A program made the position numbers and the translations under genes. The notes under the pieces are model-generated. The model was not told the DNA's origin. It was given only the letters and a program-made list of their open reading frames with translations, and did no database searches. DNA of 35,654 nucleotides, taken from an uncultured Schlesneria sp. (GTDB lineage: Bacteria; Planctomycetota; Planctomycetia; Planctomycetales; Planctomycetaceae). This document shows positions 1 through 35,654 of this stretch, piece after piece (positions within the stretch are counted from its first letter, which is position 1; each line of letters opens with the position of its first letter). The stretch is taken from contig CAIOKO010000051.1 in assembly GCA_903858935.1 (NCBI GenBank), positions 1 to 35,654 on the forward strand. Reading direction: 5' to 3'.

Positions 1-88
1 CCTTCGGCCAATAGGCCGCCGGTTGATTCCGCTGCCGTTCGATCGCCTGCTGCCGAGCCTCTTCCCGTGACGAAAATCGTTGAACCAT
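1..88 (-). CDS. Partial gene running off the left edge, unknown product
   Basis: An open minus-strand frame begins with ATG at 88 and stays open for 29 codons to the window edge. A run of five G lies about 8 nt upstream of the ATG as a plausible ribosome binding site, and a promoter-like sequence lies further upstream (134-161). The visible peptide starts MVQRFSSREEARQQ and continues with a charged, Gln/Arg-rich, probably helical stretch ending in YWPK. I do not recognise the family. The rest of the gene lies outside the window, so neither length nor domain can be judged. Confidence 0.5.
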   Translation of the reverse strand, partial: MVQRFSSREEARQQAIERQRNQPAAYWPK

Positions 89-133
89 CTGAAAACCCCC
101 TTGTCGAAATAAAAACACAAACACACGACAAGA

Positions 134-161
134 AATATACAGCAACGACAAGATATGTCAA
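134..161 (-). promoter_or_regulatory. Putative sigma70-type promoter with repeated ACGACA words
   Basis: On the minus strand, TTGACA (156-161) is followed by a 16-nt spacer and TATATT (134-139), which would start transcription about 40 nt before the ATG at 88. The word ACGACA occurs three times on the plus strand around it (125-130, 145-150, 171-176). The first two copies lie in a 20-bp-spaced direct repeat that continues as AAGA(A/T)AT. This suggests a regulator binding over the promoter. The promoter is read from consensus; the regulator is inference. Confidence 0.4.
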
Positions 162-232
162 CACAAAAACACGACATAGACTCTTGACGCTTGGAAGATG
201 TTTCTGGGAATCATCGATTTTGAAGGCAAGAA

Positions 233-306
233 TGGGACTGATGGGACTGTATGACGACGATCTTTCCGCTTTTGTCCCATAGGTCCCATTCGTCCCATCA
301 GTCCCA
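233..306. repeat. Left TGGGAC/GTCCCA array, 9-bp period
   Basis: Two TGGGAC units (233, 242) are followed after a 26-nt loop region by four GTCCCA units (274, 283, 292, 301), all spaced exactly 9 bp. The two halves are complementary, so the block can form a hairpin. It ends 29 nt beyond the stop codon of the four-helix-bundle gene. The loop region begins GTATGACG, and the loop, including TTTTGTCCCAT, resembles that of the array at 951-1043. Confidence 0.85.
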
Positions 307-335
307 TGAAATCGAACCCCCAAAACCATCATCCG

Positions 336-911
336 CTAATTCGGTCCATCGGGCTTCTTGTTCCGCTGCTTTAAGCGGGCCCTGGTCATTCTTTCGCGCA
401 GGCCACCTTCTTTGACGAAGTCCTGTTCTAACCTGCGAAGCTGCTGGTCCAGTAAAAAATTCGTCTGGTGAATCAGACAGATCGCGATGTTGGCCACCAC
501 CTCTGCCGACCGGGTTTCGCAGAATTCGCGGTATGATTCGTACGTAATTGGCGTTTGCTGGCCCATCGTGCGGACGTATTGGGCTTCCCTGGAATTTTTG
601 TCCCACTGCTTCAAATCACGGACTCGAAGGAAGTCTTCGTAATCGATTAATAATTCTTCCTGACTGGCTCGGGCGACATTGGTCAGTTTGATTTCGGTTT
701 CTTTTGATGTGCCCGATGCTTGGCTTCCTTCGACGATGTTTTGTTTGCCTGATCGGGCCGCCTGGATCATCTGGTCGACGGTTCGATCACCCTTGCTCAA
801 AAACCGCTGGCAGAATCGAAATGTCAGGTCGTAGACAACTTCGGCTTTCTGGTAGGACAGCAGGTCTTTGTATTGCCCATGCACGAGGATGAAGCCGGGT
901 TCGTCGGGCAT
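336..911 (-). CDS. Four-helix-bundle protein with suffix domain (S23/bAvd-like)
   Basis: This 191-residue protein matches the four-helix-bundle family related to the S23 proteins of 23S rRNA intervening sequences and to the accessory variability protein of diversity-generating retroelements. Family-typical words include DLLSYQKA near residue 16, QMIQAARSGKQNIVEG near 47-62 and ASQEELLIDYEDF near 82-94. The C-terminal part (about 134-180, with ICLIHQTNFLLDQQLRRLE and EGG) matches the suffix domain found after such bundles. A GGGG box lies 7-8 nt before the ATG. It is an orphan: no reverse transcriptase, variable target or rRNA gene is seen nearby. Self-complementary TGGGAC arrays bracket it at 29 nt and 39 nt. 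The molecular role of orphan members is not known to me; nucleic-acid binding as an oligomer is a family-based guess. Confidence 0.88.
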   Translation of the reverse strand: MPDEPGFILVHGQYKDLLSYQKAEVVYDLTFRFCQRFLSKGDRTVDQMIQAARSGKQNIVEGSQASGTSKETEIKLTNVARASQEELLIDYEDFLRVRDLKQWDKNSREAQYVRTMGQQTPITYESYREFCETRSAEVVANIAICLIHQTNFLLDQQLRRLEQDFVKEGGLRERMTRARLKQRNKKPDGPN

Positions 912-950
912 TGTTTCGCCCCTTTTCTTTGATCGAAGAAGAAGAAAGAA

Positions 951-1043
951 TGGGACTTTATGGGACCGATGGGACTTATGGGACGGTATGACGCGGAACG
1001 TCCTGATTTTGTCCCATGGGTCCTATTTGTCCCATCAGTCCCA
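951..1043. repeat. Right TGGGAC/GTCCCA array, 9-bp period
   Basis: Four TGGGAC units start at 951, 961, 970 and 979; three of the spacings are 9 bp or one off. They are followed by a loop region and by GTCCCA units at 1011, 1029 and 1038, with a degenerate GTCCTA at 1020, all in 9-bp register. The block has the same orientation as the 233-306 array and shares GGTATGACG and TTTTGTCCCAT in the loop, so the two are direct copies of a hairpin-forming element flanking the four-helix-bundle gene. A further isolated GTCCCA lies at 1087. Confidence 0.85.
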
Positions 1044-1187
1044 TTCGGTTCCAGTGGACACTGATTTTACCGACTTCGCGCTGTCAGTCCCATTAAACCC
1101 AAAGTTGGATTCTTACCTGAAATCTGACGCTGCCCGGATCACACATTGTTCAACGCGAGAACGATTGCCCTATTCTGAACCCATCGT

Positions 1188-1241
1188 GCGACGCGCATCA
1201 ACCGGCTGTGCCGGGCGACGCGCATCAACCGGCTGTGCCGG
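1188..1241. repeat. Perfect 27-bp tandem duplication with inner palindrome
   Basis: Positions 1188-1214 and 1215-1241 are identical. Each unit begins GCGACGCGCATCAA and ends with CCGGCTGTGCCGG, a 5-bp stem with a TGT loop. It sits in non-coding DNA between the TGGGAC array and the HNH gene. Confidence 0.9.
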
Positions 1242-1424
1242 AATTCTTCATCAATCCTTCATCATTCCGTAAGGCTCTGATTGTTGCTGAGTGATCGTCC
1301 TGCAGACTACAATGCCCACGCGGTTGGCGATTGCATGATTTGATTCTGCTGGTGTTAAACGCAATTCGCCACTGTGATGCACGTGACGCCCCAAACTTGT
1401 CCAGTGCGGAGGAGCACAGGCGAG

Positions 1425-2036
1425 ATGATTGCAGCACACAGTCCGGCGATCCAGTCCAGTGTTCTGGCACTGAACCGCCATTACCTACCGATCCATGTTC
1501 TCTCGGTCACCCGTGCGTTCTGCCTCCTCTATAAAGGGGCCGCCGAAGTCATCTCCGTCGACGATGGAACTTTTCATTCGTATGACTTTGGAAACTGGCT
1601 GGAAGTTGGCCTGCTGAAACTGGAACTGGATGACGCTCAGGATGCCGACTGGATTCGAGCCGTCAATTTCGAAATTCAGGTTCCCCGAATTATCCGACTG
1701 CTTCGATATGACCGCATGCCCCGCAACGGCGTGAAATTCAACCGCCGGAATATTTTCCTCCGCGATGAAAACCGCTGCCAGTATTGTGGTAAACGGTTCG
1801 GACTTCACAGCCTGAGCCTTGACCATGTCATGCCGAAAAGTCGTGGTGGGCCAACGACTTGGGAAAATATTGTCTGCTGTTGCCTGGACTGTAATGTGCG
1901 AAAAGGGGGCCGAACTCCTTACGAAGCGAACATGAAATTGATGAAAGCCCCGCATAAACCGGCCCGCAACCCCTTACTGTTCCACCATTTGAACAGCCGA
2001 AAATACGAATGCTGGCGAACGTTTTTGAACGAATGA
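1425..2036 (+). CDS. HNH endonuclease family protein
   Basis: This protein of 203 residues carries a complete HNH nuclease module. CQYC (118-121) and CLDC (153-156) are two zinc knuckle pairs. DHVMPKSRGG (133-142) holds the general-base histidine, and WEN (146-148) with N157 completes the fold. The N-terminal 110 residues are a conserved extension of unknown role found in stand-alone HNH proteins of this type. The ATG at 1425 was chosen over one at 1374 because GGAGGA lies 11 nt upstream and the protein then begins at the usual MIAAHSP-type N-terminus. It does not sit next to a restriction methyltransferase or phage genes, so its target is unknown. It is transcribed alone, 110 nt before hldE. 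Confidence 0.87.
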   Translation: MIAAHSPAIQSSVLALNRHYLPIHVLSVTRAFCLLYKGAAEVISVDDGTFHSYDFGNWLEVGLLKLELDDAQDADWIRAVNFEIQVPRIIRLLRYDRMPRNGVKFNRRNIFLRDENRCQYCGKRFGLHSLSLDHVMPKSRGGPTTWENIVCCCLDCNVRKGGRTPYEANMKLMKAPHKPARNPLLFHHLNSRKYECWRTFLNE

Positions 2037-2146
2037 ATCGTTTTCAGCCGCGAAGCCGCATTGACTGAACTTGCTTGTGCGTAGATGATTACAGTGCCAC
2101 CGTCAGGATGACGCGCGATTGACACCCAGCCAAGGATGGCGAACTC

Positions 2147-3679
2147 ATGACATTTGAACTCATCGACGAAATGGAGCGGTTGGGAACACCGCGAATCCTG
2201 GTGATCGGCGATCTGATCCTTGACCGCTACGTCTGGGGCGATGCCGAACGAATCAGCCAGGAAGCTCCTGTCATCCTGTTGCGCGAAGATCGCCAGGAGA
2301 CTCGATTGGGTGGAGCTGCCAATGTCGCCAACATGCTGCGGGGCCTCGACGCCGAAGTCACACTCGCCGGCGTTGTCGGCGCGGACGCTGACGGAAAAGT
2401 TGTGGCCGAAGATCTGACTCGTTTCGGCGTCGATTGCTCGGCCTTGATTGAAGACAGTGATCGACCAACGACCTGCAAAGTTCGCTTCATGGGGCGAGCC
2501 CAGCATCGACATCCTCATCAGATGTTACGAGTCGATCGCGAAATGCGACATCCGATTCGGACCGAGATTGCTCAACAACTGCTGAATTCGATCCTGCCTC
2601 GACTGCATGAGTTCCAGGCGGTGCTGATTTCTGACTATGCCAAAGGGGTTTGTACGGCCGAAGTTTTGCGACCGCTGATTGCGGCGGCGCGAGCTGCGGG
2701 CCTTCCCGTGATTGCCGATCCGGCTGCAGGTGGAGACTACAACCTGTACCGAGGTGCCACAGGAGTGACTCCTAACCGGTCCGAGACACAGAAAGCGACC
2801 GGAATCGACGTCAAAACGATCGACGCGGCATATCAGGCAGGACAAGTCCTGGTCGAGAAATTCGGTTTGGACATGGCGTTCGTAACACTCGATCGCGATG
2901 GGATTGTACTGGCTCGCGAGAACCACGAACCGGTACACCTGCCAACCCGAATCCGCGAGGTCTACGATGTGACCGGGGCAGGGGACATGGTGCTGGCGAT
3001 GTTTGGCCTGGGGATGGCCGCCGGGATCGAACCGTCACGACTCTGTCGACTGGCGAACGTCGCCGGGGGACTGGAGGTCGAACAGGTTGGCGTGGTCCGC
3101 ATCAGCCGCAAAGAAATTCTGACCGATCTGCTGCATGGCAGTCGGCGAGCGGCCGGAAAAGTCTGCTCACTGGATGAGCTGCAGCGACATGTGTCGGCGC
3201 GGCACAAAGCAGGCCAGAAGGTGGTCCTGACGAATGGCTGCTTTGACCTGCTTCACATTGGCCATCTCAGTTACCTGCAGGAAGCGGCTCGGGAAGGTGA
3301 TTGCCTGATCGTGGCGATTAACAGCGACCGCAGCGTTCGTCGATTGAATAAAGCACCTGACCGCCCGATCTTCGATGAAGAATACCGTGCTCAGATGCTC
3401 GCGGGACTGGAATCCGTCGATTACATCGTCATCTTCGACGAGGAAACGCCTCACGCGATTCTGCGACATTTGCAACCTGACGTCCTGGTCAAAGGGGGGA
3501 CCTATAGCGAAGACGAAATCGTCGGTCGCGAAGTGGTTCTCGGATATGGCGGACGAGTAAAGGCACTGGGAGTGACCCCGGGTGTCTCGACGACCGAAAT
3601 CGTCCGACGTTTACGAGACTCTGAAACGGTGGCGATTTCCATTCCGCGACCGGCTTCAAGCGAACGCCGCGCAGCGTGA
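2147..3679 (+). CDS. hldE: Bifunctional heptose-7-phosphate kinase / heptose-1-phosphate adenylyltransferase
   Basis: Full-length 510-residue HldE (RfaE) in the usual two-domain order. The N-terminal PfkB-type kinase (1-320) has the GD at 21-22, GGAANVA at 55-61 and the catalytic loop DVTGAGD at 274-280. The C-terminal nucleotidyltransferase (about 340-490) has NGCFDLLHIGH at 363-373, including the HxGH catalytic motif. By family knowledge it phosphorylates D-glycero-D-manno-heptose 7-phosphate at C1 and later adenylylates heptose 1-phosphate, feeding ADP-heptose to LPS core synthesis in the cytoplasm. AAGGA lies about 10 nt before the ATG. The heptosyltransferase gene follows after 31 nt, consistent with one transcript. 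The epimerase and phosphatase of the pathway are not in the window. Confidence 0.96.
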   Translation: MTFELIDEMERLGTPRILVIGDLILDRYVWGDAERISQEAPVILLREDRQETRLGGAANVANMLRGLDAEVTLAGVVGADADGKVVAEDLTRFGVDCSALIEDSDRPTTCKVRFMGRAQHRHPHQMLRVDREMRHPIRTEIAQQLLNSILPRLHEFQAVLISDYAKGVCTAEVLRPLIAAARAAGLPVIADPAAGGDYNLYRGATGVTPNRSETQKATGIDVKTIDAAYQAGQVLVEKFGLDMAFVTLDRDGIVLARENHEPVHLPTRIREVYDVTGAGDMVLAMFGLGMAAGIEPSRLCRLANVAGGLEVEQVGVVRISRKEILTDLLHGSRRAAGKVCSLDELQRHVSARHKAGQKVVLTNGCFDLLHIGHLSYLQEAAREGDCLIVAINSDRSVRRLNKAPDRPIFDEEYRAQMLAGLESVDYIVIFDEETPHAILRHLQPDVLVKGGTYSEDEIVGREVVLGYGGRVKALGVTPGVSTTEIVRRLRDSETVAISIPRPASSERRAA

Positions 3680-3710
3680 TATTCCTTTCCCATCTAGAGT
3701 TCGCCTGACG

Positions 3711-4790
3711 ATGAAGCTTGCGATCTTTCTGCCGAACTGGATTGGTGACGTCGTGATGGCGACCCCGACACTGCGCGCAGTGAGGGATCATTTTCCGACC
3801 GCTGAGATTGTCGGCATCATGCGTCCCTATGTGGCTGACGTGCTGGCAGGGACCGGGCTGATTGATCGGACCTTGTTTTATAATCCTCGAGGCAAAAATC
3901 CGACTCAACGAGGTTTTTCATTCGTGCGCACTTTACGCAACGAACGATTCGACACAGCATTGCTGTTGCCAAATTCGTTGCGAACAGGAACGCTCGCGTG
4001 GCTTTCGGGAGCAAAACGTCGAGTGGGATTTGCCCGAGACTGGCGTGGGTTACTGCTGACTGACCGCGTCACACCAAAATCAAAATCGGTTCCTCATCCC
4101 GTGATGGACGAGTATCTGCGGCTGGCTGAACAACTCGGTTGCAGTAATACAACTCATCAAATGGAACTGGCGGTCCTGCCGGAAGATCAGGCGAAACTCG
4201 ATGACTTCTGGTCGAATCGCTGGTTGATGGTCGACGGTGAATGGCAACAATTTTCTCAGGAGAATCCACCATCGTATGTCTGCTTCAATACGGGTGGAGC
4301 GTTTGGTGCCGCGAAGAACTGGCCACGGGAATACTTTGCGAAACTGGCTTATCGAGTTGCGACCGAATTCAACAAGACCGTGCTCATCGTCTGCGGGCCG
4401 TCTGAACGAGACGACGCGAGATGGATTGCGGCCGAGGCGCGGCATCCGTCCGTCTTAAGCCTGGCTGATGTGCCGCTGAGTATCGGCCTGACCAAGGCGG
4501 CAATTCGTCAGTCGGAGCTACTGGTTACCACCGATTCGGGTCCCCGGCACTTTGCAGCCCCGTTCGGCAAGCCGGTGATCACGCTGTTTGGTCCGACGCA
4601 TATCGCATGGAGCGAAACGTATTATGGTCGGGGCGAGCACCTGCAGCTGAAGCTTGATTGTGGTCCCTGTCAGCAGCGGGAGTGTCCACTAAAACACCAT
4701 CGTTGCCTGCGAGACCTGTCGGTCGACACGGTTTTTGCGGCGGTTGAACGGCACCTTGATAAGAAATGGCGGTTGCGGATTGTGGCTTGA
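3711..4790 (+). CDS. waaF: Lipopolysaccharide heptosyltransferase (GT9 family)
   Basis: This protein of 359 residues belongs to the GT9 ADP-heptose:LPS heptosyltransferase family, most like heptosyltransferase II. The N-terminal NWIGDVVMATP (9-19) is the family's acceptor-domain signature. Later blocks FNTGGAFGAAKNWP and TTDSGPRHFAAPFGKPVITLFGPT form the ADP-heptose binding C-terminal Rossmann domain. A Cys-rich tail near residues 310-330 is also typical. The start at 3711 gives the canonical MKLAIFLPNWIGD N-terminus; an upstream in-frame start inside hldE would add 43 unrelated residues. No strong Shine-Dalgarno box is visible, so translation may be coupled to hldE. It acts at the cytoplasmic face on lipid A-Kdo acceptor, using the ADP-heptose made by HldE. 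Confidence 0.9.
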   Translation: MKLAIFLPNWIGDVVMATPTLRAVRDHFPTAEIVGIMRPYVADVLAGTGLIDRTLFYNPRGKNPTQRGFSFVRTLRNERFDTALLLPNSLRTGTLAWLSGAKRRVGFARDWRGLLLTDRVTPKSKSVPHPVMDEYLRLAEQLGCSNTTHQMELAVLPEDQAKLDDFWSNRWLMVDGEWQQFSQENPPSYVCFNTGGAFGAAKNWPREYFAKLAYRVATEFNKTVLIVCGPSERDDARWIAAEARHPSVLSLADVPLSIGLTKAAIRQSELLVTTDSGPRHFAAPFGKPVITLFGPTHIAWSETYYGRGEHLQLKLDCGPCQQRECPLKHHRCLRDLSVDTVFAAVERHLDKKWRLRIVA

Positions 4791-4942
4791 ATTGGTTAAT
4801 GATGGGGAGTGATGCCGCGTTTCATAGAACTGATGTATCTTGGATCGTCTTTCATCATCGCGGGATATCAGGGGACTACTGATTAACGGTTCACAGCAGC
4901 TTTCGCGATCTAATCTTCCGGCCCAAAGGGTCAGCAGTTCAA

Positions 4943-4969
4943 ATAGCCAGGGCCGACGGCCCTGGCTAT
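4943..4969. repeat. Perfect palindrome, ATAGCCAGGGCC arms
   Basis: Arms ATAGCCAGGGCC (4943-4954) and GGCCCTGGCTAT (4958-4969) are perfectly complementary around the loop GAC. It could act as a terminator-like hairpin for the upstream heptosyltransferase transcript, but lacks a T-tract and is better read as an intergenic repeat, because a second copy of its core lies at 5088-5106. Confidence 0.8.
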
Positions 4970-5087
4970 GCAACCACGAAGTGATCGAAGGCCTGAAAGG
5001 CCGTCCATTCGCGAAATATCAATCAAACGCTGCAACCGAATCGAACGGTCGGCCCTTCAGGCCTGCGAGTTTTAATGGGAAACTGAA

Positions 5088-5106
5088 CCAGGGCCGATGG
5101 CCCTGG
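5088..5106. repeat. Second palindrome of the same family, CCAGGGCC arms
   Basis: CCAGGGCC (5088-5095) pairs with GGCCCTGG (5099-5106) around GAT, and the flank continues CTATTTGAA. The left flank of the first copy reads the reverse of this (TTCAAATAG), so the two copies lie in opposite orientation and together form a larger inverted pair. Confidence 0.75.
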
Positions 5107-5279
5107 CTATTTGAACGAATGGCCCATTTGGGCCGAAAGACCACTGAAAGCCCCTTTATCGGACCACCAACAGTCGATTTCGGCGACATCAAACACGATT
5201 CACATCGGCCAGAAAATACAAAATCTTTGTGGGTCTGATGCGACGTATTTCAGGCTGAACATTTTATTTCGGTATTAAT

Positions 5280-6461
5280 ATGCATATCGCGCTGGTTCGA
5301 CGTCATTGTTCGCTGAAACGGGCGGGGGCCGAACGCTACTGCGTCAACTTGTTTCGTGGTCTGCAGAAACTTGGCCATCGTGTGACTGTCATCGGGGAAG
5401 GGATCGACGACGAACTGAAAGACGAAGTCGAATTTCTGCCGGTTGCGGTTAACAAATTAACCTCGTGGACCCGGAACCGATCGTTTGCTGAGAATTGTGC
5501 GAAAGTCGCCCGGTCACAACCGTTTGATCTTGTGCATGGTTTGTCCCGTGTTGAGGGACTCGACACATTTCGGCTGACCGACCCGATGCAGACGCATTGG
5601 GTGAAGGTCTGGTATCGGCACCCGGTCTCACGCTGGCTTCAGCAGCTCAATCCCCGGCATCGAGCGATCTTTGAGCTGGAGCGTAAGCTGTATCAGCCGG
5701 CGGGTGTCCGGCGAGTGATCGTGCAATCAAAACTCGACGCCCGGCTGTTAACCGAATACTTTGGAGTGGAAGAATCTCGCATCCGCCGAATTGTGAACGG
5801 TGTGGACACTAACGTTTTTAATCCCGGTGTCCGAAGCGAACAGGCCGCAGTGCGTGAAGAACTTTTTCGCCAGTTTGACAAAGACGCGACGGGTAGCCGT
5901 TTTTCCAATGACGACACACCGCTGCTTGTCTTTGCTTCGATGGACTTCCGCCGGAAGGGGCTTGATTCGTTGCTGACGTCCCTCTCGCGACTGAAAGATC
6001 GCGAGGCAAAACTTGTCGTCCTTGGAGCAGGGGACATTGAAGGTTATCGCCGGATTGCCAGGTCGCTGGGGATTGAACGACGGGTGCTTTTCGCCGGTCG
6101 TCAATCGTCGATTGCACGGCTTTACGGAGCGGGAGACCTCTTTGTTCTGCCGACTATTTACGAGCCGTTCCCGAACGTCAACCTGGAAGCGATGGCGTGT
6201 GGTACGCCTGTGATCACGACCGCCACTGCCGGCGGAGCAGACATTATCGAACCAGGCCGGAATGGATACGTGATCCCTGACGCCTGGTCAGTTCAGGCAC
6301 TGACCGAACAAATTGACCATCATCTCGCGCTCCCTGATTCCGCGAAGCAACAGATGAGCAGCACCTGCTGGGACATCGCGTCAAAGCTTCGCGTGGAAGA
6401 CAACGCACGACAGGTGGTCGAAGTGTTTGAAGAAGTCGTACGGGAAAAGAACGCGGCGTAG
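5280..6461 (+). CDS. GT4 family glycosyltransferase (WaaG-like)
   Basis: This 393-residue protein has two Rossmann domains of the GT-B fold. The N-terminus MHIALVRRHCSLKRAGAERY has the Gly/Ala loop typical of acceptor binding. The C-terminal donor domain has FASMDFRRKGLDSLL (218-232) and the E-x7-E motif EPFPNVNLE (E295, E303) of retaining GT4 enzymes. It resembles LPS core glucosyltransferase I (WaaG/RfaG), which transfers glucose from UDP-glucose onto heptose II. That fits the hldE and heptosyltransferase genes upstream, but the exact donor and acceptor cannot be read from the sequence. There is no clear Shine-Dalgarno box; the 20 nt before the ATG are AT-rich, so leaderless or weak initiation is possible. 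Confidence 0.88.
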   Translation: MHIALVRRHCSLKRAGAERYCVNLFRGLQKLGHRVTVIGEGIDDELKDEVEFLPVAVNKLTSWTRNRSFAENCAKVARSQPFDLVHGLSRVEGLDTFRLTDPMQTHWVKVWYRHPVSRWLQQLNPRHRAIFELERKLYQPAGVRRVIVQSKLDARLLTEYFGVEESRIRRIVNGVDTNVFNPGVRSEQAAVREELFRQFDKDATGSRFSNDDTPLLVFASMDFRRKGLDSLLTSLSRLKDREAKLVVLGAGDIEGYRRIARSLGIERRVLFAGRQSSIARLYGAGDLFVLPTIYEPFPNVNLEAMACGTPVITTATAGGADIIEPGRNGYVIPDAWSVQALTEQIDHHLALPDSAKQQMSSTCWDIASKLRVEDNARQVVEVFEEVVREKNAA

Positions 6462-6473
6462 ATGGATCTTGTC

Positions 6474-6742
6474 CTGTGCCACTGCTCACGAGTCTTCGAG
6501 CTTGACTGATCGAGTCACGTGGCAGGTTTTTTCAAAGTAGCCGTCATCGCTCTGCGTGATGAGCATCTGTCGAAAACGGTTCACTCGTTCCCTTGGCATC
6601 GGAACAGCGACTTCGTTTGAACTTCTGATTTGAAAACATGCTGACAGGATCATGACGGGTTCTCGAACGATGCTCATCGCGCGGAGCGATGATGGCGACT
6701 TTGGTCTGAGTCAAAACCCCTTCAGAGTCTTCGAAGAAGCCG
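6474..6742. repeat. Approximately 270-bp palindromic repeat, copy A
   Basis: The core (6537-6699, 163 bp) has inverted terminal arms of 30 bp with 4 mismatches (6537-6566 against 6670-6699, the latter ending GCGGAGCGATGATGGCGAC). The outer part starts CTGTGCCACTGCT at about 6474 and ends GAGTCTTCGAAGAAGC at about 6742. A second copy in the same orientation occupies 8909-9187. No open frame is conserved inside. It looks like a non-autonomous, MITE- or REP-like element. Confidence 0.85.
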
Positions 6743-6792
6743 CACGTTCGTCCGTTCCACGATTTCAAAAGTCGCCGTTGATCCCTTATTCT

Positions 6793-6842
6793 GTTGTCGT
6801 CACATCGGGAAGGACAAATTGTCATCGCACATCAACGACAAC
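6793..6842 (+). promoter_or_regulatory. Candidate operator cluster of TTGTC/GACAA dyads
   Basis: GTTGTCGT (6793-6800) and ACGACAAC (6835-6842) form a perfect 8-bp inverted pair. Between them GACAAATTGTC (6813-6823) is an 11-bp palindrome using the same half-site. The cluster ends 10 nt before the ATG of a BlaI-like repressor, a family that usually binds dyads over its own promoter. Autoregulation is inference; no clear -35/-10 was assigned. Confidence 0.4.
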
Positions 6843-6852
6843 TGAGGCAGTC

Positions 6853-7248
6853 ATGGCGAAGAAGAAGCAACCCGCGAAGCTTTCCATCGGTGAGATGCGG
6901 CTGATGTCGGTTCTCTGGAAGTGCGGCCCGCTGAAACTGTCGGAGGCTTTCGAGCAACAACCGGGAGAGGTCGGTTACACGACGATTCAAACTCAACTGA
7001 ATCGTCTTGTAGAAAAAGGTGCGGTCTCTCGTTCAAAGTCGCGGCCAACTCGGTATCGGGCTTTGATTCAGCCTGAGATCGCAAGTGCAGGAATGCTTCA
7101 ATTACTGACCGACACACTTGGAGGAGGGAGCATCATTCCGCTGGTTGAACAGTTATTACTTCAAGGCCCGCTCACAAAAGAGGACGTTCAGGAACTGAGG
7201 CAACTCCTGAATCGTGCGGGTAAGAAATCGACTCGATCGAAGAAATAG
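6853..7248 (+). CDS. BlaI/MecI/CopY-family transcriptional repressor
   Basis: This 131-residue protein has the penicillinase-repressor winged-helix layout. LSIGEMRLMSVLWKCGPLKLSEAFE (11-35) covers helices 1-2. VGYTTIQTQLNRLVEKGAVSR (41-61) covers the recognition helix and wing. A C-terminal dimerisation tail (about 80-120, LLTDTLGGGSIIPLVEQLL) follows, with a basic end. GAGG lies 6 nt before the ATG at 6853. In the family the protein dimer represses genes until a BlaR1/MecR1 membrane protease cleaves it; no such partner is next to it here, so it is an orphan in this window. The next gene, an FG-GAP protein, lies 380 nt away and is unlikely to be co-transcribed. Confidence 0.88.
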   Translation: MAKKKQPAKLSIGEMRLMSVLWKCGPLKLSEAFEQQPGEVGYTTIQTQLNRLVEKGAVSRSKSRPTRYRALIQPEIASAGMLQLLTDTLGGGSIIPLVEQLLLQGPLTKEDVQELRQLLNRAGKKSTRSKK

Positions 7249-7628
7249 ACTTCATTGCCAGGGCAATCGGGTGTGATCCCGGATTTCACGCGGTGACTTG
7301 GAATTGATTTTTCTGATGAACGAAGACGAGTGCTGATGAGTGTTCGGCTATTTCTTCGTCTTCGGATCAAGGCATACTGTGTGATCAGTGCGCGAACGTG
7401 ATTTGAGGATCGACGCGGAAGTGGTCGGGGGTTCAAATTTCAAAATTGGCCTGGCGGGCGAACTCCATTCGCAGGCCCAACCCAAAGGGCCATTCTTGAA
7501 AGTTGAACACTCGACCCCAGAACATCACGCTTGGTTGACGAAAGTTTCAGGCGGCGTGACACTGTCGTGATTCGGATTTCTCAACCCAAGACAGCTTATT
7601 CTCTGATCCATCCCGGGAGTGCTCGTTT
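7249..7628. other. Intergenic region, little visible
   Basis: A small palindrome ATTGCC-AG-GGCAAT (7254-7267) follows the repressor stop by 5 nt and may be a weak terminator. A 60-codon GTG frame at 7388-7570 has no family signal and no good ribosome binding site. I see no RNA gene or repeat copy here. Confidence 0.5.
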
Positions 7629-8846
7629 ATGTTTTTCCGCTGGTTTTCGGTTCTAGTCGTTTGTATTGGTTCATCGCTTGTCGCTTTTGGTGACGAAGCG
7701 AAGTTTGAGCGAATTCCGCTGGACTCCACATTTCGGGCGGAAGGTGTTGCCGTCGGCGACTTCAACAAAGATGGTTTGCTGGATGTTGCTGCCGGAGATG
7801 TCTGGTATGCCGCACCCGATTGGAAAATGACTCGTTTCCGTCAGCCGCTGACCCAGCAGCAGAAACCGACGGAGGCCTACGACGGGTCGAAAGGTTATTC
7901 CAATTGTTTCGCCAGCTTTACCTATGACCTCAATCGCGATGGCTGGGACGACATTATTGTTGTCGGATACCCTGGCGACCCCTTTTACTGGTACGAGAAT
8001 CCACAAAATAAAGCAGGGGACTGGAAGCCCTACGAAATCTGGCACAGTGCCTGTAATGAAACGGTCCTGTTTACCGACCTGACGGGGGATGGACAGCCGG
8101 AACTGATTCTTGGTTCTCAGCCCGAACGACAGATGGGATATCTGACAATTCCGACGGCAGAAAATTGTCATGCGAAGTGGAAGTTTACTCCGGTCAGTGA
8201 ACCGGGCGAACCGAACGAAAACGGCACATTCAAGTACTACCACGGCCTTGGAACAGGAGACGTCAATAAGGACGGACGCCTCGATCTGATCATCCCTCAC
8301 GGTTGGTGGGAGGCACCCGAGAAGCGTGATTCGGCGTTGTGGGCGTTTCATCCACTTCCGCTGGCCAAAGATAATCAGGGAGCACCGCTTCCCGCCTCGA
8401 ATATCTACGCGATGGACCTGGATCTGGACGGAGACAATGACTTGATACTGAGTTCCGCTCATGCGTTTGGGATCTGGTGGTTCGAGAATCCCGGCAAGGA
8501 TTCGGCCGAACCGTTCAAATATCACTTGATCGACGAATCGTTTTCTCAGACGCATGCCCTGGCACTGGTCGACCTCGTTGGCAAAGACAAGCCGGCTCTC
8601 GTCACGGGTAAACGCTACTTCGCACACATGGGTAGCGATCCCGGAGAATTCCAACCGGTGGTGATGTACTGGTTTGACATTGAACGAACCAAGGGACAGC
8701 CACCACGTTTCATCAAGCACGAAATCGAAGCGGGTAAAGACACCGGAGTGGGAACACAGTTCACCGTCATCGATTTCAACAAAGATGGCCGACTGGATCT
8801 TGTGCTTTCTAACAAGAAGGGGGTCAATGTGCTGCTGCAGAAGTAG
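7629..8846 (+). CDS. Secreted FG-GAP/VCBS repeat protein
   Basis: This 405-residue protein has a signal peptide (about 1-21, hydrophobic FSVLVVCIGSSLVAF). It then shows repeated Asp-rich calcium-binding loops of the FG-GAP/VCBS type: DFNKDGLLD, DLNRDGWDD, DLTGDGQPE, DVNKDGRLD, DLDLDGDND and a final DFNKDGRLD. These loops recur about every 60-70 residues and imply a beta-propeller of six or so blades. Proteins of this kind are abundant and exported in planctomycetes; the ligand or partner is not readable from the sequence. GGGAG lies 8 nt before the ATG. The gene is flanked on both sides by repeat-rich DNA and appears monocistronic. Confidence 0.9.
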   Translation: MFFRWFSVLVVCIGSSLVAFGDEAKFERIPLDSTFRAEGVAVGDFNKDGLLDVAAGDVWYAAPDWKMTRFRQPLTQQQKPTEAYDGSKGYSNCFASFTYDLNRDGWDDIIVVGYPGDPFYWYENPQNKAGDWKPYEIWHSACNETVLFTDLTGDGQPELILGSQPERQMGYLTIPTAENCHAKWKFTPVSEPGEPNENGTFKYYHGLGTGDVNKDGRLDLIIPHGWWEAPEKRDSALWAFHPLPLAKDNQGAPLPASNIYAMDLDLDGDNDLILSSAHAFGIWWFENPGKDSAEPFKYHLIDESFSQTHALALVDLVGKDKPALVTGKRYFAHMGSDPGEFQPVVMYWFDIERTKGQPPRFIKHEIEAGKDTGVGTQFTVIDFNKDGRLDLVLSNKKGVNVLLQK

Positions 8847-8877
8847 CCTGAAGAACTGACTTGACCCGGGGGCGATC

Positions 8878-8922
8878 AAGCAGTGGAACACCTTGGACGG
8901 TTCTCGCGCTGTGCCACTGCTT
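8878..8922. repeat. Inverted repeat AAGCAGTGG / CCACTGCTT
   Basis: AAGCAGTGG (8878-8886) pairs with CCACTGCTT (8914-8922). The left side is preceded by TTGACCCGGGGGCGATC, a degenerate version of the perfect hairpin at 9221-9250. The right side begins repeat copy B. The same word GTGCCACTGCT opens repeat copy A at 6476. Confidence 0.7.
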
Positions 8923-9187
8923 CGGACTTCTTAAGGTATGAAACTTGACGGATTGACTGAAGTTCCAGGATTTCTGCCAATGTCGCCATGATCGCTCCGC
9001 GTGATGAGCGTGCGTCGGAAACGATTCAATCGTTGCCTCAGCTTTGGGACAAATATTTTTGGAAATTCCTAATTTGAAAATATACGGATTGGAATTTGGC
9101 AGGTTCTCGAACAATGCTCATCACGCGGAGCGATGATGGCGACTTTGATCTGTGGTGAAGCCATGCTGGAGTCTTCGGAGAAGCAGT
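8909..9187. repeat. Approximately 270-bp palindromic repeat, copy B
   Basis: The core 8982-9143 (162 bp) has inverted arms ending with GTCGCC and GGCGAC (left 8982-9010, right 9114-9143), and the interior is recognisably similar to copy A (for example AATTTGAAAA, GGTTCTCGAAC). The outer part runs from CTGTGCCACTGCTT (8909) to GAGTCTTCGGAGAAGC (ending near 9184). It lies in the same orientation as copy A, 2.4 kb away. Confidence 0.85.
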
Positions 9188-9220
9188 GGATTTGAATTAC
9201 CCGTCGAGAAGTACGAAGAG

Positions 9221-9250
9221 CACTGCTTGACCCGGGGCGGTCAAGCAGTG
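9221..9250. repeat. Perfect 12-bp hairpin, CACTGCTTGACC arms
   Basis: CACTGCTTGACC (9221-9232) and GGTCAAGCAGTG (9239-9250) pair perfectly around CGGGGC. It shares its words with 8855-8889, so it is an intergenic repeat family member. No T-tract follows, so a terminator role is not supported. Confidence 0.8.
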
Positions 9251-9292
9251 GCACATGTCTATACCCGTTATCGTCATTAAGGGCTTTGTTTC

Positions 9293-10738
9293 ATGCACCC
9301 TGAACGAATCGGTCCTTATCTCATTGACAAGCGGATTGGTGCCGGAGGGATGGGTAATGTCTATCTCGGCCGACATGAGAAGACGGGTGCGATTGTCGCC
9401 GTAAAAGAGTTACCGGCGGCGCTTGCTCGCGAAGAAGGATTCGTACTGCGCTTCAATCGTGAGATTGAAGCGATGCGAAAGTTGAACTGCCCGAATATCG
9501 TCAAATTTTTCGACAGCGGCACCGACGGTGACATCCCCTATTACGCGATGGAATACGTGGATGGCGAGAACCTCACGACGCGATTACGTCGCGAGAAACG
9601 GATTCCATGGCTTGAGGCGATCGAAATTTCCCGTCAGATCTGTGCGGGTTTAAAGCACGCACACGATGCCGGTGTCGTCCACCGTGATCTTAAGCCCTCG
9701 AATCTCATGCTGGGAAAAGACGGGAGCGTCAAGATTACTGACTTTGGTGTCGCGCAGATCTTTGCTGCGGACCGACTGACATCGACCGGTGGCTCCATCG
9801 GCACAGCCGAGTTCATGTCTCCAGAACAAGTCATCGGGTCGCGGGTGGACAAACGGAGCGACCTGTATTCGCTGGGTGCCGTACTTTATACCATGATCGT
9901 CGGCCAACCCCCGTTCATGGGGCCAACCGCGTCAGACATTATGCAGAAGCAGCGGTTCGGTCGATTTGATCCACCGAAGAATTATGTCCCTGAAATCCCG
10001 CCATGGTTAAATGACCTTGTCTGCCAGTTACTCGAAAAAGAACCGGAAAAGCGCCCCCCGGATGCCTTCGTGACTTCCAAACGACTGCAGGAAGTCATTA
10101 ACCGCGTTAACCATCTTAACTCCCGGGACAAAGCGTCTATTGGCGATGCCACGCGTGTTGACCCCGATACCGAAGTTGATCCCATCAGCGGAACATTGGT
10201 CCGGGATCTGTTGCGACTCGATGGCTCAGGCAATGACCATGCCGCAGCTTTTACACGCGCCCTGAGCAACACCTGGGTAATTCTGGGGACACTTTGCCTG
10301 GTGCTGTCGTTTGCCAGCTGGCTGTTCTGGCAACTAAACCATTCGTCCGATCCGTCCGATCAAGATCTTTCTGACAAAACAGAGGCCGAGCGAATCGTCC
10401 AATTGGCGCGCAAGCAGTTGAGAGCCGGAAATCCACGAGCGGCTTTAGAGAACTTGAATGCGATTCAGTCTGTAATCAAGGGGGATTCACAGGAAAAGGA
10501 GGTACTCAAGTCGATAGAACGTTTGCGGCGCTCAATCGACAAACTATCAAAATCTCCTGATCAAATTGCATTTCTTGAACGAGCCTTAGCTCGGGCTGAC
10601 GAATTGCCCGCCGAGCGGCGTGATGAGGCACGCCAGATCTACGAAGGAATCATTTCACTTTATGAGTCAGACCCGCACCTGGAAACTTATGTCAAAACAG
10701 CCAAGTCGAGACTGGAGCAGGACGCGAAGGACAAATGA
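9293..10738 (+). CDS. Membrane Ser/Thr protein kinase (Hanks type)
   Basis: This 481-residue protein begins with a complete Hanks-type kinase domain (about 7-270): glycine loop GAGGMGNV (16-23), ATP lysine in VAVKEL (K38), catalytic HRDLKPSN (130-137, D132), DFG (150-152) and MSPE (175-178) as the APE equivalent. A single transmembrane helix (about 328-347) follows a juxtamembrane linker. The C-terminal 125 residues are charged and helical, TPR-like, presumably on the far side of the membrane as a sensor or scaffold. All catalytic residues are present, so it should be active. No PASTA or other named sensor domain is visible. It is flanked upstream by repeats and downstream by a long inverted repeat, and no phosphatase is adjacent. 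Its substrate is unknown. Confidence 0.95.
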   Translation: MHPERIGPYLIDKRIGAGGMGNVYLGRHEKTGAIVAVKELPAALAREEGFVLRFNREIEAMRKLNCPNIVKFFDSGTDGDIPYYAMEYVDGENLTTRLRREKRIPWLEAIEISRQICAGLKHAHDAGVVHRDLKPSNLMLGKDGSVKITDFGVAQIFAADRLTSTGGSIGTAEFMSPEQVIGSRVDKRSDLYSLGAVLYTMIVGQPPFMGPTASDIMQKQRFGRFDPPKNYVPEIPPWLNDLVCQLLEKEPEKRPPDAFVTSKRLQEVINRVNHLNSRDKASIGDATRVDPDTEVDPISGTLVRDLLRLDGSGNDHAAAFTRALSNTWVILGTLCLVLSFASWLFWQLNHSSDPSDQDLSDKTEAERIVQLARKQLRAGNPRAALENLNAIQSVIKGDSQEKEVLKSIERLRRSIDKLSKSPDQIAFLERALARADELPAERRDEARQIYEGIISLYESDPHLETYVKTAKSRLEQDAKDK

Positions 10739-10754
10739 AGTACGGAACCATGAA

Positions 10755-10852
10755 CTGCACTAATCAGAAAGAGGCCAACTCAAAAAGAGGCCAACGCTCA
10801 GCGTTATCGTGCCGTCTTTTTGTCGATTGCCTCTTCTCTTTCATTAGTGCAG
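10755..10852 (+). terminator. Long imperfect inverted repeat after the kinase gene
   Basis: CTGCACTAAT (10755-10764) pairs with ATTAGTGCAG (10843-10852), and the stem continues imperfectly through AGAAAGAGGC against GCCTCTTCTCTTTC. Inside lies a direct repeat of AAGAGGCCAAC (10769 and 10785). It begins 16 nt after the kinase stop codon and may end the transcript, but there is no classical T-run after the stem. Confidence 0.4.
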
Positions 10853-10978
10853 ATTAGCGTAGACTGGCGTTCTAAAACTCTTCGCTTTTCAGCCTAACCT
10901 GAAAGTGTTTCGACGCAGCCTTCTCTCGGGCCACCCTTCAACATTCATGTTCCCTCTTAAGGATTAGAAAGTCGTTTC

Positions 10979-11707
10979 ATGCCGACGTGTTCCCTTCGTA
11001 CCTTGACCGTAAAAGGCGTATCAATACTGCTTGTCGTACTCGTCGGCTGTCGCGGGGAAGTCCCTGGACCGAAATCCGGCCCGACATCAACGGCGTCAAC
11101 CGGAACGATATCGGTCAGCAATCCGCCAGCTGCGTCCGAAGAAACTGCGTTTGAAATCGAATCCGATTTCCTTCCTTTGTCACTCGATCAGTTCGACGTC
11201 TTTGGTGCTGAGCCCGAGACGTGGTCGGCGACCGCTGACGGAATTGCGTGTACCGGAAAACCAAAGGGGTACCTCTATTCCAGAAAGCCGTACCAGAACT
11301 TTACCTGGCGACTTGAGTACCGTTTCCCACGTCCCGACAACTTGAAAGACGAAGCCAAGTTCAAAGGGAATACAGGCTTTCTGGTTTATGTCACGGGCGA
11401 ACACAAGTTGTGGCCAATGTGCCTGGAAGTTCAGGGCAAACATATTCAGATGGCCGCAGTGAAAGAGAACGGAGGTGCCCAGCCTGTGACTGTCGAAGAT
11501 GATGATTCCGCCCGTCAGAAAGCTCGCAAGCCGGTCGGGCAATGGAACGCCATTGAGATTATTTCGAAAGAAGGCGAACTGCAGGTCACTCTGAACGGAA
11601 CGCCGGTCGCCAGATCGCAACCTGATTTTTTGAGTGAAGGTTCGATCGGAATCCAGGCTGAAGATCATCCCTTTGAAATTCGCCGCATGCGAATTCGTGT
11701 CGACTGA
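10979..11707 (+). CDS. DUF1080 (3-keto-disaccharide hydrolase-like) lipoprotein
   Basis: This 242-residue protein has a lipoprotein signal: hydrophobic VSILLVVLVGC with LVGC at 21-24 and C24 as the lipidated residue. A Pro/Thr/Ser linker follows. The rest (about 60-242) is the concanavalin-like DUF1080 beta-sandwich, recognised by NFTWRLEYRFP, NTGFLVYV, WPMCLEVQGKH, QWNAIEIISKEGELQVTLNG and the terminal GSIGIQAEDHPFEIRRMRIR. The family is very common in planctomycetes and is linked to 3-keto-glycoside hydrolysis or carbohydrate binding; which applies here cannot be told. AAGGA lies about 15 nt before the ATG, longer than usual. It appears monocistronic. Confidence 0.9.
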   Translation: MPTCSLRTLTVKGVSILLVVLVGCRGEVPGPKSGPTSTASTGTISVSNPPAASEETAFEIESDFLPLSLDQFDVFGAEPETWSATADGIACTGKPKGYLYSRKPYQNFTWRLEYRFPRPDNLKDEAKFKGNTGFLVYVTGEHKLWPMCLEVQGKHIQMAAVKENGGAQPVTVEDDDSARQKARKPVGQWNAIEIISKEGELQVTLNGTPVARSQPDFLSEGSIGIQAEDHPFEIRRMRIRVD

Positions 11708-11771
11708 TTCTGGTGTGGCGAACGCCGATTTTTTCTGTTTCGACGGGCTCGGATCATTTTTTCGAGGTGGA

Positions 11772-12428
11772 TCAGACGGCCAGTTGTTGACGACGGTACA
11801 TTCCAACACCGATTCCGATAGCTCCAACCAGCATTGAGATTAGAGACGAAGGCTCGGGAACGCTATTCACTTGATACTGCGTAAGAGACGAAGTCCCATC
11901 ATTGCTTGTCTGGATGAATACGGCTGCATTATTCGTTTCATCGGGGCCGTTGAAAAAAGGGTTGCCTAAGCTGTCGAAAACAGAAATTGCCAGCGTTGCA
12001 ATGCCATCAGACACAGCGTCAATCCCGTCTCCGGTCAACGTGACGCGGAAGTCGAAGAATGTTCCAAAAATCGAAACATTCTGATCGGCAATAGCAGACT
12101 GGAAAGCAGAGTCGTCATTGTAAAGTGATAGCGTATTGCCAGTTAAGTCACCGGTAACGGTGACATTAGGTTCCCCTAAAGGGTTTTCATTCGTGGTGGA
12201 ATCAGTGATCGTGGCATCGCTATTGAAAGGATTAAACGCGGCAGTAATCGGGACACCGTTTGCGCCTCCGCCGAGTTGGAACTCAACGAAACCTGTTTTC
12301 CCCGAAAATGACGATGTGTCGATGGAGACATCGTAAAAAATTGATCCCGCATGGACGGCAGTCGACGACAGCATCGAAATGACAATGCTCATTGCCATCA
12401 AGCTGTTTGGAAGAAGAGAAAATCGCAT
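11772..12428 (-). CDS. PEP-CTERM sorted exported protein
   Basis: The ATG at 12428 gives a 218-residue protein, chosen because AAAGG lies 9 nt upstream; another ATG lies only 6 nt further up. A signal peptide (about 1-27, ending STAVHA) leads a Gly/Asn/Thr-rich beta domain with conserved FVEFQLGGG and VTVTGDL words. The C-terminus is a textbook PEP-CTERM tag: VPEP (190-193), a hydrophobic helix, then YRRQQ. In this system the tag is recognised by exosortase for sorting to the envelope or exopolysaccharide matrix; no exosortase gene is in the window. The sequence is low in Cys and acidic. A 394-nt structured, gene-free stretch precedes it. Confidence 0.9.
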   Translation of the reverse strand: MRFSLLPNSLMAMSIVISMLSSTAVHAGSIFYDVSIDTSSFSGKTGFVEFQLGGGANGVPITAAFNPFNSDATITDSTTNENPLGEPNVTVTGDLTGNTLSLYNDDSAFQSAIADQNVSIFGTFFDFRVTLTGDGIDAVSDGIATLAISVFDSLGNPFFNGPDETNNAAVFIQTSNDGTSSLTQYQVNSVPEPSSLISMLVGAIGIGVGMYRRQQLAV

Positions 12429-12822
12429 AAACATAAGCCTTTCATGCACTTCGGTGATCCGATTTCGTAGTCGCTTGCGAATCACAATCGCGATCAGCGA
12501 GCCCCGAGCAAAATAAGAATAGGCGCGAGCGAGCACAATACCAGCGCATTTTTTAGTCATTTTGCACAAAAACTCTTGAAGTGAGCGTTGACCGCCGTGA
12601 TTTTGTTGGCGGGAAAAACGGAGAAAAATGCTCACACGCTCATATGTTTGCCAGCAGCCAAACTATCGTGCGGAACGGGCGACCACGGGTCGGTATCTGG
12701 CGACCGTGGAACGGTTTCCGTCCGCAAAAAATGTCTCAGCGGTCAAAATTCAGCGTGTGAGAATACACTCGAATTGATCAGGCAAAAAAACGCAATCGAG
12801 ATGATTTCGATAGAAGAAAAAG
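12429..12822. other. Gene-free structured region between PIG-L and PEP-CTERM genes
   Basis: CTCACACGCT (12631-12640) pairs perfectly with AGCGTGTGAG (12752-12761), enclosing a second dyad (CCACGG..TCG against CGA..CCGTGG, roughly 12683-12710) and other ACGG/CCGT words. This could be the 3' structure of the PIG-L operon or a regulatory leader for the PEP-CTERM gene. I do not recognise a known riboswitch. Confidence 0.4.
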
Positions 12823-13584
12823 TTAATCCAGCAGTTGTTGCAGTAAATTGTCATGAGGGTAGGGGTGGCCACGGTGCTGGGTGAACGCTTCGCCGTATTC
12901 GACGCCGACCTGTTTGCCTCGCTCCGCGGACCAGCGACGGCATCCTTCGAGATATTCATCCAGACCATGTTGACGTCGCAACCAGGCTCTTTGACTTTCG
13001 TGGCAGGCGAGCATTTTCAATTTCTGTTCGAACGTTGCGGTCACGTCAACGGTGAAGTCAGGTGGCAAAGGACGTCCGAAATAATCAATTCCCTGAATGG
13101 CATCGACATAATAGAGATGAGGAATCCTGAGCGTCGGATCGGCAGGGTCCCACTGATGCGTCACGTAATTTGGACAGCTTGCGTTAAAGCAGGCATCGCG
13201 AACCAATCGGCTGGTCATCTCATGATCGCTCATGTAGTCGACAGGTGGTGCCGTGATGACAATATCGGGCCGGGTTTTGCGAATCACTTCGGTCACTCGC
13301 TGTCGGCTCTCGTTATCATGCACGATACTGAGATCTCGAAATTCAAGACAGGTATAGTCAGCACCGATCAGTTCAGCAGAGCGCACGGCCTCCATCCGGC
13401 GGACCTCAGCGATTTCGTCGGGCGCAAGTTCTGCACTGCCGCAATCGCCTGGGGTCATCGTGGCGAGGGAAATTGAGCAACCCTTCTGCTTCAGACGAAT
13501 CAGGGTCCCTGCACATTGCAGTTCGATGTCATCTGGGTGTGCATGAATGGCAAGGATTTTGATTGGACCGGAAACTGTCGTCAT
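12823..13584 (-). CDS. PIG-L/LmbE family deacetylase
   Basis: This 253-residue protein has the LmbE-type zinc motif AHPDD (15-19) and the distal histidine in SDHEMTSR (H121), which complete the metal site of N-acetylglucosaminyl deacetylases. TMTPGDCGS (42-50) and ITAPPVDY are further family blocks. Members deacetylate GlcNAc conjugates such as GlcNAc-malate (bacillithiol), GlcNAc-PI or antibiotic precursors; the substrate here is not deducible. Its ATG overlaps the stop of the permease gene by 4 nt (ATGA), so it is the last gene of a three-gene operon with two membrane proteins. That context hints at an envelope or exported glycoconjugate rather than a thiol, but this is inference. Confidence 0.9.
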
Positions 13585-15512
13585 GAATCGTGTTCCTCAA
13601 ATTCTGTCAGCCCATCGAGATCGTCGTGAATTCGCATTCCAACACGGCCACGGCGTAGACGTGCCAGGCGAACTTCGCGTGGGAGGGCTGCCACTGATAA
13701 CTCAGGTTCGTTGTTAAAAACACCGTCGTTTCGACCGACTCGTTTGGAAAAACTTCGTTTCGCGACGGCGGCGAGCCAGAGATAGAAAACGGCAACCCCG
13801 CAAAAATGGACCAGTAGCAGAGCCCAGCTTTCCTCGTTCCACGGCTGGGACGAAAGCACGACGGCAGGACTGAGCCAACTAAGCACCGGAATCGAAGCGG
13901 GTAAACCCGTATAGGGATTGATCTGTGACGGGAATAATAACCACGACAATAAAGGAGGAGCGACACAGACAAGCGTAATCGCCGTCATTGCGATCAGGAT
14001 GGCATGAGTTTGCGATCGGCAACGCAAACCCTGATAAAACCCGAACCAGGCGATGGTCGGCAGATACAGGCCAACGGCCAGGACTGCTCGCAAAACGGAA
14101 AACAAGGTGTCATTTGCCGGGGAATGCTGCCAGTACGCCGTCGGCGATTGAACAAAGGCTTCCCACCACGTCTGAAACAGGTAGAGCGTCGCGAACGGGA
14201 CCCACAGAACGTGGATCATCCGCCGGACTCCGGCGAACTTCTGCCTGACGATTTCATCGCTTTCGATCGGTGTTGTCAGCAGGACATCGAGCGATTGATG
14301 CGATCGTTCGGTGCCGATCAGGCCTGTCGCTTGAATCGACAGCACGAGTGTTGCGACGATCCACAAGCACCAGCCCGCCACATAGGCGGGGGCGAAACCG
14401 GAACGGATTGCACTTTCGGAGGCAGGCCATAACGCCATGACCATCACGGGAACTTCGATCAGCAACAGAAAACGGACGAGATACCGCGTGGTCCCCAGAG
14501 ACCGCTTTGACGTCTCTCGCCAACTGATGGGATGATAGACCGGCAAAGCGACCGATTCGCGAATTAAGACAATCCCGCGAGTCAGCCGATTGTGATTCGC
14601 CCGATGAAATAAGCCATCGAGCGATTTGAACAATTTTAACAGGACGTTTTTGGGTTCAACAAACGCTCGCCGCCATAAAACGATTCTCGCCAATGTCAGG
14701 TAGAGCACCGACGTTCCAAACAAGGGGATGGTCATGAAGACACAATCCAGAAACGTCTGTGTTCGATTCATCGAAAACTCGCCTCCGTTAAGTATCGAAG
14801 GGCCGAAGGCCATGATGATGGGTCTGGGGTGATTCGAACTGAACAGCCATTGATGGGCAGGGGCACTCAGCAAAAACTGAAACCAGAATTCGAACCCGGG
14901 TCGCAACAGGAGCTGGTACACCAGTGCAGAAACGACAATCGTGACCGATCCAAGTAAGTAGGTCGCCAGGAATGCTGCGGCCGTGGTGCGAAACCAGGCC
15001 GAACAAAGGACTGCGAAAGTTCCCACTTGAAGGGCGGTGATTGCCAGCACCCACATTAACTGGGCAATATCGCCGAACTCAATTCCCCCAAGGCTGTAAG
15101 CGACAGCCAATAGCGGCAGAGACAGCAAAACGAATGACGCCATCGGAACAAGCCGACTGAATAGCTTTTCAAACACGATCGTCCACGGACCGAGCTTGGT
15201 CAGCAGCAACAGGCCGAGCGTGTCGCGTTCTTTCTCTGCAGTCAGGACACTACATGTCATCGCGGGCAGAAAAACATAAATTCCAGCGAATTCAAACCAT
15301 GCCAGGGACACAAAAAGTTGTCGACCTTGCCCGAGTATCGACAGTCCCGATCCGTTCAACGAACCGAGTTGCTGGTAAAAGGCCCAAAGCGTCGCCCCGT
15401 AAAGGGCAATCGCGTAAATCACGCGCAAGATATACGTTCGTTTGCGAGCCGATTGCTCGATCAATTCTTTGGTTAACAGGGGCAGGCCAAACTGAGTCGG
15501 AAAAACACTCAT
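13581..15512 (-). CDS. ABC-2 type transporter permease
   Basis: This 643-residue polytopic protein has about a dozen hydrophobic segments in two halves (about 25-290 and 350-600) separated by a cytoplasmic stretch near 290-345. The block [33 protein letters not shown] in the first half and [31 protein letters not shown] in the second are the characteristic 'ERxxxTLxxLLxTP' motifs of ABC-2 permeases of the gliding/NosY type, here duplicated as if two six-helix permeases were fused. No ATP-binding subunit is in this operon, so it must pair with one encoded elsewhere. The polytopic protein gene lies 36 nt upstream and the deacetylase gene overlaps its end. Confidence 0.85.
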
Positions 15513-15548
15513 ACGTTCCGGTCCTCAATTGTCTGGTCTGGTTTCTGC

Positions 15549-16871
15549 TCAGCGATAGATTTGCGGCCTGGACAAACCTGCCAGCTTCTCGGGACGCAGG
15601 CTTGATCCGCTATTGGAAATCGCCAGCTTAGAATCAGCATCCCTGACATCGGGAAGAAGGTTTGTCAGGCGTGGCCGGAACGTCACAACCAGCATCAGCG
15701 GAAGATACCACAAAACGTAAATCCCCCCTTGATCGGGGTACCAGAACTGAGTGGCAACGATGATCGCCACGGAATTGGCCAGCAGTGTTTCCAGATTTTT
15801 CTTGAGCGGCCAGATTGTCAGTGAGGCGAGCAGGACAATGAATGTGGCAAAGACCGGGATGCGGTAGGCCGGATTGTAAAGGCTCCAGAAGCCAACACCA
15901 TCCTCCGCCTGAAACTTCAGAACACTCCAGTCGATCGACCCGATTGTCTGTCGAGTAAAACTGTAGGAATCGGCCGAGGTGAATAAGAGGCTTCCCAGAA
16001 GGATCGCACCAGTCAAACCGAGAGCCAGACCGAATCGGGTCGCTCCGCGCCCCCAGTAAAACGCCATCCAGATCGGAAGCAGGAAAACTGGAAAAAATAA
16101 TGTTCCGCAGGCAAGACCCAAAAGTCCGCCTGCAATTGTCGGACGATGATGGACGGCGACAGCCCAAACGATTAAAGCGGCGGGCAACAGATGATTAACC
16201 TTGGTGACGTCAAATGCGGTGACGGGTAGCAACAGATACATCGTCCCCATCGCCAGACCCAGGTTCGTATCGCTGAAATGCCAGCGTCCGACGGCGATCA
16301 GACCGAAAAGGACGGCAAGATGGGAAAGAAATGCCATCGTGCGGGCGGCGGCGATTTCGGCACCACCCATCAAAGGCACGACAGGAGTCGCAAGAAGTCG
16401 ACTTGCGGGACCCGTCGTTGCTCCCGTGTCCTCTAGACTGACCGAAGCCGATGGTTCCTGCCGCCTGAGCAAGTCGTCGGCATGTCGAACCGTCTGCATT
16501 GCACCCGCATCGGGTGCCTCTGTCATGATTTTCGTCGTTTGAAACAACATGGCGGCAGCACAAAGAAACGCCATACCTGCCGGGTTAAGGTTTTGTTCCA
16601 TCCGGGGCCGCCGAGTCAATGCGAAGTCAAAAAGTAGTCGCAACAGCAACAGACCGCTGACAGCAAACAGCCAGCAATACCCCAGCGTTGAACCCTCATA
16701 GGACGACTTAACAAACAACAGACCGGGAGCCAGTGACAGAAGCAGTATCAGATCCAGATTGCGAACCGACCAGAGTCGGCCAAACTTGAAAAATACGGCA
16801 ATAATCAGAATGAGCGAGAGATAAAACCACGTCGGTGCATTGACTTTGTAACCACTCAGGATTTCCTCCAT
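15549..16871 (-). CDS. Polytopic membrane protein, possible GT-C type transferase
   Basis: The start at 16871 gives 440 residues and has an excellent GGGAGGAGG box 7 nt upstream; a start 30 nt further up lacks one. The protein has about ten hydrophobic helices, beginning with FYLSLILIIAVFFKFGRLW. It has one soluble loop at roughly 120-170 containing a Ser/Thr/Gly-rich stretch and ends in a basic soluble tail. The layout (helices with WYPDQGGIYVLWYLPLML near the end) resembles planctomycete membrane proteins of the DUF2029/glycosyltransferase-87 kind, but I cannot find a decisive catalytic motif, so function stays open. It is the first gene of the operon with the ABC-2 permease and PIG-L deacetylase. 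Confidence 0.75.
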   Translation of the reverse strand: MEEILSGYKVNAPTWFYLSLILIIAVFFKFGRLWSVRNLDLILLLSLAPGLLFVKSSYEGSTLGYCWLFAVSGLLLLRLLFDFALTRRPRMEQNLNPAGMAFLCAAAMLFQTTKIMTEAPDAGAMQTVRHADDLLRRQEPSASVSLEDTGATTGPASRLLATPVVPLMGGAEIAAARTMAFLSHLAVLFGLIAVGRWHFSDTNLGLAMGTMYLLLPVTAFDVTKVNHLLPAALIVWAVAVHHRPTIAGGLLGLACGTLFFPVFLLPIWMAFYWGRGATRFGLALGLTGAILLGSLLFTSADSYSFTRQTIGSIDWSVLKFQAEDGVGFWSLYNPAYRIPVFATFIVLLASLTIWPLKKNLETLLANSVAIIVATQFWYPDQGGIYVLWYLPLMLVVTFRPRLTNLLPDVRDADSKLAISNSGSSLRPEKLAGLSRPQIYR

Positions 16872-17231
16872 CTTTGCACCTCCTCCCACTGCCCTCTGCA
16901 AATGCCCACCGCAGAAACCGCGTCGAGCAAAATTGTTTGACTCAATTTAAATGTTTCAGATGGTACGCAGAATGCGTCAACCAAGCCCACTAACAGGATA
17001 CGATGCACGGGTGCGGGGTCAACTGGTAAGTGATTTTGGCCGCCGAAGTTCGGAAACTCGCAGGGCCGATTATCGCACCTTCGCAAACTGGGTTGACTCT
17101 ACTTTCCCCTCAATTCGGCGGGATTTTCCCGCGATCAAACCCTGCGAAACTGATTCGGTACCGGCGAAAATCGACGTTCATGGCCTTTCGTTTCGTTTTT
17201 TACGACTCTTGAAATCCAGTCGCAAGCCAGG
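16872..17231. other. Intergenic region upstream of the membrane-protein operon
   Basis: This separates queD (ending at 17232) from the operon start. It holds the strong ribosome binding site next to 16871, a small dyad ACGCA-GAA-TGCGT (16965-16977) and AT-rich sequence near 16930-16955 that may be the promoter. I could not assign a convincing -35/-10 pair. No gene or RNA was recognised. Confidence 0.4.
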
Positions 17232-17633
17232 CTATTCCCGATAGGTTGCATACGACTTAAATGTCTCCCACAACGAGACTTCCAACACAGGAAGCTTCTG
17301 GGACCGGGCGAAGTCAAAAATCAATTTGGCGATGTTTTCCGCCGTAGGATTGGCATCGATCAGGAATACAGGTTCGCCCTGTTGTTGAAAATATTTCGCG
17401 AATGGATCGGCTTTGTTGAGTATCATTCGATGATCGAGATTCTGATCAATCCACGTCGCGACTTCTTTCTTGATATCCGAGAAATCAACCAGCATTCCGC
17501 GCTCGTCGAGCGATTCGCCCTCGAGAACGATGACCGCTTTTCCGTTGTGTCCGTGCAGGTACTTGCACTTGCCATCGTAGTTCAATAACCGATGGCCATA
17601 ACAGAATTCGATCTCACGCGTGACGCGAAACAT
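17232..17633 (-). CDS. queD: 6-carboxytetrahydropterin synthase (QueD, PTPS-I type)
   Basis: This 133-residue protein matches the 6-pyruvoyltetrahydropterin synthase fold. Zinc ligands are H14 (in YGHRL), H27 and H29 (HGH). The catalytic cysteine C23 gives the spacing CxxxHGH, which by established motif rules marks the queuosine enzyme QueD rather than PTPS-II or PTPS-III. LDHR (about 67-70) and WET near residue 122 supply the remaining catalytic and pterin-binding residues. The enzyme converts dihydroneopterin triphosphate to 6-carboxytetrahydropterin in the cytoplasm, the second step to queuosine. queC and queE are not adjacent. It lies 74 nt downstream of der on the same strand and may be co-transcribed with it. 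Confidence 0.92.
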   Translation of the reverse strand: MFRVTREIEFCYGHRLLNYDGKCKYLHGHNGKAVIVLEGESLDERGMLVDFSDIKKEVATWIDQNLDHRMILNKADPFAKYFQQQGEPVFLIDANPTAENIAKLIFDFARSQKLPVLEVSLWETFKSYATYRE

Positions 17634-17707
17634 GGTGGATTCCAGAGCTCGCCCGAAGCGAGGAAGTGAGCGGACAGTTCATCGAACACCATCACAAAAA
17701 CAGATGA

Positions 17708-19150
17708 TCACTCATCATCGAGATCGACGCCGAGGATTTCATCTTCAAACTCATCGATATCGATTCCTTTATCGATAGCGGAAGAAATCAATTCTTCGCG
17801 TTCGGCTTTTGTATGTTCGTCTGCCTTGGATCGGAAATACAGTTTGATCGGAACCTCTTTAAATGGAAGTCGTTCTCGAAGGACACCCAGAAGATAGCGT
17901 TTGTAATCTTCGTCGAACAACTCGGCCGCATTGCATTTGATGACGATGGTCGGGGGCTCGGTCGAGACCTGCGTGGCGAACAGAATCCGCGGCAAACGGT
18001 TCATGCGCATTGGCGGAGGAGCATTCTTAATCGCGGCGCGGATTAGTTTGTTCAACTCACCCGTCTTCGTGCGGAATCGAGACTGTTTATAAATTGACTG
18101 AGCCAGGTTAATCAGCTTCTTCACATTGCGTCCGTCTTTCGCCGTGATCACGCAGACGGGAACATGCCGCATGTGCGAAAAGTTCTTGAACAGATAGTCT
18201 GCCCAGTCGGTGGTTCCGGTCGCTTCAGGCGCCAGATCCCACTTGTTCACGACGAAAATACAAGGCTTATGTTCGTCAAAGATTTCACCCACAAGCTGCT
18301 TATCAACTTTGGAAATCGTCTCCATGCAGTCGAAGAACATCAGCACCACATTGGCGCGACGGATGCTCCGTTTCGCTCGGGCCAGTCCATACCATTCGAC
18401 GTTGTTTGCGAGACTTTTTCGCTTGCGAACACCCGGTGTATCGATGGCGATAAACGATTTACCGTCCATTTGAAACCGAACATCGATACTGTCGCGGGTC
18501 GTTCCTGGTATTTCGCTGACGATCACCCGGTCGTCTTCCGCCAATTGATTGATGAACGTACTTTTGCCGACATTTCGGCGTCCGACGATTGCCAGCTTGA
18601 GTTCCGGCACCTGGTCAAGAACTTCACCCTCTTCCGCCTCTAAATCATCAGGCTCGGGCAACGTTTTCAGGATGGCCTTGAGTAGTTCGTCCTGATTACG
18701 GTTTCCTTTGACGCTGACGGTCACCATCGGAGCGTCGGCCATCTGATAGAATTCGGCAACCTCTCGATCGACCTTCGGAGAATCACATTTGTTCACGACC
18801 AGCAGCTTTGGTTTGTCGATTTTCCAGAGACGGCGGCTGACTTCCTGATCGAGCGCGGTGATTCCTGCAGGCCCTTCGACGACGAACATGATGACATCGG
18901 CCTGTTCGATCGCGATCCGGATCTGCGTATCGACTTCTTCTGTCAGTTCGCCAACGTCAACGATCCCGATTCCGCCGGTATCGATCAGTTCGAAGTAGCG
19001 GTCATCGACGTGCATCAGGTACGTGACGCGGTCTCGCGTCACCCCTGCCATGGGATCAACAACGGAAACTCGCTTGTGAGCGAGCCAATTCATGATGGAG
19101 CTTTTGCCAACGTTTGGACGTCCAACGATGGCGACTTTGGGCACGGACAT
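17708..19150 (-). CDS. der: Ribosome biogenesis GTPase Der (EngA)
   Basis: 480 residues with the diagnostic pair of tandem GTPase domains and a C-terminal KH-like domain. The first G domain has GRPNVGKS (10-17), DTGG (57-60) and NKCD (120-123). The second has GRRNVGKS (190-197), a DTPG near 238 and NKWD near 302. The KH-like domain (about 365-450) has NAPPPMRMNRLPRILFATQ and FDEDYKRYLLGVLRERLPF. An acidic tail ends the protein. Der is needed for maturation of the 50S subunit. The sequence shows no anomaly and length is normal. Confidence 0.97.
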   Translation of the reverse strand: MSVPKVAIVGRPNVGKSSIMNWLAHKRVSVVDPMAGVTRDRVTYLMHVDDRYFELIDTGGIGIVDVGELTEEVDTQIRIAIEQADVIMFVVEGPAGITALDQEVSRRLWKIDKPKLLVVNKCDSPKVDREVAEFYQMADAPMVTVSVKGNRNQDELLKAILKTLPEPDDLEAEEGEVLDQVPELKLAIVGRRNVGKSTFINQLAEDDRVIVSEIPGTTRDSIDVRFQMDGKSFIAIDTPGVRKRKSLANNVEWYGLARAKRSIRRANVVLMFFDCMETISKVDKQLVGEIFDEHKPCIFVVNKWDLAPEATGTTDWADYLFKNFSHMRHVPVCVITAKDGRNVKKLINLAQSIYKQSRFRTKTGELNKLIRAAIKNAPPPMRMNRLPRILFATQVSTEPPTIVIKCNAAELFDEDYKRYLLGVLRERLPFKEVPIKLYFRSKADEHTKAEREELISSAIDKGIDIDEFEDEILGVDLDDE

Positions 19151-19316
19151 TCTGCAAATCTCAACTGATCCAAGGTATTAGAGAACCTTGCATCATAACA
19201 GATCGCGCGGCAGAATTCAGCACGCTTTCCAGGTGATACGGATCCTTTCCGTATTTCAGTCGTAAATAACCTCGCGACAACCCTGACCCGCAGCGGATTA
19301 GAGTCTGCCAGAATGT

Positions 19317-19733
19317 TCAGGAACGGGCTGCCTGACCTTCCTGGAATTCCCGGATACGCGCGTTACGCTCCTTCGCGTCTTCCCTGGCCTTTGCTCGTCG
19401 AATCTCGATGGCCTGCTGTTTGGCCGCAGCCGCGTCTTTCAGTCGTTTCTTTTCGGCTGCGCGTTGAGACGGAGACAGTGGAGCCGCGACCTGTGGTGCC
19501 GTTTGAACCTGAAGAGGCAGGGTTTGTGCCGGAACAAACGCGCCGGACGTTGAGCCGGACGCATTCAGACTGCCTCCAACCCCATAGCCAAACCCGACAC
19601 CGTGCCCAAAGTTGAGACCGTACCGGTTACCAAAATCAACGCCTGGCGGGGAATATGAGAATTGTTGCGCAAACAGCGCATGGCATGAAACGAGGCTAAA
19701 GGCAACCATTACTGCAGAAGTTAGAGTTCTCAT
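19317..19733 (-). CDS. Small exported Gly-rich / Lys-Ala-rich protein, unknown function
   Basis: With the ATG at 19733 (AAGGG 7 nt upstream) the protein has 138 residues; a longer reading from 19796 lacks a good start. A signal peptide (1-22, VMVAFSLVSCHALFAQ) is followed by a Gly/Tyr/Phe-rich segment with the alternating words LNFGHGVGFGYGVGG. A Thr/Pro/Gln linker comes next, then a highly charged helical tail (about 88-138) with KKRLKDAAAAKQQAIEIRR, likely a coiled coil. I recognise no family. The composition suggests a small periplasmic or envelope-associated structural protein. Confidence 0.7.
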   Translation of the reverse strand: MRTLTSAVMVAFSLVSCHALFAQQFSYSPPGVDFGNRYGLNFGHGVGFGYGVGGSLNASGSTSGAFVPAQTLPLQVQTAPQVAAPLSPSQRAAEKKRLKDAAAAKQQAIEIRRAKAREDAKERNARIREFQEGQAARS

Positions 19734-19830
19734 TTTCGCACCCTTATCCGATTCGCAACACGCACATTTTGGTGTCGCACGGAAGGTTGGATGCAATCTG
19801 AGCGATCGCGGTTACAGGATTTCCTTCGGA

Positions 19831-20532
19831 TCACTCTTCCCGTTTGCCGCTTGTGAGCTGCAGTCGATCGGGATTGTCGATTTGTCGCGAGGGATCACGA
19901 AAAGCAACCATCGAGGGAAGCTCTTGATTGAGCTGGCCGGGTTGTGCAGGAATTGTCTTTCTCATCTCGGTTCTCGCCGATCCGTACTGGTATGGCCCGA
20001 ATCCGAAGACGAAAACATTCGTGTCGTCGGCCAGCGAAGCAGACACCCCACCGGCACCCAGCATTTCGTGTGTTTTCGTGTCGTACGCAACCAGGCCGAT
20101 CTTGGCGAGTGCTGACTGTCGAGATCTCTGCCAGAGTCGAACTTCGGGTAATGTCAGCATCCCAGGCAAGACAATTTCCGGACATCCGACATAGGAATCG
20201 GCATTGTCTGTACCGACCCCACCGCTTCGCATTTCAATGACAACATCGGCTTCCTCGGGCTTTGTGGCAATCGCAGCTCCGTTAAGCATCAATCGATGGC
20301 GGACCGATCCCACGACGTAGCCCTTGTCGATGCAATCGAGGTATTTGTCTTCAACAAAGACCCGTGCACCCTGGAAGGGGGTGAAATCGCACTTGGCGAG
20401 CGATTGATCGACAGCGCCTGAGATCAGGATCTGTTCTCGGGCCGTTCGCGCCGTATCCGTTCGTTTCACGGAAGAACAACCGATCGCCAGCGGCGCGAAG
20501 AGCAAAGCCAATACGAGTAGACGACATGACAT
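19831..20532 (-). CDS. Planctomycete lipoprotein of unknown function
   Basis: This 233-residue protein has a clear lipoprotein signal, LAIGC with C19 as the lipidation site. The body has conserved-looking blocks QILISGAVDQSLAKCDF, GARVFVEDKYLD, ADVVIEMRSGGVGTDNADSYVGCPEIVLPG and LAKIGLVAYDTKTHEMLGAGG. These have the feel of an outer-membrane-assembly or TolB-like lipoprotein of the type annotated with a DUF number in planctomycetes (DUF6655 comes to mind, unchecked). No catalytic motif is visible. It lies upstream of the Gly-rich exported protein gene (97 nt gap) on the same strand, so the two may be co-transcribed. Confidence 0.75.
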   Translation of the reverse strand: MSCRLLVLALLFAPLAIGCSSVKRTDTARTAREQILISGAVDQSLAKCDFTPFQGARVFVEDKYLDCIDKGYVVGSVRHRLMLNGAAIATKPEEADVVIEMRSGGVGTDNADSYVGCPEIVLPGMLTLPEVRLWQRSRQSALAKIGLVAYDTKTHEMLGAGGVSASLADDTNVFVFGFGPYQYGSARTEMRKTIPAQPGQLNQELPSMVAFRDPSRQIDNPDRLQLTSGKREE

Positions 20533-20944
20533 TTGCCATACCTCATTTTATCGGTTGTAAGTGACCTTAACGCACGTCGGTTAACGTCGTTGTGATTCGC
20601 AGCAGGAAAGGGGATTAATTGCCGTCGCAAACGAAAGGTAATGCCGTTTCGAGACGCGACTTCCTTGCAGGGAAGTCGCGTCGGTCCGACTTAGAACGAA
20701 TTGTCTGACGAGCCAGAGGGGCGATTGGCGCGGGATTTTTAACAAGCGGCAGAATTTGCGACAAGAGGAATTTTTTTCGATAACGTTGACCTCGAACGTC
20801 ACCGGCTTGGAGGCGACGAGAGTTTCGGTCAGAATGACGACTTAACGAGGTCGCCAACGACCATGTACCGGATCGATTTCGAGTTGGCGACCGACCTGGT
20901 GGCTTCCTGCCACTTTACACGCATTAGCGATAGAACTTTCCAGC
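20533..20944. other. Divergent intergenic region between lipoprotein and panD
   Basis: This must contain the promoters of the minus-strand lipoprotein gene and plus-strand panD. It also holds a perfect 12-bp hairpin at 20653-20682. Open frames on the minus strand here (20581-20857) lack start signals and protein character. I could not assign promoter hexamers with confidence. Confidence 0.45.
20653..20682. repeat. Perfect 12-bp hairpin in the panD upstream region
   Basis: GACGCGACTTCC (20653-20664) and GGAAGTCGCGTC (20671-20682) pair perfectly around TTGCAG. No T-tract follows on either strand. It lies between divergent genes, so a terminator is not expected; a protein-binding site, attenuator or intergenic repeat is possible. 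Confidence 0.65.
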
Positions 20945-21295
20945 ATGCAGCGAATTTTGCTCAAATCGAAGATACACCGTGCGACGGTCACGGATGCTCA
21001 ATTACATTATGAGGGAAGCGTCACAATCGATCACGATCTGATGCTCGCCGCAAATATCGCCGAACACGAACAAGTTCACATTTACGATATTAACAACGGC
21101 AACCGCCTGATCACATACGCGATTCAAGGCCCATCAGGGAGCGGGATAATTTGCATCAATGGTGCTGCAGCCCATCTCGTTTCACCGGGCAATCTGGTCA
21201 TTATCGCCGCTTACGCTCAGTTTAATGAATCGGAAGTGGCAACTCATCGACCACGTATCGTTCATGTGGACGGTAAAAACCGCAAAACCAAATAA
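20945..21295 (+). CDS. panD: Aspartate 1-decarboxylase precursor
   Basis: This 116-residue protein is a complete pyruvoyl-dependent aspartate decarboxylase. The self-cleavage site is G24-S25 in YEGSVTID, which yields the beta chain and a pyruvoyl-capped alpha chain. The catalytic and binding residues known from the E. coli enzyme are all present at the same numbers: K9, Y22, R54 and Y58. The enzyme makes beta-alanine from L-aspartate for pantothenate and CoA. panB and panC are not nearby. The gene is transcribed away from the lipoprotein gene and followed after 141 nt by a sugar isomerase gene on the same strand; GGGACC/GGTCCC (21309-21331) between them may form a small hairpin. Confidence 0.96.
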
Positions 21296-21436
21296 AGATG
21301 GGGGCGGTGGGACCGTTCAAGCCGAGGTCCCGCAAGAACTGTGGTATCTTGGTTGACATTCTGTCTGGTGCGGTCTAGTTTCGTGCAAAAATCTTGGGTT
21401 TTCCCACCTCGTTACATCCTTTGAAAGGCAACTCCT

Positions 21437-22432
21437 ATGGGTCGTCCTGTTACCCTGTTTACCGGCCAGTGGGCCGACCTGAAGCTCGAAGATCTCTGCA
21501 AAAAAGCCAAAGACTTTGGCTATGACGGTTTGGAACTGGCCTGCTGGGGCGACCACTTTGAGGTCGATAAAGCACTTTCCGACGATACCTATTGTGCCCG
21601 GAAGCGAGAACTGCTGGAAAAGTACGACCTGCAGGTCTTCGCGATCTCGAACCACCTGGTCGGCCAGGCGGTACTCGACAATATCGATGCTCGCCACAAG
21701 AGCATTCTCCCGGCGTACGTCTGGGGTGACGGCAAACCGGAAGGGGTGACTCATCGCGCGATCGAAGAGATGAAAAACACCGCCCGGGCGGCTCAGAAAC
21801 TGGGTGTCGGAATCGTCAACGGCTTTACGGGATCAAGTGTCTGGCACTTGATCTACGATTTCCCTCCAACCCCGAAATCAATGTACGATGCCGGGTTCAA
21901 ACTTCTGGCCGAGCGATTTAACCCGATTCTGGATGTCTTCCAGGAATGCGGCGTCAAATTTGCCCTGGAGGTCCATCCGACCGAAATCGCGTTTGATATT
22001 TATTCCGCAGAACGAGCAGTTGCCGCACTTGGCGGCCGCGAAGAGTTTGGATTCAACTTCGACCCCAGCCATTTGATCTGGCAAGGAGTCGATCCCGCAG
22101 AGTTTATCCGGTATTTCCCGAATCGGATTTACCATGTGCACATGAAGGACGCCAAAGTCACACTCAACGGACGATCTGGCATTCTTTCAAGCCATCTGTC
22201 ATTCGGTGATCCACGACGTGGCTGGGACTTCCGCAGCATGGGACGTGGCGGAGTGAACTTCGAAGAAGTCATTCGCGCATTGAATGCCGCCAAATACCAG
22301 GGGCCATTGTCGGTGGAGTGGGAAGACAGCGGTATGGACCGCGAACACGGTGCACGTGAATCCTGCCAGTACGTCAAGAACATTGACTTTGCACCGTCAG
22401 CACGAGCATTTGACGCCGCGTTTTCGGAATAA
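21437..22432 (+). CDS. Sugar phosphate isomerase/epimerase family protein (TIM barrel)
   Basis: 331 residues of the AP-endonuclease-2-like TIM-barrel family. The N-terminal barrel strand is followed by [25 protein letters not shown]. Metal-site blocks are [39 protein letters not shown] and [11 protein letters not shown], supplying the Glu, Asp, His and Glu ligands typical of the family. AAAGG precedes the ATG. Such proteins isomerise or epimerise keto-sugars or inositol derivatives and are often part of planctomycete sugar catabolism, but the substrate here cannot be assigned. The gene ends 27 nt before a strong bidirectional terminator. Confidence 0.9.
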
Positions 22433-22459
22433 CTTGTTCGTCAGAAACGATTGAATTTA

Positions 22460-22499
22460 AAAAAATAAACCACTGGGGTTTCCCAGTGGTTTATTTTTT
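22460..22499. terminator. Perfect bidirectional rho-independent terminator
   Basis: An 18-bp perfect stem (22460-22477 against 22482-22499) closes on the loop GTTT. The stem ends in an A-run on the left and a T-run (TTTATTTTTT) on the right, so it terminates in both directions. It lies between the convergent isomerase and Hsp70 genes. Confidence 0.95.
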
Positions 22500-22515
22500 G
22501 CTCCGAGAGTAACGA

Positions 22516-24309
22516 TTACGCTTCGGCGTCTTCTCGCACGCTGAATTCCAGTTTCCATCGGCCGCTGCCGCGAGTACTGACGCACCAGAGTTCCAAGACA
22601 CCCAATTCCGTTAATTGTGTGTGGAACTGAACTGGAACATAGTGGTCGTCAATCGCGTCATCCTTTGGAAGAGTTGCCTCCAGTGAATCAGTTTCCACGA
22701 TCTCGTTATCGTCCCATCGCTGCAGCCTGACCCCCGGCTGATCTTCTTTCCGTGTCGACGAACTGAAAAACCGGAAGTGGGCAGGTTGACCGACGATCAG
22801 CCCGATTGCATCTGAAGGAACGTCGAGTTCGGTTCCTTCCTCCATTCCAAACGGGACAACACAGAGGGCTCGTAAGGGGCGGGGGGCTCCAGGTATCGCC
22901 AAGCCGGCCGTCTCGATCCCGATGTAATAACTGCGAGCCGTTCCGCCACGAATTCGCACGCCACCTTTGACCTTGGCCCAGCCGTAGTAAGCGGCACCAC
23001 GAGCGACAGCGTGGTCAAGATCATGAACCCCCTCAAGCAGTTTCGGCCGTTGATCCGGAAACCATTTCTTCAGAGTTTCGAGAAGTTGTGTTCGAAATGC
23101 GTCTGCTTTGTAGACACCACCATTAAACAGAACATGTGTCGGGCGAACCGGGCCTCCTTCGTCGGTTCCATGACTTTGAAGGAACGCAGCCAGATGCCGC
23201 GTCACCGCAGCATCGGCTTCGTACGGAAGCCCGATTTCCTGGAATCCTGAAACCCGCTGTCGAGCAGGCTTGTCAGTCGACTGACATTGAGGAAAGAAGC
23301 CGTCGACAAGAAGCTGCAAAATGGCCTCGCGACTGACGTCGACCGTCACGGTTCCACCGATCAACTTACTGCCGCGACCGAGGACGGAAATCGGATGCTT
23401 TTTCGGCCCGTCTGGCGACAGCAATGTTTCCTTAGCCTGTCGGCAGGAATGCCATAGTGAGACCGACTGCCAGGGATCGAGATTTACCCCTTTTTTGGCA
23501 AACAGCCCCGCCACATAATGAGCCAGCGACAGATCCATATTGTCGCCACCGAGTAACAAGTGATTTCCAACAGCCAGTCGTTTTAATGTTAACTCACCCG
23601 CTTCTTCGCTGACCCCAACCAGCGTCAAGTCGGTTGTTCCACCACCGACGTCACAAACGAGCAGCGTATCACCTACCTTCAGAACTTTTCTCCACCGGTC
23701 ACCAATGGTGGTCAACCACGCATAAACGGCGGACTGAGGTTCTTCGAGCAGCACCAGTTCGTCCGGCAGGCCGGCCGCCGACGCGGCCTCTCGAGTCAGT
23801 TCACGTGCGCTGGCATCAAACGACGCAGGGACCGTCAGAACCACGTGCTGTTCGGCCAGTGGAGCCTCCGGGTTCGCGGCTTCCCAAGCTGCGACAAGGT
23901 GTTCAAGGTACCTTCGGGTCGCGGTGACCGGCGAAACCTTGGGGACGTCATCACTCGCTCCCCATGGAAGGATGGCTTGATGTCGATCGATGCGGCTATG
24001 ACACAACCACGACTTGGCAGCACCAACCGTACGATCGGGAAGTTCTGCGGACTGGCGTCTGGCCATTTCACCAACGGCAAAGTCGCGTCCTGAGGCCCAG
24101 GGAAGGTCATAGGCCCCTGTCGCCCCTTCCTGCTTGCTCGCCAGAAAAAGGAACGAAGGCAACAAATCGCGGGCTTCGACAGCGGATGGAGCTACTAATT
24201 GCGGGATCGGCAGCAGTTTGACTTCAGGCTGCTCGGCATCAAGCGAAGCATAAGCAAGAGCGCTATTTGTTGTACCGAGATCTATTCCGATGATGTACTT
24301 GGCAGGCAT
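22516..24309 (-). CDS. Short Hsp70-family protein
   Basis: The ATG at 24309 gives 597 residues and the classic N-terminus with GIDLGTTNSALAY; a TTG 27 nt upstream is less likely. The ATPase domain has the first phosphate loop DLGTTNS (10-16), VPASFD (160-165), EEPQSAV (about 189-195) and the second phosphate loop DVGGGTTDL (220-228). The C-terminal third (about 440-597) replaces the usual substrate-binding domain and lid with a shorter beta-rich region ending FSVREDAEA. Planctomycetes carry a family of such divergent Hsp70s, often next to a DUF2760 protein and a longer Hsp70 partner; neither is here. It is the last gene in a row on the same strand as a TetR-linked exporter (57 nt after the HlyD-like gene). 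Its client is unknown. Confidence 0.9.
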   Translation of the reverse strand: MPAKYIIGIDLGTTNSALAYASLDAEQPEVKLLPIPQLVAPSAVEARDLLPSFLFLASKQEGATGAYDLPWASGRDFAVGEMARRQSAELPDRTVGAAKSWLCHSRIDRHQAILPWGASDDVPKVSPVTATRRYLEHLVAAWEAANPEAPLAEQHVVLTVPASFDASARELTREAASAAGLPDELVLLEEPQSAVYAWLTTIGDRWRKVLKVGDTLLVCDVGGGTTDLTLVGVSEEAGELTLKRLAVGNHLLLGGDNMDLSLAHYVAGLFAKKGVNLDPWQSVSLWHSCRQAKETLLSPDGPKKHPISVLGRGSKLIGGTVTVDVSREAILQLLVDGFFPQCQSTDKPARQRVSGFQEIGLPYEADAAVTRHLAAFLQSHGTDEGGPVRPTHVLFNGGVYKADAFRTQLLETLKKWFPDQRPKLLEGVHDLDHAVARGAAYYGWAKVKGGVRIRGGTARSYYIGIETAGLAIPGAPRPLRALCVVPFGMEEGTELDVPSDAIGLIVGQPAHFRFFSSSTRKEDQPGVRLQRWDDNEIVETDSLEATLPKDDAIDDHYVPVQFHTQLTELGVLELWCVSTRGSGRWKLEFSVREDAEA

Positions 24310-24366
24310 AAGGCCGTTTCTAGGGTCGAATTCCAAAGTGAAGCAAGGTTCTGATTTTCATTGGTT

Positions 24367-25470
24367 TTACTCGACCGGACGTGACTGATCAAACGGCTCG
24401 GGTCTTGAAGGACTTTCGGTTTCGATCGATACATCAACCTGCTGCCCCACATAAACACCTGATTGTTCGGATTCGATTTCATAAAGGACTTGAAGAACGC
24501 GAGTGTCGATCCGTTCGGTATTGTCTCCCGTAAACGCTTTTTTCGGTATGACGTACGGCTCGACCCTGACAAACACAAGCTTTAACTGCTTGTCAGCCGC
24601 ACCTCTCAGCGTCGCCATTGCGCGTCCCGCGGACCGGAACCGGGGAATATCCTGTTCGTCAATATCGGCTCGAACTCGCAAACGATCGAGGTCTCCGAGC
24701 AGGATTAATGCTTTAGATGCGGCTGCATTCACGTATTCACCAGGTCGAACGTCAATCTTCAGAATCTGACCATCAACTGGGGCACGGACGAGACAACGTT
24801 CGATCTCGGTCTCCATGTTCGCAACGCTGGCTCGCGCCGCTTCGACGGATGCCTGGGAAACCGTTTTATCCGGTTTCCAAGACCCCGATTTCAACAATGA
24901 ATCCTCAGCAACCGCCTGCTGCCATTGCTGATCAGCGGCAAGGAACGTGAAGCGTCGCGAGGTAAATTCCTCTTCTGACATGACTTTTTTTCCCAGTAGC
25001 TGTTCCCCTCGGTCCAGGAGATCTTTGAGACGGGTTCGATTGGCTTCGGCAACCTTAACCTTGGCTTCGCTGGGAGGAATTTCTTCTGGTCGAGGCATCT
25101 GTTCGAGTCGTTCGAGCTGCGTTTCCGCTAACTTCAGATTTGCCTGCAAGGTACGAAGTTGAGCCTTGAGATGTCGATCATCGACTCGAAACAGAGGTGT
25201 TCCGGCTTCAACACGGTGGCCCAGTTGTTCGTTGGTCACGCACACTTCCAACACGACGCCTGCCACGGCTGTCCCCAACGAGATGTTCTCGGCACGGGCC
25301 TCGACAAGACCGGTTCCGGAAATCCCCGAACGAAACGACTGCCGAGGTGGCTCGACGAGCGGAGCAACTTTCGGAAGCTTTTCGGCAGCAAACATCAGAT
25401 GGTAAATCGAAAACGCAAATAAACAGACGGCCAGCGTCGGTAGAAAGAAGTTTCGGACAGTCTTAAACAT
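24367..25470 (-). CDS. HlyD-family periplasmic adaptor (DevB-like)
   Basis: 367 residues with an N-terminal membrane anchor (about 8-28). A biotinyl-lipoyl half (ISLGTAVAGVVLEV, RVEAGTPLFRVDD) follows, then a long coiled-coil hairpin (about 103-225) rich in Leu/Glu. The second lipoyl half (CLVRAPVDGQILKIDVRPGEYV) and a beta-barrel end the protein. This is the membrane-fusion subunit that would join the permease and ATPase encoded just upstream to an outer-membrane channel. DevBCA-type systems export glycolipids or small molecules. A 119-nt gap separates it from the ATPase gene. No TolC-like gene is present in the window. Confidence 0.9.
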   Translation of the reverse strand: MFKTVRNFFLPTLAVCLFAFSIYHLMFAAEKLPKVAPLVEPPRQSFRSGISGTGLVEARAENISLGTAVAGVVLEVCVTNEQLGHRVEAGTPLFRVDDRHLKAQLRTLQANLKLAETQLERLEQMPRPEEIPPSEAKVKVAEANRTRLKDLLDRGEQLLGKKVMSEEEFTSRRFTFLAADQQWQQAVAEDSLLKSGSWKPDKTVSQASVEAARASVANMETEIERCLVRAPVDGQILKIDVRPGEYVNAAASKALILLGDLDRLRVRADIDEQDIPRFRSAGRAMATLRGAADKQLKLVFVRVEPYVIPKKAFTGDNTERIDTRVLQVLYEIESEQSGVYVGQQVDVSIETESPSRPEPFDQSRPVE

Positions 25471-25589
25471 AGGTCACCTGCTATTGATAGTCATTCTTGC
25501 AAACAGGAAGAATCAGATACATTTGCTCGCCGACTGACACAGTCGTTACTCGTGTTTGTGTTGTTCAACCAACGTATTTATCAAACGAT

Positions 25590-26357
25590 CTAATGCATCG
25601 ATTCGCTGCTTCGATTTGAGTTGCGATCCGGAACTTCGACTTTCGAGACGACACCGTCATCCATGTGGATGATTGTGTCGCCGAAATTGAAAACTCGATT
25701 GTCGTGCGTCACAACAATCACTGCTCGATCGGGCTGCAGGGCAACTTGTCGCAAAAGCTCCATGACAGTCTGGCCGGAATGAGCATCCAGAGCCGCAGTT
25801 GGCTCATCGCAAACCAACAAACGGGGTTCATGAACCAGTGCCCGGGCGATCGCCACCCGTTGCTGCTGACCACCCGAAAGCTGGTTCGGCAAGAGATGCA
25901 TTCGGCTACCCAGCCCGACTAATGTCAGAATTCGTTTTGCCGCTTCGAATGCCTGACGACGAGGCTGACCTGCGATAATGAGCGGCACAGCTGCATTCTC
26001 AACCGCATTCAGTGTCGGCAACAAGTTGTACTGTTGAAACACAAAACCAATATTCTTTTGACGAAATCGAACGAGGTTCGATCCGCTCATGTTGATCAGA
26101 TCTTCTCCCAGGACTGAGAGAGATCCGCTCGTCGCATTGAGTAACCCGGCAATAATTGAGATTAACGTCGTCTTACCACAACCTGACTGGCCGACCAGCA
26201 ATGTCATCTGGCCAGGCAACACGTCAAGGTCGACACCACGCAGCGCAACCGTCTTCGTTTCGCCAACACCGAACTCTTTGACGATCTGACGGCATTGGAC
26301 TGCGAGTTCGCTGGAGCGAACGGATTGAACGGGTCCTGATTTTGACGCAACGGACAT
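25590..26357 (-). CDS. ABC transporter ATP-binding protein (DevA-like)
   Basis: The ATG at 26357 gives 255 residues; a TTG 9 nt upstream overlaps the permease stop and is less likely. All ABC motifs are present: Walker A GQSGCGKT (56-63), Q-loop in VFQQYNLLP (about 107-114), signature LSGGQQQR (160-167), Walker B LLVCDEPTA (180-188) and H-loop VVTHD. It belongs to the LolD/MacB/DevA group of exporters. It starts 5 nt after the permease stop, so the two are certainly co-transcribed. Confidence 0.94.
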   Translation of the reverse strand: MSVASKSGPVQSVRSSELAVQCRQIVKEFGVGETKTVALRGVDLDVLPGQMTLLVGQSGCGKTTLISIIAGLLNATSGSLSVLGEDLINMSGSNLVRFRQKNIGFVFQQYNLLPTLNAVENAAVPLIIAGQPRRQAFEAAKRILTLVGLGSRMHLLPNQLSGGQQQRVAIARALVHEPRLLVCDEPTAALDAHSGQTVMELLRQVALQPDRAVIVVTHDNRVFNFGDTIIHMDDGVVSKVEVPDRNSNRSSESMH

Positions 26358-26362
26358 TCGAA

Positions 26363-27502
26363 TCAACCTCGAAAGACAACAGCAGGCTCAAGGAACAAAA
26401 CTTTGCGAAGACTGAAAACGCTCGTCAAAAGAATGATGACCAGGACAGCAAAACCGACGCCAGACGCAGCGACTGTGGTCAAGTGAATCCCCGCCATCGG
26501 TGCGATCCGATTCGTGAATGTGAAAAAGATCGCGGTCACTCCCATTCCCAATCCGTAACCAATTCCACTTACGACGCCTGCCTGAAGGAGAATCATGCCA
26601 ATCAAACGAACATTCGTTACGCCCATGGCCTTCAATGCACCGAACTGTTTTAAATTCTCGAGTGTAAACAGGTAAAAAGTCTGTCCGGCAACTGCGGCTC
26701 CGACGATGAAACCCAACGTAATCGTGATTCCAAAATTAATGGGGATGCCCGTGGAACTCATGAAGTAGTCGATTGTCCGCCAGAAAAAACCATCCTGAGT
26801 CAGTGCCATCAAATCCGTCTGTCCTTCGATCGCTTTGCAGACTTCCAGCGGATCACGCCCGGCAACCGGCTTTACGAGGATATAGTTCATGACGTTACGG
26901 TTTGACGGAAGGCATTGCTCAATCTCGGTGAACCGAGTGTAAATGATCGGCAGAGTGGTAAAGGGTGCAGACGCTTTACAAATACCTTCGAGAACGACGC
27001 GGCGTTCATTCAGCTGGAATTCCTGTCCGATCTTGAACGGCTGATTCGGCCACATGTACTCGTAGCCCGCTTTATCAATAAAAACAGCATTGGGCTTGCT
27101 GAGACTACTCAGTTCCCCAAGAACCATCTCTCTGGGTGAACCGACCAGCGTCGCGTCATCGACGCCAAGTACGACAAGATTACGAAAATTCCCGTCAGGC
27201 AACCGTGCCGTCATGTTACTTTTGTGAAACCGGACCGCCCATTCAACGCCAGGAACTCCGCGAACTCGTTGTAACTCGTTTGACGGAAGATACGGAGCTT
27301 CGTCAATGTAGCGAACTTTATTGTCCATGACCCAGATGTCGGCGTCACGGACATCGATGATCTGGCTGGCAGAGCGTGTCACGATCCCCATAAAGATGGA
27401 GACCTGTTGCGACATCAGCAGGGTGGCGAAGGTAATACTCAGTATCAGACTTAAGTATTTACTTCGGTCGCCAGTCAACATTCGTAAAGCAAGCCAATTC
27501 AT
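26363..27502 (-). CDS. ABC transporter permease (DevC-like)
   Basis: Starting at ATG 27502 the protein has 379 residues and begins MNWLALRMLTGDRSKYL, the standard DevC N-terminus. The architecture is FtsX/MacB-type. Helix 1 (about 18-40) is followed by a large extracytoplasmic domain (about 45-250) and three helices at about 255-285, 305-335 and 345-370. GITITLGFIVGAAVAGQTFY and GALKAMGVTNVRLIGMILLQAGVV are characteristic family blocks. With the downstream ATPase and HlyD-like adaptor it forms a DevBCA-type tripartite exporter. The substrate is unknown. A palindrome and a TTGACA lie in the 120 nt between this gene and the upstream TetR gene. Confidence 0.92.
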   Translation of the reverse strand: MNWLALRMLTGDRSKYLSLILSITFATLLMSQQVSIFMGIVTRSASQIIDVRDADIWVMDNKVRYIDEAPYLPSNELQRVRGVPGVEWAVRFHKSNMTARLPDGNFRNLVVLGVDDATLVGSPREMVLGELSSLSKPNAVFIDKAGYEYMWPNQPFKIGQEFQLNERRVVLEGICKASAPFTTLPIIYTRFTEIEQCLPSNRNVMNYILVKPVAGRDPLEVCKAIEGQTDLMALTQDGFFWRTIDYFMSSTGIPINFGITITLGFIVGAAVAGQTFYLFTLENLKQFGALKAMGVTNVRLIGMILLQAGVVSGIGYGLGMGVTAIFFTFTNRIAPMAGIHLTTVAASGVGFAVLVIILLTSVFSLRKVLFLEPAVVFRG

Positions 27503-27583
27503 TTCGGGTGTTCTTCTCAATCAGTCAGCGGCAGATCACTTTTGAAAAACATGACAAACACTTTAACTCTCACCTCACAACTC

Positions 27584-27598
27584 CGTCGAATTTCGACG
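27584..27598 (-). promoter_or_regulatory. Candidate TetR operator upstream of the exporter
   Basis: CGTCGAATTTCGACG is a perfect 7+1+7 palindrome. Read on the minus strand, TTGACA (27602-27607) stands 3 nt before it, the same layout as in the TetR gene's own promoter, where TTGACA precedes a CGACGG/CCGTCG palindrome by 4 nt. No convincing -10 was found, so an independent promoter is unproven. The shared half-site words suggest the TetR protein binds both. Confidence 0.5.
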
Positions 27599-27622
27599 CT
27601 TTGTCAATTTCAGGCTAAATTT

Positions 27623-28351
27623 TTAACAACCGGCGAGGCGCTTCTGTTCCTCGGCGAAGATTTCAGCGCAGATTCGCTGATAGGTCACTCCGTAATCCCA
27701 GTCGACTCTTAACGGTTTCCATTCGAAACCATCCAGCAAAATATGAATCCCACGCAAAAGAACTTTGACCGGGTCGCGAATCTCAAATTCCTTCAGCATC
27801 GGGCAGTAGTGAAGAGCCGTCATATGTGTTCCCAAAGCCATCGTGAAAACGGAGTAGACTAACTCACGCGGATCAACCTCTTTGGGAAGCTCACCTTGAT
27901 CGATGCCGGATTGAACGATCCTGACGACGGAGCCAAAACAAGCCGATTCCAGCCGATCTAACGCTTCTTTTCGTTCGGTCGACGCCCGATCTCCGAGGTT
28001 TGCCAGCTTGATAATGAACTCTGATCGATAGTGATGGGTTTCCAACCGGGAGAAGATTTCATCTGCAACTCCGATTGCCAGCATTCGCTCGCGCGATCTC
28101 CCTACGAACTTCTCCGCCCTGAGAAACAGCTCTACCCGGCGTTCCATACTCTCGATCGCCAGCGCCGTGACCAGGTCTTCTTTCGTTGAAAAATGCTGGT
28201 AAATCGTCCCCTTGGAATACTCGGTAGCCTCGGCCAGCTGATCCATACTCAGCCCCGAATAACCTTGTTCAATAAGCATTTTCCGGGCGACTTTCAGCAA
28301 AAGCTGCTCTCGCTCGCGAATCTCTCGTTGTTTACGTGTCATTGTTCCCAT
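27623..28351 (-). CDS. TetR-family transcriptional regulator
   Basis: 242 residues. The N-terminal HTH (about 15-62) has the typical run LLLKVARKMLIEQGYSGLSMDQLAEA followed by YSKGTIYQHFSTKEDLV. The ligand-binding C-terminal domain is all-helical. In family terms it represses genes until a small ligand binds. The start is uncertain between ATG 28351 and ATG 28342, because the predicted promoter would start transcription near 28351, giving a leaderless message or a 9-nt leader. It lies upstream of the exporter genes on the same strand and is divergent from the MarR gene, so it most likely controls the exporter and itself. Confidence 0.93.
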   Translation of the reverse strand: MGTMTRKQREIREREQLLLKVARKMLIEQGYSGLSMDQLAEATEYSKGTIYQHFSTKEDLVTALAIESMERRVELFLRAEKFVGRSRERMLAIGVADEIFSRLETHHYRSEFIIKLANLGDRASTERKEALDRLESACFGSVVRIVQSGIDQGELPKEVDPRELVYSVFTMALGTHMTALHYCPMLKEFEIRDPVKVLLRGIHILLDGFEWKPLRVDWDYGVTYQRICAEIFAEEQKRLAGC

Positions 28352-28357
28352 GCGTCA

Positions 28358-28386
28358 ATTATCGACGGACCGTCGAGTTTTGTCAA
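28358..28386 (-). promoter_or_regulatory. TetR gene promoter with operator in the spacer
   Basis: On the minus strand TTGACA (28381-28386) is followed by a 17-nt spacer and GATAAT (28358-28363), an almost perfect sigma70 promoter. The spacer contains TCGACGG-A-CCGTCGA (28362-28376), a perfect 7+1+7 palindrome that would place a dimeric repressor over the promoter. This is the standard layout of an autoregulated TetR gene. Confidence 0.75.
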
Positions 28387-28446
28387 ATGGTTTTTTTCTA
28401 AAACCGATCAAGTAACTTGAATGCCGCTGACGATCCACGTTTAAAC

Positions 28447-28456
28447 GACAATTGTC
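28447..28456 (+). promoter_or_regulatory. Perfect 10-bp palindrome GACAATTGTC, candidate MarR operator
   Basis: The palindrome abuts the -35 element of the predicted MarR gene promoter. It resembles the central palindrome GACAAATTGTC before the BlaI-like gene at 6813-6823, but such short words are not rare. Binding by the MarR protein is inferred only from position. Confidence 0.4.
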
Positions 28457-28484
28457 TTGACGAATGATTTCGCCGAGCTATCAT
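28457..28484 (+). promoter_or_regulatory. Predicted promoter of the MarR / flavoprotein genes
   Basis: TTGACG (28457-28462), a 16-nt spacer and TATCAT (28479-28484) form a good sigma70-type promoter. Transcription would begin near 28491, leaving a leader of about 56 nt before the GTG at 28547. It is divergent from the TetR promoter about 70 nt away, so the two regulators could interfere with each other. Confidence 0.55.
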
Positions 28485-28546
28485 ACCCTTAGTTGGCCCA
28501 CATTAAGCACTGCAATTGTAAAACACTGTCCCTGAGGAGATTCGTT

Positions 28547-29032
28547 GTGACCGCGACCGCTCGCAAGTCCCGATTCGACTCGCTTCAACAGGAAGTCTAC
28601 CTGAGTCTCTGGCGAACTTATGATCGCCTGAAGTCGCTTGAGGACGAGTTATTCTCTGACGTGGAGCTTTCGGCCCAGCAATACAACGCCCTGCGACTTC
28701 TCGAAGCGGTCCATCCCAAAACGGTTCCCACCTCGGCGCTCGGTCAGAAACTGATTTCACGGTCGCCTGACATGACTCGGTTGCTCGATCGACTGGAAGA
28801 TCGAGGTCTGGTGCATCGCGAGCGTCGAACAGATAACCGTCGCGTCGTCGAAGTCGGAATCACCGAGGCGGGATTGCAGTTGCTCGAACAGCTGGCAGGC
28901 CCCGTTCGTGAATGTCACTCCAAACAAATCGGGCATTTAACGGAAGCTCAGCTCAATCAACTTTTAGAACTGCTGAATTCGGCTCGTTTTCCACACGAAG
29001 TGGAAGGTAGCCTGTGGCGTCGTGATACGTAA
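28547..29032 (+). CDS. MarR-family transcriptional regulator
   Basis: The GTG at 28547 was chosen because GAGGAGA stands 6 nt before it; an upstream TTG would add 18 unlikely residues. The 161-residue protein has the MarR layout. A long N-terminal dimerisation helix (QQEVYLSLWRTYDRLKSLEDEL) is followed by the winged helix with SAQQYNALRLLEAV, TSALGQKLISRSPDMTRLLDRLEDRGLV and the wing HRERRTDNRRVVEVGIT. MarR proteins usually repress genes for detoxification or metabolism of small aromatic compounds and are released by such ligands. It lies 30 nt before the halogenase-like flavoprotein gene on the same transcript, so regulation of that gene is likely. Confidence 0.94.
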   Translation: MTATARKSRFDSLQQEVYLSLWRTYDRLKSLEDELFSDVELSAQQYNALRLLEAVHPKTVPTSALGQKLISRSPDMTRLLDRLEDRGLVHRERRTDNRRVVEVGITEAGLQLLEQLAGPVRECHSKQIGHLTEAQLNQLLELLNSARFPHEVEGSLWRRDT

Positions 29033-29062
29033 CCTCGAACAATTTTTGGGAGAGTTCTCATT

Positions 29063-30313
29063 ATGGTCATTTCTGCTAATCCTCAAGTGATTGTCATCGG
29101 TGGCGGCCCCTCCGGTACGACAGCGGCCACGTTGATTGCTCAACGGGGATACAAAGTTCGCCTGCTGGAACGGGAGCATTTTCCGCGTTTCCATATTGGT
29201 GAATCACTGATTCCACAGACCTACTGGGTCATGAAACGACTGAACATGCTCAACAAAATGAAGAGCAGCGAGTTCGTCAAGAAATACAGCGTACAATTCG
29301 TCGGGTCGAGCGGGCGTCTGTCGGAACCCTTCTATTTTCTGGACCATAAACCCCACGAATCATCACAAACATGGCAGGTGAGACGTAGTGACTTCGATCA
29401 GCGAATGCTGGAAAATGCCATCGAACATGGCGTTGACGTTCAACAAGGCGTACGTGTCCTCGAAGTGCTGTTTGAAGGGGAACGCGCCGTCGGCGTTCGT
29501 GTCCAGGACGAAGCGGGCGGAGAAGAACGCATTGAACGTGCCGATGTCATCGTCGACGCCAGCGGCCAAAGTTCGATGATCATGGGTAAACTCGGACTGC
29601 GTGAATGGGACCCTGACCTGAAAAAAGCCGCTGTCTGGACCTATTGGGAAGGTGCTCAGCGAGATACCGGACGGGACGAAGGAGCCACCGTCGTACTGCA
29701 AATTCAAGGAAAAAAAGGCTGGTTCTGGTATATCCCGCTGCACGACAACATCGTCAGTGTCGGTGCCGTTGCCGATCACACCTATCTGTTCAAGAATCGT
29801 GAAAGCAAAGACTTCGAAGCGATTTATCACGAAGAAGTCGAAAAGTGCCCCGCCCTCAAGCAGCGGATCAGTATCGGCAAACGAGTCGCTCCTTACCGTG
29901 CCGCCAAGGAGTATTCGTATCGCTCACGGCGAGCGGCGGGTGATGGCTGGGTCATGGTCGGGGACGCATTCGGATTTCTTGACCCGCTGTATTCGTCTGG
30001 AGTGTTGCTTGCGCTCAAATCGGGCGAATTAGCCGCTGACGCCGTTTGTGAAGGACTTGCAAAGGGAGACACCTCCGCTGCACAATTGGGAAAATGGGAG
30101 GCGGATTATGTTCGAGGCATGGAACGCATGCGATCTTTGGTTTGTGCCTACTATGCGGGGATCAGCTTCGGGAAATTTGTAGCGAAGCACCCGCACAGAA
30201 AAGGAGATATCACTGATCTGTTGATCGGGGATCTGTTCCGACCTGAACTCGACGAAACGCTGAGGCTGATCAACGAGGAGTTAAAAACACCCGCCATGAC
30301 CGAAGTGGGTTAA
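29063..30313 (+). CDS. FAD-dependent oxidoreductase, flavin-dependent halogenase-like
   Basis: 416 residues of the flavin-dependent halogenase / aromatic hydroxylase superfamily. The N-terminus has the FAD-binding GGGPSG (13-18). GESLIP (46-51) and a lysine pair at 73-74 in FVKKYSVQF align with the block that holds the catalytic lysine in phenolic halogenases such as CmlS. WFWYIP (220-225) fits the WxWxIP signature of the halogenases. GDA (300-302) and FLDPLYSSG (305-313) complete the flavin and putative chloride site. Many proteins with these motifs in non-model bacteria have no proven halogenase activity, so the reaction remains open; geranylgeranyl-reductase-like activity is the main alternative. 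It is preceded by a MarR gene, and a flavin reductase partner is not adjacent. GGGAG lies about 10 nt before the ATG. Confidence 0.85.
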   Translation: MVISANPQVIVIGGGPSGTTAATLIAQRGYKVRLLEREHFPRFHIGESLIPQTYWVMKRLNMLNKMKSSEFVKKYSVQFVGSSGRLSEPFYFLDHKPHESSQTWQVRRSDFDQRMLENAIEHGVDVQQGVRVLEVLFEGERAVGVRVQDEAGGEERIERADVIVDASGQSSMIMGKLGLREWDPDLKKAAVWTYWEGAQRDTGRDEGATVVLQIQGKKGWFWYIPLHDNIVSVGAVADHTYLFKNRESKDFEAIYHEEVEKCPALKQRISIGKRVAPYRAAKEYSYRSRRAAGDGWVMVGDAFGFLDPLYSSGVLLALKSGELAADAVCEGLAKGDTSAAQLGKWEADYVRGMERMRSLVCAYYAGISFGKFVAKHPHRKGDITDLLIGDLFRPELDETLRLINEELKTPAMTEVG

Positions 30314-30341
30314 GTACATTTTATGGTATCGGATCGAAACC

Positions 30342-30362
30342 CCACCCCCACTACGGGGGTGG
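30342..30362 (+). terminator. GC-rich hairpin after the flavoprotein gene
   Basis: CCACCCCC (30342-30349) pairs perfectly with GGGGGTGG (30355-30362) around ACTAC, 28 nt after the stop codon. The stem is strong but no T-tract follows, so its role as a terminator is uncertain. Confidence 0.45.
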
Positions 30363-30518
30363 TGACCGGGCCTTTCCCCTGGATTTATGGATTACGAATC
30401 ACCCTGATTTTCGTTGTTTTAGAACATCGGTCCATTTACCACCTCCGTAGCGTGGTTGACTAACGATGAAAAGTCGAAAAAAGCTTCTGGGCGTCGCGGG
30501 CTGTAAGAAGTCTTCATA

Positions 30519-32096
30519 ATGACGAACTCCGAAAAGACCACAGCAGAGAAATCGACACCACTCAGACACGGATTAACATTGCCGCTCGTCGAAGAACTTC
30601 CGTCGACTCTCGATGTGATGACTGCCGTGAGAGCGTTTTCTAACTGGTCCAATCTCTTGGTGTTTGAGAGTGCCCTCGCGCGGATGCCGGTTGGTCGTTA
30701 TTCATTTTTGACGGCCGACCCGGTCGCGAAATGGCAAATGAACTTCCCCATATTTGGATACGATCCTTTCACGGGCGCTCGAAAAGAGTGGGAAAGATTT
30801 CGGATCGATTCCGTACCTGGGCTCCCCCCGTTTCAAGGCGGTATCGCCGGGTTACTCGGATATGAACTTGGCCAGTCCTGGGAACGAATTCCCTCAGCAG
30901 CTCACGATGAATTCCAGCTCCCCGTGATGGCGATCGGTCTATACGACTGGGTCATCGCCTGGGACCACTTTGCCGGACGAGTCTGGCTGGTGTCGCAAGG
31001 CTGGCCAGAACCTGACCTCGATCTTCGAAAGGTGCAGGCAGGAAAACGATTACGCAAAGTGAAATCCTGCTTGAGCTCAAGAGATAAAACAGGACGCGCT
31101 CCATCACTTGCCGGACCGAATCTGCAGTTAGGACCTGCATCGCCCGCCGGCGCCGATGCCGCAACAGAAACCAGCGTGACAGATCGGACACAAGCTCAAC
31201 TTTCGTCGTCGCCTGAATGTCTCGATTTTGCAAGACAATTTCCGTTGGATGGGTTTCCACATGTCACGAGCACGTTTTCTCGCGAAGACTATGTTCGTAC
31301 CGTAGAACGAGTCATTGAATACATCGAGGCGGGGGACATCTTTCAAGCCAACCTTTCACAGCGACTCCTGACGCGAGCACCGTGTCACAGCATCGAATTG
31401 TACGAACGACTTCGTTCGGTGAACCCCGCACCCTTTGCAGGTTTGATGTTATGGGATGACTGGTCCATCGTCAGTGCGTCACCCGAACGGTTTCTGTGCG
31501 TCACCGACGGAGAAGTCGAAACCCGACCCATCAAAGGGACTCGGCGACGAAAACAAGGCCCTGAGGCCGACCTGTTCACGCGCGATGAACTGCGACAAAG
31601 CGAAAAGGATCAGGCAGAAAATGTGATGATCGTCGACCTGTTACGAAACGATCTCTCACGAGTCTGCGAACCGGGAACAGTACGCGTTCCTCAATTGTGC
31701 GCCGTGGAGACATACGAAACCGTTCAGCATCTTGTTTCCGAAGTACGCGGCCAGTTGAAACCGGAGTCGACGATCTGGGACTTGTTTCGAGCAACATTTC
31801 CTGGCGGATCGATCAGCGGTGCTCCCAAGGTTCGAGCGATGCAAATCATCGCCGAACTGGAACCAACCGTCCGTGGCCCCTATTGCGGCAGCCTGTTCTA
31901 TGTGGGAGCGGACGGGCAAACCGACAGCAATTTGCTGATTCGAACCTATGTTCAGCGGTACGGCTGGCTACAATGTAATGTCGGTGGGGGAATCGTCGCC
32001 CAATCCGATCCGGAATCTGAATACGAAGAAACGTTGACGAAAGCAGCAGGGATGCTGAAGGCACTCGACCAAACCGATGTTACTACTGATCGATAA
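30519..32096 (+). CDS. pabB: Aminodeoxychorismate synthase component I
   Basis: 525 residues of the anthranilate/aminodeoxychorismate synthase family. The N-terminal half (30-180) includes LVFESALARMPVGRYSFLTADP and GGIAGLLGYELG. The chorismate-binding half (about 251-515) has DIFQANLSQRL, SASPERFL, PIKGT (337-341), DLLRNDLSRVC and GGSISGAPKVRAM. The lysine in PIKGT, where TrpE has alanine, marks aminodeoxychorismate rather than anthranilate synthesis. A Ser/Ala/Thr-rich insert at about 185-245 makes it longer than E. coli PabB (453 residues). It overlaps the glutaminase gene downstream by 20 nt, so the two are translationally coupled. The product leads to p-aminobenzoate for folate, or to aminated aromatic metabolites. 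Confidence 0.93.
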   Translation: MTNSEKTTAEKSTPLRHGLTLPLVEELPSTLDVMTAVRAFSNWSNLLVFESALARMPVGRYSFLTADPVAKWQMNFPIFGYDPFTGARKEWERFRIDSVPGLPPFQGGIAGLLGYELGQSWERIPSAAHDEFQLPVMAIGLYDWVIAWDHFAGRVWLVSQGWPEPDLDLRKVQAGKRLRKVKSCLSSRDKTGRAPSLAGPNLQLGPASPAGADAATETSVTDRTQAQLSSSPECLDFARQFPLDGFPHVTSTFSREDYVRTVERVIEYIEAGDIFQANLSQRLLTRAPCHSIELYERLRSVNPAPFAGLMLWDDWSIVSASPERFLCVTDGEVETRPIKGTRRRKQGPEADLFTRDELRQSEKDQAENVMIVDLLRNDLSRVCEPGTVRVPQLCAVETYETVQHLVSEVRGQLKPESTIWDLFRATFPGGSISGAPKVRAMQIIAELEPTVRGPYCGSLFYVGADGQTDSNLLIRTYVQRYGWLQCNVGGGIVAQSDPESEYEETLTKAAGMLKALDQTDVTTDR

Positions 32097-32730
32097 CTAC
32101 GACAGCTTTGTTTACAACCTCGCTCGCTACCTGGTTGAGCTGGGTTGCGAGACAAAGGTCGTTCGCAACGACGCGATGAATATTGCCACCCTAAGACTTC
32201 TCAAACCAAAAGCGATCGTGATCTCCCCCGGCCCTTGCACGCCGAATGAAGCCGGAATTTCGATCGAACTGATTCGCCAACTAAGCGACTCAATCCCCAT
32301 TCTGGGAGTCTGCCTGGGACACCAAGCCATTGCGGCCGCATTCGGAGGCGACATCGTGCGTGCCCCCCAACCCGTTCACGGCAGAACATCGCTTCTCGAA
32401 CATTCCGGCACTGGATTATTCGCGGACCTTCCGTCTCCACTAAAAGTCGGACGGTATCATTCACTAATCGTGGATGAGACCACCCTCTCACCCGAACTCA
32501 CTATCACCGCAAGGACCGATGACGGCATCCCGATGGCGTTGCAACATCGGACGCGGCCGTTGTACGGAGTCCAATTCCATCCCGAATCGGTACTGACCGT
32601 CGCAGGACGGCCATTGCTGTCTAACTTCCTGCGACTCGCAGGGCTGCCAGTAAAACCCTGTTCGTTCGTCGACTGGCAGGAACCTGTGGTGGAAGTCGAA
32701 GATCCAAATCTGCCCGTAATGGCCTGGTAG
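32077..32730 (+). CDS. pabA: Aminodeoxychorismate/anthranilate synthase component II (glutamine amidotransferase)
   Basis: 217 residues of the class-I glutamine amidotransferase family. The nucleophile is C79 in GVCLGHQ (77-83), with H168 and E170 in FHPES completing the triad. The N-terminus MLLLIDNYDSFVYNL and SPGPCTPNEAG (oxyanion region) are diagnostic for the PabA/TrpG family. It supplies ammonia from glutamine to PabB, with which it overlaps by 20 nt. In many bacteria one such subunit serves both folate and tryptophan synthesis; no trp genes are nearby. The C-terminal 30 residues are longer than usual and acidic. The pabC lyase gene is not in the window. Confidence 0.94.
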   Translation: MLLLIDNYDSFVYNLARYLVELGCETKVVRNDAMNIATLRLLKPKAIVISPGPCTPNEAGISIELIRQLSDSIPILGVCLGHQAIAAAFGGDIVRAPQPVHGRTSLLEHSGTGLFADLPSPLKVGRYHSLIVDETTLSPELTITARTDDGIPMALQHRTRPLYGVQFHPESVLTVAGRPLLSNFLRLAGLPVKPCSFVDWQEPVVEVEDPNLPVMAW

Positions 32731-32780
32731 CAGCAATCCGGTCATCGTCTTTTTCGCTTGGCTTTCAGCCCAAGTAATGT

Positions 32781-34073
32781 TTAAGCCGTTGGCAGTTCAA
32801 ATCCCGCGCGACGCGGACGGTCGAGATATTGGTTTGCCGCCTCGTCACCAACGAATAGTTCACGGACGGGATCCCAGCGCAGTGGGCGACCTGCGGCGCG
32901 AGTGATATTTGCCAGGTGACAGACACTGACCGAACGATGTCCGATTTCCACATCAGCCACAGGTCGTTTTCTCGAACGAATACAATCGAGCCAGTCCTGC
33001 ATGTGCCAGCGAGCCTGCCATAGTGCCAGACTATCGCTCCACTTTCGCTCCTCTTCGTCGACGTCGATCTTCTTCTTGAGTTCCTCAGCAATCTCAGGAG
33101 GATTCGACGAGAACTTGTTGCGATTGATTTCCAGTTTCCCTTTTTCGCCAATGAATATCGCCCCACCCATCGGCCCCTTACCGGGTTCGATCACGAAATT
33201 GACTTCGACTCCGTTGGCATACCGCATGGAAACCTGCCCGTTGGGCCCGCTGGTTAATGGCTTCAATTCAACAGGTCCCGTATCGTCCATGCCGAGAGCC
33301 CATTGAATCTGGTCGACACCATGAGCACCCCAGTTCGTCATTTCGCCACCGGCAAAATCTCGCCAGCGCATCCATCCCATCCAATCGGGATTGAACGGTC
33401 GCGATGCGGCCTGATTCAACCACATGTTCCAATCGAGCCCTTCCGGAATCGGCACTTCGGGTAAAGGGTTGGCCGGAGACGCTTCGGCTCCTCCGTAGTT
33501 GATCGCCTGAACTTTCAAGATTTTGCCGAGACCACCGCTTCGCACCAGTTCACAGGCGACACGGTTCATGGCCATCGATCGCTGCTGCGAACCGACCTGA
33601 AGCACTCGATCGTACTTCCGAACGGCATTCACGAGTGCCCGACCTTCGCGGACATAAAGCGTCAATGGTTTTTCCGCATAGACATCTTTCCCCGCATCAC
33701 AGGCGTGAATACATGGCAGAACCCGTTGAAATTCCCCCGTCGCGACGATCACGGCATCGATATCTTTTCGATCGAGCAGCTTGCGGTAGTCCTGATAAAC
33801 GGGCCAAGCTTGTTTGGCCTTGGCCTTAAACGCTTCCGCCCGAGACAAATTACAATCACACAACGCGACAATTGTCGCGGACTCAGGAAGTTGCTGTAAC
33901 AAGAGCGAAGCACGACCACCGACACCAATCGCTCCAACCCTGATCTGATCATTCGGACCTGTTTGCCCCATCGCACGAATGGGGGAAAAAAGCGGCGCGA
34001 CAATTGAACCAGCGGCGAACGTCGTTCCCACTGAACCAAGAAACTGACGACGGGTTGATTCGTGTTTTGACAT
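32781..34073 (-). CDS. Gfo/Idh/MocA family oxidoreductase with Tat signal
   Basis: The ATG at 34073 gives 430 residues starting MSKHESTRRQFLGSVG, a Tat signal with RR at 8-9; longer readings add a non-homologous extension. The Rossmann fold has GAIGVGGR (47-54), and AEKPLTL (133-139) carries the family's EKP lysine. The C-terminal dimerisation domain (about 180-340) includes WGAHGVDQIQWALG. Such exported Gfo/Idh/MocA enzymes are hallmark planctomycete proteins and act with tightly bound NAD(P) on sugars or glycosides. The substrate is unknown. It converges with pabA (50-nt gap) and diverges from the sialidase-like gene, with which it may share a catabolic role. Confidence 0.93.
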   Translation of the reverse strand: MSKHESTRRQFLGSVGTTFAAGSIVAPLFSPIRAMGQTGPNDQIRVGAIGVGGRASLLLQQLPESATIVALCDCNLSRAEAFKAKAKQAWPVYQDYRKLLDRKDIDAVIVATGEFQRVLPCIHACDAGKDVYAEKPLTLYVREGRALVNAVRKYDRVLQVGSQQRSMAMNRVACELVRSGGLGKILKVQAINYGGAEASPANPLPEVPIPEGLDWNMWLNQAASRPFNPDWMGWMRWRDFAGGEMTNWGAHGVDQIQWALGMDDTGPVELKPLTSGPNGQVSMRYANGVEVNFVIEPGKGPMGGAIFIGEKGKLEINRNKFSSNPPEIAEELKKKIDVDEEERKWSDSLALWQARWHMQDWLDCIRSRKRPVADVEIGHRSVSVCHLANITRAAGRPLRWDPVRELFVGDEAANQYLDRPRRAGFELPTA

Positions 34074-34504
34074 GACTTGAAAGATCCTCGTAATGACGAA
34101 GTTGAACGCTAAGCCCATCTTACCGAGAACATTTATTGACGCCACCAACCGTCCCGAAACGGCGGTAGCGGCAAGTAACTCAGGGACAATGGACGGTTTG
34201 ATAACCATCGTTGCTAGAGTAAGATCTGCCCGTGCGGTTTTGGGCTGGCAAAAAAACAACGATGAAGCACTCCAGGGTGTTCATATTTGCTCAACAATCG
34301 AGGCACTCATGCGACCCGAAGCTCGGAGCATCTTAAAGAATTACCTGACCCTTCTTTTTCTCCTGTGCGTATTATTGGCCGGAATCGCAGAAATCATTTC
34401 GATTGCAATTCATCCATTCTTCAATCCACGAATCCGGCAAACACAACACGGCGACCAGACGACACAAAACTCGAACATAACACTTAATCAGGTGCTGAAG
34501 ACTC
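34074..34504. other. Divergent intergenic region, oxidoreductase / sialidase-like gene
   Basis: Promoters of both flanking genes should lie here. A plus-strand frame (ATG 34310 to stop 34527) encodes a hydrophobic stretch (NYLTLLFLLCVLLAGIAEI) but overlaps the sialidase-like signal peptide by 23 nt and lacks a good ribosome binding site. I regard it as chance, with perhaps a one-in-five probability of being a small membrane protein. No hairpin or repeat was noted. Confidence 0.35.
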
Positions 34505-35596
34505 ATGAATCACTTTCGTCGAATTAACCTCTGGCTGCTCACTGCAACGTGGATGATTTCAGTTTCGAACGCCGCACTGGCAGAACTTGAAATCAAGCGA
34601 GTCTTCGGACCCGAGACCCCCGGCGGGAAATACAAACATCCTGCGAGTATCGAAGAACTGGCGAATGGTGATCTTTACATCGCCTATTACGGCGGAGAAG
34701 GGGAGTACCAGGGGGATACCGCAGTCTACGGCTCAAGGCTGGCCAAGGGTTCTACCGCCTGGACGCAACCGAAGCGAATCGCCGATACCCCTGATCGTGC
34801 GGATGGAAACGGAGTCATCTGGCAGGAGCCGGGGGGAGCCACCTGGTTGTTCTACGTCGTCCGCTACGGCGAGACCTGGTCGGATTCGGTCATCAAGTAC
34901 AAGTATTCGCTGGATAATGCTAACACCTGGACCGACTCCGAGATGCTGTCGTTCGAGAAAGGAATGATGGTTCGTTCGCAACCGATCCAACTGACGAATG
35001 GCGATTTCCTGCTGCCGATCTACCACGAAGTGGGAAACGACAAGGAATCTGTTGGCGCCGAAAGTTCGTCGCTGTTTGCTCGCTACAATAAAAAAACAAA
35101 AGAATGGAGTTTTACCAACAAGGTCCATTCACGGATCGGAAACATCCAGCCGTCGGTCGTACAGCTCGATGAAAACCATTTGATCGCCTACTGCCGCCGA
35201 GGTGGCGGTTACGGTCCGCTGGCCGACGGCTTTATCGTGAAAACAGAATCCAACGATGGCGGATTAACCTGGTCACCGGGTGTCGACACCGAATTCCCAA
35301 ACCCCAATGCAGCAGTCGACGCAATCCGACTGAAAAATGGCCATCTCGTGTTGATCTACAACAACAATAACCAGGGAGAACGAAACCCACTGACAATTCG
35401 AGTTTCCACGGACAACGGCAAGACCTGGCCGAAGGCACGAGACATCGTTAATAACCGTGCCGACGAAGCGGCATATCCCTTCATAATCCAGACAACCGAC
35501 GGTCGACTTCACGGCGTCTTCACATCACAGCGTCGGTCCGTTGTCAATCATTTTATACTCGACGAATCGGACATTGATTCACCGAATAAAAAATGA
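34505..35596 (+). CDS. Secreted sialidase/BNR-repeat family protein
   Basis: 363 residues with a signal peptide (about 1-27, WLLTATWMISVSNAALA). The body is a beta-propeller of the sialidase superfamily. Degenerate Asp boxes are SLDNANTWT, SNDGGLTWS and STDNGKTW, the last two matching S-x-D-x-G-x-T-W. Conserved blocks such as HPASIEELANGDLYIAYYGG, RSQPIQLTNGDFLLPIYHE and GNIQPSVVQLDENHLIAYCRRGG match the BNR_2 sialidase-like family abundant in planctomycetes. The arginine triad of true sialidases cannot be confirmed by eye, so the substrate may be another polysaccharide residue. It is divergent from the Tat-exported oxidoreductase gene, suggesting joint use on an extracellular glycan. Confidence 0.88.
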   Translation: MNHFRRINLWLLTATWMISVSNAALAELEIKRVFGPETPGGKYKHPASIEELANGDLYIAYYGGEGEYQGDTAVYGSRLAKGSTAWTQPKRIADTPDRADGNGVIWQEPGGATWLFYVVRYGETWSDSVIKYKYSLDNANTWTDSEMLSFEKGMMVRSQPIQLTNGDFLLPIYHEVGNDKESVGAESSSLFARYNKKTKEWSFTNKVHSRIGNIQPSVVQLDENHLIAYCRRGGGYGPLADGFIVKTESNDGGLTWSPGVDTEFPNPNAAVDAIRLKNGHLVLIYNNNNQGERNPLTIRVSTDNGKTWPKARDIVNNRADEAAYPFIIQTTDGRLHGVFTSQRRSVVNHFILDESDIDSPNKK

Positions 35597-35622
35597 TCAC
35601 GGCAGGAATTAAAACACGACGA

Positions 35623-35654
35623 GGTGAGCCGTGCGGCGTAAGCCCTAGGTAAAC
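35623..35654. repeat. Possible start of a dispersed intergenic repeat at the right edge
   Basis: After the sialidase-like gene the sequence reads GGTGAGCCGTGCGGCGTAAG and continues CCCTAGG to the edge. It resembles a GC-rich intergenic word I associate with planctomycete genomes, but only part is visible and no second copy exists in the window, so this is weak. Confidence 0.3.

Follow-up and report, generated by a model that had tools for sequence, protein, structure and literature searches.

In a 35,654-nt stretch of DNA from an uncultured Schlesneria sp. (the window), a single small gene encoding an S23-type four-helix-bundle suffix protein lies between two short palindromic arrays, and arrays of the same family are dispersed over the genome. 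The association of this gene family with such arrays is well supported and recurs in several phyla. These observations suggest, with a probability that we put at roughly 55%, a repeat system with two components that behaves in the manner of REPIN/RAYT and has a partner protein lacking a recognisable transposase. Its first component would be the scattered arrays, built of 7-base units plus two variable bases, several per arm, and able to form hairpins; the second would be a single cognate S23-type suffix-bundle gene beside or between arrays. The system is likely to be mobile, and its protein may bind or spread the arrays.

The gene and its two arrays

The original prediction described the gene as boxed by two blocks of the same orientation, each with TGGGAC units facing GTCCCA units at a period of about 9 bp around a common loop. 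The gene is boxed in this way, at the distances given in Table 1, and the unit positions agree. TGGGAC occurs at 233 and 242 in array 1, facing GTCCCA at 274, 283, 292 and 301; array 2 has TGGGAC at 951, 961, 970 and 979, and GTCCCA at 1011, 1029 and 1038 with a degenerate GTCCTA at 1020. Unit spacing in both arrays is 9 bp except for one 10-bp step (951 to 961), and the unit can be written as seven bases (ATGGGAC) plus NN, repeated with period 9 in palindromic arms. The predicted extent, 233-1043, stands as a segment, but its exact right end is 1044. The two arrays are direct repeats of each other (84% over 76 nt) and have the loop GTATGACG...TTTTGTCCCAT in common. A single extra GTCCCA lies outside them, at 1087.

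Table 1. Positions of the suffix-bundle gene, its arrays and adjoining features in the window
Feature	Position	Strand	Description
Four-helix-bundle suffix protein gene, TIGR02436-like N part plus TIGR04258 suffix	336..911	-	191 aa; family profiles, ORF, AlphaFold model
Suffix domain TIGR04258	360..506	-	residues 136-184; profile match
Linker TYESYREF, bundle-suffix junction	522..545	-	degenerate form of in-frame period-9 array; coordinates counted by hand
Array 1	232..307		2 ATGGGAC units, loop, 4 GTCCCAT units; hairpin; 28 nt past stop codon
Array 2	950..1044		4 ATGGGAC units, loop, 3 GTCCCAT units and 1 degenerate unit; hairpin; about 38-39 nt upstream of start codon
End of separate multi-copy repeat, including array 1	1..312		copies at starts of contigs C137, C144 and C130
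HNH gene, neighbour, outside element	1374..2036	+	also in relatives without the gene at the locus

On the plus strand, array 1 has a predicted folding energy of -35.6 kcal/mol (z -5.0) and array 2 of -62.2 kcal/mol (z -9.1) relative to dinucleotide shuffles; the corresponding minus-strand z-scores are -3.9 and -7.4. A CRISPR array was ruled out: the arrays consist of 7-base units with 2-base gaps and inverted arms, not of repeats with equal unique spacers. The HNH gene was considered as a part of the element and dropped, since homologues of it, found in 12 other genomes of the genus, occur also where the suffix gene is absent from the locus. Between positions 1188 and 1241 the window contains a perfect 27-bp tandem duplication, and the sequence around it recurs at other loci of the genus (L126, L015).

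The encoded protein is a member of the TIGR04258 'four helix bundle suffix' family (86.7 bits, cut-off 40) and has a weak match to TIGR02436 (27.1 bits, cut-off 24); its score against Pfam PF05635, the 23S rRNA IVS protein, is 25.9 bits, under the gathering score of 33.8. Besides four-helix-bundle families, its sole match in Pfam and NCBIfam (to E 1) was one weak hypothetical-protein model; neither these databases nor PHROGs and PADLOC, the last two returning no match, connect it with a family of nucleases, transposases or reverse transcriptases. A PDB sequence search gave just three chance-level matches, phage sequences gave none, and plasmids gave one (Prevotella nigrescens, 46%). The AlphaFold model (pLDDT 88.7, pTM 0.82) has the S23-family four-helix bundles 2gsc (E 0.049, target TM 0.79) and 2rld among its nearest PDB folds, with no fold match at E 0.001 or better. 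A topoisomerase-type zinc ribbon was found in three of four relatives scanned, which were picked by eye, and exceeded the cut-off in two. According to PMC4990558, the S23 protein of X. campestris is a homopentameric toroid, and S23 proteins have no known function.

A dispersed repeat family

The motif ATGGGACNNATGGGAC has 45 matches (18 + 27) in the window's genome (7.93 Mb, 280 contigs) and none (0 + 0) in the reversed control. By our grouping these matches represent about 21 places, most of them without the gene, which is single-copy in this genome. Among genomes of the genus, the number of matches ranges from 0 to 80. All but one of 26 palindromic arrays are predicted hairpins with z below -3. 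The two bases between units are nonrandom: of 100 counted, 82 were TT, TG, GA, CT or CG. No GTAG or CGTC tag is fixed in the 8 bases on either side of 26 palindromes, and no clean target duplication was found around a dispersed array.

Array 1 also forms the end of a separate multi-copy repeat spanning window positions 1-312, with copies of about 87% identity over 341 and 331 nt (C137, C144) and 77% over 181 nt (C130). This repeat carries the start of a 49-aa reading frame that has no Pfam match.

Orthologous arrays compared in two or three of the four genomes G000, G001, G004 and G005 keep their flanks and differ in units and spacer bases. At another locus (L110), the same four genomes have an array, and in G014 and G007 the matches on either side are separated by just 35 and 58 bp. 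In G001, the array behind the gene is present three times in steps of about 140 bp, the third copy being weaker (L251:2262-2627).

Gene and arrays within the genus

Among 40 relatives, the gene is found in 5 genomes, every one of which belongs to the 10 that carry the motif (Fisher p about 4e-4, computed by hand with kinship ignored). Gene remnants were sought in six genomes only; the gene or its remnant adjoins arrays in all six genus genomes that have either. The gene is present in G000, G001, G003 and G011, internally deleted in G004 (residues 1-25 and 123-191 matched; 80 motif matches) and reduced in G005 to a remnant with a stop (residues 3-72 matched; 34 motif matches). Five motif-bearing genomes among the 40 relatives have no match to the suffix family. 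Thus, arrays persist without a working gene.

The gene occupies different locations in congeners: its neighbours in G000 and G004 differ from those in G001, and both differ from those in G011. At the HNH locus, G000 has array, gene and array; G004 has arrays and the internally deleted gene; and G001 has an array at the place of array 2, with the gene and array 1 absent and another gene directly upstream. Array-only and array-gene-array states therefore occur at one locus. No array cluster was found in the 1.6 kb upstream of the HNH gene in G005, G002, G003, G006, G007 or G014. The original prediction proposed looking in relatives for an empty site that lacks the whole segment. G001 shows the array-only state; G005 is array-free but not a clean empty site, because it aligns for just about 130 nt upstream, with other DNA beyond.

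Arrays near the gene in wider relatives

At least 576 relatives were confirmed on GTDB contigs, and the closest 80 among the matches listed were kept. The titles of these best 80 of at least 576 include Planctomycetes, Verrucomicrobia, Bacteroidetes, Acidobacteria, Deltaproteobacteria, Chloroflexi and others; in a sample of the phylum, the family is present in 30 of 392 genomes. Arrays were counted strictly, as three exact hexamers in register at lag 9 within 400 bp of the gene. Among the best 80 of at least 576 relatives, such triples are found near the gene at 21 loci and in the distant flanks, with 2.9 times the bases, at 2; other lags (7-24) give 0-5 loci near the gene, and a lenient cluster count gives 32 near versus 5 far. 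Thus, arrays flank suffix genes preferentially, as the original prediction had expected, and are not equally dense away from them. Its other proviso, that orthologues might lack arrays, holds in part: 48 of the 80 (best of at least 576) lack a cluster near the gene by the lenient count as well, some flanks being cut by contig ends.

When all 4-mers were compared at lags 7-15, the top pair was GGAC at lag 9 (18 near versus 4 far). Lag-9 hexamer repeats occur in 17 of 34 suffix loci, five of them from the genus, versus 1 of 34 in simple shuffles. The plain-bundle control comprised 29 TIGR02436 loci from the 40 relatives (L310, a suffix gene, was left out); lag-9 triples occur in one of these, not at the gene, and are no commoner than at other lags, lag 7 being found in 8. 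Chance or artefact as a source of the arrays was rejected by the reversed-motif, other-lag and far-flank, and plain-bundle controls.

Dispersal beyond the gene was surveyed with RGGAC triples in 24 genomes, divided by whether an array near the gene was called by the strict or the lenient count (L196 lenient, L171 strict). Genome-wide, at least 15 matches and more than in the reversed control were found in 7 of 14 genomes with near arrays and at least 15 matches in 0 of 10 without them, where L168 has 10 versus 0 and the others have 0-2. A clear excess is missing in the other 7 of the 14, including G428, with 24 matches versus 107 in the control. Thiocystis violacea DSM 208 (L200) likewise has the gene with arrays close by and shows no excess over its genome. 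The strongest expansion seen is in G425, the genome of L156, with 329 period-9 RGGAC triples versus 2 in the control. A generic pattern of four GGAC units at lag 9 was also run over the phylum and dropped: it matched 100 of 392 genomes, reversed controls matched in many, and the listed matches mostly resemble Asp-rich coding repeats in GC-rich genomes, making the pattern too unspecific. Arrays beside the gene in G131, G309, G342 and G417 were noticed through it.

Repeat class, protein tree and linker

The repeats of the wider relatives fall into two motif classes, ATRGGAC and (N)AAGGAC, and the class co-varies with clade: it requires 2 changes on the protein tree versus 4-7 in 300 label shuffles. 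This tree is a quick one of 30 labelled rows, made with the linker excluded and having many weak forks; among 27 motif-called loci, three with ambiguous motifs and two without an intact single match were left out. The arrays listed for three genomes (G424/L146, G429/L193 and G430/L198) mostly carry the class that flanks the genome's own gene. Given the weak forks, kinship rather than function may be the easier explanation of the arrays. The co-variation fits the suggestion that the array is the nucleic-acid target of the protein, which the original prediction had raised and which may apply.

In many relatives, the linker between bundle and suffix is itself an in-frame period-9 array (TYxTYxTY), as in L204 (TAT AGG TCT GAT AGG TCT TAT GAG ACT TAT AGG ACC TAT), and long linker inserts are present in L080, L084, L087 and L184. 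Over 68 genes, lag-9 identity in the linker test is 0.366 versus 0.288, and linker codon use leans in the direction that a DNA-level origin predicts (AGG 21/147 versus 73/1130; TAT 81/118 versus 194/439), all without correction for kinship. These figures are no more than suggestive of an origin of the arrays in the gene's own linker.

Possible signs of insertion and gene neighbourhood

In 11 further loci, array sequence aligns directly on both sides of the gene, and the direct copies include the loop in at least L078, L156, L194, L200, L205 and L211; flanks under 40 nt were skipped, and one row (L195) was dropped as a slicing artefact. In L139 (49 nt), L158 (125 nt) and L162 (66 nt), a stretch of extra flanking DNA recurs on either side of the gene at 86-94% identity. 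No near array was called in L158; in L162, the repeated stretch is the 3' end of the upstream ORF.

A survey of 122 of 149 neighbouring ORFs, cut to 330 aa, from the loci of the best 80 of at least 576 relatives found type I restriction specificity (10) and N6 methylase (8) to be the commonest Pfam families. Suffix genes recurrently lie within or beside type I restriction-modification genes, according to these counts and, by eye, in L162 and L190. Positions 1660-2540 of L086 contain a CRISPR-like array adjoining a broken suffix gene (by eye); its repeat contains AATCTACGACAGTAGAAATTT and is presumably Cas12a-like.

A second gene family with arrays

G000 (L099) has an insert of about 860 bp that contains a match to the GxxExxY family TIGR04256 and is missing from the orthologous locus of G001 (L106). 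At L099:1525-2384, the GxxExxY gene has inverted arrays of CTTCGTT plus NN, the same 7+2 build with another heptamer. Among 30 GxxExxY loci, 6 have CACGAAG-type lag-9 pairs at each end of the gene; lag-9 triples of any motif occur in 8, and in five of these they are CACGAAG beside the gene. GxxExxY genes with inverted period-9 arrays of CACGAAG plus NN were seen in L315, L317, L319, L320, L339 and L340. Like the suffix loci, these have one small gene with inverted period-9 arrays of 7+2-base units at its borders; they differ in protein family, in heptamer and in having arrays at only 6 of 30 loci, and the clear cases have arrays directly adjoining the gene in the manner of terminal inverted repeats.

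Comparison with known systems

RAYTs are REP-associated tyrosine transposases, and REP/REPIN-RAYT systems, as far as described in the accessible parts of three papers (PMC2817692, PMC3116915, PMC3733652), resemble the present one in having dispersed palindromic extragenic repeats, mostly between tandem and convergent genes, and a gene that is flanked by cognate repeats and co-varies with their class. The window's gene is likewise flanked by copies of a dispersed repeat, and repeat and gene appear to have co-evolved, judging from the two motif classes over 30 rows. The differences concern both components: the protein here is an S23-type four-helix bundle with no match to a transposase family, the Y1 (HUH) transposase included, and the repeats are rows of 7+2-base period-9 units rather than one palindrome of 20-40 bp. 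The GTAG or CGTC tag that marks one end of REP repeats is likewise not a fixed feature beside the 26 palindromes inspected here.

With S23/23S rRNA IVS and plain bundle proteins (PF05635, TIGR02436), the window protein shares the bundle fold and core motif; it differs in its suffix domain, and the window has no rRNA. The available part of PMC4990558 describes the Coxiella intervening sequence as a small element in which terminal inverted repeats enclose one S23-type gene, a likeness to the present arrangement. No description of this gene-array system was found among the open-licence papers listed; the repeats themselves may have been mentioned earlier, and the terms sought for it are absent from the accessible part of the RepRanger paper (PMC12306157).

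Proposed mechanism and competing explanations

The original prediction treated the gene and its two arrays as one unit that moves or is maintained together. Gene and arrays do belong together, as indicated by the near/far excess, the absence of arrays near plain bundles, the differing gene neighbours beside which arrays are still present, and the array-only state of G001; they are not confined to one unit, because arrays occur in about 21 places and array 1 is also common to the separate repeat over window 1-312. In the two-component system, a protein oligomer would read successive equal 7-base sites along single-stranded DNA or RNA and would thereby keep or spread the arrays. The gene would move by recombination between arrays, which would leave direct array copies on both of its sides.

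A possible though doubtful alternative makes the gene a passenger: the arrays would owe their origin and spread to host processes (hairpin slippage, template switching) or to an enzyme whose gene lies elsewhere, and the flanking arrays would let the gene move by homologous recombination with dispersed arrays. The persistence of arrays where the gene is broken (G004, G005), the gain and loss of units at orthologous arrays, the direct-copy arrays flanking the gene, the array-only locus of G001 and the occurrence of arrays of the same build with a differently named gene family, GxxExxY, are all compatible with it. However, a mere passenger would not readily explain why the repeat class follows the protein tree or why the gene's own linker is array-like, and both observations weaken this explanation.

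Less probable still, the arrays may be transcribed hairpins, mostly 3' of genes, that are bound by the protein and set mRNA stability or termination, being kept rather than mobile. Their genomic setting agrees in part: 41 clusters with at least 3 exact units, from 44 loci in three genomes with ORFs called by a simple longest-frame rule, comprise 16 tandem, 12 convergent and 2 divergent cases, 5 that were unplaced and 6 that lie inside a long ORF. The tandem and convergent positions, the strong predicted folds and the zinc ribbons of relatives, which suggest nucleic-acid binding, speak for such a regulon. The six clusters inside long ORFs do not, nor do the turnover of array content between congeners, the differing gene neighbours in G000, G001 and G011, or the range of 0 to 80 motif matches within one genus.

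The accessory protein bAvd of diversity-generating retroelements also has a four-helix-bundle fold. That the locus is a 23S rRNA intervening-sequence element or part of such a retroelement is nevertheless very improbable, the common four-helix-bundle superfamily being set against the absence of any Rfam match at gathering score in the window (rRNA included), next genes that are protein-coding, hairpins that flank the gene with no rRNA helix enclosing it, and the absence of a reverse transcriptase both from the two neighbouring genes scanned in the window and from the 25 commonest of 116 Pfam families in the 122 neighbour ORFs.

The two-component system, which remains the preferred reading, may tentatively be extended to an undescribed general class of small proteins (S23-type suffix bundle; GxxExxY), each keeping its own inverted 7+2-base arrays. 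Oligomers of these proteins would read single strands, one unit per subunit, and would spread or maintain the arrays and their own gene without a transposase, the array occurring also in frame as the TYxTYxTY linker.

The role of S23 proteins is unsettled, as far as the available part of PMC4990558 indicates, and one S23-type branch here gains a genomic partner and a candidate ligand. These observations suggest that, in bacteria, a gene tending a population of dispersed palindromes need not encode a relative of transposases.
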